DNA of 56,464 bases from Clostridia bacterium (GTDB lineage Bacteria > Bacillota > Clostridia > Christensenellales > Aristaeellaceae), in NCBI GenBank assembly GCA_017541205.1, contig JAFXZO010000077.1, positions 1-56,464 of the forward strand, written 5' to 3'. Each line of letters begins with the position of its first letter. Position 1 is the first letter of the stretch. The position numbers and the translations under genes are program-made. Below are positions 1-56,464 of the stretch, piece after piece. Below the pieces are notes generated by a model that was not told the origin of the DNA, searched no databases, and saw only the letters and a list, made by a program, of their open reading frames with translations.

Positions 1-12
1 AAAAGCTAGGGG

Positions 13-100
13 GAGATCCTTCGCTTATCACTCCGCTTCGCTGCGTGATGCTCAGGATGACATAAATAACTTGTGTCATTCTGAGCCAGCGAAGAATCTC
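13..100. repeat. REP/MITE-like imperfect palindromic repeat at the contig edge
   Basis: Two related units face each other. The left unit has GAGATCCTTCGCT (13-25) and GCTCAGGATGACA (50-62), split by a 24-nt insert that itself folds (ATCAC 27-31 pairs with GTGAT 45-49). The right unit has TGTCATTCTGAGC (74-86) and AGCGAAGAATCTC (88-100), which is nearly the reverse complement of the left unit. Palindromes of this type are familiar as dispersed intergenic repeats in many bacterial genomes. Its place at the very end of the window suggests that it broke the assembly. Confidence 0.6.
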
Positions 101-407
101 CTCCGTTCTCATCATTCATGCTTTTAGATGAGAATTAGTATGAGCCCCGCCGAGAAAAGCGTATGATCGAAATATACGGATCGCCGCTTGCTTGATTGAC
201 AGTTTCCTTAAGTTTTGCGCGCAAAAACAGAGAAGTCGGGATCCGGGGCGGGCATTCTGCCATGTTACTTATATGAAAACGCGTTGAATACTTCGGTATG
301 TTTCGAGCGTATTGTACCTGATTCGATATGAAAACGCTTTTGTTTTTTATGGTTTTTAATAAATTATAAAGAAAATATGAAAAAAAGATTACATCGTTTT
401 CGATGAA
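101..407. other. Non-coding region upstream of the sugar-transport operon
   Basis: I see no credible gene here. It holds a perfect 14-bp palindrome, TTTTGCGCGCAAAA (213-226), and the GAAAACG boxes listed separately. The stretch from about 330 to 440 is AT-rich, as expected for a promoter region. An open frame on the minus strand across 135-482 has no ribosome binding site and covers the promoter, so I do not call it. Confidence 0.6.
274..405 (+). promoter_or_regulatory. Three GAAAACG operator-like boxes
   Basis: TGAAAACG occurs at 274-281, where it runs into the palindrome AACGCGTT (278-285), and again at 329-336. A third copy lies on the other strand inside the perfect inverted repeat CATCG-TTTT-CGATG (392-405), which ends 2 nt before the -35 box. 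The shape resembles LacI/CcpA-family operators (cre-like sites share TGAAANCG). Binding of a sugar-responsive LacI-type repressor, or of CcpA, is inference; no regulator gene lies in the window. Confidence 0.45.
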
Positions 408-436
408 TTGACATGACACGTTTTTGTATGTATAAT
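408..436 (+). promoter_or_regulatory. Sigma-A promoter of the sugar-transport operon
   Basis: Perfect -35 TTGACA (408-413), a 17-nt spacer and perfect -10 TATAAT (431-436). It lies 108 nt before the start of the 965-residue binding protein gene, whose ribosome binding site is AGGAGAGG just upstream. A promoter this strong would normally need repression, which fits the boxes immediately upstream. Confidence 0.85.
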
Positions 437-544
437 TGTTGTGATGCACATAAATTATGCCGAAAATGACATTTGGCGGCATTTTTTTGTCCCATCAATC
501 CGTGCAAATCTAAAAAGGGATCAACTAATAGGAGAGGCTAGCCC

Positions 545-3442
545 ATGCAGAAAAAACGATTTGGATGGCTGATCGGATTGCTTTGTCTGGCGGCGGTGAT
601 TGGGCTGATTGTTTTGCTCAATAACGGCAGCCAGGATTTCCATGAGAAATACGAAGGCGTGGATCTGACCGCCGACGTATCCGGCCTGGGCAGGGAGGAT
701 ACCTATTCCAACTACCTGCTTTTGCACGCCGACGCGCCGAGCGGGGAAAGCATGATCCCGGTGGATCTGACCGCCTTTGAAGGTGATGCGCAGATCCAGC
801 AGCAGGGGGACGCCGCGTGCGTGCTGACCCCGGACGGGGGCACGGTCACCTGGAAGGTGAACGTTGACAAAACCGGCATGTATAATATCATGCTGGAATA
901 TTTGACTACAGAAGCCAGGGGCGTGGATATTGAGCGCGAGCTGTACATCAACGGCGAGCTGCCTTTTTCCGGCGCCCGTTCTTTGTGCTTCTCCCGCCTG
1001 TGGACGGACGCTTCCCCCGTGCGCAAGGACAACCAGGGCAACGACATCCGCCCCTCCCAGACGGAAGTCTTCGATTGGCAGCGGGTGTATTGCAAGGACG
1101 ACATGGGCTATGTGGTCGAGCCTTACAAGTTCTATTTTGAGGCGGGCGAAAACACCATCACCTTTAAGGCTGTGAACGAGCCCATGGTGCTGCGCCTGAT
1201 CCAGCTGACGCCCGTTCAAAGCTTTGCCACCTACGAAGAATACTCCGCCGCGCAGCCGCAGACGGCCATGACCGAAAGCGCCAAGAGCTGGCAGCTGACG
1301 CTGCAGGGCGAAGCCGCCGCGCTTCGTTCCTCGCCCTCCCTGTACGCCCGCTATGACCGTTCCTCTCCCGCCACGGATCCTTACAGCGTGCGCAATACCG
1401 TGCTCAATTATATCGGCGGCGACCCGTGGAACAATGCCAGCCAGTGGATCCAGTGGGATTTTGAGGTGCCCGAGGACGGCTATTATACCATCACCATCAA
1501 GGGCCGCCAGGCGTATCAGCGCGGCTCCGTTTCCAGCCGCAGCATTTATATCGACGGCGAGATCCCCTTCGACGCCCTGAGCGCCGTTCCCTTTGAGTAC
1601 AGCACTTCCTGGAAAATGAACACCCTCTCCGCCAGCGACGGCGCCCCCTATCGCTTCTATCTTTCCAAGGGCGTGCACACGATCCGCCTGGAAGCGACGC
1701 TGGGCGACATGGGCCCCATCCTGCAGCGGATCGAGGACAGCATTTACCGCTTGAACCTCATTTACCGCAAGGTCCTGGTCCTGACCGGCGTGAACCCGGA
1801 CCGCTTCCGCGATTACAATTTGGAAAAGGTCTATCCCGAAGTGATCGAGGCCATGGATCTGGAAAGCAAGCGCCTCTATCAGCTGGTGGACGACACTGTG
1901 GCCCTGACCGGCCAAAAGAGCGACCGCATCGCCGTCGCGCAGACCCTGGCCGTGCAGCTTGAAAACTTCGTGCTGCACACCGAACGCATCACCCAGCAGT
2001 TCAGCAACTTCAAAGATAACATAACCTCCCTGGGCACCTCCATGAAGAACATGTCCGAAACCAAGCTGGACGTCGATACCATCGTCATCAGCGGCGAAAA
2101 CGCGTCCCTGCCCAAGGTGAACGACGGCTTCTTCCCCAAGCTCGCGCACGAGGTGCGTTCTGCCGTCGCCAGCTATTTTGTGGATTACAACTCCCTGGGC
2201 GACGTGTACCAGGACGGCGACAGCGAGGACATCCTCGAGGTCTGGATCACGACGGGCCGCGACCAGAGCACCGTGCTCAAAACCATGGTGGATGATACCT
2301 TCACCCCCATTACCACCAACGGCCGGGTCAAGGTCAACGTGAAGCTGGTCGTTGCGGATACGCTGCTTACCGCCGTGGTCGCCGGCAACGGGCCGGATGT
2401 GGTGCTGTCCGTGGGCAGCTGGTTCCCGGTCAACTACGCCATGCGCTCCGCCGTGGAGGATCTGACCCAGTTCTCGGACTTCAGCGAAGTGGTGACGCCC
2501 TTCTATGACAGCGCTTTGACTGCTTTCCGCTATAATGACGGCGTGTATGCCCTGCCCGAAACCCAGGAATTCTCGGTCCTGTTCTACCGCGAAGACGTAT
2601 TGAGCGAGCTTGGGCTTTCCGTGCCCGATACCTGGGACGACATGATCGCCATGCTGCCCACCATCCAGGGCAACAACCTCTCCGTCGGCATTCCGTATCC
2701 CGATATCGTCGGCGTGGATATGAGCGTGCTCAACTCCATGATCTATCAGCACGGCGGACAGATTTACGACGAGCAGGCCATGCATACCATGATCGACAAC
2801 GAAAACGGCGTTTCCGCCTTCAAGCTGTATACCATGCTGTACAACGACTACGGCCTGCCCACGGTATACGATTTCGTCAGCCGCTTCCGTTCCGGCGAAA
2901 TGCCGATCGCCGTCGCTTCTTACAGCCAATACAATACGCTGACCGTTTCCGCCCCCGAGATCCGCGGCCTGTGGAACTTTTCCGCGTTCCCCGGCACGGT
3001 GCAGGCGGATGGCACGGTCGATCATTCCGTTCATTCCCAAGGCAGCTGCTGCATGATGATCGCCACGGACAGCGAACGGGTGAAGCAGAACGCCTGGGAA
3101 TTCATGAAATGGTGGGTCAGCACGGATACGCAGGTTCGCTTCGGCCGTGAGATCGAAAGCGTGCTGGGTTCCTCCGCCCGCTACACCACCGCCAATACGC
3201 AGGCCCTGGAGAAGCTGGCCTGGAGCGCGGATCAATTGGCCGTGCTGAAGGAACAGATGAGCCATACGGTGGGCTTCCGCGAAATCGCCGGCGGCTATTC
3301 CACCACGCGCCATATGTGCAACGCGATCCGCCGCGTCATCAACAATAAGGAAGACGCCCGCGAAACGCTGCTCACCTACGCGAAGACCATCAATGAAGAA
3401 ATCAAAGTCAAACGCAAAGAATTCAACCTGCCCATTGACTAA
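545..3442 (+). CDS. Membrane-anchored extracellular solute-binding protein with two carbohydrate-binding-like modules
   Basis: A 965-residue substrate-capture protein for the permeases encoded downstream. An N-terminal hydrophobic segment (about residues 6-26) has no convincing lipobox, so it probably acts as an uncleaved anchor. Two beta-sandwich modules resembling CBM6/35-type domains follow (about 56-225 and 250-400), with repeated phrases such as YINGELPF and YIDGEIPF. A helical stretch (about 400-550) leads into a bacterial solute-binding domain (about 555-935, with GNGPDVVLS and PETQEFSVLFYRE). Ordinary sugar-binding proteins have 400-550 residues, so this one is about twice the usual length. 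The start is set by AGGAGAGG upstream. The first permease follows 27 nt after the stop. The ligand is probably an oligo- or polysaccharide fragment; this is inferred from the modules and from the xylanase gene further on. Confidence 0.85.
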   Translation: MQKKRFGWLIGLLCLAAVIGLIVLLNNGSQDFHEKYEGVDLTADVSGLGREDTYSNYLLLHADAPSGESMIPVDLTAFEGDAQIQQQGDAACVLTPDGGTVTWKVNVDKTGMYNIMLEYLTTEARGVDIERELYINGELPFSGARSLCFSRLWTDASPVRKDNQGNDIRPSQTEVFDWQRVYCKDDMGYVVEPYKFYFEAGENTITFKAVNEPMVLRLIQLTPVQSFATYEEYSAAQPQTAMTESAKSWQLTLQGEAAALRSSPSLYARYDRSSPATDPYSVRNTVLNYIGGDPWNNASQWIQWDFEVPEDGYYTITIKGRQAYQRGSVSSRSIYIDGEIPFDALSAVPFEYSTSWKMNTLSASDGAPYRFYLSKGVHTIRLEATLGDMGPILQRIEDSIYRLNLIYRKVLVLTGVNPDRFRDYNLEKVYPEVIEAMDLESKRLYQLVDDTVALTGQKSDRIAVAQTLAVQLENFVLHTERITQQFSNFKDNITSLGTSMKNMSETKLDVDTIVISGENASLPKVNDGFFPKLAHEVRSAVASYFVDYNSLGDVYQDGDSEDILEVWITTGRDQSTVLKTMVDDTFTPITTNGRVKVNVKLVVADTLLTAVVAGNGPDVVLSVGSWFPVNYAMRSAVEDLTQFSDFSEVVTPFYDSALTAFRYNDGVYALPETQEFSVLFYREDVLSELGLSVPDTWDDMIAMLPTIQGNNLSVGIPYPDIVGVDMSVLNSMIYQHGGQIYDEQAMHTMIDNENGVSAFKLYTMLYNDYGLPTVYDFVSRFRSGEMPIAVASYSQYNTLTVSAPEIRGLWNFSAFPGTVQADGTVDHSVHSQGSCCMMIATDSERVKQNAWEFMKWWVSTDTQVRFGREIESVLGSSARYTTANTQALEKLAWSADQLAVLKEQMSHTVGFREIAGGYSTTRHMCNAIRRVINNKEDARETLLTYAKTINEEIKVKRKEFNLPID

Positions 3443-3469
3443 TTCGAGAAGAGAAAGTAGGGAGATCAG

Positions 3470-4405
3470 ATGCAGTCATCCACAAGCTATTGGGCAATAA
3501 AGAAGGAAAATTTGCGCTACGGCTGGGCCAAGGCAAAAAGAATGAAGGTCTGTTACCTGTTCCTGCTGCCTTACACCGTGCTCTTCTTCACCTTCTTCAT
3601 CCTTCCGATCTGCACGTCCATCTATTACAGCTTCACCTACTATAACATTCTGGAAGCGCCGCGCTTCATCGGCTTCCAAAACTACATCAACCTTGTATTG
3701 CAGGATGAAGTGTTTTTGACGGCGGTAAGGAACACCTTCGTGATCGCCGTGATCACGGGCCCCATCGGATATATCCTTTCCTTCCTGTTCGCCTGGTTCA
3801 TCAACGAACTGCCCCGCTGGCTGCGCACGATCGCCGTCGTCGTCTTCTACGCGCCCAGCATCGCGGGCGGCGCGTACACGGTATTCTCGATCATTTTCCG
3901 CGGCGACGCTTACGGCTGGCTGAACGCGATCCTGCTGCAATTCGGGCTGGTGGACGCGCCGCTGCTGTTCCTGCTTGACCCGCGCTACATCATGACGGTC
4001 ATTATCATCGTTACCCTGTGGATGAGCATGGGCGCCGGCTTCCTTTCCTTCGTCGCCGGCCTCCAGGGCGTGGACCGCAGCCTGTATGAAGCCGGATATG
4101 TGGACGGCATCCGCAACCGCTGGCAGGAATTGTACTTCATCACCCTGCCCAGCATGAAGCCCATGCTGCTCTTCGGCGCCGTGATGAGCATCACCTCCGC
4201 CTTCAACGTATCCGACGTGCCGCGCGCCCTGGCTGGCTACCCCAGCACGGACTACGCTGCCCGTACCATCGTAACGCACTTGTTCGACTACGGCTTCTCC
4301 CGATTTGAGATGGGCTACGCGTCGGCCATCGCCACGGTGCTTTTCCTGGTGATGATCCTGTGCAATAAAGCCATTCAGGCGATGCTGAGGAAGGTGGGCA
4401 CATGA
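3470..4405 (+). CDS. Sugar ABC transporter permease (MalF/UgpA type)
   Basis: A 311-residue inner-membrane subunit of a carbohydrate ABC importer. It has about six membrane segments, and the cytoplasmic EAA loop that docks the ATPase is visible at about residues 206-232 (YEAGYVDG ... ITLPSMKP). Its length is normal for the family. A GGGAGATCAG ribosome binding site precedes the ATG. Its stop overlaps the start of the next permease by 4 nt (ATGA), indicating translational coupling and a heterodimeric channel. No ATPase gene is linked. In Firmicutes, sugar importers of this class commonly share one MsmK/UgpC-type ATPase encoded elsewhere. Confidence 0.93.
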   Translation: MQSSTSYWAIKKENLRYGWAKAKRMKVCYLFLLPYTVLFFTFFILPICTSIYYSFTYYNILEAPRFIGFQNYINLVLQDEVFLTAVRNTFVIAVITGPIGYILSFLFAWFINELPRWLRTIAVVVFYAPSIAGGAYTVFSIIFRGDAYGWLNAILLQFGLVDAPLLFLLDPRYIMTVIIIVTLWMSMGAGFLSFVAGLQGVDRSLYEAGYVDGIRNRWQELYFITLPSMKPMLLFGAVMSITSAFNVSDVPRALAGYPSTDYAARTIVTHLFDYGFSRFEMGYASAIATVLFLVMILCNKAIQAMLRKVGT

Positions 4406-5622
4406 GCAAGAAAGAAATCACCAAGTTTGTACAGCCCAAAACCAGCAACAGAGCGGAATTGCTCCATTTCCAGGCCCAGCTCCGAGGCGAAATCGAGGAA
4501 GAAAAGCCGAAAATGAGCAAAGGGCGTTTCGCCCTGATCGCCCTCATCATCCTGGCGGTGCTCGCGTGCCTGCTGGTCGCGTGCAATTTCATTGCCTCGG
4601 GCATTGAAAACTGGATCGCCGAGAACCCGGAAGCAAAGACCGTACCCATCCAATTCCTCTTCTTCAATTTCGAGCTTTCCACGGATACCATTTCCACGTT
4701 CCTGTTTATCCGCTTCCAGCTGATTACGGTGATCGTCCTGTTTGGGCTGTTCGCGATCATCAAGCTGATCCAGCCCAAGCGCCGCAAGCCCAACCGCAGC
4801 TTCTGGGGCGATCTGGGGATCTACCTGATGCTGTTCATCGTGGCCATCGCCATGGTGTTCCCGCTGGTTTTCTCCGTGGCGGCGTCGTTAAAGCCGTTGG
4901 ATGAATTCTTCCGCTTCCCGCCCCGCGTGTTCCCCAGCAGGGCGACGTTCGATAACTTCAGCGATCTGATCGTAATCATGGGCCAGAGCTTCGTGCCCTT
5001 CTCCCGTTACCTGATCAACACGGTTTTCATTACCCTGGTGGGCACCCTGGGCCACGTGATCATCGCCTCCATGGCCGCGTTCGTGCTTTCCAAGTACGAT
5101 TTCCCCGGCGGGAAAACGTTCTTTGGCATCGTGGTCACGGCCCTGATGTTCTCCGGCTATGTAACGGGCATCCCCAACTACGTCATCATGAGCAGAATGG
5201 GCATGATCGACACCTACTGGGCCATCATCCTGCCTGCCTTCGCCGCTCCCATCGGGCTGTTCCTGATGAAGCAGTCCATGGAGAGCCTGCCCAGCGCCCT
5301 GATCGAAGCCGCACATCTGGACGGCGCAAGCGAATTCAGGATCTTCTGGACCATCGTCATGCCCAACGTCAAGCCCGCCTGGCTGACCATCATCATCTTC
5401 TCCGTACAGTCCCTGTGGAACACCAACGCGGCGACCGTGATCTACACGGAAAGCAAGAAAACCCTGGTGTACGCGCTTGGGCAGATCCAGGCCGGCGGTA
5501 TCGCCCGCACCGGTGTGGCCGCCGCCGTACAGGTCATCGTGATGCTGGTGCCTATCACCATTTTCATCCTGTCCCAAAGCCAGATTCTGGAAACCATGGC
5601 CAGTTCCGGTCTGAAGGATTGA
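4402..5622 (+). CDS. Sugar ABC transporter permease (MalG/UgpE type) with long N-terminal extension
   Basis: A 406-residue partner of the preceding permease. The EAA loop is at about residues 300-325 (IEAAHLDGASEF ... VMPNVKP). MalG-type permeases usually have about 280 residues. This one has roughly 125 extra N-terminal residues: a charged segment, two additional hydrophobic segments (about 43-68 and 100-120) and a connecting loop. The start overlaps the previous stop by 4 nt. The extension may contact the neighbouring membrane proteins of the operon, but that is only a guess. Confidence 0.92.
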   Translation: MSKKEITKFVQPKTSNRAELLHFQAQLRGEIEEEKPKMSKGRFALIALIILAVLACLLVACNFIASGIENWIAENPEAKTVPIQFLFFNFELSTDTISTFLFIRFQLITVIVLFGLFAIIKLIQPKRRKPNRSFWGDLGIYLMLFIVAIAMVFPLVFSVAASLKPLDEFFRFPPRVFPSRATFDNFSDLIVIMGQSFVPFSRYLINTVFITLVGTLGHVIIASMAAFVLSKYDFPGGKTFFGIVVTALMFSGYVTGIPNYVIMSRMGMIDTYWAIILPAFAAPIGLFLMKQSMESLPSALIEAAHLDGASEFRIFWTIVMPNVKPAWLTIIIFSVQSLWNTNAATVIYTESKKTLVYALGQIQAGGIARTGVAAAVQVIVMLVPITIFILSQSQILETMASSGLKD

Positions 5623-5663
5623 CGCCATACAACATCCTTAATACGACAGGAGGGAAAAACACC

Positions 5664-7175
5664 GTGAAATCATTCACCAGACTGCTGGCGCTTTCCTTGG
5701 CCGCCGTGATGCTGCTGCCCATGGCCTGCGCCTTCGCGGTAGAGGACGGATATTCCAGTTCTTATACGTACAATTACGACTATTGGGGCGATATCCGCGA
5801 ATCTCCCGACGCGTACCGCGTGGACCAGGTGATATACAGCGTTACGCTGGGCCTTGACGTTCCCATGCGCAGGCCGCAGAACCTCTTTGTGAGCGGAGAA
5901 GAATTGTACGTATGCGATACGGGCAACAACCGCATCCTCCAGCTCCACCGGGAAAATTCCGAATTTACCCTGGTACGCATCATCGATTCCGTTCAGGGGG
6001 CCGAGCCTTCCACCTTCAACACCCCGAGCGATATCGCCGTTGACCCGGAAGGCAACCTCTACGTATGCGATACCAACAATTACCGCATCGTCAAGATGGA
6101 CGCCGATCTCCATTTCATCCAGGCGTTTGTCAAGCCCGAGGATTCCACCTTCGATCAGAAGCTCAACTTCCTGCCCACCCGTTTGGTGGTCGATACCTCC
6201 GGGCGCGTTTTTGCCCTGGCCACCAACGTCAACAAGGGCCTGGTCAAATTTGAAACGGACGGCACGTTTACCGGCTTCATCGGCGCGAACCCCGTTAAAT
6301 ACAGCATGTGGGATTATATCTGGAAGACGTTCTTCACCACCAAAGAGCAGCGCGCGCAGCAGGCTTCCTTCGTGCCCACCGAGTATGAAAACATCTATAT
6401 CGACGAAGACGGCTTCATTTATGCCACCAATACCGTTTTCAAGGAATACGATCTTTTGTGGGACAATGCCAAGCCCATCCGCCGCCTGAACAGCATCGGC
6501 AACGATATCCTCATCAAGAACGACAAATATCCCCCCATCGGCGAGCTGAAATGGGTGGACGGAAGCATCGTGGACGGCCCCTCCAAGTTCAAGGATATCA
6601 CGGTGCTGGACAACGACATCTACATCGCCGTTGACCGCACGCGCGGCCGCCTCTTCGGCTATGATTCCCAGGGCATCATGCTGTGGGCATTCGGCACCAA
6701 GGGCAACAGCGAAGGCGCGTTCCTCTCCGCGATCTCCATTGAGCACATGGGCACAGACCTCTTCGTGCTGGACGAAAACGAAAGCAGCATCACGGTATTC
6801 AGGACCACCGAATACGGCGATCTGATCTACAAGGCCAGCGACGAATACCTGCGCGGCGATTACGACGCCTCCGCCGATTCCTGGCGCGAGGTGCTCAAGC
6901 TGAACGCCAACTATAACCTGGCCTTCATCGGCATCGGCCGCGCCCTGATGCGGCAGGAAAAGTACACGGAAGCCATGGAATACTTCCAGATGGCCCATGA
7001 CCGCGAAAACTACGGCCGGGCATATCGCTACTACCGCAAGGAATGGGTGGAAAAGAACATCGGCTGGATCGTCGTGCTGGTGGCGGCGCTGCTGGTGATC
7101 CCGCTGGTGGTTCGCCAGGTAAAGAAAATGAGATGGGAGGTGCAGGCGTATGAGCAACGCAGAATCGCTAAGTAA
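5664..7175 (+). CDS. Exported NHL-repeat beta-propeller protein with C-terminal TPR-like region and membrane anchor
   Basis: 503 residues. I chose the GTG start because AGGAGG lies 10 nt upstream and the reading then opens with a signal peptide (about residues 1-28, ending near CAFAVE). NHL-type blades follow (about 45-390), with phrases such as YVCDTGNNRI, YVCDTNNYRI and FVLDENESS. A short TPR-like region (about 395-465, YTEAMEYFQMAHD) and a transmembrane helix with a basic cytoplasmic tail (about 470-503) close the protein. The propeller should therefore sit outside the membrane. NHL propellers bind proteins, glycans or RNA; the ligand here is unknown. Its last 26 nt overlap the Yip1-type gene. 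The setting suggests an accessory role in glycan uptake or sensing. Confidence 0.8.
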   Translation: MKSFTRLLALSLAAVMLLPMACAFAVEDGYSSSYTYNYDYWGDIRESPDAYRVDQVIYSVTLGLDVPMRRPQNLFVSGEELYVCDTGNNRILQLHRENSEFTLVRIIDSVQGAEPSTFNTPSDIAVDPEGNLYVCDTNNYRIVKMDADLHFIQAFVKPEDSTFDQKLNFLPTRLVVDTSGRVFALATNVNKGLVKFETDGTFTGFIGANPVKYSMWDYIWKTFFTTKEQRAQQASFVPTEYENIYIDEDGFIYATNTVFKEYDLLWDNAKPIRRLNSIGNDILIKNDKYPPIGELKWVDGSIVDGPSKFKDITVLDNDIYIAVDRTRGRLFGYDSQGIMLWAFGTKGNSEGAFLSAISIEHMGTDLFVLDENESSITVFRTTEYGDLIYKASDEYLRGDYDASADSWREVLKLNANYNLAFIGIGRALMRQEKYTEAMEYFQMAHDRENYGRAYRYYRKEWVEKNIGWIVVLVAALLVIPLVVRQVKKMRWEVQAYEQRRIAK

Positions 7176-7839
7176 CGCTCCTGTGGAAGCCGAAAAGAGC
7201 AGCACAGGATGGCAGCGGTACAAATCCACGCTGCGCTATGGCTTGTATGTGATTTTACATCCCTTTGACGGTTTCTGGGATCTGGTGCATGAAAAGCGCG
7301 GGTCGCTCCTGGCGGCGCACACCTTCCTGTTCCTCTTCCTGCTGACCTACGTGCTCAAATTGATGCTGACGAATTTCCAGTTCGTCATGACGCCCATCCA
7401 ATACATCAATATTTACGAGCGCTGTGCGTCCCTACTGCTCCCGTTCCTGATCCTGTGCCTGGCCAACTGGTCCCTGTCCACGCTGTTTGACGGCAAAGGC
7501 AGATTCAAGGATATTTATATGGCCATGTGCTACGCGCTGGTTCCTTACGTGCTGATCCAGCTGCCCCTGATCCTCCTGAGCCACATGATTTCCTTTGACG
7601 AGGCGTCCTATTATTCCGTGCTGATGAGCATATCCGTGATCTGGTGCGTGTTCCTGGCGTTTGTCGGGCTTATGCAGGTGCACGATTACGGCCCGGGCAA
7701 AACGCTGGTTTTCCTCTTCGCCACCATTTTCGGCGCGCTGGTCATTATCTTCCTGCTGCTGGTTTTCTTCAGCCTCCTGAGCGACGCGGTCGGGTTTTTC
7801 GTATCTCTGTACCGCGAAGCCTCGTTCCGGCTGTACTAA
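7150..7839 (+). CDS. Yip1-family polytopic membrane protein
   Basis: 229 residues. A hydrophilic N-terminus of about 40 residues is followed by about five membrane helices typical of Yip1-domain (PF04893) proteins, including the polar FDGKGRFKDIYMAMCYALVPY loop region that recurs in that family. It overlaps the upstream gene by 26 nt, with GGGAGG upstream of the ATG, and lies 15 nt before the DUF5696 gene. The role of bacterial Yip1 proteins is not defined. I believe the order NHL protein, Yip1 protein, DUF5696 protein and sugar permeases recurs in Paenibacillus and clostridial genomes, which would point to a conserved accessory module. Confidence 0.8.
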   Translation: MSNAESLSNAPVEAEKSSTGWQRYKSTLRYGLYVILHPFDGFWDLVHEKRGSLLAAHTFLFLFLLTYVLKLMLTNFQFVMTPIQYINIYERCASLLLPFLILCLANWSLSTLFDGKGRFKDIYMAMCYALVPYVLIQLPLILLSHMISFDEASYYSVLMSISVIWCVFLAFVGLMQVHDYGPGKTLVFLFATIFGALVIIFLLLVFFSLLSDAVGFFVSLYREASFRLY

Positions 7840-7854
7840 GGAGGGAGGCGTAAA

Positions 7855-10470
7855 ATGAAAAAAGAATCCATCCTCCGCCGTCTGATCCCCTGGATCATCG
7901 CCCTGGCGCTGTTGGCCGCGCTGGTGATCTTCGTGGGTATCCCCCTCTATTCCCAGAAGGATGAGCAGACGACGCCGCTGCCCCAGGTGGCGTATTACGA
8001 TGGCGACGGGAAAGCCGTCGTGATGGAAAACGACGCCCTGCTCTTTGAATTGGACGCCTCCACCACCCAATTCAAAATCACCGATAAAGCGAGCGGGCGG
8101 CAATGGCTTTCCATTCCCGAAAACGCCGCGAACGACCCGGTGGCCAAGAGCAGCCAGGCAAACCTCTACGCCCTGCAGTCCACCCTGCTCCTCACCTACA
8201 CCGATAAGGACAAGGGCACCGCGGATATCACCTTCAACAATTTCCAGCGTTCCATCATGAACGGCAACTATGAAATCGGCGAAGTGAAGGACAACACGCT
8301 GGAGATCACCTATTCCATCGGCGATATCAACAAAGTCTATCTGATGCCCTACGCCATCACGGAGGAAAGGTATCAGGCATTCACGGAGAAAATGAAGGAA
8401 GAGCTTGGCCTGTCCAAGTCCAAGATCAACAGCAAGATCGGCAACATCTACATGGTCTATTCTCCGGAATCCCTGGCCGCCAAGCCCGATGCCGAACGCG
8501 AAGCCATCCTGGCGCAGTATCCTTCCGCTGCCGAGCAGGCCATCCGCGTCCTGGACACCAGCAAGAAAGCCGATTACCAAACCATATCGGATTACTTCGT
8601 GCAGGTGGGCTACTCCCAGGAAGATTACGAATTGGATCAGCAGCTGATCGCTTCCGCGTCCGCCACGGAAAAGCCCGTGTTCAACGTGACGGTCCGCTAC
8701 ATCCTGGATGGCAGTGATTTCGTGGTGGAGATCCCCTACGATAAGATCCGCTACCGCGCCAACTTCCCCCTCACCTCCCTGACCGTGCTGCCCATGTTCG
8801 GCGCGGCCGGCACCGCGGACGAAGGGTTCATGTTCATCCCGGAGGGCGGCGGCGCGCTCATCAACCTCAACAACGGCAAGCTCAGCCAGAACAGCTATTA
8901 CGCCAACATGTACGGCTGGGATTACGCCACCTTCCGCAAGGAAGTCATCAGCGAGACCAAGAATACCTTCCCCGTTTTCGGCATGTCCAAGAACGGCGCA
9001 TCCTTCGTGTGCGTGATGGAAGGCGCCAGCTCCTATTCCGGCGTGCAGGCGGATATCAGCATGCGCTACAACAGCTACAACTGGGTCTGCGCCAAGTATA
9101 CCGTGCTCCACGGCGACCAATACAACGTCTCCAACAAGACCGGTACCCTGGTCTACATGTTTGAAAAGCAATTGCCCGGCGACACCATCCGCCAGCGGTA
9201 CCGCTTCATCGACAGCGGCAGCTATGTGGACTTGGCCAAGTCCTACGGCGATTATCTGAAAGCCGCCTATCCGCAGCTTGCGCAGAACGAGATTTCCCCT
9301 GATCTGCCGATCTCGGTGGAAATGATCGGTGCGATCGATAAGCGGATGGTCAAGTTCGGCATGCCCGTCAAATCCGTCGTCGCGACCACCACCTTCTCCC
9401 AGGCGGAAGACATGATCGCCAACATGCTGGGCCAGAACGTCAAAAACCTGAGCGTCCGCTTCAGCGGCTGGGCCAACGGCGGCATCACGCAGAAGGTACT
9501 CACCAGCGTGAAGGTGCTGGGCGAATTGGGCGGGACCAGCGCCATGGAGCATCTGATCCGCTACGCCAAGGACCGCGAGGTGTCCCTCTACTTTGACGGC
9601 ATCTCCTGCTTCGCCTACGACAGCAACCTCTTTAACGGCTTCCTGCCCCAGCGCGACGCCGCCCGCTATACCACCCGCGAGCGCGTGCAGCTCTATCCCT
9701 ACAACATCATCACCTACAAACCCATGGAAGCCTTGGATGATTTCTATCTGGTGCAGCCCGTCTACGCCAAAAAGATGGCGGATAACCTGATCAAGGCCCT
9801 CAAGGACCGGAACGCGTACGGCGTTTCCTTCCGCGATATCGGCAATATCCTGAGCGGCGATTATAACGTGAACGACCTGACCACCCGTGAGCAGGTCAAG
9901 GAGATGAACATCCAGACCTTAAAGGACGCGCAAGCGGCAGGCCAGGCGGTCATGATCAAAGAAGGCTTTGATTATGCCGTTCCATACGCCTCGATCATCA
10001 CGGATATGGACATGCTGGGCATCAGCTATTCTATCATCGACGCTTCCGTGCCCTTCTATCAGATCGCGATCCACGGCTCGGTCAGCTATACCGGCCTGCC
10101 CGTGAACCTGGCCAACGACTGGCGCACCGAATTGCTTCGCTGCGCCGAATACGGGGCCGGGCTCCATTTCACCTTTATGTCGATGGACGCCCGCGTGCTC
10201 CAGGATACCACCCATTCCGGCCTGTACGGCTCTTCCTACGACGCCTGGGACGAAGAAGCCATTCGCCTGATCAACGATTATCAGACAGCGATGGCCGGCC
10301 TTGGCAATCTGGCCATCCAAAACCACGAGATCCTATCTTCCGACGTGACCGCAACCACCTACGAAAACGGCAAGACCGTCTACGTCAATTACGGCACAGC
10401 GGATTTCATCCAGGGCGCTTTGACAGTGCCCGCGCGCAGCTACATCGTGGAAGGGGGTGAAGCGGAATGA
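7855..10470 (+). CDS. DUF5696-type membrane-anchored extracellular protein
   Basis: 871 residues. An N-terminal membrane helix (about 13-32) anchors a large domain that should lie outside the cell. The first part (about 45-330) is beta-rich and begins with phrases such as ELDASTTQFKITDKASGRQW. The second part (about 480-800) alternates strands and helices in a way that suggests a TIM-barrel-like fold (FRDIGNILSGDYN, EGFDYAVPYASIITDMDM), though I cannot confirm this from sequence. It matches my memory of the DUF5696 family found beside sugar ABC transporters. AGGAGGGAGG precedes the ATG, and the stop overlaps the next permease start by 4 nt. Function is unknown; a glycoside-processing or glycan-binding partner of the transporter is plausible. 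Confidence 0.75.
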   Translation: MKKESILRRLIPWIIALALLAALVIFVGIPLYSQKDEQTTPLPQVAYYDGDGKAVVMENDALLFELDASTTQFKITDKASGRQWLSIPENAANDPVAKSSQANLYALQSTLLLTYTDKDKGTADITFNNFQRSIMNGNYEIGEVKDNTLEITYSIGDINKVYLMPYAITEERYQAFTEKMKEELGLSKSKINSKIGNIYMVYSPESLAAKPDAEREAILAQYPSAAEQAIRVLDTSKKADYQTISDYFVQVGYSQEDYELDQQLIASASATEKPVFNVTVRYILDGSDFVVEIPYDKIRYRANFPLTSLTVLPMFGAAGTADEGFMFIPEGGGALINLNNGKLSQNSYYANMYGWDYATFRKEVISETKNTFPVFGMSKNGASFVCVMEGASSYSGVQADISMRYNSYNWVCAKYTVLHGDQYNVSNKTGTLVYMFEKQLPGDTIRQRYRFIDSGSYVDLAKSYGDYLKAAYPQLAQNEISPDLPISVEMIGAIDKRMVKFGMPVKSVVATTTFSQAEDMIANMLGQNVKNLSVRFSGWANGGITQKVLTSVKVLGELGGTSAMEHLIRYAKDREVSLYFDGISCFAYDSNLFNGFLPQRDAARYTTRERVQLYPYNIITYKPMEALDDFYLVQPVYAKKMADNLIKALKDRNAYGVSFRDIGNILSGDYNVNDLTTREQVKEMNIQTLKDAQAAGQAVMIKEGFDYAVPYASIITDMDMLGISYSIIDASVPFYQIAIHGSVSYTGLPVNLANDWRTELLRCAEYGAGLHFTFMSMDARVLQDTTHSGLYGSSYDAWDEEAIRLINDYQTAMAGLGNLAIQNHEILSSDVTATTYENGKTVYVNYGTADFIQGALTVPARSYIVEGGEAE

Positions 10471-11447
10471 GCAAGAAGAAAAAGAACAGCCGCGACAGCT
10501 GGGGCCTCAGGGAATCGATCCTGACGTTCATCCCCGGCAACAGCACCTTCAGCACCATGCGCTCCCGCCAGGCGCGAACGGGCGTCCTGTTCATCCTTCC
10601 GTTCATTTTGGGCTTCGTGTTTTTCATGGTCAGGCCCATGATCACATCCATCATCATGAGCTTGAGCAACGTGACGCTAATCCCCGGCAAAGGATACGAA
10701 ATGACCTTTATGGGGGTGCGGAACTATCAGAACGCGCTGGGGGTTGACCCCAACTACAACCAATACCTGGTGGAAGAAATCAGCCGCATGGGCGTCAACG
10801 GCATCGCGACGCTGGTCATGTCCTTCGTGATCGCGGTCATCCTGAACCAGAATTTCAAGGGCCGCACCCTGGCGCGCGCCATCTTCTTCCTGCCGGTGAT
10901 CCTCTCCTCCGGCGTGCTGGCCGGCATCGAAAAACAGAATGAGTTTTACGATATGATGGCCGGCATGGCGGAATCCGTCGGCAAATCCTCGGGGGTGAAC
11001 ATTTCCGCCGCCCTGAAGGATCTGCTCTCCCTTTCCGGCGTCGCCAACTCCGTCTTCGGCCTGCTGTTTGACATGATCGACGCCATCTACGAAATCGTCA
11101 TGGCCAGCGGCATCCAGATCATCGTGTTCCTCTCCGGCCTGCAGGCCATCTCCCCTTCGCTCTATGAGGCGGCGGACGTGGAGGGCTGCTCCGCGTGGGA
11201 GGCGTTCTGGAAGATCACCTTCCCCATGGTCAGTCCGCTTCTGCTGGTGAATACCATCTACACGATCATCGACTTCTTCATGAAGAACGACAACCGCGTG
11301 ATGGAGCGCATCAACGTGGTCATGTACAGCAACTTCGATTTCGGCATGGCTTCGGCCATGAGCTGGATCTACTTTGGCGTCGCGCTCCTCTTCATCGGTA
11401 TCAGTGCCTTCATCATCAACAGGGGGGTGCATTACTATGAAGACTAA
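10467..11447 (+). CDS. Sugar ABC transporter permease, second pair, subunit 1
   Basis: 326 residues with about six to seven membrane segments. The EAA loop is at about residues 231-257 (YEAADVEGCSAW ... TFPMVSP). Between the second and third helices lies an extra loop of about 50 residues (roughly 160-205), longer than in MalF-like proteins of this size. The start overlaps the DUF5696 stop by 4 nt, so it belongs to the same transcript as the first transporter. It is the first half of a second permease pair, which is unusual within one operon. Confidence 0.9.
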   Translation: MSKKKKNSRDSWGLRESILTFIPGNSTFSTMRSRQARTGVLFILPFILGFVFFMVRPMITSIIMSLSNVTLIPGKGYEMTFMGVRNYQNALGVDPNYNQYLVEEISRMGVNGIATLVMSFVIAVILNQNFKGRTLARAIFFLPVILSSGVLAGIEKQNEFYDMMAGMAESVGKSSGVNISAALKDLLSLSGVANSVFGLLFDMIDAIYEIVMASGIQIIVFLSGLQAISPSLYEAADVEGCSAWEAFWKITFPMVSPLLLVNTIYTIIDFFMKNDNRVMERINVVMYSNFDFGMASAMSWIYFGVALLFIGISAFIINRGVHYYED

Positions 11448-12444
11448 CACAGCCGCGGTGAAGACCGTCGGGAAGAGCAAGCCCGCCGGAAAGCAGGATA
11501 CCGTCTACCTGATCAAATCCAAAACAAAAAAATATGGCATTTCCGTTGCCCGCGCCCTGCTGCTGTTCGGCTTGTGCTTCATGATCATCCAGCCCATGAT
11601 CATCCGCTTCTGCACGAGCCTCATGGTGGAAAGCGATCTGTACGATTCCACCATCGTGCTTCTGCCCCGCAACGTCACGCTGGATAACTACAAAATCGTC
11701 GCCGACCTGACCAACTTCCCCAAATCCATGCTGAATACGCTGTGGACGTCCCTGCTGGTTTCCATCTGCCAGGTGATCGCCTGCACGCTGGTCGGCTACG
11801 GGTTCGCCCGCTATTCCTTCCCGCTCAAAAAGTTCTGGTTCGCCTGCGTGGTGCTGCTCATCATCGTGCCACCCCAGACCATCCAGACTTCCCTCTACGT
11901 GCAGTTCGCGGCGTTCGATTTTCTGGGCATCTTTACCGCGCTGACAGGCGGGCCGCTCAACCTGCGCACATCCATCGTCCCCTATCTCCTCATGAGCCTG
12001 ACCTGTATGGGCTTAAAGGACGGCCTGTACATCTACATGCTCCGACAGTACTTCAGAAACGTGCCCAAGAGCCTGGAGGAAGCCGCCTTCATGGACGGCT
12101 GCGGCACCATGCACACCTTCGCCAAGATCATGCTGCCCGACGCCGTGCCCACCATTGCCAGCTGCTTCCTGTTCTCCTTCGTCTGGCAGTGGACGGATCT
12201 GTTCTACAGCCGCAACTTCCTCTCCAGTTACAGCATCTATTCCGTACAGCTTTCTTCCATCGTTTCCCGCATGAGCCGCTATTTCAACAAAGGCTCCGAC
12301 GCGGCGCAGGTCGTGCCCAACGCGCGCCAGCAGCAGCTCATTTTCGTGGGCGTGCTGATCTGCTCCGTGCCGCTGATCGTTCTTTATTGCTTCACGCAGC
12401 GCACCTTCGTTGAAAGCATTGCGATGAGCGGCTCCAAAGAATAA
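11437..12444 (+). CDS. Sugar ABC transporter permease, second pair, subunit 2
   Basis: 335 residues. I chose the ATG at 11437, which follows AGGGGGG and opens with MKTNTAAV. An in-frame ATG 63 nt upstream has no ribosome binding site and would only add a translation of the previous gene. The EAA loop is at about residues 212-238 (LEEAAFMDGCGT ... IMLPDAVP). The gene overlaps the preceding permease by 11 nt. It is a MalG-type channel subunit and the last gene before the next promoter; I see no strong terminator after it, so read-through into the second binding protein gene is possible. Confidence 0.9.
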   Translation: MKTNTAAVKTVGKSKPAGKQDTVYLIKSKTKKYGISVARALLLFGLCFMIIQPMIIRFCTSLMVESDLYDSTIVLLPRNVTLDNYKIVADLTNFPKSMLNTLWTSLLVSICQVIACTLVGYGFARYSFPLKKFWFACVVLLIIVPPQTIQTSLYVQFAAFDFLGIFTALTGGPLNLRTSIVPYLLMSLTCMGLKDGLYIYMLRQYFRNVPKSLEEAAFMDGCGTMHTFAKIMLPDAVPTIASCFLFSFVWQWTDLFYSRNFLSSYSIYSVQLSSIVSRMSRYFNKGSDAAQVVPNARQQQLIFVGVLICSVPLIVLYCFTQRTFVESIAMSGSKE

Positions 12445-12483
12445 GCTTATGCCGTTTCAAGCGTAAAAATGCACAAAAAGCAC

Positions 12484-12512
12484 TTGCCTTTTCGGGTCAA
12501 TTGGTATATACT
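12484..12512 (+). promoter_or_regulatory. Sigma-A promoter of the second binding-protein gene
   Basis: TTGCCT (12484-12489), a 17-nt spacer and TATACT (12507-12512), 73 nt before the start codon. A separate promoter would allow more binding protein than permease to be made, as is usual for ABC importers. Confidence 0.7.
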
Positions 12513-12585
12513 TTATTTACCTGTTAAGGTACTCGCATCGAACCTGTACGCTGTCAGCGTATGGAAATATGAAGGAGGTAAGATC

Positions 12586-13941
12586 ATGAAGAAACTTGTT
12601 GCTCTGTTGATGGCAGCCATGATGCTCGTGGCGTGCTGTGCCGCTCTGGCTGAGGTTCCCGAAGGCTATCCCGAAATCGTTGAAGGCATCGATTTCGGCG
12701 GCGCGGAAGTGCAGATCCTGGACTACTGGTCCGGCGACGGCGCCCGCAACGATAATCCCACCGAAGAACAGGCTGCTCAGTATGCTTATCGTGACTGGAT
12801 CAACGCAACCTACAACGTGAATGTCCATCAGCTGCAGGGCGGCGACTGGGGCACCTGCGCCGAAGAAATGATTAACTTCACCGGCACCCCCGACGGCAGC
12901 CTGCGCCTGTACATCATCGAGCCCGGCAAGGTCGGCTCCCTGGTTGCCAACGGCATCGCTGCTCCCATCAGCGACAAGTATGTGGACCTGAACGACGAAA
13001 AGTGGAACGCTGCTGAAAAGGATTTCATGACCGTCGGCGGCAAGCTCTACGGCCTCTATTCCGGCTACAGCGAGCCCCGCGGCTGCCTGTATTTCAACAA
13101 GCGCGTTCTGGAAGAAGCCGGTATCGACTGGAGCACCATCTATGATCTCCAGGCCGAAGGCAAATGGACTTGGCAAGCTTTTGAAGCGATGCTCAAGCAG
13201 ATCACCCGCGACACCGACAACGACGGCGTGAACGACATCTACGGCATCCTGGGCTCCGGCGACGATATGTATGTCTGCGCCGTGTTCTCCAATGGCGGCT
13301 GCTTCTTCGATTTCGACGAGAACGGCAACATCTATCCCGCGATGAACTCTGACGAAACCCTGACCGCTCTCACTTGGGGCAAGGAACTCCAGGCCAACTA
13401 CTGGGCTCCCACTCCCGAAGGCGCGAACTGGGATTGGTACAAGGATGCCTGGAAGCAGGGCTACTGCGGCTTCTATATGTATCAGACCTACGGCGGCTTC
13501 AACGACAACTCCGAAATGGCTGACATGGCCGACGAATGGGGCTGCGTTGCGTTCCCCGTGCCCAATGAAGGCGATACCTACATCACCGTTATCAGCGACA
13601 ACATCACCATGATCCCCGCCTGCTACGATGAAGAAACCATCGCCAAGCTGACCTTCATCTATGACCTGTGGAGCAATGCGACCCCCGGTTATGACGACGA
13701 AGACGCCTGGATCGGCAACAAGTACAACTACACCGACGACCGCGCTGTGGACGAGACCTACGCGATGCTGCGTCAGCCCGAACACTGCCGCATCAACAAG
13801 GTGACCTACCTGGGCACCCAGAACGACGTGCTGGGCAGCAGCCTGCTGTGGGCTCTGGGCGGAGCGACCCCCGCTGAACTGATCGAAGCCGGCATGCCCG
13901 CCTGGCAGCAGCTGTGCGATACCTTCAATGCCAACAAATAA
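12586..13941 (+). CDS. Extracellular sugar-binding protein (ABC transporter)
   Basis: 451 residues, the usual length for a family 1 solute-binding protein. I chose the ATG at 12586, which has GGAGG 9 nt upstream and opens directly with a signal peptide (MKKLVALLMAAMML). The signal can be read two ways: a lipobox LVAC with Cys17 as the lipidated residue, or signal peptidase I cleavage after ALA at residue 22. Typical phrases include LYFNKRVLEEAGID and GKWTWQAFEAML. It also has an acidic DTDNDGVNDIYG segment that resembles calcium-binding dockerin-like or thrombospondin-3-like loops (about residues 209-220). It is the probable receptor for the second permease pair. Confidence 0.92.
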   Translation: MKKLVALLMAAMMLVACCAALAEVPEGYPEIVEGIDFGGAEVQILDYWSGDGARNDNPTEEQAAQYAYRDWINATYNVNVHQLQGGDWGTCAEEMINFTGTPDGSLRLYIIEPGKVGSLVANGIAAPISDKYVDLNDEKWNAAEKDFMTVGGKLYGLYSGYSEPRGCLYFNKRVLEEAGIDWSTIYDLQAEGKWTWQAFEAMLKQITRDTDNDGVNDIYGILGSGDDMYVCAVFSNGGCFFDFDENGNIYPAMNSDETLTALTWGKELQANYWAPTPEGANWDWYKDAWKQGYCGFYMYQTYGGFNDNSEMADMADEWGCVAFPVPNEGDTYITVISDNITMIPACYDEETIAKLTFIYDLWSNATPGYDDEDAWIGNKYNYTDDRAVDETYAMLRQPEHCRINKVTYLGTQNDVLGSSLLWALGGATPAELIEAGMPAWQQLCDTFNANK

Positions 13942-13974
13942 GCATTGACCGAATCGATCAAAAACGGATCCTTG

Positions 13975-14001
13975 CCGCCGCGCGAAAGCGCGGCGGTTTT
14001 T
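13975..14001 (+). terminator. Rho-independent terminator after the binding-protein gene
   Basis: A perfect 9-bp stem CCGCCGCGC/GCGCGGCGG with a stable GAAA tetraloop, followed by five T (13997-14001). It separates the transport operon from the xylanase gene. Confidence 0.92.
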
Positions 14002-14021
14002 GCATGCATCCAAAAATGGAA

Positions 14022-14050
14022 TTGAAAAATGCTCGCGGATCATGTACAAT
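14022..14050 (+). promoter_or_regulatory. Sigma-A promoter of the xylanase gene
   Basis: TTGAAA (14022-14027), a 17-nt spacer and TACAAT (14045-14050), 35 nt before the chosen start codon. Confidence 0.75.
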
Positions 14051-14085
14051 AGTGCTTAGCAAATACTGAAAGGATGGATGACGGA

Positions 14086-15633
14086 ATGAAAAAGATCATG
14101 GCTCTGTTCCTCGCCTTTTCGATGCTGCTCTGCTTTGCCGTTCCCGCCATGGCGGAAAGCGAAACGGTCTATGCGTCCGATTTTACGAAGGGGGCGGACG
14201 GCTGGTATGGCCGCGGCGCGATGGTGCAGGCAAAGAATGGGGTCCTCCATACCCAAGGCCGCTCCAGCGATTGGAACTCTCCCGGCAGGGATTTTGCGCT
14301 GATCGAAAACGGCGAATACCACCTCAGTGTCCAGGTCTTTCAGGACACGGTGGAAAGCGCCGCTTTCATGGTCTCCGTCGCGCATTCCAAGGATGGCGCG
14401 GAAACCTACGAAAACCTGGCCCATGGAACCGCCCGCAAGGGCGAATGGGTCACCTTAGAGGGCGATTATAAGGCCGGCAGCTTTGATCGGTTCGTCCTCT
14501 ATGTGGAAACGGCCTCCGGCGCCGGCACGCTGGAATACGACATCAAGGATTTTGTTCTGACCGCTCCGAACGGCCTGCCCGAAGCCAAGGCGACGGAGCC
14601 GCCCATGGTCGTCGAAGCCGTGGACGCTCTTCCCTCCTTAAAAGAGATTTACGCGGACCGCTTTGATTTCGGCCTTGCCATGCCCGCGTTTGCCGTCTAT
14701 AACGCGAAGGCAGTCAGCCTGATTTGCCAGCAGTTTTCCATCCTGACCCCGGAAAACGAACTGAAGCCGGACAGCGTCCTGGATGTTACTGCGAGCAAAA
14801 GGCTCGCAAAAGAGGATGAAACCGCTGCCGCCGTGCATTTCGACGCCGTGAAGCCCCTTCTGGAGTTTGCCAGGAAGAACGGGATCAAGGTGCACGGCCA
14901 TGTGCTGGTCTGGCATAGCCAGACGCCGGAAGCCTTCTTCCATGAGGGGTACGAGGTGAGCAAGCCCTTTGTGACGAGGGAGGTCATGCTGGCCCGGCTG
15001 GAAAACTATATCAAAGGCGTCATGGCGTATATGGACGAAAACTATCCCGGCCTGGTGGTCAGCTGGGACGTGGTGAACGAAGCGATCGACGACGGAACAA
15101 ACGCCCTGCGCCATTCCAACTGGTACAATGTGGTCGGCGAGGATTTTGTTGCCCGCGCCTTTGAGCTTGCGCGCAAATACGCCCCGGAGGGCACCCTGCT
15201 CTATTACAACGATTACAACACCGCCATACCCGGAAAGCTGGCCGGCATCATGAAGCTGCTGAATTCGCTGATCGAAGAAGGCAATATCGACGGGTACGGC
15301 TTCCAGATGCATCACAGCGTCGGCTATCCCGGGATGGAATTGATTTTGGGATGCGTCAGCAAGATCGCCGATCTGGGCCTTCGGCTCCGCGTGAGCGAAT
15401 TGGATATTGGCGTTGACAACAATTCGGAATCCAGCTTCACCAAACAGGCGGATAAATACGCCCGCATCATGAAGCTGCTCATCAAGTATGCCGACCAGGT
15501 GGAGGCCGTGCAGGTTTGGGGCCTGACAGATGCCATGAGCTGGCGCGCCGCCAACTATCCGCTGCTGTTCGACGCCGCCATGAACCCAAAGCCCGCGTTT
15601 TTCGCCGTGGCCGATCCCTCTTCCGTTCAGTAA
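14086..15633 (+). CDS. Secreted GH10 endo-1,4-beta-xylanase with N-terminal carbohydrate-binding module
   Basis: 515 residues. It hydrolyses internal beta-1,4-xylosidic bonds of xylan with retention, outside the cell. I chose the ATG at 14086: AAAGGATGG lies about 9 nt upstream and the protein then opens with a signal peptide ending at AMA-E (about residue 24). A CBM4/9/22-like module (about 26-165) precedes the GH10 barrel (about 180-510). GH10 landmarks are visible: ENELKPD, HGHVLVWHSQTP, the acid/base Glu332 in WDVVNEA, QMHH and the nucleophile Glu438 in RVSELDI. It has its own promoter and terminator. Next to the sugar importers it would supply xylo-oligosaccharides, making xylan the likely substrate theme of the locus. 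Confidence 0.95.
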   Translation: MKKIMALFLAFSMLLCFAVPAMAESETVYASDFTKGADGWYGRGAMVQAKNGVLHTQGRSSDWNSPGRDFALIENGEYHLSVQVFQDTVESAAFMVSVAHSKDGAETYENLAHGTARKGEWVTLEGDYKAGSFDRFVLYVETASGAGTLEYDIKDFVLTAPNGLPEAKATEPPMVVEAVDALPSLKEIYADRFDFGLAMPAFAVYNAKAVSLICQQFSILTPENELKPDSVLDVTASKRLAKEDETAAAVHFDAVKPLLEFARKNGIKVHGHVLVWHSQTPEAFFHEGYEVSKPFVTREVMLARLENYIKGVMAYMDENYPGLVVSWDVVNEAIDDGTNALRHSNWYNVVGEDFVARAFELARKYAPEGTLLYYNDYNTAIPGKLAGIMKLLNSLIEEGNIDGYGFQMHHSVGYPGMELILGCVSKIADLGLRLRVSELDIGVDNNSESSFTKQADKYARIMKLLIKYADQVEAVQVWGLTDAMSWRAANYPLLFDAAMNPKPAFFAVADPSSVQ

Positions 15634-15649
15634 TCATTTCCATATGATC

Positions 15650-15677
15650 AGCGCCGCCGCTCGGCGGCGCTGTTTTT
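15650..15677 (+). terminator. Rho-independent terminator after the xylanase gene
   Basis: Stem AGCGCCGCC/GGCGGCGCT closed by a GCTC loop and followed by G and five T (15673-15677). Confidence 0.9.
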
Positions 15678-15709
15678 GTCACTTTTTTGCTTTTTTGCGA
15701 AGAAAGCCC

Positions 15710-15738
15710 TTGCCCGCGTCCCGGGAAAATGATATGAT
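15710..15738 (+). promoter_or_regulatory. Sigma-A promoter of the lipase-like / phosphate symporter operon
   Basis: TTGCCC (15710-15715), a 17-nt spacer and TATGAT (15733-15738), 36 nt before the start codon. Confidence 0.65.
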
Positions 15739-15774
15739 AATATAGGTTAGGACTTCTAAAGGAGCTTTTGTTTC

Positions 15775-17304
15775 ATGACGACGACCGGGCGATATACTGG
15801 GTGCGATTTATGCAGCGCAGAGATCATGGCCATGCCCTGGGTGGACTGCGGCGGGCAGCTTCGGCCCCAGTTTTCACGGGATGCGGCGCTGCTTTCGCTG
15901 GAGCTGGCCGCGACCTCCTACAATCTTGAAATGGAGGCCTGGAGAAACGCCGGATGGCATGATATATCGTATCAGGTGGATAATACCCTCCTGACCGGGA
16001 CGCAGGTGAACCCCGCTTCCGGCCACGGGCTGACCAACATGATCGGCGATTACCTGGCTTACCTGGCCCAGTCCAGGCTCAAACGCGCCAACCCGATCAG
16101 CCAGCTTCGCGGCGCTCTGCGCCAAAAAGAAGGCAGCGATACCTGCAAGGCCATTGTGATGATCCACGCCTTGTCCGGCGGGCGGTATGTGGTTGCGATC
16201 GGGTTCATGGGCACAGGCAAAAGGATCTACGATTGGTTCTCCAATTTCCGCCTCAGCGCGGATGAGGGCATGCACGCCGGATTCCTGCAATTGACGAAAC
16301 GCTTTGAAATGAACCTTGACGCGATCTGCTTTCCGGAAACGGCGAAGGAACTGGGCCTGGAGCAATTGACGCTGCGCGGCATCCTGGATGAGTGCCACAG
16401 GCCCGGCAGCCGTTTCAGGATCTGGATGGCTGGCCACAGCCAGGGCGGCGCGGTGATGCAGCTGTTCGCTTATCGGGAGGTCATGCGCGGTTTCCTTCGG
16501 CAGAACATGATCGGCTACGGCTTTGCTTCCCCAAGCGCCGTGTACGATCCTCCCTGCTGCGATATCGCGTCTTTCCCGCTTTATCACATCATCAACGCGG
16601 ACGACATATTCCCGCGGATGGGCGCGGCGCTGCATCTTGGCCGCTGCCGGGTTTTCACGCCGGACGACAGCATGCGTTCCCTGTGCTACCGCGCCTGCTG
16701 GCAGGATGGCCTGTTCCGCGAAATGCTGCAATTGACCCGCCGGGTGTGCAGCAGCGCGGACGCGTTTCTGTTTACGCTGAGCTTTCTGCTCGCGCTCAAA
16801 GACCTGCCCGAAGAGGAAGCGATGAATGCGCTGAACAGCCTCCTTGGCAATCTGATGCCGGATGTGATCCTTGGCGCGATCGGCAGCCGGCGGGAAAACC
16901 TGCTGCAGGGGCTGATCGGCAGGGTCAGACGGGGCTATGCCCGATTGCCCGGAAGCCAGGATGCGCCGGAAGCGTTCCTGTTGCCGCTTCGCAATAGAAT
17001 GGCGGGAATCATTTCGCAGTATGGCGCAAAGGCGTTCACCAAGGCCTTTCTTTCCGCCCTGGGCCAGCCGCACAAGCTGCACGGCGATCCCATCGGCCCA
17101 AATGAAGCGTGGCTCTCCTCCTACCAATATATCACCCTTTGCTGCTTCCCCGAGCTCAAGCAAAAAATCTGGTGTGAGCCGGCGATCCGCATGCACTGCC
17201 ATCCTGTCCGCACGTCCCGCGCCATCCAAGCCGGCCGCTTTGCCACCCTGAGCAAAGAAAAAACCATGCGGGCCGCACGGCCTGCCAGCAGGAGGATTTC
17301 ATGA
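15775..17304 (+). CDS. Class 3 lipase-like alpha/beta hydrolase, cytoplasmic
   Basis: 509 residues. The nucleophile elbow AGHSQGG places the catalytic serine at residue 222, and NADDIFPRMG after it supplies the likely catalytic aspartate region. The overall plan (YNLEMEAWRNAGW at about 45-57, then GRYVVAIGFMGTG before the elbow) fits the lipase class 3 superfamily. It has no signal peptide, so it should act inside the cell, perhaps on membrane lipid. The C-terminal 200 residues are not recognisable to me. AAAGGAG lies 10 nt before the ATG. Its stop overlaps the start of the phosphate symporter gene by 4 nt, so the two are co-translated. The substrate is unknown; a tie between lipid turnover and phosphate uptake is speculative. 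Confidence 0.75.
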   Translation: MTTTGRYTGCDLCSAEIMAMPWVDCGGQLRPQFSRDAALLSLELAATSYNLEMEAWRNAGWHDISYQVDNTLLTGTQVNPASGHGLTNMIGDYLAYLAQSRLKRANPISQLRGALRQKEGSDTCKAIVMIHALSGGRYVVAIGFMGTGKRIYDWFSNFRLSADEGMHAGFLQLTKRFEMNLDAICFPETAKELGLEQLTLRGILDECHRPGSRFRIWMAGHSQGGAVMQLFAYREVMRGFLRQNMIGYGFASPSAVYDPPCCDIASFPLYHIINADDIFPRMGAALHLGRCRVFTPDDSMRSLCYRACWQDGLFREMLQLTRRVCSSADAFLFTLSFLLALKDLPEEEAMNALNSLLGNLMPDVILGAIGSRRENLLQGLIGRVRRGYARLPGSQDAPEAFLLPLRNRMAGIISQYGAKAFTKAFLSALGQPHKLHGDPIGPNEAWLSSYQYITLCCFPELKQKIWCEPAIRMHCHPVRTSRAIQAGRFATLSKEKTMRAARPASRRIS

Positions 17305-18932
17305 ACTTATCCACCGTGTTTTCCCTGTTTGGGGGCCTGGCCTTTTTCCTGTTCGGCATGCGCCTCATGGGCGAGGGCCTGGAGCGGGCGGCCGGGCCGA
17401 GGCTGAAGAGTTTCCTGGGCATGATGACCAGGAACCGCATCGTCTCCATCCTGACCGGCATCTGCGTGACCGCGCTGATCCAATCATCCGGCGCGACGAC
17501 GGTAATGGTGGTCGGCTTCGTGAACGCGCAGCTGCTCACGTTGGCCCAGTCCGTCGGCGTGATCATGGGCGCGAACATCGGCACCACGGTCACATCCCTG
17601 CTTTTGTCCATCGAAATCGATCCCGGCCCCATTTTCGGCCTCATCGGTATCCTGATGATCATGGCGTTCAAGAAGGAAACCCTCAAGCAGGCGGGCATGG
17701 TGTCGATGGGCCTTGGCATCCTGTTCATCGGAATGGATCTGATGAGCGCGTCCACGGAGCCGCTGCGCGAATGGCCCGTGTTCCTCAGCATGATGCAGGG
17801 GGTTCGCAATCCGCTGCTCGGCGTGCTGATTGGCATGGTGGTGACAGCCCTGCTGCAAAGCTCTTCCGTTTCCGTCGGTATCGTACAGGTATTGGCGGCG
17901 GGCGGCCTGGTCGGCATGGACGGCGCGCTGTATCTGCTGCTTGGCGCGAAGATCGGCGCGTGCACGCCCTCTCTTCTGTCCATGGCCAATTCCCGGACGG
18001 CGGCCAAGCGTACCGCGATGATCCACTTGCTCTTTAACGTGATTTCCGCCGCTTTGGTTCTTCTCATCAGCCTCTTTCTGCCGCTGACCAAATGGGCGCA
18101 GGCGCTTGTGCCCGCGAACCCAAAGCTTTGCGTATCCCTCATGCATATTTCGACCAGCGTGATATGTACCTTCATTTTAATGCCGTTCAGCGATCTGTTG
18201 GTGAAGCTCTCCTGCCTCATCATCCCGGAAAAGCAGGCCGAGGAAAAGACCGCGCTCAAAATGCAGTATTACGACGAACGCCTGCTCAAAACCCCCGCTC
18301 TCGCCTCAGAGCAATTATACCGCGAGGTGTGCCGCATGGGCCGCGAAACCCACGACCATCTGATCCTTGCCTGCGAGGCGCTCAGGACGCTGGATCTGAC
18401 GCATGAACAGGAAATCAACGATCACGAGGATTTATCCGATTATCTGGAGGAAGCCATCACCGAAGGCCTGGTGGCCGTGATGCCGCTGGAATTGAGCGAG
18501 CATGACAGCAAGCGCATCGCGAACCTGTTCCACGTGGTCACGGACCTGGAGCGCATCAGCGACCACGCCATGAACCTGATGCGCCTTGCCAAGGAGCGCA
18601 TCGAAAAGAACGCCAAGCTCTCCGATAAGGCGGACCTGGAATTGCAGGATCTGTTTGCGCAGGTCATGAAGATTCTGGACACCTCGCTGGAGGGCCTGGA
18701 GGAATGGGGCATCCCGGATTCGATCATGGCGCTGCTGGAAGAAGAGGAGCAGAGCGTGGACGACAACACCGAAGCCCTGCGCAAAATACATATCGACCGC
18801 CTGAAGGAAAAGAAGTGCACCCCGAAATCCGGCGTCATCTTCCTGGAGGCCATCAACAATTTCGAGCGCATCGCCGACCATGCCATGAACATCGCCAGCC
18901 TCGCCCGCGAGGACGCTCTGCACGCGCATTGA
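17301..18932 (+). CDS. Na+/phosphate cotransporter (NptA/PNaS family) with PhoU-like domain
   Basis: 543 residues. Two inverted membrane repeats each carry the QSS signature of the family (Gln61-Ser62-Ser63 in LIQSSGATT, and about 185-187 in LLQSSSVSV), followed by GANIGTT and GAKIGAC. The C-terminal third (about 330-540) is a helical PhoU-like domain (ERISDHAMNLM and ERIADHAMNIA repeats). Length and architecture match YjbB/NptA-type proteins, which move inorganic phosphate with sodium. The ATG overlaps the upstream stop by 4 nt. The gene ends at a terminator shared with the convergent flavin reductase gene. Confidence 0.93.
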   Translation: MNLSTVFSLFGGLAFFLFGMRLMGEGLERAAGPRLKSFLGMMTRNRIVSILTGICVTALIQSSGATTVMVVGFVNAQLLTLAQSVGVIMGANIGTTVTSLLLSIEIDPGPIFGLIGILMIMAFKKETLKQAGMVSMGLGILFIGMDLMSASTEPLREWPVFLSMMQGVRNPLLGVLIGMVVTALLQSSSVSVGIVQVLAAGGLVGMDGALYLLLGAKIGACTPSLLSMANSRTAAKRTAMIHLLFNVISAALVLLISLFLPLTKWAQALVPANPKLCVSLMHISTSVICTFILMPFSDLLVKLSCLIIPEKQAEEKTALKMQYYDERLLKTPALASEQLYREVCRMGRETHDHLILACEALRTLDLTHEQEINDHEDLSDYLEEAITEGLVAVMPLELSEHDSKRIANLFHVVTDLERISDHAMNLMRLAKERIEKNAKLSDKADLELQDLFAQVMKILDTSLEGLEEWGIPDSIMALLEEEEQSVDDNTEALRKIHIDRLKEKKCTPKSGVIFLEAINNFERIADHAMNIASLAREDALHAH

Positions 18933-18942
18933 TCCCCCAAAC

Positions 18943-18985
18943 ACGCAAAGCCGCCTCCGCTGCGAAGCCGAGGCGGTTTTTGCGT
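18943..18985. terminator. Bidirectional terminator between convergent genes
   Basis: CCGCCTC (18951-18957) pairs with GAGGCGG (18970-18976) around a 12-nt loop. The flanks ACGCAAA and TTTTTGCGT extend the pairing and give a T-run on both strands. It serves the symporter gene on the plus strand and, within 17 nt of its stop, the flavin reductase gene on the minus strand. Confidence 0.85.
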
Positions 18986-19001
18986 TTCAAGATTTATTTT
19001 A

Positions 19002-19568
19002 TTATTCTGCTTCCGTGAAATCGCCGATTTTGCCAAGCCGCTTTCCGATGCTGTGATACATGCCCGAATACACCACCGGATCGATCTTCGTCAAATCCAC
19101 GTCAAAGGGATCGGCACAGGTGAGCGTTTCGTCGATCTGAACGTTCCTGATCCGGCAGAAAAAGGTGGTGCTTTCCCCTACCTCGGCGGTCTTCCCCACC
19201 TCGCACTCGTAGATCCACGGGCTATTCTCCAGGATCGGCACGTCCAGCACGGCGCCAAGGCCGGCTGCGAACGGCAACGCATCCTTTTTCTGCTTCATGG
19301 ACGAATGTGTGCCCAAATAATCCATCAGGGGAAGCAGCGCCGTGGTGACGAGGTTCGCGCTGAATTTGCCCGTCCTGAGCACGTTTTCTTTGGTTCGCTT
19401 CTTCCCGAACATGCTGATGACCAGCCAATAATCGTTCCCCTTTTCGCACGTTGCGCTGACCCATGTGATCGGCGCGAAATTGTTTGATCCGTCCTCGTTT
19501 TTCGTACCGATGATAAACGCGGGCTGCACGCAGGAGGAAAAATGTGTTCCAACGGATTTCCTTTTCAT
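19002..19568 (-). CDS. Flavin reductase-like FMN-binding protein
   Basis: 188 residues. It belongs to the flavin reductase/FMN-binding split-barrel group, recognisable from NFAPITWVSATCEKGNDYW, the FGKKRTKEN segment and the C-terminal DVDLTKIDPVVYSGMYHSIG. Such proteins use FMN and NAD(P)H, or act as flavodoxin-like electron carriers, in the cytoplasm. I chose the ATG at 19568, which has GAAGGAG upstream; upstream in-frame starts lie inside the promoter. It is monocistronic. Confidence 0.88.
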   Translation of the reverse strand: MKRKSVGTHFSSCVQPAFIIGTKNEDGSNNFAPITWVSATCEKGNDYWLVISMFGKKRTKENVLRTGKFSANLVTTALLPLMDYLGTHSSMKQKKDALPFAAGLGAVLDVPILENSPWIYECEVGKTAEVGESTTFFCRIRNVQIDETLTCADPFDVDLTKIDPVVYSGMYHSIGKRLGKIGDFTEAE

Positions 19569-19605
19569 GTTTTGCGCTCCTTCGCTTTCAATGATCGACA
19601 TCTCC

Positions 19606-19634
19606 AATATACCATCACGCGCGTTCTTCAACAA
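19606..19634 (-). promoter_or_regulatory. Promoter of the flavin reductase gene
   Basis: On the minus strand, TTGTTG (19629-19634), a 17-nt spacer and TATATT (19606-19611), 38 nt before the start codon. Confidence 0.55.
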
Positions 19635-19696
19635 GTCATTTTTTTCATCCGACCCCTGTTTAAGGAAAGTTTACAGTTTCAGTTATTACAATTATA

Positions 19697-19725
19697 TTGC
19701 AATTTTGAAGTGAATTGATTACAAT
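19697..19725 (+). promoter_or_regulatory. Promoter of the four-gene motor-like operon
   Basis: TTGCAA (19697-19702), a 17-nt spacer and TACAAT (19720-19725) in an AT-rich stretch. The ribosome binding site GGAAGGAG (19743-19750) follows closely, leaving a leader of only about 25 nt. Confidence 0.65.
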
Positions 19726-19758
19726 AAGGAAGAAACGGTTCCGGAAGGAGTGGGAAGG

Positions 19759-21321
19759 TTGTCCGATTTTTTGCAGAATCTTACGGCAAATTTTGCCGCT
19801 AATGTGACGGATTTTTTGATTTATGCCGCGATTGCGCTCGTTATGCTGATCGGGATCGTCAAATGCGTGCTGCCGGTCAACCGGTCCGCCCGGCGGCTGC
19901 GCCGCGGCGTGCATCTGTTGGAAACATCGGGCGGCGAGGGCCGGCCCGTATGGCAGGATGTGCTGTTTTTGGGCAAAGAGGTGCAGGGGCCTTGGCGCAG
20001 GTTTTTGGTGAACGCCGAGCAGCTTGACCAGCGCGGGCTCAACTGCAATGTGGAGGATTATATCAACGACGATACGGTGATCTATTCCGTAGGCCACGCG
20101 CAGCTGGCGGAGGTGGTGCCTTCCCTGCTCACCAGCCTGGGTATCCTGGGCACGTTCATCGGCCTCATGCGCGGCCTTGGCGGCCTGGATGTGAGCGACG
20201 CCGCCAAAACCATGGACAGCATCCCCCAGATGATCGGGGGCATGACCTTCGCGTTCATGACTTCTATCGCCGGCATTTCCTGTTCTCTCGTTTTTAACAT
20301 GCTCAACCGCATGGCGTACGGAAGCGCGACCGGCGCGATCGACGAATTTACGGATGCGTTCGCGGACTTGGTGATGCAAAAGCCGCTGGAAGACAACGTG
20401 CAAATGATCTGCCAGCAGGAGGACCATTCCGCGCTGCTTCGCCGCCTGAGCGCCGATATGGGCTCGCGCGTGAGCGAAGGCATCGTTTCGGGCGTGGAGC
20501 AGTGCCTTACCCCGGTTGCGCAGAGCATGAACCAATTTATCCTCGGCCAGACGCAGGCCCAAATCGACGGTGTCGCGGGCATTGCCAGCCAATTCGTGAA
20601 CCAAATGAACCGCATGCTGGGCAATCAGTTCACCCAGCTTGGGCAGACCTTGTCCCAGGTGAACCAGGCGCAGGCCGTCTCCTTTGAATCCATGGACCGT
20701 ACGATGGCCGCCGCCGACCAGATCCTTTCCGGCTTAAGCCAGGTTCAGGAAGTGACCAATCGGGTCATGGAGCGGTTTGAAAGCTATATCAACACCATCG
20801 ACCAAGCCCAGGAAAGCAGCGGCGCGTTCCTGACGCACGGAAGCCAGGTCCTTTCCGGCATGCTCACCGCGTCCCAGGAGCAAAGCGATTTCCTTGCCTC
20901 TATCAAGACCGCGCAGCGGGATCTGCAAGCCTCCATGCACGAATACGCCGATTGGAGCGGGCGGGTGCTTTCCGCCGTTCAGACGCAGGCGGACGGCGCG
21001 ATGAATATGGCCGGGGATTTGAACGCCCGGATGGATGAGAGCAGCAGAAAGCTTTCCGACTCTTATTCCGCGTTCGTGCAGAATCTGTCCGGCGGCTTCA
21101 GCCAGGCGCTTGGCATGTTTGAAAAGAACATGCACGATTTGATGGGCGCGATGAATGAAAAGCTCGAGGAGATCCGTCAGGCCGAAAGCGCGCCCTCCGG
21201 GCAGGCGGCCCGGCTGCAAAAGGAAACCGAAGGCTGCGTGCAGTCCCTTTCCAAGCTGCAGCGCGCCCTGGCCCAAATGACCGCCGCGCTCGGCGCGGAC
21301 AGCGTTTCGGAGGGCAATTAA
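19759..21321 (+). CDS. MotA/TolQ/ExbB/ZorA-like ion-channel subunit with long helical tail
   Basis: 520 residues. I chose the TTG at 19759 because GGAAGGAG ends 8 nt before it; an in-frame GTG at 19750 overlaps that site. There is one N-terminal membrane helix (about 18-39), a cytoplasmic stretch, then the family core: LTSLGILGTFIGLMRGL (about 124-140) and IGGMTFAFMTSIAG leading into a third helix (about 159-183). Residues 200-515 are almost wholly helical and rich in Gln and Ala, consistent with a long cytoplasmic coiled coil. Core plus tail resembles ZorA of the Zorya defence motor more than flagellar MotA. It is followed after 1 nt by its MotB-like partner. Known relatives form 5:2 proton- or sodium-driven rotary stators. 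No flagellar or Zorya effector genes are present. Confidence 0.85.
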   Translation: MSDFLQNLTANFAANVTDFLIYAAIALVMLIGIVKCVLPVNRSARRLRRGVHLLETSGGEGRPVWQDVLFLGKEVQGPWRRFLVNAEQLDQRGLNCNVEDYINDDTVIYSVGHAQLAEVVPSLLTSLGILGTFIGLMRGLGGLDVSDAAKTMDSIPQMIGGMTFAFMTSIAGISCSLVFNMLNRMAYGSATGAIDEFTDAFADLVMQKPLEDNVQMICQQEDHSALLRRLSADMGSRVSEGIVSGVEQCLTPVAQSMNQFILGQTQAQIDGVAGIASQFVNQMNRMLGNQFTQLGQTLSQVNQAQAVSFESMDRTMAAADQILSGLSQVQEVTNRVMERFESYINTIDQAQESSGAFLTHGSQVLSGMLTASQEQSDFLASIKTAQRDLQASMHEYADWSGRVLSAVQTQADGAMNMAGDLNARMDESSRKLSDSYSAFVQNLSGGFSQALGMFEKNMHDLMGAMNEKLEEIRQAESAPSGQAARLQKETEGCVQSLSKLQRALAQMTAALGADSVSEGN

Positions 21322-21322
21322 G

Positions 21323-22333
21323 ATGGCGGCGCGCAGCAGAAACCGGCGCGGGCCGCAGTCAGGCGACCATGGGGCGCATTGGATCAGCTATTCGGACATG
21401 ATGGCCTCCCTGCTGCTGGTGTTCGTGCTGGCCGTGGTTTACAGCGTATATCAGTATTACAGCATGCTTGAAATCAAAACCAAGCAGCTGAACGAGCAGC
21501 AGGCGGAATTGGACCGGGCCACGATCACCCTGGTGCAGCGTGAAGAAGAGCTGGAAGCCGCGAACGTGACCCTAATGGGCAAGCAGGAAGAATTGGCCGC
21601 CATCCAGATCCAGCTGGATCAGCAGGAAAACGAGCTTCACGCCGCCCAAAGCGCCTTGAAAACCAAGGAAGAAGAGCAGGCCCTGCTGCAATTGCAGCTC
21701 GCCACCCAGGCGGACGCGCTCGCCGCCATGCAGACGGTGCTGGACGCGCAGCGGGCGGAAATGCTCTCCTATCAGCGGCAGATCGACGATATGGTGGGCG
21801 TCCGCACCAAGATCATCCGGGAATTGACGCAGGCCCTCGCCGAAGCCAACTTAGGGGCCAAGGTAGACCAGACGACCGGCGATATCATGCTGGAAAGCAC
21901 CGTATTTTTTGATTCCAATTCCAGCACAATTAAAGAGGAGGGCAAGGAGCTGCTCTCTCAATTCCTGCCGGTATATCTGGGCGTTCTGCTCCGAAACGAA
22001 TACGCCGATTATATGGGCGAGATCGTGATCGAGGGGCATACGGACACCGCCGGCTCGTACCTGGTGAACCTCCGGCTCAGCCAGACCCGCGCGCTGTCCG
22101 TGGCGGAATACTGCCTGCAAATGCGGTCGCTTTCCAGCAAACAGATTTCCCAGCTGCAAGCGCTGATGACCGCGAAGGGCCGCAGCTTTTCCGATCCCAT
22201 TTACAAGGCGGACGGCACCGTGGATATGGACGCGTCCCGCCGTGTGGAATTCAAATTCCGCCTGAAAGACGCGGAAATGGTGGACGAAATGAACCGGATC
22301 TTGATGCAGATGGAGGAGCAGGATAAGCATTGA
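21323..22333 (+). CDS. MotB/ZorB-like stator partner with OmpA peptidoglycan-binding domain
   Basis: 336 residues. A short basic N-terminus leads to a single membrane helix (about 27-46), whose Asp25 in ISYSDMMASLLLVF aligns with the ion-carrying aspartate of MotB. A coiled coil (about 50-175) follows, with heptad-like EEELEAAN and KQEELAAIQ units. The OmpA/MotB-type domain (about 190-320) has EGHTDTAGS (His239, Asp241), LRLSQTRA and DASRRVEF, the residues that hold meso-diaminopimelate peptidoglycan in this family. The coiled coil is far longer than in MotB, so the wall-binding domain sits well away from the membrane. It follows the channel gene by 1 nt and overlaps the next gene's TTG start. 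Confidence 0.88.
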   Translation: MAARSRNRRGPQSGDHGAHWISYSDMMASLLLVFVLAVVYSVYQYYSMLEIKTKQLNEQQAELDRATITLVQREEELEAANVTLMGKQEELAAIQIQLDQQENELHAAQSALKTKEEEQALLQLQLATQADALAAMQTVLDAQRAEMLSYQRQIDDMVGVRTKIIRELTQALAEANLGAKVDQTTGDIMLESTVFFDSNSSTIKEEGKELLSQFLPVYLGVLLRNEYADYMGEIVIEGHTDTAGSYLVNLRLSQTRALSVAEYCLQMRSLSSKQISQLQALMTAKGRSFSDPIYKADGTVDMDASRRVEFKFRLKDAEMVDEMNRILMQMEEQDKH

Positions 22334-22818
22334 AAGCCTTGGCGATCATCCTGACGGTATTGGTGCTGGCAGTGGCCGGATGCCTGTGCTATGAAATGTA
22401 CCATACCAAATTGGAGATAGTTGGAAAGGGCCTGCAGGTGTTGCCCGCGCAGGAAAGGAGCGCCCAGTTTGACGCGCTCCGCGACGCCATTTCCAACAGG
22501 ACCATGCAGGGCACGCTGCTCAGGGATGAGCCGCTTGCAAGCGCACAGGATTACACCTACTACATCTATTCCCTCCGCATCAAGAATCCGGGGCTGGTCA
22601 GCGCGGAAATGGTGGAATTGCAGATCGCTCCGACGGACGCCGATATCCTGTTTTACGGTGATACCCGGGAGATCGTGATCCCCGCCGGCCAGAGCAGGGA
22701 CGTTTGGTGCGTGCTGCTCACCAAGGGCACGCCCTCCCCTATCCGGGAAATCTTCATCACCTATTACTTATGGGGCCATCCCCTGGAAATGAGATATACC
22801 TATGACGACATGCGTTAG
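22330..22818 (+). CDS. Uncharacterised single-pass membrane protein of the motor operon
   Basis: 162 residues from a TTG start that overlaps the preceding stop (GGAGGAG lies 10 nt upstream). One N-terminal membrane helix (about 3-21) is followed by a short helical linker and a predicted extracytoplasmic beta-sandwich of about 95 residues. The latter includes YYIYSLRIKNPGLVSAEMVE, then IVIPAGQSRDVWCVLL near the end. Its shape recalls Ig-like or FxLD-type additions, but I recognise no family. The next gene starts 17 nt before this one stops, so the four genes are tightly coupled. A periplasm-side accessory of the stator is a reasonable guess. Confidence 0.75.
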   Translation: MKALAIILTVLVLAVAGCLCYEMYHTKLEIVGKGLQVLPAQERSAQFDALRDAISNRTMQGTLLRDEPLASAQDYTYYIYSLRIKNPGLVSAEMVELQIAPTDADILFYGDTREIVIPAGQSRDVWCVLLTKGTPSPIREIFITYYLWGHPLEMRYTYDDMR

Positions 22819-23515
22819 ATCGGCCGCGCGAATGCTGCCTTGCGTTTTTTTGCTTTTTTTGACGCTTTCCTCCGCGTCGGCGGAAACCGTCCCGGAGCCC
22901 GTCCATACGCTTCCCGAGGGCTTTTGCTATGTGCATGAAATGATCCCGGACGTGATCCTGGATATCCGCTACGCGGGCACGCATAATTTCGTGGGCGACG
23001 TGATCGACGGATATAAAGCGCCCTTCGCCATCCTGACCATCGAGGCGGCGGAACAGCTCAAGAAGGCTGCCGACGTATTTCGGCAGATGGGCTATCGCAT
23101 CATGATCTTTGACGCCTACCGCCCGCAGGACGCGGTCCGGCATTTTGTGCGCTGGTCCAAGGACGCGGACGACCTGCGCATGCAGGCTGAATTCTATCCG
23201 AAATACAAAAAGAAAAGCCTGCTGGTGGATCAGGGGTATATCGCCCGAAATTCGGCCCACTGCCGCGGCAGCGCGATCGATCTGACCCTTACGGACATGG
23301 ACGGCAATCCCCTTGATATGGGAACGGGCTTCGACTATTTCGGTTCGCTCGCCTGGCACGGCGCAAAAGGGATTTCCCAGGAAGCGCGGCAGAACCGCGA
23401 ACTGCTCAAATCCGTCATGGAGCGTTACGGCTTCAAGCCTTTCCAGCACGAATGGTGGCATTATCGCCTGCGCGTCGAGCCCTTCCACAGCGGCTTCAAT
23501 TTCCCGGTGGAATGA
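22802..23515 (+). CDS. Exported VanX/DdpX-like D-Ala-D-Ala dipeptidase (peptidase M15D)
   Basis: 237 residues. All key residues of the VanX family are present: Arg107 in DAYRP, zinc ligands His153 and Asp160 in SAHCRGSAID, catalytic Glu217 and zinc ligand His220 in EWWH. The spacings match VanX (His116, Asp123, Glu181, His184). Unlike cytoplasmic VanX it carries a signal peptide (about residues 1-27, ending SASAE), so it should act outside the membrane, on free D-Ala-D-Ala or on short wall peptides. It overlaps the upstream gene by 17 nt and ends at a terminator. There is no vanH, vanA or regulator gene beside it, so a resistance role is unlikely; cell-wall turnover with the motor proteins fits better. 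Confidence 0.88.
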   Translation: MTTCVRSAARMLPCVFLLFLTLSSASAETVPEPVHTLPEGFCYVHEMIPDVILDIRYAGTHNFVGDVIDGYKAPFAILTIEAAEQLKKAADVFRQMGYRIMIFDAYRPQDAVRHFVRWSKDADDLRMQAEFYPKYKKKSLLVDQGYIARNSAHCRGSAIDLTLTDMDGNPLDMGTGFDYFGSLAWHGAKGISQEARQNRELLKSVMERYGFKPFQHEWWHYRLRVEPFHSGFNFPVE

Positions 23516-23525
23516 CATGAAAAAG

Positions 23526-23556
23526 AGCGGCGGAGCATACAAGCCCGCCGCTTTGC
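23526..23556. terminator. Bidirectional terminator after the motor operon
   Basis: AGCGGCGG (23526-23533) pairs with CCGCCGCT (23545-23552) around an 11-nt loop. A-rich sequence lies on the left and TTTGCGCGTTTTT on the right. It separates the dipeptidase gene from the convergent GtrA gene. Confidence 0.8.
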
Positions 23557-23568
23557 GCGTTTTTGGGG

Positions 23569-24042
23569 CTATTCTTTTTTCTTGAAAATGACCAGCTTGC
23601 TGGCGAAATAGTTGAATACGATCACCAGGCCGTTCATCAGCAGCTTATCCCAATCGGCGTTCATGCCGAGCATCAAAAGCAAATTGAAAAGCCCGGCGTC
23701 AAAGAGCGCCAGCGACGCGATGCGGGCGCTCACGAACAGCCAAAATTCCCGCCAGGCGCCGGTCTTTATGTCCGTTTCGCTTTTGAACACGTATTTTTTG
23801 TTGGTAAAGAACGCGAACAGCACCGAAGCGATCCAGCCCGTGATGTTGCCGGCGTTGGCGACCCATTTGTAATGCGCGCTGCCCTGCTCCATGTTCCGGA
23901 TACCCAGCAGGCGCGTCACCGCAAAATACACCGCGTAATTGACCGCCGTTGTCAGCAGGCCGAACACGATGTACAAAGCCATTTCCCGCATCCTGCTTTT
24001 ATCTTTCAGGAGCGTCTTCACATTTTCCATCAGTTTTCCCAT
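23569..24042 (-). CDS. GtrA-family membrane protein
   Basis: 157 residues with four membrane helices. GtrA-like signatures are YIVFGLLTTAVNYAVYF near the N-terminus and VFAFFTNKKYVFKS-like FAFFTNKKYVFKSE in the middle. Members are proposed to flip or help transfer polyprenyl-phosphate-linked sugars in cell-surface glycan synthesis. AAAGAGGAAG precedes the ATG at 24042. The start lies inside the end of the upstream 94-residue gene (44-nt overlap), and both follow the large GT-C-like gene in one operon. Confidence 0.9.
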   Translation of the reverse strand: MGKLMENVKTLLKDKSRMREMALYIVFGLLTTAVNYAVYFAVTRLLGIRNMEQGSAHYKWVANAGNITGWIASVLFAFFTNKKYVFKSETDIKTGAWREFWLFVSARIASLALFDAGLFNLLLMLGMNADWDKLLMNGLVIVFNYFASKLVIFKKKE

Positions 24043-24283
24043 GCGGATCTTCCTCTTTATGCACGTACTGCAGGGTATCGCCGTCGTCGCCCCGGGCGTA
24101 GGAGGCGGAAAGGATATCGGAAATCGGAGCGGTCATGGGCGTCTTCCGTCCGGAAAGGAGATAGGTCACGTTTTCCCCTTCCAGCGCCTGCACCCGAATA
24201 TTCCGGTATTTCATCGTATCCGCGAACAGCGCCTTGACGGGCCGCCCATGATCCAGGGAATAAACCAAAAACCTTCTGACCAT
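23999..24283 (-). CDS. Small uncharacterised protein between the GT-C-like and GtrA genes
   Basis: 94 residues, starting with the ATG at 24283, 4 nt after the upstream stop, and overlapping the GtrA start by 44 nt. The body (residues 1-75) reads like a compact beta-rich domain: MVRRFLVYSLDHGRPVKALF, then KYRNIRVQALEGENVTYLL, then ILSASYARGDDGDTLQ. I recall similar 75-95-residue conserved hypothetical proteins in Clostridia ending in the ARGDDGD motif, but cannot name a family. The last 20 residues are low-complexity and may be only a by-product of the overlap. The ribosome binding site is weak, so translation probably depends on coupling to the upstream gene. Confidence 0.6.
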   Translation of the reverse strand: MVRRFLVYSLDHGRPVKALFADTMKYRNIRVQALEGENVTYLLSGRKTPMTAPISDILSASYARGDDGDTLQYVHKEEDPHGKTDGKCEDAPER

Positions 24284-24287
24284 ACCC

Positions 24288-26327
24288 TTATATCCCGGAC
24301 ACGGCGTATATAACGATGGCATCGTTTCCCGCGCTTTCATAGATTTTCTGGAAATTGGCGTCCAAGGCCTGGGTATTGACCGTATAATCGCTGCGTTCGT
24401 AGCTGGAAACAAAGATATATTTCACGCCGTATTTTGTCAGCACGCCGATATTGCCGACCGGATCCGCGTAAAAGGCACGGATATCCTGTTTGCGGCTTTC
24501 GGTGTCATAGCCGTGCATGTAGAGATAGATATCAGTTCCGCATACGATCCGGCGCCCCGCCAGGCTGCAAATCAGATTGATATGCTCGGTGCCGGTGAGG
24601 AAGGTCGCGTGCGGCTCGGTGTTCTCTTCCACAAATTCCGCGGCGGCCACAGCCTCCTTGGAAAACATCTGATAATCGCTTTTGCATTCCCGGGCGATCG
24701 ATAGGGCTCCGGAGGAAAAGAACACGATCAGCGAAAGCGCCGCGACCACGGGACGCGCGCGCAGGCCCTTCATGCGGTCCAGCAGTTCAAAGCCGTAATC
24801 CGCCGCCAGCACGGCGCACAGCATATACCAGATATAGAACAGCTTGTTATTGTCATATTCGTTGGGCTGGAACTGGATCAATTCCGCCGCCAGGAAAATG
24901 ACGAACGCGCCGGCGGCCAGAAAGCGCCGCTTTTCGTTTTTTTCGAGCAGGGAAAGCAGGATCAGGATAAACGGGACGCCGATGTTTTTGATATAGAACC
25001 ACAGGTATCCATCCCGCAATCCGCCGCCCGTATTGTTGACCCAGTTGAAGTGGAAGGTCAGGAAATGCTCGTTGCCGACGGTCTGCCCAAAGGTCCAGAT
25101 GAAAAGCTGCGGCAGGGCCACGGCGGCGGCGATCGCACCGTAAACCAGCCAGAACAGGAAAGCTTTTTTCATTTCGTGACGGCAATGGACCAGATCGTAG
25201 ATCATAAAGCCCAGGCTCGCCAGCGCAAGCGCCAGGAAGCAATGCGTGTTCACCATCGGCAGCATGCCCGCCCATACGCCCAGCAGCAGCATCTGCCGCC
25301 AGGTCAGCTCGCGCTTATGCCATACGGCGGTCGGCCCGCCCTCATCATTCATGAATTCCACGCCCCATGGCGTCGGCGGCTGAAGGGTATCATAGAGCAG
25401 ATAGAGGCACGGGAGCACCTGACACCAGCCGGCCAGCGTGGTGCGCTGCGGCACCATCATATCCACGATCACGTTGCTCCAGCGCAGGTTATAGGTGCCG
25501 AACTCCGCATGATTGGTGGGGGTCTGATACCAGCCGCTGAGCACGGCCTCAATGCGTTCCCACAGCCCCTTCACACTTTGCAGCTCGTTGTTCCCATAGG
25601 AGCCGAGCACCTCTCCCTGCATATCCACCAGGTACATGAAGCCCAGGCCTCCGTTGACAAAAAACAGGAAAACGGCAAGTATCGCCGCGCGCTTGCTTGC
25701 CGCCATCCGGTCAGCCAGGATGGCGTAGCCCGTAAACGTGAGCGCCGTCATCAGGATGCCCGGCACCAGCACAGCCGCGCGAAGCGGCAGGCCAAGCAGC
25801 ATAAAGCTGGTGGATAACGTATCGGCCAGGAACGGATAAGCCAGCCGATAGCCGGGCAGGATGCTGTAATCCGCGGGGAACGAGGCGTTGCGCATGCCGG
25901 TAATGATGGATAAATGCAGCGGCAAATCGCCATAGGTGGATTGGCCGACATGCAAAGAGCCGTTGGAAACCGGCATGATGATATGCGTCCATTGCAGGTA
26001 CGCGCCTATCAGCGTGAGCGGCAGCACGGTAAAAGCGAGGGTTTTGAGCAGCCGGGTATCCTGCTCCGTCCAGGGCGCCCAGGATGCTTTGTCGCGCAGG
26101 ACATAGGCCAGGACCGACAGCAGGATCAATACGCCCATGGCCAGCGCGTGCGCCCCGATCGAAAATTTTAGAATGAACGCGGCGATGGCCGGCAGCCACA
26201 TCATGAGAACCAGTCCAAGGCACAGCCCGAGCCAGATCCGCACCAATAGAGACTTCCGCGGAAACAGGCAGAACAGGATCAATGTGCCGCAGTAACCGAA
26301 CAGGATCAAATACAGTATGCCAAGCAT
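24288..26327 (-). CDS. Large polytopic membrane protein, GT-C glycosyltransferase-like
   Basis: 679 residues. I chose the ATG at 26327, preceded by GGACGGAGG; further upstream in-frame codons pass through the promoter. About 14 membrane helices are followed by a soluble C-terminal region of about 130 residues (EENTEPHATFLTGTEHINLI ... YIFVSSYERSDY). The first long outer loop carries an acidic motif, STYGDLPLHLSI, as GT-C enzymes do for a polyprenyl-phosphate sugar donor. The C-terminal region resembles those of dolichyl-phosphate-mannose-type enzymes. With GtrA downstream it may move sugars onto wall or lipid glycans. The acceptor is unknown. Confidence 0.75.
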   Translation of the reverse strand: MLGILYLILFGYCGTLILFCLFPRKSLLVRIWLGLCLGLVLMMWLPAIAAFILKFSIGAHALAMGVLILLSVLAYVLRDKASWAPWTEQDTRLLKTLAFTVLPLTLIGAYLQWTHIIMPVSNGSLHVGQSTYGDLPLHLSIITGMRNASFPADYSILPGYRLAYPFLADTLSTSFMLLGLPLRAAVLVPGILMTALTFTGYAILADRMAASKRAAILAVFLFFVNGGLGFMYLVDMQGEVLGSYGNNELQSVKGLWERIEAVLSGWYQTPTNHAEFGTYNLRWSNVIVDMMVPQRTTLAGWCQVLPCLYLLYDTLQPPTPWGVEFMNDEGGPTAVWHKRELTWRQMLLLGVWAGMLPMVNTHCFLALALASLGFMIYDLVHCRHEMKKAFLFWLVYGAIAAAVALPQLFIWTFGQTVGNEHFLTFHFNWVNNTGGGLRDGYLWFYIKNIGVPFILILLSLLEKNEKRRFLAAGAFVIFLAAELIQFQPNEYDNNKLFYIWYMLCAVLAADYGFELLDRMKGLRARPVVAALSLIVFFSSGALSIARECKSDYQMFSKEAVAAAEFVEENTEPHATFLTGTEHINLICSLAGRRIVCGTDIYLYMHGYDTESRKQDIRAFYADPVGNIGVLTKYGVKYIFVSSYERSDYTVNTQALDANFQKIYESAGNDAIVIYAVSGI

Positions 26328-26358
26328 GGCGTCCTCCGTCCTTTCATGATACAGGCCT

Positions 26359-26387
26359 ATTATACTTGATCTGAGGGAAAAAGGCAA
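26359..26387 (-). promoter_or_regulatory. Promoter of the GT-C-like / GtrA operon
   Basis: On the minus strand, TTGCCT (26382-26387), a 17-nt spacer and perfect TATAAT (26359-26364), 31 nt before the start codon. It lies just after the terminator of the polysaccharide operon. Confidence 0.8.
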
Positions 26388-26446
26388 TTCCCAAATAGGG
26401 AAACGAAGACGTCGGCCCATGCGCAGGGCGGTCTGTGCCGGGGAAA

Positions 26447-26483
26447 AGCAAAAAGACCGTCCCGGGAAAACGCGGGGACGGTC
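26447..26483 (-). terminator. Terminator of the polysaccharide operon
   Basis: On the minus strand GACCGTCCC pairs with GGGACGGTC (26455-26483), followed by TTTTTGC. It lies 115 nt after the flippase stop codon and ends the 12-gene transcript. Confidence 0.85.
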
Positions 26484-26536
26484 ACGGAAGAGGTGAAAGC
26501 CAAAAATCAACAGCTTGATCGGACCGTGAGAGCCGA

Positions 26537-26576
26537 ATCAGGCCCTAAGATTTACCGGCCATAGCATAGGCCTGAT
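26537..26576. repeat. Inverted repeat in the 3' untranslated region of the polysaccharide operon
   Basis: ATCAGGCC (26537-26544) and GGCCTGAT (26569-26576) form a perfect 8-bp stem around a 24-nt loop, between the flippase stop and the terminator. There is no T-run right after it, so it is not itself a classical terminator. It may stabilise the 3' end or be the remnant of a repeat. Confidence 0.4.
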
Positions 26577-26597
26577 GGACAGCTTCTTACAGCTGGA

Positions 26598-28148
26598 TTA
26601 TCCTTTTTTCCCAAGCCGTTTTCCGATCAGGATTCCTTTGATATGCGCTATGCTTTCCCGGAATATCGTATTCCTGCCATATATCGCGAAGAAAAGAATA
26701 TTGGGGATGAGGAAACTGATGCAGGCGTTGATGATCAGGGTAGGCCATACGCTCAGATGGATAAAAGAACACGCAAACCACGACCCAACGCAGGACAGAA
26801 GCGCGGTCGCGGCAAGGAGGCAGAAGATACGCACGTATTGCCACAGGTATTTACGGGGGAATACTTCCTGAAACAAGTTATGAAACAGCCATGGGATCTG
26901 CACCACCACAATGGAAATCACAGAGGAAAGCAGAACGCCGTACAGGCCCAGCCATTGTACGGTGGCCAAATTCAGGCCAAGGTTCACCACGGCCGCCGTC
27001 AGCGGGCGCCAGCGATCCTTCCGCCAAATCCCCGCCGCATCCTTAAACATATTGATCAGCTTGTTCACGCCCATAGAGTAGTAATAAATTGTAAAGCAGA
27101 TCACATAATGAAAAGAAAGCATGTTTTCCTCGCCCATCCACAGCAGCATGAAGGGCTGATACATACACAGCAGCATGGCGGTGGATACGCCCATCAGCCA
27201 GCAGAAAAGCATCGTGAGTCGGCTCAGGTCTTTATAGTTTTTTTCTTCGCTTTCCGTTACCAGGCTGTTTCCGATCCCGGCGATACAAGCGCCGATTATC
27301 ACCTCCAGGAAATTCCGAAGGGACATAATCACAAAATAGTAATTCTGATAGATTGCCAGAGCGGCCAGGCCCATAAACGCGGAAATAACCAGGGTGTCGG
27401 CATAATTGAAAACGACGCTGGACAGTTTCGAGGTAAACAAATCGCGGACCCGGCATACGATATCCACCACCTTTTCCCTGGGAAGGCTGCCCTGCGGTGA
27501 ATACTGCGGATACAGCTTCTTTACCCTTACGGCGGTCAGCACATTGATGGCGACCTGGGCGAGAAATTGAATAGCGAGGAAAACGTAATAATTTCTGAAA
27601 ATGATCAGCGATATGAATTTCAGCGTGTATTCGATCAGCTGGATGCAAAGGCTGACTTTGCTGATGATATCCATGCGCTGGTGCGCATCCAGCAAGGAGC
27701 GCTTATACGCGAACAGCCAGTAAGTAAGCACCGTGCTGCCAAGGTTCATGAAATAGAGGACGTACAGGTTCATATCGGGCGGAATCTCGCCGTTGATCAG
27801 GTTCCTTAAAAACGGCGTGATCGCAAGGCCTACCACGGCGATGAAAAGTCCGATGACTCGATAAAAGGTCCGGTACAGCTTTAGCAGCGCGCAGATGGAT
27901 TGCGTATCGTCATCCGCTATGGGCTTGTACATGCTGAATACCATAGCGCTGCCGACGCCCAGCTCCGCCAGGTTCAGGAAAGAAAGAACGGATTTGAAAA
28001 GGCCGTTCAGCCCCAGATACTGCACGCCAAGATAATGCAGCATGACCGTCCGCATGATAAAGGGGAGCACGATGTTGAACATTTTCAGCATGCCGTCAAA
28101 CAGTATATTGCGAGCGGCATTTTTCGTTCGTTCTATTTTCACAAGCAC
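26598..28148 (-). CDS. Wzx-like polysaccharide flippase (MATE/MVF superfamily)
   Basis: 516 residues and about 12-14 membrane helices, the normal size for Wzx or PST-type exporters. The N-terminal IVLPFIMRTVMLHYLGVQYL and LNLAELGVGSAMVFSMYKP segments are typical of the oligosaccharide flippases of Gram-positive capsule clusters. It should move undecaprenyl-diphosphate-linked repeat units across the membrane for the Wzy-like polymerase encoded upstream. The start is a GTG at 28148 after AGGAAAG; a second GTG two codons later is also possible. It is the last gene of the operon. Confidence 0.92.
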   Translation of the reverse strand: MLVKIERTKNAARNILFDGMLKMFNIVLPFIMRTVMLHYLGVQYLGLNGLFKSVLSFLNLAELGVGSAMVFSMYKPIADDDTQSICALLKLYRTFYRVIGLFIAVVGLAITPFLRNLINGEIPPDMNLYVLYFMNLGSTVLTYWLFAYKRSLLDAHQRMDIISKVSLCIQLIEYTLKFISLIIFRNYYVFLAIQFLAQVAINVLTAVRVKKLYPQYSPQGSLPREKVVDIVCRVRDLFTSKLSSVVFNYADTLVISAFMGLAALAIYQNYYFVIMSLRNFLEVIIGACIAGIGNSLVTESEEKNYKDLSRLTMLFCWLMGVSTAMLLCMYQPFMLLWMGEENMLSFHYVICFTIYYYSMGVNKLINMFKDAAGIWRKDRWRPLTAAVVNLGLNLATVQWLGLYGVLLSSVISIVVVQIPWLFHNLFQEVFPRKYLWQYVRIFCLLAATALLSCVGSWFACSFIHLSVWPTLIINACISFLIPNILFFAIYGRNTIFRESIAHIKGILIGKRLGKKG

Positions 28149-28198
28149 CCGCTTCTTTCCTAAGAATCTCTATGGCTCGTCAACGAATGGGATATCCG

Positions 28199-29053
28199 TT
28201 ACGAAAAATCTTTTTCCCCTAAATGGTAATATTCGCACAGATCGCGGAATATCTTATCGTTTTTTCCGTCCGCTACATTCTGGTTGGAGAGTTCATCCTG
28301 CTGATGCAGATTGATCGTAGTCGGCATAATCATTGAATTCTTTGCCCAAACGACTTTTTTACCGCTCAATACAGCCATGATTTTTATCCATAGGTCATCC
28401 GCGGTTTTTGCTTTTTCCATAAACACTTCATGATGGAAAGCTTCCTCTTTCAGGCACCCGGGCGGGAACAGCGCCCCCGCTCCCGTGGTGGCGATCAGGC
28501 CGTGCGACGCTTCTTTCGCTTTCACATCGCCCGGCCAGCTGATATAAGGCATGGGCTTCCCCTGCGGATCCCATGTGATCCTGTGCACGCGCCTTGCGCT
28601 GATGTAATCAGGATTTGCCAAATAGGATTGGTATAACGACTCGAGCCAATCCGAAGGATAGATCAAATCATCATCAGCGGTCACGATGATGGCTTTGGGA
28701 AAAGAACGCATGGCGTAATAGTATTTTTTGTGAGAATAAAAATTGTTTTCCGGGTCTTTTTGGATCTCCACCCCATAGGAAGAATATTTGCTTTCCAGTT
28801 TTTCCATATCTTCCCTGCCCGTATCGCTGCCAAGCCACAGGATGATCCTGTCCGCCTTCATTTTCTGATTGACAAGCGATTTGATACACAGGTCGAGCTC
28901 CGGAAAACGCTTGGGATAGCTGGTTAGAGAAATGATGATTTCCGGGGCCCTCTTTTGCTTTGTTGCGCCCTGCTGCCATTCCTGCTTTTTCACCCGTATT
29001 CTTAGCAGCTCATGCTTGATCTTCATATATACGCGAGAAAAAAAACGTTTCAT
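28199..29053 (-). CDS. Glycosyltransferase, GT-A fold
   Basis: 284 residues. I chose the ATG at 29053, which has GGGGGAG 9 nt upstream and gives MKRFFSRVY. The GT-A-like core begins at about residue 38 (EIIISLTSYPKRFPEL). VTADDDLIYPSDW holds the DxD-type metal and nucleotide-sugar site. The family is familiar from capsule clusters, but donor and acceptor cannot be read from sequence. It is separated by 119 nt from the preceding GT2 gene, the longest gap inside the operon. Confidence 0.82.
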   Translation of the reverse strand: MKRFFSRVYMKIKHELLRIRVKKQEWQQGATKQKRAPEIIISLTSYPKRFPELDLCIKSLVNQKMKADRIILWLGSDTGREDMEKLESKYSSYGVEIQKDPENNFYSHKKYYYAMRSFPKAIIVTADDDLIYPSDWLESLYQSYLANPDYISARRVHRITWDPQGKPMPYISWPGDVKAKEASHGLIATTGAGALFPPGCLKEEAFHHEVFMEKAKTADDLWIKIMAVLSGKKVVWAKNSMIMPTTINLHQQDELSNQNVADGKNDKIFRDLCEYYHLGEKDFS

Positions 29054-29172
29054 CTTCTTGTTCTCCCCCTGATGCATGCCGGCAATCCTTGGCTGCCCGG
29101 CACGCGTTTTTCAAAGGCTTTGATCGAACTTGGATTCGCCGTATCCGGAAAAGCTGCGCGCGCTCGCCGCGC

Positions 29173-30150
29173 TCATTCCTGACCTGATGCTTTTCTTATG
29201 ATGCGAAGCAAAACGTAATAAGCTCTTGGACTGACGAGCGCGACGCGCGCCATAAAATTATAACGCCAGGAATGGATGGTATTTGGAAAGAAATCCTTCT
29301 TATATTTTTTTAGATTCGCTTTCAGCATGTTCAGCAATTCGGGGCGATTGGTTTTATTCCAATAATAAGGGTAAATGTATTTGAGGCTTCGTTCAAACAT
29401 TTGCCCGTTTTCAGCCCGTACCAACTCGGGCCAGGGGGTCTCCTTTGCCAGCGCGGCGATTTTTTCATACGCGGTAAACGCGCTCAGGTTCCTCTCCGTA
29501 ATGGGAGAAGTGAAAGAGGATGTGCCGGAAGAAATATTATAATGATATAAAGGCGTCGGATCGCATACGATACGGCCGCAGCGCTGAAAATAGCGGAAAC
29601 AAAAATGCAGATCCTGGAGGCTTCGCAATTCTTCATCGAACCGCAGGCCGGCTTCCTGAATAATCTTCATTGAGAACAGCTTATTCCAGGCATAGCCTGA
29701 AAAATCGGAAGGAAGCACCAGCCGGTCCAGCGCCGTTTTGGTATCGAGAACTGCTCTGGGCGGAAGCTTGAATACGCTTTCTTCTTTTGCATTATAACGA
29801 TAAAACCCGCAGATGCTCAGGTCGGCATGCTCTTTTTCCATTTCCGTAATCAAGTGCTCCAAATAGTTCTGCTCCACCCAGTCATCGGGATCGGGAAAGA
29901 TGATATACTCGCCTTTCGCATGATCGATTCCGCAATTGCGGGCGGATGAAAGGCCTCCATTCGCTTTATGAACGACATGAACGTTTTCGGATCTGTCCGC
30001 TTCTTGATCGCACGCCTCTGCGCTTCCATCTGTTGAGCCGTCGTCCACCAGGATGATTTCATAATCCTGATAGGTTTGATTCAGCAATGATTCCATGCAT
30101 TCGGAAAGATATTTCCGCATATTATAGACGGGGACAACGACGGAAATCAT
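29173..30150 (-). CDS. Family 2 glycosyltransferase
   Basis: 325 residues. The ATG at 30150 is preceded by AAAGGAGG, and the protein then opens exactly at the family start MISVVVPVYNMRKYLSECME. ILVDDGSTDGSAE and the DxD motif in FPDPDDW are classic for inverting GT2 enzymes. It should add one sugar to the lipid-linked repeat unit at the inner face of the membrane. Confidence 0.93.
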   Translation of the reverse strand: MISVVVPVYNMRKYLSECMESLLNQTYQDYEIILVDDGSTDGSAEACDQEADRSENVHVVHKANGGLSSARNCGIDHAKGEYIIFPDPDDWVEQNYLEHLITEMEKEHADLSICGFYRYNAKEESVFKLPPRAVLDTKTALDRLVLPSDFSGYAWNKLFSMKIIQEAGLRFDEELRSLQDLHFCFRYFQRCGRIVCDPTPLYHYNISSGTSSFTSPITERNLSAFTAYEKIAALAKETPWPELVRAENGQMFERSLKYIYPYYWNKTNRPELLNMLKANLKKYKKDFFPNTIHSWRYNFMARVALVSPRAYYVLLRIIRKASGQE

Positions 30151-30185
30151 TTTTATATCCTCCTTTACGGCCGGCATATTTCAGA

Positions 30186-31343
30186 TTATTGATCGGCTTT
30201 CCTGAGGCGCCGGTTATAGAGTTCAACAAAGCGGGGGGCCAATGCGTCCCAGGTGTAGTGCTGTGCGACCGATTCTGACGCCCGGCTGGCAACCCTGGCC
30301 GTGAGAAGTGGATCCTGCAGGATCGAACAGATTTTCTCCGCCCATTGGTTCTCGTCCATCTCATTGAGGATAAAGCCGTTTTGGCCGTCCTGGATCAGGG
30401 TGCTCGAACCGCCGTTAAAGGTGGTCAGAACCGGCATGCCAAAATACATCGCTTCCAGCAGCACCATGCCAAATATTTCATACCGCGTCGGCAGCAGGAA
30501 CAAGTCGCAGCACTGGTAAATCTCCTTAACATATTTTTGATCCAGCTGCGGATGATAGATGATTTTATCCTGCAATTGCAAAGCGGCGGCCTTTTCCCGA
30601 CAAGCCGCGGTATAGTCGTCGTCGCCTTTCCCGATCAGAATCAAGCGGATATTATTGTCCCTTTCCAAAGCCTTCCGATACACATCGAGCAGGAAAAGGA
30701 TATTCCGCCGCGGTTCAAGCCGGCCAATATAAAGCAGATATTTGAACGATTGCTTTTTTGCTTTTACTTCCCGGATGAAAGAAGGAGGCTCCTGATCGTT
30801 CGTACGCGTAAGATTGTCAAGATCGATCCCAACGCCCAGCGTGGTTACGTTTGGGATGCGCTTTTCCTGGAGATAGCGGGTCGCCAGCGTGCTCTTGGTC
30901 CCCACCAGCATTTTGGACGGGTGTGAAAAAGGCAAAAGCAGCCGATCCATCACAAAAGCTCTCAGATTGTCTTTTTTATTATAGGGCGAATAATACGGGC
31001 CCTGATAGTTGACAGTTTTTTCCTGGTGTCTGGCATTCAGCCATACGGAATTAAACCCGACATAATCGGTGACCTGGATGATATCGTAATCGGCGATATA
31101 CGATTTCAACGATGGATAAATGGCTTCGTATAAAAAGTTATAGCCATGCATCCAAAGGATCGTGATCGTCCTGTCGCCGTCAAACACGATCGTTTCGCGT
31201 CGGTCCTTTTTCTCATCCGTATAATAGGCAACGTCACATTGATGGCCAAGCCGCGTCAGCGCTTTCGCAAGTCCGACCTCCTGCAGATTATAGGTATTCA
31301 ACCGCAGTACATTGGCCATCGTACGCAGAATCAGAATTTTCAT
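30186..31343 (-). CDS. Family 4 glycosyltransferase
   Basis: 385 residues with a GT-B fold. The C-terminal half has LLYIGRLEPRRNILFLLD (about residues 207-224), the retaining GT4 core FLLPTRYEIFGMVLLEAM with the EX7E-like acidic pair, and GMPVLTTFNGG. The N-terminal half binds the acceptor. GGAG precedes the ATG. It is part of the polysaccharide operon, 36 nt after the radical SAM gene. Confidence 0.92.
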   Translation of the reverse strand: MKILILRTMANVLRLNTYNLQEVGLAKALTRLGHQCDVAYYTDEKKDRRETIVFDGDRTITILWMHGYNFLYEAIYPSLKSYIADYDIIQVTDYVGFNSVWLNARHQEKTVNYQGPYYSPYNKKDNLRAFVMDRLLLPFSHPSKMLVGTKSTLATRYLQEKRIPNVTTLGVGIDLDNLTRTNDQEPPSFIREVKAKKQSFKYLLYIGRLEPRRNILFLLDVYRKALERDNNIRLILIGKGDDDYTAACREKAAALQLQDKIIYHPQLDQKYVKEIYQCCDLFLLPTRYEIFGMVLLEAMYFGMPVLTTFNGGSSTLIQDGQNGFILNEMDENQWAEKICSILQDPLLTARVASRASESVAQHYTWDALAPRFVELYNRRLRKADQ

Positions 31344-31379
31344 TTCTACCTACTCCTGTCGCTCCTTGCGAAATCGGTT

Positions 31380-32495
31380 TTACATGCCTATGGTCGATGT
31401 ATCCCTTCCGTCCTTCGCCTCCGTATGCATATCGCAGGTCGAGCACTGATCGCACATTTCCTTGGTCAGCTTCCCGTCCCGATAATCCCGGCAGCACTTC
31501 AATTCGTACATGGAGTATTTCTTTTTCTTCCAGAATTTCAGCTTATGGGAAGCAACCCAGAGCGCGGGCTTCATGATATATTTATGCATGGCCGGAGAAA
31601 CCGAGCCGATCATCCAGCAGTTCCGGTCGCAGTGGCGCACGAATTCCCGTACCTGTTCCGCCTGCCTGGAATTCCAGAGCTCATCCCAGCTCTGCGTATT
31701 CAGGTTGCCCATGACCTCCTTATCCTTGGTGCCGTTGCAAGGCATCACGTCGCCATACGGGTCGATAAAGAAGGTATCGAAGGCCATATCGCAGGGCAGC
31801 AGCCGTTTTTGCCCGTAGATATAGTTGATCAGGCCATGGTTGAAATAGGCGCGGAACCATTTCTTGGGGCTCTTGGCATTCAGCAGCTCGTTGACCAGAT
31901 CCTCAAAGTTCTTCGCCACCATCGGACGGTCATGGATCACGTTTTTGTTTTCGACGAAATAGAAGCTGTTATGGAGCGAAGCGGTGGCGAATTCCATGCC
32001 CAGCTCGTCCGAAAGCCGATAGAGGGGCACCAGGTCAGGCGCGTTCCGGTCCTGCACGGTCATGCCGAAGCCGACGTCCTTCATGCCCCTCGCCCGCAGC
32101 TGCTTGAGGGTTTCGTAGCCGCGCTTGTAGCCGTCCGGCAGGCCCCGGATCTCATTATTGGTTTTTTCCAGCCCCTCGATGGAAATGCGGATGCCAATAT
32201 TGGGAAATTTTTCGGTCAGCTTCAGGATGCGGTCGGTGAAAAAGCCGTTGGTGCTGATGACGATTCGCTCCGACAGCTTGCTGAGCACCTCTACGATGTC
32301 CTCCAGATCTTCACGGATGAAGGGCTCCCCGCCGGTGATGTTGGTGAAATACATGGGCGGGAGCTTTTTGATCGTCTCGATGCTGAGCTCTTCTTCCGGC
32401 CTCGAAGGCGCTTTATAGCGGTTGCACATCGTGCAATGCGCGTTGCAGCGGTAAGTCACGATCACCGTGCCGTTCAGTTTCTTCTGATTGCTCAT
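31380..32495 (-). CDS. Radical SAM / SPASM-domain protein in the polysaccharide operon
   Basis: 371 residues. The radical SAM cluster motif CxxxCxxC is seen in VTYRCNAHCTMCNRYK (about residues 14-29), followed by the SAM-binding NITGGEPFIRED. A SPASM-type C-terminal region begins at CDMAFDTFFIDPYGDVMPC (about 242-260) and continues with CDRNC, a CC pair and CDQCSTC, giving enough cysteines for auxiliary clusters. SPASM enzymes mature peptides or modify small molecules, and some sit in surface-polysaccharide loci. No precursor peptide gene is evident next to it. Modification of a sugar or of a lipid-linked intermediate is possible. GGGGATATAC precedes the ATG. Confidence 0.88.
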   Translation of the reverse strand: MSNQKKLNGTVIVTYRCNAHCTMCNRYKAPSRPEEELSIETIKKLPPMYFTNITGGEPFIREDLEDIVEVLSKLSERIVISTNGFFTDRILKLTEKFPNIGIRISIEGLEKTNNEIRGLPDGYKRGYETLKQLRARGMKDVGFGMTVQDRNAPDLVPLYRLSDELGMEFATASLHNSFYFVENKNVIHDRPMVAKNFEDLVNELLNAKSPKKWFRAYFNHGLINYIYGQKRLLPCDMAFDTFFIDPYGDVMPCNGTKDKEVMGNLNTQSWDELWNSRQAEQVREFVRHCDRNCWMIGSVSPAMHKYIMKPALWVASHKLKFWKKKKYSMYELKCCRDYRDGKLTKEMCDQCSTCDMHTEAKDGRDTSTIGM

Positions 32496-32525
32496 CGTAT
32501 ATCCCCGCTTTCTCGTTTGATCGTA

Positions 32526-33758
32526 TTATGGCTGATAAATTTGCATCAGTTTTTGCGCATAGTCCGCAACCGAATCAAAAACAATGGATTTACTGTTTTC
32601 GCGATACTGGTTCAAACGCGATTCATCTTCCCAAAGCGATTGGATTTTCGCTTTCAGATTCTCGGCGTCTCCGCTCTGGAAGAGCTCGCCGGTTTTCCCA
32701 TCATCAATGAGTTCGGGGATACCCCCGATCTTCGCGCCAAGAACCGGCGTGCCCAGCGTCAGGCTCTCGATGGCGGCATACGGGCAATTATCGAATACTT
32801 CGGATGGAACGATGCTGAACGCAGCATTCCGGATCACGCCATTGAGCAGGCTGCCAGACAGGAAGCCCACGTTTACAACGTTTTTAATTTGATCCACTTG
32901 CTCCTGCAACGGTCCGCTTCCGGCAAAAACGAAGGGGATTACCGGCAGCGCTTCCACCGCTTTCATCAGTGTTCCGATCCCTTTTTCCGCTGAAAACCGG
33001 CCAAAGTAGAGCGCGTATCGGTCCGGAAGGTGAGGAAGCGAGGATATGTCCGCGTCCGCCGACCGGTTAGTGCCGGTGAAATTTCGCAAAAACACGGTTT
33101 TTGCCGCAAGGATAGGGCTGGTATCCAGCTTGGCCTTCATAAATTGGGAAGGACAGATCACTGCATCGAGGCAGCGATAAATGCCGCGAGCGTTCCAATA
33201 GTACGCCTCGCAGAATCCAATCACGCTCCTTACCGTGGAGGAATGGATGCATTTCCCTTTTGCACAGTTGACGAACCGGCCCTTTCCCCCGCCGATGCAC
33301 TTTTCGCAGATATGCTTTTCAATTGGATTAAACAACTGATGATTCGGGCAGATCAATTGGAAATCATGGGCCGTATATACGATCCGACAGTTTTGGCCAG
33401 ACGCCTTCTTCCATTGCATGATTTCGACGATGACCGAGGGGGTAAGCTGGTAATTGAAGTTGTTCAGGTGGACAACCTCTGGCCGAAAATCGTCCAGGAC
33501 AAGGCGAAGCTTTTTTCTTGATTCCGTGGAATAGATGGTCTTGAGCGCATAGCCGATTTTGGCCAGGCCCTTGCTGGTATGAAAATCCATCGTGGAGGTA
33601 TATGCGTTTACCTTGTTTCCAACGCATCGATCCGGATGCTCCATCCCAAAATACTGAACGCTGTGCCCATGCTGCTCCAGGTATTCTCCCAGCTGGAACA
33701 TATAGGTTTCCGAACCGCCGTTCGGGTACAGAAATTTGTTGACCATCAGTATTCTCAT
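32526..33758 (-). CDS. Family 4 glycosyltransferase with cysteine-rich N-terminal insertion
   Basis: 410 residues. The ATG at 33758, with GGAGG upstream, gives MRILMVNKFLYPNGGSETYM, the usual GT4 opening. An insertion at about 125-170 carries paired cysteines (CPNH, CEKCIGG, NCAKGKC), probably a structural metal site known in some GT4 enzymes. The C-terminal core has YALYFGRFSAEKGIGTLM and SEVFDNCPYAAIESLTLG. It transfers an unknown sugar in repeat-unit assembly. Confidence 0.92.
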   Translation of the reverse strand: MRILMVNKFLYPNGGSETYMFQLGEYLEQHGHSVQYFGMEHPDRCVGNKVNAYTSTMDFHTSKGLAKIGYALKTIYSTESRKKLRLVLDDFRPEVVHLNNFNYQLTPSVIVEIMQWKKASGQNCRIVYTAHDFQLICPNHQLFNPIEKHICEKCIGGGKGRFVNCAKGKCIHSSTVRSVIGFCEAYYWNARGIYRCLDAVICPSQFMKAKLDTSPILAAKTVFLRNFTGTNRSADADISSLPHLPDRYALYFGRFSAEKGIGTLMKAVEALPVIPFVFAGSGPLQEQVDQIKNVVNVGFLSGSLLNGVIRNAAFSIVPSEVFDNCPYAAIESLTLGTPVLGAKIGGIPELIDDGKTGELFQSGDAENLKAKIQSLWEDESRLNQYRENSKSIVFDSVADYAQKLMQIYQP

Positions 33759-33835
33759 TCGTCTGCCTCCCGATTCCTTGACGGGCAAATGCGCGCTCAT
33801 CAGCGTGAGCTGAGCTTCGTCTTTCCGTCAGGTTT

Positions 33836-34120
33836 TTATTTCACCGCTTCCACCGTATCCGCAGGGGACAGCGGCGTAACCTCTTTCAATTTCAGCCCTT
33901 CCTTATCGATCAATACGGCGGTATCCGATTCGTTCGCATTTTCATCTTTCGGATTGTCCAAATTGATTGCTTCGCTCCCATACTCTTTCCGTTTTTCTTG
34001 CTGGCCCAAGAATACGCCCGAAAAGAAAATGAAAAGCATGATGATGGAAAAGCCCAGGAACACGATCGAGATTTTCAAAAATCGTTTGATGGAGTCTTTG
34101 ACCAAGTTTCCTATTTTCAT
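33836..34120 (-). CDS. Small single-pass membrane protein
   Basis: 94 residues. A basic N-terminus (about 1-15) precedes one membrane helix (about 16-38, ISIVFLGFSIIMLFIFFSGV), and a charged, probably extracytoplasmic tail of about 55 residues follows. GGAG precedes the ATG. It lies 17 nt after the metallophosphoesterase gene and may be a partner of it or of the Wzz-type proteins. I recognise no family. Confidence 0.7.
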   Translation of the reverse strand: MKIGNLVKDSIKRFLKISIVFLGFSIIMLFIFFSGVFLGQQEKRKEYGSEAINLDNPKDENANESDTAVLIDKEGLKLKEVTPLSPADTVEAVK

Positions 34121-34137
34121 CTTCGCTCCATTTATTG

Positions 34138-35199
34138 TTAATACCAGTTCACATCAACAACGACAATCTCTGGGTTATTGTTGATTCTGGGGATCTTGGA
34201 GTTATTGCCCAAACCGCGGCTGACCACCACAACGCTTCCTCCCTTGACCGTCTGCATTCCTTCATAAAGCTCCGGCAAAAAGCCCTGATCGGAGGCATAA
34301 AGACCTCCAAAATGCGGGATCCGAATCAGTCCTCCGTGGGTGTGGCCGCACATAGCCAAATCGACCCTGAATTGATTCAGCGTGCCCAGGAAATACTCCG
34401 GATAATGAACAAGCAACAGCTTAAAACCGTCGGCTTTCATGAATTTTTCCATAAATTGGGGCCCGGTGTATTTTTCGTAATTCGACACTTCATTGACCAA
34501 CCCGCCGATGACCACCTTGTTTCCGTTTATTTCTGTTTCAATATAACTGTTCTCCAGCATCACCACGCCGGTAGCGACAAGATCTTTCTTGATGTTGGTT
34601 TTGCGATGGATATAATCCACCCATTCATGGTTGCCCATCACATAGTAGACGTCTGTAATATCCGTTAATTGTGTGCAAAGCTCCGTCACGACGTGGGTAT
34701 CGTCGTTAAAACGATTATTCATATCTCCGGTGATCGCAATGATATCCGGGTTCAGGCGCTTGATCCAATCGACGAGCTCAGCGTTCTTTTCCCCAAATTC
34801 ATGAAGATGCAAATCGCTCAGCTGAACGATACGAAAGGCTGCTTCCACCTCGTCGGACTGCAAATGATAAAAAGTCACTTCAAGGGTTTCATTCTCTTTT
34901 TCAATGTAATAATGCAAACCGACTGCGGCGGCCGCGAAGAAAACCAGAAGGATGCACAGAACTTTTCGCGCCTTTTTCAGCCTTCTGCGCCAGGCAATGC
35001 GCTTGGGGGAAGGCTCGTTCTTAGGCTTCTTTTTCGGGGCCGCTGCCGCCGATTCCTTGATCGACGCCGTTTCTTCTGCTTTGTCCTGCTCGTCTTTGTT
35101 TTCCTCCTGCTGCTCCTTGGAAGCGTTCTCTTCGTTGATGGCAGAGGAATCCCGCGTCTTTTTTGACGACGGCAGACGGATCCATTTCTTTCTACTCAC
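34138..35199 (-). CDS. Membrane-anchored metallophosphoesterase
   Basis: 353 residues from a GTG start with GGAGG 7 nt upstream. The first 75 residues are highly charged (Lys/Glu-rich, low complexity) and end in a membrane helix (about 77-97). The calcineurin-like phosphoesterase domain (about 108-353) shows the full metal set: QLSDLHLHEFG, ITGDMNNR, VMGNHEW and CGHTHGG. It resembles YkuE-type enzymes. Topology suggests the catalytic domain lies outside the cell. Within a polysaccharide operon it could cleave a lipid pyrophosphate or a phosphodiester-linked decoration. The substrate is unknown. Confidence 0.87.
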   Translation of the reverse strand: MSRKKWIRLPSSKKTRDSSAINEENASKEQQEENKDEQDKAEETASIKESAAAAPKKKPKNEPSPKRIAWRRRLKKARKVLCILLVFFAAAAVGLHYYIEKENETLEVTFYHLQSDEVEAAFRIVQLSDLHLHEFGEKNAELVDWIKRLNPDIIAITGDMNNRFNDDTHVVTELCTQLTDITDVYYVMGNHEWVDYIHRKTNIKKDLVATGVVMLENSYIETEINGNKVVIGGLVNEVSNYEKYTGPQFMEKFMKADGFKLLLVHYPEYFLGTLNQFRVDLAMCGHTHGGLIRIPHFGGLYASDQGFLPELYEGMQTVKGGSVVVVSRGLGNNSKIPRINNNPEIVVVDVNWY

Positions 35200-35216
35200 C
35201 TTGTTCCTCCGTTGAT

Positions 35217-37031
35217 TTATTTATTCGTCGGTTTGAAAACGATAAGCTCTTCCTGTTTGAAGGTAGCGCTGATCAAATTGTTGATTTGATAGGTCGACAG
35301 ACGGTTGGATTCACCGATCTTCGCTGTCAGGCTGGGCTTGATTTCCGTCTGGGATTTTTCAAGCTCGTATCCAATGAAATCCAGCATGTCCTTCGCTTTT
35401 TCATAGGAACTGTTATTGAGCAGGCACAGGAACTGATTGCCGTTATTATAGCCGATAAAGCCGTACTGTTTGGTTGCGATCTGCAGGATAAGGCCAAGCT
35501 CCGCAAGCATCTGGTTGCCCTTTTCCCGTCCGAAGCGGTTGTTGATCTCTCCCAGATTTGTAACGAACAGACAGACGCAGCTGAATGTGTCAAGCGCGCC
35601 CTCCTTGGCGATCTCTTCAATTTTCTCATCACAAGAAATGCGGCTGGGCAGCCCCGTGATTTTGTCCGTGTAAAGCACGTAATCCATCAGGTCGCCCGCG
35701 CGGCCCAACACGATCGCTCCGGTGCAGCCAACGCCCAGAAAAAGGATGCCGCCCAGCACCATATAAAGCATGATATTGACGCCCTTGTTGGCCCGGGCGC
35801 TCGAAGTGACGCGGATATTCTTGGCGACTTCGGACTGGTTGAACTCTGTGCCAAGGATGTTCAGCTGGGCATAGATGCTGTTGATCTTCTCAATGAGATA
35901 CATGATCTCTTCGCGGATTTCCGCCTGAGCGCTCTCACTCGCCGCTTCGGTAACGCCAGAAAAACGCGCCAGGATAAATTCATCTTCCGAGATCTTTTTT
36001 TCCAGTGCGTAAACGGAGGCGAAATAACCCGCATAGGTATCCATCAGGGTTTCATAGTTGTTTTGGGAATAGACAGGATTATGATCCTCATCGTAGATTT
36101 CGTACACCTGATGTAATATGATGGAATTGGAACCCTCGTCCGTTGAATCCCCTGTGCCCGAGCTTGAATAATTCTGGGACTCCAGCATCCGTTCCTCATA
36201 GATCTGCAGTAGGCTCGCCATTTCATCTGCCTGAAGGAGCAGCTTTTCACGCTGGAGGTTTTGCTCGGCTATATCAGCGGTGTAATAATCCAGCAGCAAT
36301 TGCGGATCCTTGGTGATGCCGGAATTGACGGCCTTCACATAGACGCTTTCATATTGCGCGTTCTGCAGCGATTGAAGCTGTGTCTGCAAATCATAAAAGC
36401 TCAGGCCCGTCTGCGAGGAACGAAAGGATTCTTCGCAGCTGTATATGTACTGGAGCATTTTATCGATCGAGCTTGAAACCATATCCATGGAAATGATATA
36501 GTCGTATTTATCCAAAAGCTCCGTATCCACCACGCCCGGCTTTTTTCTGGTGATCACATACCGGTTTCCGTACCAGGTCATATATTGGTTGACGATCGCC
36601 GTAACCAGGCTCTGCACGGTTTCCACTGAATAGCTTGAGTTCATGGACAGCCGCACCCGATAATTTGTGGGCGTCATCGTATATTCTTCGCCCTTTTCCA
36701 GCATGGCCTTCTTCCGGTTTTCTTCTTCCGACGTCAGCAAGCCTTCAATGGAAAGCGAATCTCTGACATAGTCCACGTTGATATCCATATCGACTTCTTC
36801 CAATGCAGAGCTGACGATGACCGCCGTGCGTATTTCCTCCGGCTTGAGCTCGTTGCCTGTGGGCGTCAAGCCCTCGGACGCTTTGCTGTTTAGATATTCA
36901 ATGTTAATTGAGGCATAATAATACTGCTGTCTTGAAAGATACCAATAAAACACAGAAAGGCCGAGCACCATTCCAAAGATAATGATGTATCGCCATTTCT
37001 TTATGTATCTTAAAATTTGAAAATCTTTCAT
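35217..37031 (-). CDS. Wzz-like polysaccharide co-polymerase fused to a degenerate GGDEF domain
   Basis: 604 residues. Membrane helix 1 (about 14-33) and helix 2 (about 418-442) bracket a large extracytoplasmic, largely helical region, the plan of Wzz/PCP proteins that set chain length. After helix 2 comes a cytoplasmic domain of about 150 residues that reads as GGDEF: DKITGLPSR (456-464), FVTNLGEINNRFGREKGNQM (489-508), then GYNNGNQFLCLL where the active-site GGDEF should be (about 530-534 reads NGNQF). The signature is lost, so diguanylate cyclase activity is not expected. The domain may sense c-di-GMP or bind a partner. The start overlaps the stop of the preceding Wzz gene by 4 nt. Confidence 0.83.
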   Translation of the reverse strand: MKDFQILRYIKKWRYIIIFGMVLGLSVFYWYLSRQQYYYASINIEYLNSKASEGLTPTGNELKPEEIRTAVIVSSALEEVDMDINVDYVRDSLSIEGLLTSEEENRKKAMLEKGEEYTMTPTNYRVRLSMNSSYSVETVQSLVTAIVNQYMTWYGNRYVITRKKPGVVDTELLDKYDYIISMDMVSSSIDKMLQYIYSCEESFRSSQTGLSFYDLQTQLQSLQNAQYESVYVKAVNSGITKDPQLLLDYYTADIAEQNLQREKLLLQADEMASLLQIYEERMLESQNYSSSGTGDSTDEGSNSIILHQVYEIYDEDHNPVYSQNNYETLMDTYAGYFASVYALEKKISEDEFILARFSGVTEAASESAQAEIREEIMYLIEKINSIYAQLNILGTEFNQSEVAKNIRVTSSARANKGVNIMLYMVLGGILFLGVGCTGAIVLGRAGDLMDYVLYTDKITGLPSRISCDEKIEEIAKEGALDTFSCVCLFVTNLGEINNRFGREKGNQMLAELGLILQIATKQYGFIGYNNGNQFLCLLNNSSYEKAKDMLDFIGYELEKSQTEIKPSLTAKIGESNRLSTYQINNLISATFKQEELIVFKPTNK

Positions 37032-38299
37032 TTCGCTTCAATGCCTTTCTTTTTGTTATGAAAAACAAGGATGCCCACCAGAAGCGCGTCCATTACTGCC
37101 GTAAGCATAACGACGCTTTTTGCCTTGGTGCGTTCCATCAAGCTGATTTCCAACGGCATCATCGTAACATAGCTGTGATTTTTATATTGGCTGAATTCCT
37201 TTTCCACTTTCCGGATCGTATTCATGGTCGCTTCCAGCTGGCTTTTCATTTCCGCGATCAGATTGTCCACCCGGGCGGTGTTCGATATACTCATTGAAGT
37301 GTTTTCTTTATTCTTTATCATGGCGATAAATTGTTCTGTCTGGTTGATCTGGCGCTGAATCTCCTCCGAGCTTTCTTCATATGTCGTAGCGTTGAGGGCG
37401 AGAATGTCGATACCGATTTTTGTTTTGGACATATAAAATTTCCGTTCCGAATCAAGGGAGGGAATGAACACGACGCTCGTCAGCCGCGACTCATAATCCT
37501 GGAGTATTTTTTTGTAAAGCTTCTGCAGCTTTCGATTGTAATCATAGTTGTTCGTCAGATTCTGTATTCGATAGTTCAAGCGTTCCATATAGGTTCCCTG
37601 ATCGGATGTGACCCCGCGCTCGGAAATAATGGACTTGATTTCTTTCAGCGTGGAGATCCTGTACCTTTCGATGATGTTGATCAAATCCTGGAAAGAAATG
37701 CCATCGCTGCTGATAAAGTCCTTGTCGCTGCTCTGCTGGGAGCTGAGGTATTTCTGCATTTGGTTCAAAGACATATTGTAATAGTTGATCAGGTCGAGAT
37801 ATTCGAGGTTTTCATCATTATCGACATTAAAGATCAGCACAAACTGGTCATTGCTGTATATTTCGTGGAAATGGCCGATATACGAATAAATGAGCGAATT
37901 CAGAAGGCCGTTTGCGCTGACGGCGCCAAGATTGTCGTTTTGCCCCGCCTCATAGCTGACGATAAACTGGGTCGCGATCAAAGAAGCGTTATTCCTCGGA
38001 CGAATAGAGATCTCGTTCATAAGATTGCGAGGATTGACATTTCCCTCTAAGCCTGCATTACGAATGGCGTCTTCGATTACTTCGTCCGTAAAAATGTTAT
38101 AAGCGTTGAAGTACGTTCCGTTCGGATAGAGGCCTTCAGATGCGTTCGGATAGGTAAAGGTAAGGATAGCCGACGCCTTCTGGTGGCTTTGCACATAGAA
38201 ATAGATGCAAAAAGCGGCAACGAACACGATCGAGAACATAAGGATCCGAAAAAAGTGTTTCCGCAGAACAAAGATGATCTGGGTGATCAGATTTCGCAT
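37028..38299 (-). CDS. Wzz-like chain-length determinant protein
   Basis: 423 residues. A membrane helix near the N-terminus (about 14-36) and another near the C-terminus (about 394-413) enclose a long helical extracytoplasmic region with coiled-coil character (about 200-385). This is the classic co-polymerase topology. There is no attached tyrosine kinase domain, and no BY-kinase gene is in the operon. GGAGAG precedes the ATG. It is translationally coupled to the GGDEF-fused paralogue downstream, so the two probably form a mixed complex. Confidence 0.87.
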   Translation of the reverse strand: MRNLITQIIFVLRKHFFRILMFSIVFVAAFCIYFYVQSHQKASAILTFTYPNASEGLYPNGTYFNAYNIFTDEVIEDAIRNAGLEGNVNPRNLMNEISIRPRNNASLIATQFIVSYEAGQNDNLGAVSANGLLNSLIYSYIGHFHEIYSNDQFVLIFNVDNDENLEYLDLINYYNMSLNQMQKYLSSQQSSDKDFISSDGISFQDLINIIERYRISTLKEIKSIISERGVTSDQGTYMERLNYRIQNLTNNYDYNRKLQKLYKKILQDYESRLTSVVFIPSLDSERKFYMSKTKIGIDILALNATTYEESSEEIQRQINQTEQFIAMIKNKENTSMSISNTARVDNLIAEMKSQLEATMNTIRKVEKEFSQYKNHSYVTMMPLEISLMERTKAKSVVMLTAVMDALLVGILVFHNKKKGIEAK

Positions 38300-38359
38300 G
38301 TCGCGCTGTTCTCTCCTTTCACTTTCATCAATGGAAAACCGCTTATCCCAAGCGCACTC

Positions 38360-39649
38360 TTATCCGTATTCCAGCGCTCTTTTGCTGGAGAGTACCGCCA
38401 CGCCGCTTGTGGCGAAGCCAACATAGTTGATAGAATAATAAAAATACGTATTGTCCGTCGCATACGATATAAAGGAGTACAAAACGACGATCAAGGTAAG
38501 CGTCAAGGCGTCCCAGCCGAAAAACCTGCGGATCGCGTTCATCCGATACCAGCTGTTGCTCCACAGCCAGAAGATAAAGCCCCAGAAACCCAATTCAATC
38601 ATATACGTAATATATTCATTGTGCGCATTGATCACCGCCAGGTAGACCGACCGCGAAACGCGGATCTTTTCATCCGTCTCCAGCATGTGCACATAAATAT
38701 ACCTTAGCCCGCGTCCAAGGAAGGTAGGCGAAAAATCAAAATAATCAGCGTAATACTCATAGATGATGTCGCGGCTCATTGTGTCGATGCCCAAGCGATC
38801 CATAATGACGCCATAATACCCGTATTTTATCAAAGCCAGATAAACGTACGCGAAAACTATAAGCGCCGCTTCAAAAGCAAAGAGAAAATACCATCTCCTT
38901 CGGAATGTCAGTTTATTCAAATACCGGCCTATCATGATGCCCGCGATGATCGCCATCACGTCGATCCGTTTCAGGCTCAGCGTGAAGCACACAAAGGAAG
39001 CTGCCAGGAGAAGGATGCTGCGTTTGTCTTTTTTACACGTCCAGATATAATACATCATGAACAAGCCAAGGCCCTGGCCTAAATCGTGGAATTCCATATA
39101 GCGCATCGCAGGCCCTGTGTTTGCCGCAAAGGTGAGCACCAATGAGATATACTGGCCGACAAAACCTCCGATCCCATAATCCATCACGGCGCGCATGGCA
39201 ACGAGGAGAACGCCGCCGACTGCGCCGAAAAAGGTGTAATCCACCATTTTTTCGCCAAACAGCCAAATGGCACAGGCGACGGCCAGCGCGTTCAGCTCCG
39301 CGCAGCCGACATTGATAAGGCCGCGGCTGATATAGTTCAGATCCACACGCTGAACGATCCAGATCATGAGGGAGATCATGGACATACCGATGTAGGGAAC
39401 CGACCATATCCAGGCCAACGTGGTCGCCACGCGGAGGCGACTGCGCATGTAGGTGACAAGATAGTACGCGATTGCAAGCACGATTACGCCGGCGTCGCAC
39501 CCATAGCGCAGGATCGTGGGGAGGGCCGGAATGATCCCACGCTTTTCAGCCGACACAAAGAATGCTATTGTCATCAACCCAATGTACGCGATCACGATCA
39601 GGCGATAAAAAAGCCCCTTTGATTGTTGTTGCGTTCGTGCAATGCTCAT
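38360..39649 (-). CDS. O-antigen polymerase/ligase-like membrane protein (Wzy type)
   Basis: 429 residues with 10-12 membrane helices and one larger outer loop (about 300-345) containing YYADYFDFSPTFLGRGLRYIYVH, followed by SVYLAVINAHNEYITYMIELG. The AHNEY motif is typical of Wzy/WaaL-type proteins. It should polymerise the repeat units delivered by the flippase, with length set by the two Wzz-type proteins. GGAG precedes the ATG, which overlaps the upstream GT4 stop by 4 nt. Confidence 0.88.
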   Translation of the reverse strand: MSIARTQQQSKGLFYRLIVIAYIGLMTIAFFVSAEKRGIIPALPTILRYGCDAGVIVLAIAYYLVTYMRSRLRVATTLAWIWSVPYIGMSMISLMIWIVQRVDLNYISRGLINVGCAELNALAVACAIWLFGEKMVDYTFFGAVGGVLLVAMRAVMDYGIGGFVGQYISLVLTFAANTGPAMRYMEFHDLGQGLGLFMMYYIWTCKKDKRSILLLAASFVCFTLSLKRIDVMAIIAGIMIGRYLNKLTFRRRWYFLFAFEAALIVFAYVYLALIKYGYYGVIMDRLGIDTMSRDIIYEYYADYFDFSPTFLGRGLRYIYVHMLETDEKIRVSRSVYLAVINAHNEYITYMIELGFWGFIFWLWSNSWYRMNAIRRFFGWDALTLTLIVVLYSFISYATDNTYFYYSINYVGFATSGVAVLSSKRALEYG

Positions 39650-40833
39650 TTCTTCTCCTGCACTCCGTCTGGTTTGGCACGTTTTTCCAAATGCCGGTTA
39701 TTTGTCCGATACAGCCCGAGGGTTTTGTCCACCACGTCGTCCCAACTGTATTTTTTACAGATGAAAACGGAGGCGCCGTCTTTGTATTTCTTTACTTCCT
39801 CGGGATGGTCAAGCAGTTCCTGCAGTTTTCCTTGCAGATCGCTTATGTTTCCCTTTTCAAACACCGCCGCGTGATCCTCCACCACCTTGGCGCATTCCTC
39901 AATATCGGACACCATGCAGCAATTTCCGTAGCTCATGGCTTCCAGCAGGCTTAGCGGCATTCCCTCCAAGTCGCTTGGCAGCACATAAATATACGCATTG
40001 CTGTACAATTCCTCCAGCGCCTGCCCTTGCTGGAAGCCCGTAAAGAGCACGTCGTCCCCGGCGAGCGCTTTGAGGCGGTCCATATAATCCTGGGTGTCGG
40101 AGCTTCCGCCTGCAATCACCAGTTTTTTATCGGTTTTTATGCTCTTCCATGCTTCGATCAGGTAATGAACCCCCTTTTCCGGAACCAGGCGGCCTAAAAA
40201 CAGGACGTAGGAATCCTTTTGCAGTCCCCACAGCTTTTGGATTTCCTCGGCCTCCCGTTTCTGCATCCGGACCACGCCGTTTGGAATGAAAACGGTGTCC
40301 CGGCCATAGGTCTGCCGAAAATACTTCTGTACGTTTTCGCTTAATACAATGATTTCATCGGCGAAACGAACCGCGTTCTTTTCCCCGCTTTTGATGTACC
40401 AGGACGCGAATTTTCCCCACTTTGCCCTGGCCCAGTCAAGCCCATGGATCGTAACGATCACTCGTTTTCTCAGCAGCTTTGGTAGCCAGCACATAAAGGA
40501 CGGGCCTTCCGCGTGGATATGCACCACATCGTATTTGCCAAAGGCGGCGCAAAAGGCGGCGGAAACAGAGGCGGACATGGCCGCCAACCCCCGTTTGTCG
40601 AGGGTCCACACGTTTTTCAGGCGCACGCCTTTGTACAGATACGACGCGCTGCTGTCAAATTCAGAACCGCTCACGTGATGGCCGGAGCGATTATAACAGG
40701 TAACACTGTGGCCCAGCGCGGCCATTCGCGTAGAAAGCTCCGTTACTACAACCTCAATTCCGCCTTCCCGGGAAGGGATCCGTTTGTGGCCGAACATTGC
40801 AATGTTTAATTCTTTGCTTGTTTTGATTGCCAT
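39646..40833 (-). CDS. Family 4 glycosyltransferase, first gene of the polysaccharide operon
   Basis: 395 residues. The ATG at 40833 follows AAAGGGG and gives MAIKTSKELNIAMFGHKRIP. The segment FGHKRIPSREGGIEVVVTEL is characteristic of Gram-positive capsular GT4 enzymes that add an early sugar (Cps2T/WchF-like rhamnosyltransferases belong to this group). The C-terminal core has YVLFLGRLVPEKGVHYLIE and LPSDLEGMPLSLLEAM. Possible starts further upstream lie in the leader and lack a ribosome binding site. A rhamnosyltransferase role is inference. Confidence 0.92.
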   Translation of the reverse strand: MAIKTSKELNIAMFGHKRIPSREGGIEVVVTELSTRMAALGHSVTCYNRSGHHVSGSEFDSSASYLYKGVRLKNVWTLDKRGLAAMSASVSAAFCAAFGKYDVVHIHAEGPSFMCWLPKLLRKRVIVTIHGLDWARAKWGKFASWYIKSGEKNAVRFADEIIVLSENVQKYFRQTYGRDTVFIPNGVVRMQKREAEEIQKLWGLQKDSYVLFLGRLVPEKGVHYLIEAWKSIKTDKKLVIAGGSSDTQDYMDRLKALAGDDVLFTGFQQGQALEELYSNAYIYVLPSDLEGMPLSLLEAMSYGNCCMVSDIEECAKVVEDHAAVFEKGNISDLQGKLQELLDHPEEVKKYKDGASVFICKKYSWDDVVDKTLGLYRTNNRHLEKRAKPDGVQEKK

Positions 40834-41147
40834 AAACCCGCCCCTTTCTCGTGCTGAAAAAACGAAGCCCGCCAATTTCGCCGCCGTTGGGAAAAGCGGA
40901 TGGCTCCCACGCCGTAGTTTCTTAAGATATATCGCTTCATTATAGCAAGCGAACAAACAAACGGGTAAAACCCCCACATGTCATTATAACATATAAACCT
41001 TCGCAATCCAATACCTAAATTATGCATTTTTGCGGTATGGGGAAAAAGTCAATGTCCCGGTTTCCTTCCCATGCTTGGGAGGCCGCTTTTCACCTCGATC
41101 GATTTTTGAAAAATTTGGTCTGAAGAATTTATTTTTCCAGTTCCATA
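40834..41147. other. Divergent intergenic region
   Basis: No gene is visible. It contains the leftward promoter of the polysaccharide operon (40983-41011) and its leader of about 140 nt. The part from 41050 to 41147 precedes the rightward promoter and is AT-rich. The leader ends its GC-rich part with a T6 run on the minus strand, but only a 4-bp stem precedes that run, so I do not call an attenuator. Confidence 0.6.
40983..41011 (-). promoter_or_regulatory. Promoter of the 12-gene polysaccharide operon
   Basis: On the minus strand, TTGGAT (41006-41011), a 17-nt spacer and TATAAT (40983-40988), preceded by TGT, which makes an extended -10 (TGnTATAAT). A second TATAAT at 40939-40944 lacks a -35 box. 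Confidence 0.7.
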
Positions 41148-41156
41148 TGCTATAAT
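41148..41156 (+). promoter_or_regulatory. Extended -10 promoter of the Cthe_2159-like gene
   Basis: TGCTATAAT at 41148-41156 with only a weak -35 (TTTATT, 41128-41133, 17-nt spacing), in an AT-rich stretch 72 nt before the start codon. Confidence 0.65.
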
Positions 41157-41227
41157 CATATCGAAACAGCCATGCGAGAATAATGTGCGCCCAGCGATGC
41201 CCCCCAAATCTAAAGGAGGAATGATTT

Positions 41228-42049
41228 ATGACCTGCAGCAGGCATCACTCCGTTACTTTCAGGAACGCCCCTGCCCTGAGGCTCATTGCCGCTTTGCTTG
41301 CCTTCTCTGTTTGTTTCTGCGTTATCTCCGCTGCTCCCGCGCTGGCGCAGAGTGCGCAAGCACCTCTCCGCATCGTCCTGAGCGACGATGGGATCAGCGC
41401 GGACTACCCGGGGGTATATGCGGAGGGCAGCACGTTGACCATTACGCTCCCCGGCGAATATTTGCTTGAGGGGGCTTTGAGCAACGGACGGATCATCGTC
41501 GACTGCGAGCAGACCGGGAAAGTCAGGCTATGCTTCGCCGGCGTTTCGATTCACTGCGAAGACGGCCCCGCTTTGCATATCAAAAAATGCTCGCCCAGAC
41601 TGACCATTGAACTGAAAGCGGATACCGTGAACAATCTGAGCGACGGCGCTGTGTACGCGAACCAGGACAAGGTGGACGCCGTTATTTACAGCAAGAGCGA
41701 TCTGACCATCACAGGCGAAGGAACCTTGAACATTTCCGGCGCTTACCGGGATGGGATCGTATCCAAGGACGATTTGCGCATCAAGGGCGGAAAAATCAAC
41801 GTGGAAGCGGTTCATAACGGCATCTGCGGGAAAGACTGCGTAGAAATCTTTGACGGTGAGATTTCCGTAATCGCCGGCAATGACGGCATCAAGACCACGA
41901 ACGAAGACGCCGGTTTAGGCTATATCTCTATGGAAGGCGGAACCGTCACGGTTCTTTGCGGGGACGATCCGCTGTCCTTCGTTCATGGATTTTTCCAGAT
42001 CGGCGGCACCATCAACACGAGAACGGATCCTTCCATGAAAAAAAAATAA
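41228..42049 (+). CDS. Secreted Cthe_2159-like carbohydrate-binding beta-helix protein
   Basis: 273 residues. AAAGGAGG lies 8 nt before the ATG at 41228; an earlier ATG overlaps that site. A long signal peptide (about 1-38, ending PALAQ) precedes a right-handed beta-helix made of repeats such as AVIYSKSDLTITGEGTLNIS, DGIVSKDDLRIKGGKINVE and NDGIKTTNEDAG. These match the Cthe_2159/DUF4353 family (PF14262), first described as a polygalacturonate- and cellulose-binding protein with calcium sites. It should sit on the cell surface or in the medium and bind plant polysaccharide. It lies 46 nt before the lamin-tail/CotH gene, a frequent partner. Confidence 0.88.
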   Translation: MTCSRHHSVTFRNAPALRLIAALLAFSVCFCVISAAPALAQSAQAPLRIVLSDDGISADYPGVYAEGSTLTITLPGEYLLEGALSNGRIIVDCEQTGKVRLCFAGVSIHCEDGPALHIKKCSPRLTIELKADTVNNLSDGAVYANQDKVDAVIYSKSDLTITGEGTLNISGAYRDGIVSKDDLRIKGGKINVEAVHNGICGKDCVEIFDGEISVIAGNDGIKTTNEDAGLGYISMEGGTVTVLCGDDPLSFVHGFFQIGGTINTRTDPSMKKK

Positions 42050-42095
42050 GTAAAACAAGTCCAAGCTCCAAAGCCGCAGAAAAGAGGTTTTGTGC

Positions 42096-42635
42096 GTGAA
42101 ACGTTTTCTGCCCACCCTGTTTCTTATGTTTTCCGTTTTATTGGCTTCTGCCGCTGCACGGGCAGAAGCCTCCCTTTCTTTCTGCATCAATGAAATATGC
42201 TCCGATAACGGCGGCCATTATTCCGTTGCAAGCGCCGCGCCGGATTACATTGAGCTTCGCAATCTCACCGGCCAGCCCGTCTCCCTGGATGGCTTTTACA
42301 TCAGCGACGATCAGGATCATCTGAACAAGTATTCGTTGAACGGCTATACGATTCCCGAAAACGGATACCTGATCCTGGCGGCGGATAAGAAAGAACTGCC
42401 GTTTAAGCTGTCCGCCTCGGACGGCGAAGAACTGTTCCTTTCCGACAGCGAGAAAAAGATCCGGCAGCAAGTGAATCTTCCGCCGCTGGAAAAAGACACC
42501 ACCTATTCCCTGCAGGAAAGCGGCGAATGGCATATTGCCGAGCCTACTCCGATGGCCGAAAATGCGGAAGGAACGCCGTATGTGAAGAAGGTATATGTCG
42601 CATCGCCCAGATTCTCCCACGAAGCAGGCTTTTAG
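42096..42635 (+). CDS. Lamin-tail domain protein: N-terminal part of a frameshifted CotH gene
   Basis: 179 residues. The GTG at 42096, 8 nt after AAAGAGG, is preferred over the TTG at 42090. A signal peptide (about 1-22) is followed by a lamin-tail (LTD) domain (about 25-130: FCINEICSDNGG, DYIELRNLTGQPVSLDGFYI). The frame then stops at a TAG within GGC-TTT-TAG (42625-42635 region). Its last residues, SPRFSHEAGF, are the usual lead into a chitobiase-like C-terminal module, and that module continues at once in the -1 frame. One missing T in the TTTT run would restore a single protein of about 930 residues. It may be a sequencing or assembly error, a real mutation, or slippage. Confidence 0.75.
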   Translation: MKRFLPTLFLMFSVLLASAAARAEASLSFCINEICSDNGGHYSVASAAPDYIELRNLTGQPVSLDGFYISDDQDHLNKYSLNGYTIPENGYLILAADKKELPFKLSASDGEELFLSDSEKKIRQQVNLPPLEKDTTYSLQESGEWHIAEPTPMAENAEGTPYVKKVYVASPRFSHEAGF

Positions 42636-44887
42636 AAGCGCCTTTCGATCTTTCGATCGACAGCTATAAGACGTATCAGGTGTACTATACGACCGACGGC
42701 AGTATTCCGGATGTGTATTCGACGCGCTACACTGCGCCTATCCATATACAAGACGCGACTTCCCAGCCCAATACGCTGAGCATGAGGACGGATATAACAA
42801 TTGACGGCGCGACGCCGCCTGATGGACAAGTCAAGAAAGCCACGATCATCCGCGCCGTCGCGATCGATGCGGATGGAAACCGCAGCAGCGTTGTAACGAA
42901 CACCTATTTTGTCGGGTATCAGCATTATTCAGACTATCAGGATATTTCTGTGCTGTCCATAGTCACTGATCCGGATGATTTATTTGATGAGGATAACGGA
43001 ATATACGTTGTTGGAAAGATGTACAGAGACTGGCTGGGAAGTGATAAGTATTCCAGTGACCTCAGGGCTTATGATAGGCCAAGAAATTACGCGCAACATG
43101 GAAAAGCATGGGAGATTCCAGCTCTAATTCAATGGTTTAACGAAAAAGAAAAGTTATGTTTGTCCCAAAATGTTGGTTTGCGAATTCATGGAAACCAGAC
43201 ACGGGAAAAAGCTCAAAAGGCCTTTAATCTCTATGCGAGAAAAGAATATGGAGAGGATACTTTCCAATATCCTCTGATCAATGGCGTAAAAACGATGAGC
43301 AAATTGGTTGTACGAGGACAGGCGGGACGCGATTCTATAACACATAGCCTGCTTCGGGAAACTGGACTGCCAGTTTCAGGATATACTCCCTGTCTCGTCT
43401 TTATCAATGGAGAATTTTGGGGATTTTATGAATTAAGAGAAAAACAGGAAGAAAACTATATATCCAAACTCTTTGGAATCGATAAAGATAACCTCATGAT
43501 ATACAAAAACTATCGGCTGATAGAGGGAAAAGACGAAGATGGAAAAACCAATAAAGCGGTATATGATAATCTTGTTTCCAAGATTGTTTCTAATAATCCG
43601 AAGAGTGCAGAGGGATATGCCTATGCATGTCAGCAGATTCACATGGATAATTATATCACTTATATGGCCGCTATTACCTATTGCAACAGTGAGGATATTT
43701 ATTGGAATAAGACTCTCTGGAAAACAATGACCAATGGATCGGAACCGTATGAGGATGGACGCTGGCGCTGGATTTTTCAGGATTTGGATTGGACTTTCTA
43801 TACGCTGGATATTTCCAAGGAAGCGATAAAAAGCTTAGTCGACGATGAATTTTTTATGTCGCTCTGGAAAAATCCTGTTTTTCAAAAACAGTTTCTAACC
43901 AGGATTATGGATTTTGCGAACATCGAACTAACGCCGGATTATGTTAAAGACGTTATTTCACCCATTTTATTATATTATAACAAGTATTTTGCATTAAATG
44001 ATGAGCGATGGAACGGGGGCAAGCTCGGATACCAGAAAACTGGCACAGATAGGATTAATTCTTTTATATCCTTTTTAAGCAAAAGAAGAAGCGTTACTAT
44101 TGAACGACTTAAAGAAATACTGGAAATATCAAACGATACTATCATCCTTTCGGTTAATCAAATCCCGGAAGAGCTCGAGCTAACGGTTAATGATCATATA
44201 GCCCACCTCTATGGATCCTCCTGGGATGGCGTCTATTTTTCCGGCTGTGAGGTCACGTTCAAGGTAAGCAATTTGGCCGGCTATCAATTTGCGGGCTGGT
44301 ATGAAAACGGGGAATTATTGACAGATCAGGAATCGATAACCGTGTCAACGAATGAAAACCACAGCCTGACGCCTGTTTTTGATTTGATACCGGACATCGC
44401 CGTGATGGATAGAATCAATTACGCCCGCAGCAATTACAGGGGCGGATATGTGCTGTATAAAAGGAATATCAAATCCAATTGCGTGATCGTCCCCGATCAG
44501 GCATTGGAATCGTCCGCCAGCTTTACAGATATTTCGATTTCTTCCGCCGGTGAATGGAAAAAAGGCGAAGGCTTCACGATCATCTTCCCGACGGACGAGC
44601 TTTCTTCCTGCGGGATGATCCTCTATTGCACGGTGCCGGATGGCTGCCCCAGGCAATGGGCTTTGTACAGCGAGGATGAAAGCGGCGACCGTATCTCAAT
44701 AGACTTTTCGATTGCGGAAACGGAAGACGGCCTGTGTTTCTGTTTTGAGCTTCCCCCCTCCTGCATGGGGTCGCCGCAGCTGAATCTTCACTTGGAAAGC
44801 GCGCAAGATTACCCGGGCGGAACGATCCGGATCACAAAGATTCGCTTGTATGGCAACGCCGCGGAGGAAACGGAAAATCAGCGATAA
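42527..44887 (+). CDS. CotH-kinase family protein: C-terminal part of the frameshifted gene
   Basis: The family sequence begins only near 42637 (LEAPFDLSIDSYKTYQVYYT, chitobiase/FN3-like module to about 42920). The open frame upstream of that merely shadows the lamin-tail part. A CotH domain follows (about 42960-44130): VGLRIHGNQTREKAQKAFNL, KLVVRGQAGRDS, FINGEFWGFYELREKQEENY and the metal/catalytic WRWIFQDLDWTFY. Next come a short BACON-like or InlB-like repeat (YQFAGWYENGELLT) and a beta-sandwich of about 150 residues. CotH proteins are atypical kinases that phosphorylate surface proteins; bacterial multidomain forms sit in cellulosome-like or surface complexes. The CotH-coding segment is AT-rich, while the flanks match the genome. 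Confidence 0.8.
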   Translation: MAYCRAYSDGRKCGRNAVCEEGICRIAQILPRSRLLEAPFDLSIDSYKTYQVYYTTDGSIPDVYSTRYTAPIHIQDATSQPNTLSMRTDITIDGATPPDGQVKKATIIRAVAIDADGNRSSVVTNTYFVGYQHYSDYQDISVLSIVTDPDDLFDEDNGIYVVGKMYRDWLGSDKYSSDLRAYDRPRNYAQHGKAWEIPALIQWFNEKEKLCLSQNVGLRIHGNQTREKAQKAFNLYARKEYGEDTFQYPLINGVKTMSKLVVRGQAGRDSITHSLLRETGLPVSGYTPCLVFINGEFWGFYELREKQEENYISKLFGIDKDNLMIYKNYRLIEGKDEDGKTNKAVYDNLVSKIVSNNPKSAEGYAYACQQIHMDNYITYMAAITYCNSEDIYWNKTLWKTMTNGSEPYEDGRWRWIFQDLDWTFYTLDISKEAIKSLVDDEFFMSLWKNPVFQKQFLTRIMDFANIELTPDYVKDVISPILLYYNKYFALNDERWNGGKLGYQKTGTDRINSFISFLSKRRSVTIERLKEILEISNDTIILSVNQIPEELELTVNDHIAHLYGSSWDGVYFSGCEVTFKVSNLAGYQFAGWYENGELLTDQESITVSTNENHSLTPVFDLIPDIAVMDRINYARSNYRGGYVLYKRNIKSNCVIVPDQALESSASFTDISISSAGEWKKGEGFTIIFPTDELSSCGMILYCTVPDGCPRQWALYSEDESGDRISIDFSIAETEDGLCFCFELPPSCMGSPQLNLHLESAQDYPGGTIRITKIRLYGNAAEETENQR

Positions 44888-45015
44888 AAGCGTATGCTTT
44901 TCCGCTGTACGAGGGATTATTTCATTGCACCCATAGCAGGAATATTGATTGCAAAGATGATTGCCGTCATCGGCTCCCCGGGGACGGATCGATCGGAACG
45001 AGCCGCGGGACGCGA
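44888..45015. other. Convergent intergenic region with imperfect hairpin
   Basis: An imperfect hairpin, CAGCG...CGCTG with AAAAGC/GCTTTT inside (44879-44907), overlaps the CotH stop codon. It has no T-run, so termination there is uncertain. I see no other feature before the acyltransferase stop. Confidence 0.4.
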
Positions 45016-46281
45016 TCACGCCAGGCCCGGCGGATTCGGTTTTCCGCTGTCGCGGCGCCATTTCTGGTACAGTTCTTCCGTGGCAAGCGCCATTTTGGTT
45101 ACGGCAAAATCGCAGTCATGCGGGTAAATATACCAGGTATCCTCCAGCGTGTTCAGATCCACGCAATCGCCGAATTTGCCCAGGTATTCATATTCAATAT
45201 GGCAGGAATACAGGCTTGGAACAGGCTTGAGCATTTCAAAGGGATCGCCGTCCGCGTCGACGCCGCGCACCGAAAAGCCGTCCATGCTGTGGCGCAGCTT
45301 GCCTTCGCCCAGCAGGATAAAGCGCTTTGCGTTCGGAAGAGAGCGGACGGTGACCGGCAATTCTCCGGAATCGTACAGGCCGGCTTCTACTTCTTTTTTA
45401 ACGTTTGCGCGCTCCCATTCATACCAGTCGGGAATGCGCAGCGTTTCTTTTTCATCCTGTAATTCGCCCAGCTCCGTATACTGCCACGTTTTCCCGCACG
45501 CCCGGCAGAAAAGCTCCGTCCCCCGGGACGCCATGCGGTATTCCGCCCCGCAGTGGCGGCATTGGTAGAGCACCTTTTCCAGGCCCTCGGCGCGTTTGGG
45601 ATAGGTCACGCGGATGCCCCGTTCCTTCTGCCAGGCGTAATCGTCGTACTGGAAGGCGGAAACGAGACGCTCGTTGATTGCCTCTTTTGATGCTGCTGCC
45701 AGCTCCTCCGGCGTGAACAGCACGGTCATTTCCGCCTCCGTAGGCTTGATGCCGCGCTTATGCAGGTTCCAGAAGGGAGAATCAATGTGGTGTCCATGGC
45801 AGATCAGCGTGACCACCGGGACCTTCAATAGCTTGCACAGCGATCCAAGAGACGCGGGCAGCACGGCGGTGGTTCCGCATAACGAATAGCGGGCTTCCGG
45901 ATAGATCATGCAGATATCGCCGTTCTCGATGACTTTTATGATCTGTTTGACCAGCATCATGTCGCTGGTGAATTTGCGCTTGCAGATGCAGCCGACCTTG
46001 CGAAGAAGCCATTCGCGGCCGATGAACCCGTCAATGGCCACGATGGGATTGGCGCAGTGCGGATAAATCGCCATCATGGCCACTTTGAAATCAAAAAAAG
46101 CGTTATGGTTGCACAGCAGCAAATAGGGAGGTTTGAGCCCTTCCATGCGGGTTTTCTTGATTTTCGTTCGATGAAATAATACGTCCGGCGCGCTAAGAAC
46201 ATGCGTCAGCGGACGCAGATACCAGGCGGTGTGCATCGGCGGAGCCTTCATATCGAACCGTTCCAAAGTCTGTTGATTCAT
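45016..46281 (-). CDS. PlsC-like lysophospholipid acyltransferase with zinc-ribbon insertion
   Basis: 421 residues. Acyltransferase motif I is NHNAFFDF (His59, Asp64). The motif III region reads YPEARYS (about 128-133) in place of the usual PEGTRS. A zinc ribbon lies at about 241-262 (CRHCGAEY ... CRACGKTW, four cysteines), followed by a C-terminal region of about 150 residues that is absent from ordinary PlsC (about 200-250 residues). GGAAAGGAG precedes the ATG. It lies 20 nt after a GT4 gene that resembles glycolipid synthases, so the pair may build or acylate a membrane glycolipid. The acceptor is unknown. Confidence 0.85.
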   Translation of the reverse strand: MNQQTLERFDMKAPPMHTAWYLRPLTHVLSAPDVLFHRTKIKKTRMEGLKPPYLLLCNHNAFFDFKVAMMAIYPHCANPIVAIDGFIGREWLLRKVGCICKRKFTSDMMLVKQIIKVIENGDICMIYPEARYSLCGTTAVLPASLGSLCKLLKVPVVTLICHGHHIDSPFWNLHKRGIKPTEAEMTVLFTPEELAAASKEAINERLVSAFQYDDYAWQKERGIRVTYPKRAEGLEKVLYQCRHCGAEYRMASRGTELFCRACGKTWQYTELGELQDEKETLRIPDWYEWERANVKKEVEAGLYDSGELPVTVRSLPNAKRFILLGEGKLRHSMDGFSVRGVDADGDPFEMLKPVPSLYSCHIEYEYLGKFGDCVDLNTLEDTWYIYPHDCDFAVTKMALATEELYQKWRRDSGKPNPPGLA

Positions 46282-46301
46282 CCTGCGCTCCTTTCCGTCC
46301 T

Positions 46302-47465
46302 TCAGCGCATGTCCTCCCGCTCTTTTGCGACTTTTTCGTACTGTTCAAGCATATGATCCACAAAGCGCTGTTCGCTGAACGCTTCCGCTTTTTTCCGCGC
46401 GTTCGTTCGCATGGTTTCCCTAAGCGCCCGATCGTTCACGATCCTTGCAATGGAATGAACAAACTCGCTTTCCGTCCGGTAAATAAACCCGTTTTCGCCG
46501 TCCTCCAGCACGCCCTTGAGGCTATCGTCCTCCCTGCATACAAGCGGCAGGCCGCAGGACATCGCTTCCAGATAAGACATGCTGTGCACCTCGAATACGG
46601 AAGCCGAAACGAATACGTCGCCCATGGCGTAATAGCGGTAGACCTCGTCGGCGGGGATCCTGCCGGCAAAAACGACATGCTCCATTAATTCGCCGGTCCT
46701 GCAAAACTTCTCGAGGCGTTTGCGGTCCGGCCCATCCCCCACGATCATCAGCTGCGCCTTGGGCAGCTCTTTCAGCAGGGTCGGCATATATTTCAGGATC
46801 TCCATGATGTTCTTTTCGCGGCTGACGCGCGTGATCATCACCAGCGTGCAGCCGTTGTCCTTCAGCCCATACCGTTCAAACATCGCCGCCTTTTCCTGCG
46901 CGGAAACGGGCTTTTGATACTGCTCCAGCTTGATGCCGTTCGGCACCAGCACGATGCGGTCCGCCGCCGGCTGCAGCTGCGGGAAGGAGCGCGCCTTATC
47001 GGACGGCACGGTCACCTCCGCAACGTTCTTATACACCTTTTTCCCGAGCGTTTTCATCAGCGCGTAAACGGGCCGCGCGCTTTCAAAACGGCCGAACACG
47101 TAATAGGCATAGTCCGTATGCGCGGTCATGATGACGGGCGTTTTTGTTCTGGAGGCAATGGTGTGCACCATGCGGGCGATGGAGCCTTCCGTATGCAGGT
47201 GGATCAGATCCGGCTTCCAGCGGACGATTTCCTCCAGGATCGGATCGGTGCGGGAAAGCGTGAAACGGATCTCGGGCGAAAGAAAGGTGGGATAGGAACG
47301 AATATAAAAATCATCCCCATCCTGATACGTGTTTCGGCCGTCCGCCAGCGTGAGCACTTTCACATCGTGCCCCTGGCGGCGCAGTCCGTCCGCCAGGGTG
47401 ATCACAACGTTTGAAACGCCGCTTGTCGTGAATGAATAGGAATCCGATGCGAGAAGTATTTTCAT
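46302..47465 (-). CDS. Family 4 glycosyltransferase, diacylglycerol glycosyltransferase-like
   Basis: 387 residues. The opening ILLASDSYSFTTSGVSNVVI, the acceptor-side HTDYAYYVFGRF, and the C-terminal VMITRVSREKNIMEILKYMP and SVFEVHSMSYLEAMSCGLP match GT4 enzymes that add glucose or galactose to diacylglycerol in Firmicutes. It should act at the inner membrane face. GAAGGAA precedes the ATG. The next gene, 20 nt on, encodes an acyltransferase, supporting a glycolipid pathway; the lipid acceptor is inferred, not proven. Confidence 0.88.
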   Translation of the reverse strand: MKILLASDSYSFTTSGVSNVVITLADGLRRQGHDVKVLTLADGRNTYQDGDDFYIRSYPTFLSPEIRFTLSRTDPILEEIVRWKPDLIHLHTEGSIARMVHTIASRTKTPVIMTAHTDYAYYVFGRFESARPVYALMKTLGKKVYKNVAEVTVPSDKARSFPQLQPAADRIVLVPNGIKLEQYQKPVSAQEKAAMFERYGLKDNGCTLVMITRVSREKNIMEILKYMPTLLKELPKAQLMIVGDGPDRKRLEKFCRTGELMEHVVFAGRIPADEVYRYYAMGDVFVSASVFEVHSMSYLEAMSCGLPLVCREDDSLKGVLEDGENGFIYRTESEFVHSIARIVNDRALRETMRTNARKKAEAFSEQRFVDHMLEQYEKVAKEREDMR

Positions 47466-47546
47466 AGCGATTCCTTCAATTTCTTTTGAAATAGATAAGA
47501 TGATCTTTGTCTAAAAAATCTGTATGAACCGAACGCTTCCACGGAT

Positions 47547-47575
47547 ATTATAAGTTATCCCGCGCCGAAAAGCAA
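47547..47575 (-). promoter_or_regulatory. Promoter of the GT4-acyltransferase operon
   Basis: On the minus strand, TTGCTT (47570-47575), a 17-nt spacer and TATAAT (47547-47552). The start codon is about 82 nt downstream. Confidence 0.7.
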
Positions 47576-47607
47576 GCAAAAGCGCCGGCCATCGCGCAGA
47601 TGGAAGG

Positions 47608-48747
47608 TCATTCCACTATTTCGCCATTGATATAGACGGCCTGAATATCCGGATCGATATCAAAGGGCGAGCCGTTCAATAGCACGATATCCGCGTCCTT
47701 TCCCACCTCCAGGGAGCCGACGCGGTCCTCGATCCCGGCGTGGCGCGCGGGATTGATCGTGATGGCCTGGAGCGCGGCGAAGGGATCCATGCCGTGCTTG
47801 ATGGCGAGCCCCGCGCAAAGCGGCAAATATTCCTGCGGGATCACCGGCGCGTCGGTGATGATGGATACCCGAATGCCGGCGCGGCTCAAAATGCCGGGCG
47901 TATCGAAGGTTTTATTGCGCAGCTCAAACTTGCTCGCGTTGGTCAGCGACGGGCCGACGGCGCACGGCACGTTCTCCTTGGCGAGCTCATCGACGATCAG
48001 ATGCCCTTCTGTCACATGCTCCAGGGTGATCTTTACGTTGAATTCCCTGGCGATGCGGAGCGCGGTAAAAATATCCTCCGCCGCGTGCGCGTGGGCCTTC
48101 AGGGGGATTTCTCGCTTCATGACCGGGATCATGGCCTCCAGCTTCATATCAAAGGCAGGCCGCTTGCCCGCGTCGTCCCCGGCCGCTTCGATTTTTTCCA
48201 TATATTCCCGCGCTTTGAACAGCGTTTCGCGCAGCTTGGCCGCCGTGGTCATGCGGGTAGAAACGCTCTTGTCCCGATAGCAGCGCTTGGGGTTTTCGCC
48301 AAACGCGCATTTCATAGCGACAGCCTCCCGGACGAGCATGTTTTCCACGCGTTTGCCGACCGTCTTCACGGCGCAGAACGTGCCGCCCAGCACGTTGGCG
48401 CTGCCCGGGCCTGTGCAGACCGTGGTCACGCCGCCCTTTGCCGCCGTGCGCATGCAGGGCTGCATGGGCTTGAACCCGTCGATGCCGCGCATCTGGGGCG
48501 AAATGGGATCGTTCATTTCGTTATAATCCCAGCCTTCATAGCCGACGCCGTCCGAATCCAGGCCGAGATGGCTGTGCGCGTCCACAAAGCCGGGGTATAC
48601 CTGCATGCCGGCCGCGTCCACGATTTGTTCTCCCTCCGCGTTCAGGTTCTGCCCGATGGCCGCGATTTTTCCGTCCCTGACCAAAATATCCGCCTGGTAA
48701 GGCGTTTCATGTATCGCATCGTGCAGGGTGCCGTTTCGGATTATCAT
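47608..48747 (-). CDS. Metal-dependent amidohydrolase (imidazolonepropionase-like)
   Basis: 379 residues. I chose the ATG at 48747 because AAAGGAGG lies just upstream. The first strands form the usual small beta domain (MIIRNGTLHDA, DILVRDGKIAAIGQNL). The HxH metal motif is in PGFVDAHSHLG, and further barrel metal-site regions are KAHAHAAEDI, TLEHVTEGH and IITDAPV. The C-terminus closes with VGSLEVGKDADIVLLNGSPF. This subgroup carries AMKCAFGENPKRCY and is widespread in Clostridia without a defined substrate; cyclic amides or peptides are likely. It is monocistronic, divergent from the GH13 operon. Confidence 0.9.
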   Translation of the reverse strand: MIIRNGTLHDAIHETPYQADILVRDGKIAAIGQNLNAEGEQIVDAAGMQVYPGFVDAHSHLGLDSDGVGYEGWDYNEMNDPISPQMRGIDGFKPMQPCMRTAAKGGVTTVCTGPGSANVLGGTFCAVKTVGKRVENMLVREAVAMKCAFGENPKRCYRDKSVSTRMTTAAKLRETLFKAREYMEKIEAAGDDAGKRPAFDMKLEAMIPVMKREIPLKAHAHAAEDIFTALRIAREFNVKITLEHVTEGHLIVDELAKENVPCAVGPSLTNASKFELRNKTFDTPGILSRAGIRVSIITDAPVIPQEYLPLCAGLAIKHGMDPFAALQAITINPARHAGIEDRVGSLEVGKDADIVLLNGSPFDIDPDIQAVYINGEIVE

Positions 48748-48779
48748 TGGATTTCCTCCTTTGCGCATGTCTTGGCGAT

Positions 48780-48809
48780 ATTATAGCACAAGGGCTGCTC
48801 CACTTTCAA
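48780..48809 (-). promoter_or_regulatory. Promoter of the amidohydrolase gene
   Basis: On the minus strand, TTGAAA (48804-48809), an 18-nt spacer and TATAAT (48780-48785), preceded by TGC, an extended -10. The start codon is 32 nt downstream. Confidence 0.7.
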
Positions 48810-48869
48810 TGCGTCCGGAATATTCCATGCGTGATTGACCGCTTTTGCGCGTTTCTTTGCATATATTTG

Positions 48870-48889
48870 TGTCAAATGTATGACATTTG
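48870..48889. promoter_or_regulatory. Nested inverted repeats, candidate operator of the GH13 operon
   Basis: CAAATGT-ATG-ACATTTG (48873-48889) is a perfect 7-bp inverted repeat. TGTCA-AATGTA-TGACA (48870-48885) overlaps it. Both lie directly upstream of the -35 box at 48899 and between two divergent promoters. This is typical of a repressor or activator site, but no regulator gene is nearby. Confidence 0.45.
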
Positions 48890-48898
48890 CGCGAAGGA

Positions 48899-48928
48899 TT
48901 GATTTTTGCGTGCATTTTGTGATATCAT
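48899..48928 (+). promoter_or_regulatory. Promoter of the GH13-recG-addB operon
   Basis: TTGATT (48899-48904), an 18-nt spacer and TATCAT (48923-48928), preceded by TGA, an extended -10. The start codon is 44 nt downstream. Confidence 0.6.
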
Positions 48929-48972
48929 AAATAAGATGTGTATTGTATTCCATATCTTTCGGAGGCTATGCT

Positions 48973-50724
48973 ATGCGCATATATCATGATTCCCAGTCCC
49001 TGCTGTGCCGTACGCCCGTCGGCCCGGTCATGTGCGGGCAAAAAGTGGTGCTCCGCCTGCGCGCGGATGAAACCGTCCGCAGCGCGATCCTTCGTATTTA
49101 TGACGGAAGCGAAAAATGGCTGCCGATGGAGCGGCAGGACAGCGACTGGTTCGTATTCACTGTGCAGGCGCCCAAAATCCCGATCCTCTGCTGGTATGAT
49201 TTCCGCCTGGAAGACGAGGACGGCGATATCAGCGTCTACGGCGCGCCGCACGACGGCCTGGGCGGCGAAGGCATCCTCGATACGACCGCCCGCGCCTGGC
49301 AGATCACCGTTTTCGACGCTGCTTATCAAACGCCGGAATGGCTGCGCCACGGCGTGATGTACCAGATTTTTCCCGATCGCTTTTACGCGAGCGGCGATCC
49401 CCACCCGCACCGCGATGAATGCTTCTATCACGAAAAATGGGATGATATGCCCATCCTGATGCCCGAGGGCAGGGATGATAACTGCGCGCGTGACTTTTTC
49501 GGCGGCGATCTCAAAGGCATCCAGCAAAAGCTGCCTTACCTCCAATCCCTCGGCGTGACGGTGCTCTACCTGAACCCCATCTTCCAGGCCCGTTCCAATC
49601 ACCGCTATGATACCGCCGATTACAGCCGGGTCGACCCGCTGCTTGGCGACAACGAGGATTTTAAGCGCCTGTGCGCCGCTGCAAAAGAAATGGGCATCCG
49701 CATCATACTGGACGGCGTGTTCAGCCATACGGGCGAAGACAGCGTCTACTTTAACCGCTTTGGCAGATTCGATACCGTCGGCGCCTGCCAATCGACCGAT
49801 TCGCCTTATTATCCCTGGTATAAATTCACCCATTATCCGGATCATTACCGCTGCTGGTGGGGCATCCATACGCTGCCGGAGCTGGATAAGGACAATGCCT
49901 CCTACCAGGATTTCATGTTCCGGGAGGACGGCATCGTGCGGCAGTGGATCGCGCGCGGCTCCTCGGGCTGGCGCCTGGACGTGGCGGACGAACTGACCAT
50001 GGATTTCCTTCGCAGGCTGCGTACGGCCGCAAAAACGCAGGACCCGGACGCCGTGGTGCTCGGCGAAGTGTGGGAGGACGCCAGCCATAAGGAAGCCTAC
50101 GGGGAAATGCGCTGTTATTGCCAGGGCGATACGCTGGACAGCGTGATGAACTATCCGCTGCGCGACGCGGCCATCGCCTTTTTCCTGGGGCATATCGACG
50201 CGCACGCCCTCAAACGCTTAATCATGAGCCAACAGGAAAACTATCCGGCCCCCTTCTATTATTCCCTGATGAACCTGGCCGGCAGCCATGACCGGCCCCG
50301 CGCCATCAATGTGCTTTGCGGCCGTACCTGGGAGGAATACCCGCCCACGCACCGCGGCAGGCATCATTTGACGGAAAAGGAATATGCGCTGGGCGTCAGC
50401 CGATACCTGAAGCTCATGCGGCTGCTGTGCGCCCTGCCCGGCATCCCCTGCGTGTATTACGGCGACGAGCGCGGCCTGCAGGGCAGCTCCGATCCGTATT
50501 GCCGCGGCACGTTCCCCTGGACAGGCGGAGACCGGCAGATCGAAGAAGAGATCCGCGCCTTGCTTTGGCAGCGGAGGCACAGCCAAGCCCTGCAAACGGG
50601 CAGCCTCACCGTGGAAGCCCCGGACGGCGACACCCTCCTCATTGCCCGGGAAATCCAAGGCGGCAAGGACGTGTTCGGGAACGAAGCCGAAAACGAAAAA
50701 ATGGTTGTGGAGATCAAACGGTAA
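48973..50724 (+). CDS. GH13 alpha-glycosidase, neopullulanase/maltogenic-amylase type
   Basis: 583 residues. The ATG at 48973 has GGAGG 7 nt upstream. An N-terminal beta domain of about 120 residues (CBM34-like) precedes the barrel, which begins at GVMYQIFPDRFY. The four GH13 regions are visible: DGVFSHTGEDS, GWRLDVADE with nucleophile Asp336, LGEVWED with acid Glu365, and GSHDRPR with Asp440. There is no signal peptide, so it should degrade imported maltodextrins or cyclodextrins in the cytoplasm. The C-terminal beta domain is short. recG starts 6 nt after its stop. Confidence 0.93.
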   Translation: MRIYHDSQSLLCRTPVGPVMCGQKVVLRLRADETVRSAILRIYDGSEKWLPMERQDSDWFVFTVQAPKIPILCWYDFRLEDEDGDISVYGAPHDGLGGEGILDTTARAWQITVFDAAYQTPEWLRHGVMYQIFPDRFYASGDPHPHRDECFYHEKWDDMPILMPEGRDDNCARDFFGGDLKGIQQKLPYLQSLGVTVLYLNPIFQARSNHRYDTADYSRVDPLLGDNEDFKRLCAAAKEMGIRIILDGVFSHTGEDSVYFNRFGRFDTVGACQSTDSPYYPWYKFTHYPDHYRCWWGIHTLPELDKDNASYQDFMFREDGIVRQWIARGSSGWRLDVADELTMDFLRRLRTAAKTQDPDAVVLGEVWEDASHKEAYGEMRCYCQGDTLDSVMNYPLRDAAIAFFLGHIDAHALKRLIMSQQENYPAPFYYSLMNLAGSHDRPRAINVLCGRTWEEYPPTHRGRHHLTEKEYALGVSRYLKLMRLLCALPGIPCVYYGDERGLQGSSDPYCRGTFPWTGGDRQIEEEIRALLWQRRHSQALQTGSLTVEAPDGDTLLIAREIQGGKDVFGNEAENEKMVVEIKR

Positions 50725-50730
50725 AAAACA

Positions 50731-52743
50731 ATGATGGCGCTGAGTGAACTGAAGGGCCTGGGCAAAACGCGCATAGAAACGCTGATTAAGGCGGGCATCC
50801 GCACGATGGCCGATCTTCTGTTGACCCTGCCCGTACGCTATCAGGATACTTCCGTGCTTACCGATATCAAAGAGCTCGCCCCCGGGAAAGAAGTCTGCGT
50901 TTCGGGCTATCCCAAGGATAACCCGAGGCTCAGCCGTTTCCGGAGGCTTACTTCCGTGACGATCAGGCTGTGTGATGAAACAGGCGGCGTTCCGGTCGTC
51001 TGGTTTAATCAGCCCTGGCTGCAAACGCAGCTCCACAAGGAAGACCGCCTGACCCTGTACGGCCGCGTCGACCGGGACAGGCAGGGCCGCCTTCGCCTCT
51101 CTTCTCCGCAGATCGTCAAGGAACGCGGCATCCTGCCGGTTTACCGCGCGCTGTCCGGCATCCCGCCCAAGATCATGCGCGAGTTGATCCGGCAGGCCCT
51201 TTCCCAACTGGATGACTGCTGCCCGGAAACGCTGCCTGATATCGTGCGCATCAAATATCATTTGTGCGAGCGCAATTTTGCCCTGCGGCAGGCGCATTTC
51301 CCGGAAAGCAGGGAAAACCTGGCCATCGCCCTTCGGCGCGTCTCCTTTGAAGGCATGCTGCTGTATCAGGCCGCCGCTGCCTCCCTGCGCTCAGAGCGTG
51401 CAAAGGGCATCAGGATCAGCGTGCCTCCAAACGCCTGCGAGCGCTATTGGGCATCCCTTCCTTTTCCGCCGACAAACGCTCAAAAGCGGGTGCTGGACGA
51501 GATCGCAAACGACCTTGCCTCCTCCCATGCCATGGGGCGCATCGTGCAGGGCGACGTGGGCTGCGGCAAAACCGCGCTGGCCTTTGGCGCGATGGCGCTG
51601 GCAGTACAGGCGGGATATCAGTGCGCCCTGATGGCCCCAACGGAGATCCTGGCGCGCCAGCATTTGGAAAGCGCGAAAAGAACGCTTGAAAAACTTGGCA
51701 TTTCCTGCGGGCTGCTGCTGGGAGGGATGCGGGCGAAGGAAAGAAGGGACGCGCTCGAAAGCATCGCTTCCGGCGCATGGCAGGTCGTGATCGGAACGCA
51801 CGCGCTGATTTCGCAGGGCGTGGAATACAAGGATCTGGGCCTTGTCGTTACGGATGAACAGCACCGCTTCGGCGTTCGGCAGCGAAAGCTTCTGAGCAAA
51901 AAAGCACAGGAAGAGCATGAGGCCGTGAACGAGCTCGTTCTTTCCGCGACGCCCATCCCCCGCACCCTCGCCCTGGTGCTCTACGGCGATCTGGACCTGT
52001 CCGTGGTGGATGAGCTGCCCCCCGGACGCACGCCGGTCAAAACGCGGATCGTTCCGGAAGAAAAGCGCGACGGGCTGTATGAATTCATCAGGCGCGAAGC
52101 GGCGCAGGGCAGGCAGACCTACATCGTATGCCCGCTTGTGGAGGAAAGCGAAGTGATCGACGCCCGTTCCGCCCAGGATACCTACGCGGAGCTTTGCCAG
52201 GGCCCCTTACGGACGCTTCGGCTCGGCCTCACCTTCGGCGATCAGGACCCGGAAGAAAAAGCGGATACCATCCGCCGGTTTTCCGCGGGCGAAATCGACG
52301 CGCTCGTTTCCACCACCGTCATCGAGGTGGGCGTGAACGTGCCAAGCGCCACCGTCATGGTGATCGAAAACGCGGATCGCTTCGGCCTGTCCCAGCTGCA
52401 CCAGCTGCGCGGGCGCGTCGGGCGCGGGGCGAAGGAAAGCTGGTGTTTTCTGATGGCCGCGCCGAACGAGCGGCTCAAGATCCTGTGCGAAACGAACGAC
52501 GGGTTCGTGATCGCGAAAAAAGACCTGGAGCTTCGCGGGCCCGGCGACTTCCTGGGCACGCGCCAGCACGGCGATACGCTGATCCCCGGCATGGCCCTGG
52601 GCGCGGATGTGCCGATGCTTGAAGAGAGCAGCCAGTGCCTAAAATGGCTCAGGTCCCCCGGCTATGAGGAAGAATGGGCGCAGGTGCTTATTTCCGCGCG
52701 GGCGGCATACGCCGGCGTCATGGATGAAATCGCAATGAACTGA
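50731..52743 (+). CDS. recG: ATP-dependent DNA helicase RecG
   Basis: 670 residues, the normal length. It regresses stalled replication forks and branch-migrates Holliday junctions. The N-terminal wedge has an OB fold (about 50-150, VPVVWFNQPWLQTQLHKEDR). Helicase motifs are Walker A GDVGCGKTAL (about 273-282), motif II DEQHRFG (about 376-382), SATPIPRTL (motif III), TTVIEVGVNVPSA (motif V) and QLRGRVGRG (motif VI). The C-terminus has ELRGPGDFLGTRQ, typical of RecG. The start is ATGATG at 50731 or 50734, with a weak ribosome binding site, so translation may depend on the GH13 gene 6 nt upstream. Confidence 0.97.
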   Translation: MMALSELKGLGKTRIETLIKAGIRTMADLLLTLPVRYQDTSVLTDIKELAPGKEVCVSGYPKDNPRLSRFRRLTSVTIRLCDETGGVPVVWFNQPWLQTQLHKEDRLTLYGRVDRDRQGRLRLSSPQIVKERGILPVYRALSGIPPKIMRELIRQALSQLDDCCPETLPDIVRIKYHLCERNFALRQAHFPESRENLAIALRRVSFEGMLLYQAAAASLRSERAKGIRISVPPNACERYWASLPFPPTNAQKRVLDEIANDLASSHAMGRIVQGDVGCGKTALAFGAMALAVQAGYQCALMAPTEILARQHLESAKRTLEKLGISCGLLLGGMRAKERRDALESIASGAWQVVIGTHALISQGVEYKDLGLVVTDEQHRFGVRQRKLLSKKAQEEHEAVNELVLSATPIPRTLALVLYGDLDLSVVDELPPGRTPVKTRIVPEEKRDGLYEFIRREAAQGRQTYIVCPLVEESEVIDARSAQDTYAELCQGPLRTLRLGLTFGDQDPEEKADTIRRFSAGEIDALVSTTVIEVGVNVPSATVMVIENADRFGLSQLHQLRGRVGRGAKESWCFLMAAPNERLKILCETNDGFVIAKKDLELRGPGDFLGTRQHGDTLIPGMALGADVPMLEESSQCLKWLRSPGYEEEWAQVLISARAAYAGVMDEIAMN

Positions 52744-52767
52744 CGCATGGAAAGGAGGGAAAGACGG

Positions 52768-55700
52768 ATGCTGACCATCGTCCAATCCAATCAGGAATCG
52801 CTTCGGCGGTATCTGATCGGGGAAGTGGCAAAAGGCGGGCGGATCATCGTGATCGTGCCGGAGCAATATACCCTGCAAACCGAAAAGGAGCTCATGGACG
52901 GCCTCCATCTTCCCGGTTTTTTTGATCGGGAGGTGCTCTCCCCCTCGCGCCTCACCGAGCGCATATTCGCCCAGGCGGGCAGCGACGGCCGCGTGCGCAT
53001 CGACGCCCGGGGCAAACAGCTGGCCCTGGCGCGGGCGCTGCTCGCCGTAAAAAAACATTTGACGTATTATGAATCCGCCGCGGAAAAGCAGGGCCTTATC
53101 CAGCGGGCAGGCGCGCTGATCGCGGATCTCAAGCGCGCGGGCGTGACCACGGAGCAATTTCTGCAATACGCGCAAAGCCAGCCGGAAGGGGCGTCCCGCA
53201 GCAAAATGCTGGATCTTGCCTTGCTCTATCAGGTTTATGAAAGCCAGCTTGCCGGCCAGTTCGTGGACGGCGAGGATGTGCAGGAGCAGATGATCCTGCG
53301 TCTGCCCTGCTGCGGCCTCATCGACGGCGCACGGATATACGTCTATGGGTTCGACGTACTGACCGGGCAGATGAACCGGCTGCTGCTCGCGCTCACGCGG
53401 CTCTGCCCCACGGTCGAAGCCCTGATCGCGGGCGGAAGCGGGGAAATGTTTGCGCCGGTTCTGGAAAGCGTGATGCGGCTGGCAAAGCAGGCGGAAGCCG
53501 AGCATACGCCTTGTCAGCTCCGCACCCTGCCCTTTGCTTATGACGGACAGCACGTGGAAATCGCGCATCTTTCCGTGCAATACCTGCGTTCCCCGGTGCA
53601 GCCTTATCCCGCCATCCCCGCCGCCATCCGCCTGTACGCGGCGCCCACCCCGTATTTTGAGGCGCATTTCGCCGCGCAGGAAATGGTATTGCTGCACGAA
53701 GCGGGCACGGCCTTCGGCGATATGGCCGTGGCCTTCGGCGATGCGGGCTTTGCCGGGGTGCTCGCCTCGGTGCTCAGCGCCTACCGCATCCCCGCGCACG
53801 TGGCCCGGAAGCTGCCCGCCGTATCGCATGGCGCGGCCCGGTTTTTGCTCTCTTCGCTGCGCGCCGTCGGCAGCGGCTACGGACAGGAGGACATGCTATC
53901 CCTCGTCAAATCCGGCTACGCGCCGCTTTCGGAGGCCGAGGCCTGGCGGCTGGAAAACTATCTGCTGTCCTACGGCATCCGGGGAAAGCTGTGGCTTAAG
54001 CCTTTCGCCCGCGGCAGCGCCCAGGAATGCGCCCAGGTGGAGGATGCGCGCATCAAGCTGATGACGCCGCTTGAAACGCTGCGCGAACAATTGAAAACGC
54101 ATCCTGAGGCTGAAAACGCCCTGCCCGCGCTATACGCTTATCTGGAAGCGTGCAAGGTGTTTGAGAGCCTGTCCCGGACGCAGGAAAAGCTGATGGAGGC
54201 CGGGATGGACGCGGAAGCGGCGCAGGTGCGCCAGGTATGGGAAGCGCTGATGCAGCTTTTGTCCCAGGCGCATTCGCTGCTCAAAGGCGCCAAAGCGTCG
54301 CCCCGGCATTTGGCTTCCTGGCTGGAAGCGGGGCTGGAAGCGTGCGAGCTGTCCGCCCTGCCGCCCGCGGCGGACGCGGTGATCTGCGGCCTTATAGGCA
54401 ATCTGCCGCTTTCCCGTCCCAAGGCGCTGTTTCTGATGAACCTGACCGACGGCATCCTTTCCGGCGCTCAAAACGGCCTGATGACCCCGCAGGAGCATCA
54501 GGCCGCGCAGGAAAGCCTGAAGGCGTATTTTTCGCTGGATCAGGACGGGCAGGACGCGCTGGCGAGGCTGGACATCTGGAAAGCGCTTTCATCGCCGTCG
54601 GAGAAGCTGTATCTGTCCCGCTCTCAAGCCACGCAGGAAGGCGCGGCCCTAAGGCCGTTCGCGGAGCTCTCCCGCATTCGCAGAATCTTTCCCGGGCTGG
54701 TGGAGGAAGGCGGGATCACCCAGCTCACGGCCGCCCGCGTCCCGCTTTCCCCCGGCCCGGCGCTGGACGCGCTGGGCGTGAAAATGCGGGAGGGCCCGCT
54801 GGACGGCGATTGGCTCGACGCATGGAAATACCTTTGCCAAACCGAAGAAACGCGGCCGCTTGCCAGCGCGGTCGCGCAGGCCTTTCAAAAAGACAAAAAC
54901 GCCGTTCCATTGCCCCGCGAGGTCACCCACGCCCTGTTTATGGAGCGCGTCATGTCGGTCAGCCGCCTTGAAAACTTCGCCGTGTGCCCCTATAAGCATT
55001 TCGTCGATCAGGGCCTATCGCCCAAGCCGCGCAAGGAATGGACGCTGACCCCCATCGACGCGGGCGTGTTTTATCACAGCGCCCTCGAAGGGTTCACGCG
55101 CCTGCTCCCCTCCATTCCGCATTGGCCTCGGATCGATCGAAAAACCTGCGACGCGGCGGTTGAGCAGGCGTCGGAGCCGCTGCTTGAACAGATGCTTTCC
55201 GGCGTCATGGGCGACAGCGCCAGGATGCGCGCGCTGGGCGACAAATACCGCCGGGTATTGAAGCGCGTCGCCTGGACGTTTACCCGCGGCGCGAGGCAGA
55301 GCGCCTTTTCCACCCAAGGCGCGGAGGTATGCTTCGGTTATCCCGGCGGCATACCCGCCGTGGAATTGACGCTCAGCGACGGACAGAAGGTCTACGTGCG
55401 GGGCAAGATCGATCGAATCGACCGCTACGCCGGGGATGAAGGCGTGTATCTGCGCGTGGTGGATTACAAATCCGGCGCGGAAAAGCTGGACCCCGCCAAG
55501 GTGTTCTGGGGCGCGCAGCTGCAACTGCTGCTGTACCTTCGCGCCGCGCTCAATGAAGACCCCGAGGCGCAGCCCGCCGGCGCGTTCTATATGCGCGTCG
55601 CCGATCCGCTCCTGCCCGATCAGGAGGACACCCAGCAAGTGGAGGACGCCCTGGCCCGCGCCCTGTGCCTGCGCGGCGTCGCGCTCAAGGACGCCGCCAT

Positions 55701-56052
55701 CCTCAAACGCATGGACGAAGGCGAGCCGCCGCTCACCCTGCCCAAGGTGCTCACCGCGGACGGCGGGTTTGATAAACGCGCGCCGCTCGCAACGCTTTCC
55801 GAATTGAGGGGGCTGATCCTGCACGCGGAAGAAATGGCGCGGAAATGGGCCGAAAAAATGCGCGCGGGCGAAATCGCCGCCGCTCCCCTGTGCGATCAGC
55901 GCCGCAAAGGCCCCTGCGAATACTGCGATTACGCCGCCATCTGCCGCCGCGGCGTGGACCGCACGCTGGAGCATATCCAGCCCTTGGAGGAAATGAGCTT
56001 CGACGAACTGTTGGAAAAAGTGAACCGGCAGGATCGGGAAGCGCCGCAATGA
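52768..56052 (+). CDS. addB: AddB/RexB-type helicase-nuclease subunit lacking an N-terminal P-loop
   Basis: 1094 residues, near the family norm. The ATG at 52768 has AAAGGAGG upstream. AddB pairs with AddA to resect double-strand breaks. The C-terminal RecB-like nuclease shows GKIDRIDRY and VVDYKSG (about 890-901). Iron-sulphur cysteines are seen in NFAVCPYKHF (about 740) and in CEYCDYAAIC near the end (about 1050-1059). At the N-terminus, where Bacillus AddB has a GxxGxGKT loop, this protein reads MLTIVQSNQESLRRYL, so the P-loop is missing, as I recall for RexB proteins. addA is not in the window: a tRNA gene and a transposase follow instead. Confidence 0.93.
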   Translation: MLTIVQSNQESLRRYLIGEVAKGGRIIVIVPEQYTLQTEKELMDGLHLPGFFDREVLSPSRLTERIFAQAGSDGRVRIDARGKQLALARALLAVKKHLTYYESAAEKQGLIQRAGALIADLKRAGVTTEQFLQYAQSQPEGASRSKMLDLALLYQVYESQLAGQFVDGEDVQEQMILRLPCCGLIDGARIYVYGFDVLTGQMNRLLLALTRLCPTVEALIAGGSGEMFAPVLESVMRLAKQAEAEHTPCQLRTLPFAYDGQHVEIAHLSVQYLRSPVQPYPAIPAAIRLYAAPTPYFEAHFAAQEMVLLHEAGTAFGDMAVAFGDAGFAGVLASVLSAYRIPAHVARKLPAVSHGAARFLLSSLRAVGSGYGQEDMLSLVKSGYAPLSEAEAWRLENYLLSYGIRGKLWLKPFARGSAQECAQVEDARIKLMTPLETLREQLKTHPEAENALPALYAYLEACKVFESLSRTQEKLMEAGMDAEAAQVRQVWEALMQLLSQAHSLLKGAKASPRHLASWLEAGLEACELSALPPAADAVICGLIGNLPLSRPKALFLMNLTDGILSGAQNGLMTPQEHQAAQESLKAYFSLDQDGQDALARLDIWKALSSPSEKLYLSRSQATQEGAALRPFAELSRIRRIFPGLVEEGGITQLTAARVPLSPGPALDALGVKMREGPLDGDWLDAWKYLCQTEETRPLASAVAQAFQKDKNAVPLPREVTHALFMERVMSVSRLENFAVCPYKHFVDQGLSPKPRKEWTLTPIDAGVFYHSALEGFTRLLPSIPHWPRIDRKTCDAAVEQASEPLLEQMLSGVMGDSARMRALGDKYRRVLKRVAWTFTRGARQSAFSTQGAEVCFGYPGGIPAVELTLSDGQKVYVRGKIDRIDRYAGDEGVYLRVVDYKSGAEKLDPAKVFWGAQLQLLLYLRAALNEDPEAQPAGAFYMRVADPLLPDQEDTQQVEDALARALCLRGVALKDAAILKRMDEGEPPLTLPKVLTADGGFDKRAPLATLSELRGLILHAEEMARKWAEKMRAGEIAAAPLCDQRRKGPCEYCDYAAICRRGVDRTLEHIQPLEEMSFDELLEKVNRQDREAPQ

Positions 56053-56088
56053 GCCGAACGCGGATGCGCGGTATCGCTTAAGAAGCTG

Positions 56089-56136
56089 TTCCCCGCGCCG
56101 GTCCGAGCGTTTTTTTGCTTGACAAGGCGCGGGGAA
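56089..56136. repeat. 11-bp inverted repeat enclosing the -35 box of the tRNA promoter
   Basis: TTCCCCGCGCC (56089-56099) and GGCGCGGGGAA (56126-56136) are perfect reverse complements with a 26-nt spacer. That spacer holds a T7 run and the TTGACA box. In RNA read from addB, the stem could form across the promoter region. The T7 run falls inside the loop rather than after the stem, so it is not a standard terminator. Confidence 0.5.
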
Positions 56137-56147
56137 ATCTGTATAAT
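56119..56147 (+). promoter_or_regulatory. Consensus sigma-A promoter of tRNA-Leu
   Basis: Perfect TTGACA (56119-56124), a 17-nt spacer and perfect TATAAT (56142-56147), 32 nt before the tRNA 5' end. Confidence 0.92.
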
Positions 56148-56179
56148 GAAAAACCGAAAGCGGAGGCATCCGCGTTCGC

Positions 56180-56267
56180 GCCGGCGTGATGGAATTGGCA
56201 GACGTGACGGACTCAAAATCCGTTGAGCTAATCACTCGTGTGGGTTCGAGTCCCACCGCCGGCACCA
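56180..56267 (+). tRNA. tRNA-Leu (anticodon CAA), CCA encoded
   Basis: The acceptor stem GCCGGCG (56180-56186) pairs with CGCCGGC (56257-56263), followed by A and an encoded CCA. The anticodon stem ACGGA/TCCGT encloses the loop CTCAAAA, giving anticodon CAA, which reads UUG codons. A long variable arm and the T-arm GGGTTCGAGTCCC make it a class II leucine tRNA, 88 nt long with CCA. Confidence 0.95.
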
Positions 56268-56275
56268 AACCGCAG

Positions 56276-56310
56276 CCCTGATCCCGATACGGGATCGGGG
56301 TTGTTTTTTT
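56276..56310 (+). terminator. Terminator of tRNA-Leu
   Basis: Stem CCCTGATCCCG/CGGGATCGGGG (one G-T pair) with the loop ATA, followed by TTGTTTTTTT. Confidence 0.92.
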
Positions 56311-56334
56311 GTCTTTGCATTCTTTTTTCGTTTA

Positions 56335-56464
56335 AGGCAATACCGCACAAAGCTGGCAAGTGATAGCAAAGCATACGAAGATGTGGTATAATTGAGGCAT
56401 GAATAAGCAGGTGACGATGTCGTTCTGGACAGACGAACTCGCCGAAGTCAGAACGCACAAGAAG
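56335..56464 (+). mobile_element. Left end of an IS5-type insertion sequence, cut by the window edge
   Basis: The stretch before the transposase start holds a TATAAT box (56387-56392) with TAGCAA 17 nt upstream, the compact promoter usual in these elements. The left boundary is uncertain: I place it near AAGGCAATACCG, which could belong to a terminal inverted repeat, but the right end is outside the window. It lies 25 nt after the tRNA terminator, and its multi-copy nature would explain the contig end. Confidence 0.55.
56399..56464 (+). CDS. IS5-family transposase, N-terminal fragment
   Basis: Only 22 codons are present, running off the window. The ATG at 56399 gives MNKQVTMSFWTDELAEVRTH, which matches the conserved opening of a large group of clostridial IS5-type DDE transposases (SFWTDEL...VRTKKKEF). 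The catalytic DDE residues would lie beyond the end. Confidence 0.75.
   Translation, partial: MNKQVTMSFWTDELAEVRTHKK

Follow-up and report, generated by a model that had tools for sequence, protein, structure and literature searches.

A ZorAB-class motor operon as a probable wall machine, rather than a defence system, in a single-membrane family of Clostridia

Motors of the ZorAB class are known as anti-phage devices. In the published Zorya model (PMC11890865), a B subunit senses damage to (or deformation of) the cell wall, ion flow opens, and the long tail of the A subunit, which is required, turns and recruits a cytoplasmic effector; the same source treats a differential spread as typical of anti-phage systems. 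Two further sets of ion-driven 5:2 envelope machines, TolQR-TolA-Pal and ExbBD-TonB, appear in PMC12905483 as housekeeping devices, with an output on the wall or periplasm side.

The operon described here lies in a stretch of 56,464 nucleotides (‘the window’) from a genome of the family Aristaeellaceae, and encodes two motor subunits (ZA and ZB), a 162-residue membrane protein (‘DUF’) and a VanX-type dipeptidase. With the Zorya motors of types I and II it shares the order of the A and B subunits, the channel serine/threonine residues, the ZorB-type aspartate, an OmpA-type wall-binding domain on B and a long helical tail on A. It differs from them in that the motor is near-universal in the host family, where the ZorC family is absent from 150 genomes, in the ZB coiled coil, which is about 110 residues long, in the linked membrane protein with a predicted Ig-like domain, and in subunits that both score under the NCBIfam ZorA and ZorB cut-offs. 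The likeness to the Tol-Pal and ExbBD-TonB machines would lie in an ion-driven 5:2 envelope machine kept as housekeeping; those systems, however, serve cells with two membranes, whereas the outer-membrane marker Omp85 was found in 0 of 16 genomes of this family (the control being positive in 7 of 14), and ZB carries an OmpA domain with no match to the ExbD family in Pfam up to an E value of 1. The reading favoured here, with a probability of roughly 0.65, is that these genes make a ZorAB-class, 5:2-type ion motor which works as a standing, non-defensive wall machine of a single-membrane family of Clostridia.

Layout of the operon

The features of the locus are as follows.

19002-19568, minus strand: flavin reductase-like gene, upstream, facing away from the operon
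19670..19698, plus strand: promoter-like site TTTACA-17-TATATT (10/12 matches), in the stretch that separates ZA from the divergent flavin-reductase gene
19750..21321, plus strand: ZA, ZorA/MotA-class channel subunit, 523 residues as listed (profile and PDB matches)
21323..22333, plus strand: ZB, ZorB/MotB-class subunit, 336 residues (profile and PDB matches)
22330..22818, plus strand: DUF, 162-residue membrane protein (reading frame and predicted structure)
22802..23515, plus strand: VanX-type D-Ala-D-Ala dipeptidase (M15), 237 residues (Pfam, PDB and alignment)
23524..23554, plus strand: GC-rich hairpin 3' of the last gene, probable terminator (folding against shuffles)
23569-24042, minus strand: GtrA-like gene, downstream, facing away from the operon

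The four plus-strand reading frames form a tight operon at 19750-23515, and their coordinates bear out the layout that an earlier note on this DNA had described, namely a 1-nt gap (ZA/ZB) followed by two overlapping junctions (4 nt at ZB/DUF and 17 nt at DUF/dipeptidase). Its claim of one promoter and one terminator stood in part: the hairpin is a probable terminator (folding z of -2.67, with 4 of 200 shuffles equally good, although a strict scan for terminators passed it over), but the promoter-like sites in the region, four against a mean of 3.3 in shuffled sequence, do not exceed chance. The neighbours in the window (a lipase, an Na/Pi cotransporter, the flavin reductase and GtrA) include no flagellar gene.

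Among 80 relatives of ZB, ZA adjoins ZB in every one, and DUF is a separate reading frame in 74 (73 of them inside the operon, with that of locus L045 about 4 kb further on) and is fused to the dipeptidase in one; this arrangement is thus not a matter of chance. The four-gene operon is real, and what is conserved in it is the ZA-ZB-DUF trio; the dipeptidase does not belong to this core and is in place at the operon in 24 of the 80.

The motor pair and its outer partner

The nearest described relatives of the pair are ZorA and ZorB. ZA matches Pfam MotA_ExbB (2.6e-5), PADLOC ZorA (4.7e-27) and, over profile positions 96-426, the solved ZorA structure 8vvn (E 6.6e-24), while the NCBIfam ZorA model gives it 82.3 bits against a cut-off of 100. 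A hydropathy scan predicts three transmembrane helices (23-41, 122-140 and 167-185); serine/threonine is invariant in the channel helices, and a cytoplasmic tail of about 300 residues follows, so that the MotA/ExbB core and long tail noticed earlier are confirmed. Alignment of relatives suggests that ZA starts at the TTG at 19759 rather than at the GTG at 19750.

ZB matches Pfam OmpA (6.4e-14), PADLOC ZorB1 (1.2e-70) and the solved ZorB structure 8qyd (E 2.9e-22), with 76.3 bits of the 400 demanded by the NCBIfam ZorB model and 21.8 of the 24 demanded by Pfam MotB_plug. It comprises a transmembrane helix (21-39) with Asp25, a coiled coil (about 46-156) and an OmpA peptidoglycan-binding domain (about 190-312), and the earlier description of these three elements holds, with Asp25 present in 48 of 48 aligned rows; an invariant aspartate and arginine in the OmpA domain would be expected to hold the wall peptide. 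The pair has the MotA_ExbB channel core, MotB-type N-terminus with its aspartate and OmpA-type domain of the flagellar stators MotAB, PomAB and MotPS, yet it departs from them in that profiles rank ZorB over the MotB families for ZB (MotB_plug remaining below its cut-off), in an operon without flagellar genes, and perhaps in the number of transmembrane helices, for which hydropathy predicts three in ZA rather than four.

The coiled coil of ZB, regarded here as a shaft, varies in length almost only in heptad steps. Relative to that of the window, its length differs by a multiple of seven in 82 of 85 rows when measured from a first anchor (three being off register), and 10 of the 13 distinct lengths are such multiples, for which chance would give about 7e-7; a second anchor gives 83 of 92 rows, with nine off register. 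The first anchor leaves 10 of 95 family rows without a value, and the second leaves three. Hydrophobic periodicity in the window’s own coil peaks at 7.0, above the 95% level of shuffles and within their maximum. From the aspartate to the motif EGH[TA]D, ZB spans 212 residues, where two ZorB-like relatives have 143 and 125.

Mean pairwise identity reaches 66% in the channel helices, 75% in the ZB transmembrane helix and 62% in the OmpA domain, as against 24% in the ZA cytoplasmic tail, the end of which is gapped in 41% of alignment cells and which is much shortened in a large clade; it is therefore the wall-side ends of the motor that are constrained. On that side, DUF is predicted to place an Ig-like beta-sandwich outside the cytoplasm (mean pLDDT 94.7) behind a single N-terminal transmembrane helix, and it has no Pfam match and no significant sequence match in the PDB.

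Distribution and alternative readings

ZB is found in 140 of 150 sampled Aristaeellaceae genomes (82 of 85 of high quality, and 47 of 50 genera), elsewhere in the order in 3 of 274 genomes (weak matches, in other families) and in 57 of 389 genomes outside the family in a sample of the class. DUF is found in 130 of the 150 and in 0 of the same 274, with one weak partial match outside the family (G778, 1e-4). The two occur together in 127 family genomes (ZB alone in 13, DUF alone in three, neither in seven; Fisher p 2.5e-5, uncorrected for kinship or missing contigs), and in 80 of those 127 DUF lies immediately 3' of ZB. The steady partner of the motor pair is thus DUF, not the dipeptidase.

That the pair might be a Zorya-like sensor, in which ZB registers wall damage or deformation and the turning tail of ZA recruits an anti-phage or stress effector encoded elsewhere in the genome, is suggested by its kinship with ZorA and ZorB, by the model outlined above and by the retention of a long tail, and it is the strongest of the alternatives, if still an unlikely one. 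Against it, the ZorC family (EH signature, PF15611), which accompanies the pair in Zorya of type I, occurs in 0 of 150 family genomes (and in 0 of 14 control genomes), although PF15611 does adjoin ZB-like genes in two of five other Clostridia tested (G614 and G647). Mechanically called genes downstream of the operon, taken from 62 of the 74 neighbourhoods available, are mixed housekeeping genes without any Zor family of PADLOC (0 of 62), and thus no ZorC, ZorD or ZorE effector gene stands beside the pair among them; other PADLOC matches there are single or double hits to weak or unrelated defence families, the best being mad3 (9.5e-50) and mad8 (1.8e-22), each in one neighbour. Defence of the Zorya type is also made unlikely by near-universal presence at a single locus, as opposed to the differential spread described in PMC11890865, and the poor conservation and clade-wide shortening of the ZA tail tell against an output through it; membership in Zorya is accordingly rejected. 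The pair indeed stands alone, without ZorC, as the earlier note had it, and the pattern which that note named as refuting (a pair always beside ZorC/D or flagellar genes and never beside the dipeptidase) did not appear. The window’s genome (85% complete) shows no second MotA_ExbB protein and no flagellar stator. The lack of such a stator would also suit a motor that lets the cell glide or move over surfaces, as other non-flagellar 5:2 motors do (GldLM, named in PMC12905483, and AglRS, named in PMC12505986), but the 62 downstream genes hold no common adhesin, track or motility gene, and this reading is very unlikely.

The dipeptidase has the entire catalytic domain of VanX (Peptidase_M15 at 2.4e-40 in Pfam; solved VanX 1r44 at 2.2e-45), and 24 of 24 aligned rows keep the residues at the positions of VanX R71, S114, H116, D123, E181 and H184, its zinc ligands and catalytic residues, which the earlier note had seen to be complete in the window. 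It differs from VanX in a hydrophobic, signal-peptide-like N-terminus ending in ASA, in an operon without resistance genes, and in a score of 192.2 bits against the NCBIfam equivalog cut-off of 320. The earlier proposal that the motor’s output is release or recycling of D-Ala-D-Ala could draw on these invariant residues, on the translational overlap in the window, on the 24 relatives with the gene in place, on its in-frame fusion to DUF in two species, and on five loci (L083-L087) where DUF and dipeptidase adjoin away from ZA and ZB. These five are convergent, however, and leave no room for a shared transcript; moreover, the dipeptidase adjoins ZB in only 15 of 140 ZB-bearing family genomes, the M15 Pfam family has no match in 54 of 150, and linked copies in L055, L066 and L120 lack a signal peptide. 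As a core function this output is rejected, and as a reading of the operon it is highly improbable. The opposite view holds the enzyme to be a passenger: the family has several exported VanX-like paralogues, and one of them would have come to lie behind the operon, on one or two occasions, and share its transcript without further meaning. This accords with two further copies in the window’s genome (G000:C51 and G000:C106) and with quick trees carrying SH-aLRT support only: in the dipeptidase tree 24 linked copies form one clade (99), whereas the group of fused or non-exported copies, five in number, stands apart with unlinked copies between, and the ZB tree requires at least four linkage changes. 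The passenger view is nevertheless quite unlikely, given that the gene overlaps its neighbour, is fused in frame in two species, and is in place over most of the clade down to 57-70% ZB and ZA identity. The dipeptidase, which may have been recruited once or twice, is a later add-on to the motor operon: it is tied to the system in its own lineage but not across the family, and unrelated neighbours occur only outside the linked lineages.

A wall machine and its meaning for the family

A vertically kept, non-flagellar, wall-tethered motor fits these observations better than a patchy defence system, given ZB in 140 and DUF in 130 of 150 genomes, ZorC in none of them and Omp85 in none of 16. In such a machine, ion flow would turn ZA and ZB against each other, and torque would pass through the ZB shaft to the wall side, because ZB would hold peptidoglycan; DUF might sit outside the cytoplasm as an adaptor or ‘clutch’ that engages either the shaft or the wall-binding domain. 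An extracytoplasmic output of this kind, at the wall and not by way of the cytoplasmic tail, we place at slightly under half of the total likelihood. In the window’s lineage, a DD-dipeptidase would have been recruited to the same place, through the same transcript or by fusion to DUF. Its task there would be to remove or recycle the D-Ala-D-Ala that wall remodelling sets free.

More tentatively still, and with the odds somewhat against it, this family of single-membrane gut Clostridia may possess, as core equipment, a standing, peptidoglycan-tethered, non-flagellar ion motor that matches Tol-Pal in cells with one membrane. Its shaft, with a length set in heptads, would carry torque to the wall and to the Ig-like protein as outer adaptor, and individual lineages would have ‘plugged in’ wall enzymes of their own. 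The Zorya defence motors and this machine would in that case be two uses of one motor lineage. One practical warning is that profiles of the PADLOC type give high scores to a pair whose role is probably not defensive. If the wall-machine reading is true, both the coupling of motor to wall (through shaft length and the Ig-like adaptor) and a shared origin with a defence system would become testable. A near-universal ZorAB-class motor without ZorC would show a housekeeping use of that lineage, and the flagellar stator would no longer be the one ion-driven wall machine of single-membrane bacteria.

Operon layout and its conserved parts

The operon consists of four genes, each of which either overlaps or nearly abuts the next.

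Genes of the operon
19750-21321, + strand, ZorA-like channel subunit (ZA)
21323-22333, + strand, ZorB-like partner (ZB)
22330-22818, + strand, 162-residue membrane-anchored protein with a predicted Ig-like sandwich (DUF)
22802-23515, + strand, VanX-type (peptidase M15) dipeptidase

A 1-nt gap separates ZA from ZB, and the ZB/DUF and DUF/dipeptidase junctions overlap by 4 and 17 nt; alignment of relatives suggests that ZA starts at TTG 19759. A promoter-like site, of a class that does not exceed chance, lies at 19670-19698, and a hairpin is found 3' of the dipeptidase gene. The flanking genes point away on both sides, and the operon therefore stands alone. Elsewhere in the window (24288-26510, reverse strand), a membrane-protein-like open reading frame of 740 residues gave no match in a Pfam search up to E 1.

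ZA contains the MotA_ExbB core, three transmembrane segments by hydropathy (residues 23-41, 122-140 and 167-185) and a tail of approximately 300 residues; Thr128, Ser129, Thr135, Thr171, Ser172 and Ser179 are invariant (41/41 rows). ZB harbors one transmembrane helix with Asp25, then a coil, then an OmpA domain; Asp25 is invariant in all 48 rows, as are Asp241 and Arg256 of the OmpA domain, which, judging from OmpA domains generally, we take to be the residues that grip the wall peptide. Mean pairwise identity is 66% for the channel, 75% for the ZB membrane helix and 62% for the OmpA domain, and 24% for the cytoplasmic tail of ZA, the end of which is gapped in 41% of alignment cells; the constrained parts are the first three, and not the tail.

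The distance from Asp25 to a motif at the end of the coil differs from that in the window by a multiple of seven in 82 of 85 measurable family (Aristaeellaceae) rows, and 10 of the 13 distinct lengths are in heptad register (chance about 7e-7, assuming free lengths). With the OmpA domain as an alternative anchor, such offsets are seen in 83 of 92 rows. These heptad steps show a continuous coiled coil that has kept its register while its length ranges from -14 to +77 residues relative to the window's; at the usual helix rise, 110 residues span about 16 nm.

Distribution and assembly in the family

ZB was found in 140 of 150 family genomes (82/85 of high quality; 47/50 genera), and DUF in 130 (80/85 of high quality). 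In a sample of the order Christensenellales, each occurs in 22 of 23 family members, versus 3 (ZB) and 0 (DUF) of 274 others; in a sample of the class Clostridia, 57 of 389 non-family genomes had ZB, and DUF was confined to the two family members sampled, apart from a single weak partial match. Among the 150 genomes, 127 contain both, 13 ZB only, 3 DUF only and 7 neither, and DUF lies directly behind ZB in 80 of the 127.

The order of events was read from a quick ZB tree (99 rows). The family's deep branches carry a ZA-ZB pair with DUF at another genomic site; of 20 such DUF regions, 9 have as divergent neighbour a member of a gene family of about 865 residues, the single tested member of which was identified as DNA polymerase I. 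In a large clade DUF stands behind ZB, and in part of that clade the dipeptidase stands behind DUF, although it is absent again from several lineages there (for example, loci L019, L023-L025, L027-L030, L036 and L041, and further L026 and L031-L033). DUF and dipeptidase form a single frame of 390 and 399 residues in two species (L065, L104); in L055, L066 and L120, of the same small clade, the dipeptidase is separate and lacks a signal peptide. One relative, L105, has the dipeptidase after ZB with no DUF between.

The dipeptidase matches VanX, with six aligned active-site positions invariant (24/24 rows). In its tree 24 copies linked to the operon group in a single clade, and the five copies that make up the fused group fall in a separate one, a split that fits either one or two recruitments behind the operon, as far as such a tree can tell. 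Two further VanX-type genes of the window's genome (G000:C51:4137-4736 and G000:C106:42531-43130) cluster with other unlinked copies (L156, L157).

Two other arrangements were met. Loci L083-L087, from five genomes in two genera, have DUF convergent with a dipeptidase gene that lacks a signal peptide, at a site apart from ZA-ZB; this pairing is independent of the motor operon. At L106:4484-6652 (genome G300), ZA and ZB occupy a single 722-residue open frame, behind which the DUF and dipeptidase genes overlap; either a natural fusion or a stop codon lost in assembly may account for it.

Relation to described motors

Among described families ZA best matches ZorA (PADLOC 4.7e-27; solved structure 8vvn, 6.6e-24) and ZB best matches ZorB (PADLOC 1.2e-70; 8qyd, 2.9e-22), and by sequence the pair belongs to the ZorAB-class motor lineage. 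Both proteins score under NCBIfam's curated Zorya cut-offs, and the ZorC family was matched in 0 of 150 family genomes. Because that search was silent in its built-in controls too, it was additionally applied to five Clostridia with ZB-like genes, and a match adjoined such a gene in two. Omp85 was found in 0 of 16 genomes, by a search that matches in 7 of 14 controls. On these tests the pair does not qualify as a Zorya system. No description of such a pair was found in the available passages of the literature on such motors, PMC11890865, PMC12505986 and PMC12905483 among them; the trees of PMC12505986, on the passages' showing, leave out ZorAB, so that this group falls outside their coverage.

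Other ZorAB-like pairs were also encountered. A second ZA-ZB pair (L119:10305-13765, genome G254, on the contig of L069) lies on the opposite strand about 6 kb from the first, its 647-residue ZB-like protein having a very long repetitive coil and apparently two tandem OmpA-like units. In another Clostridia family (L125-L127), the gene behind a ZorAB-like pair encodes a protein of 391-402 residues that gave no match in PADLOC (L125, L126) or Pfam (L125), possibly marking a further Zorya-like subtype. In L132 and L134 the gene behind such a pair encodes a TPR protein about 325 residues long (Pfam match in L132; L134 named solely by its similar start).

A possible wall-side machine

In 5:2 motors, ions cross the A-B interface at the Asp, rotating one subunit relative to the other, and by analogy ZA-ZB would work in the same way. 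In the Zorya model, as described in PMC11890865, the A ring rotates against B held by peptidoglycan. ZB seems built for gripping the wall via a long, stiff shaft, and we infer that its coil carries the torque. The constraint on channel, ZB helix and OmpA domain, the lack of any cytoplasmic-partner gene accompanying the pair, and the outward orientation of its steady partner, DUF, together favour an output on the wall side. DUF would then act as an adaptor or clutch, and the dipeptidase may be a plug-in that clears D-Ala-D-Ala close to the machine.
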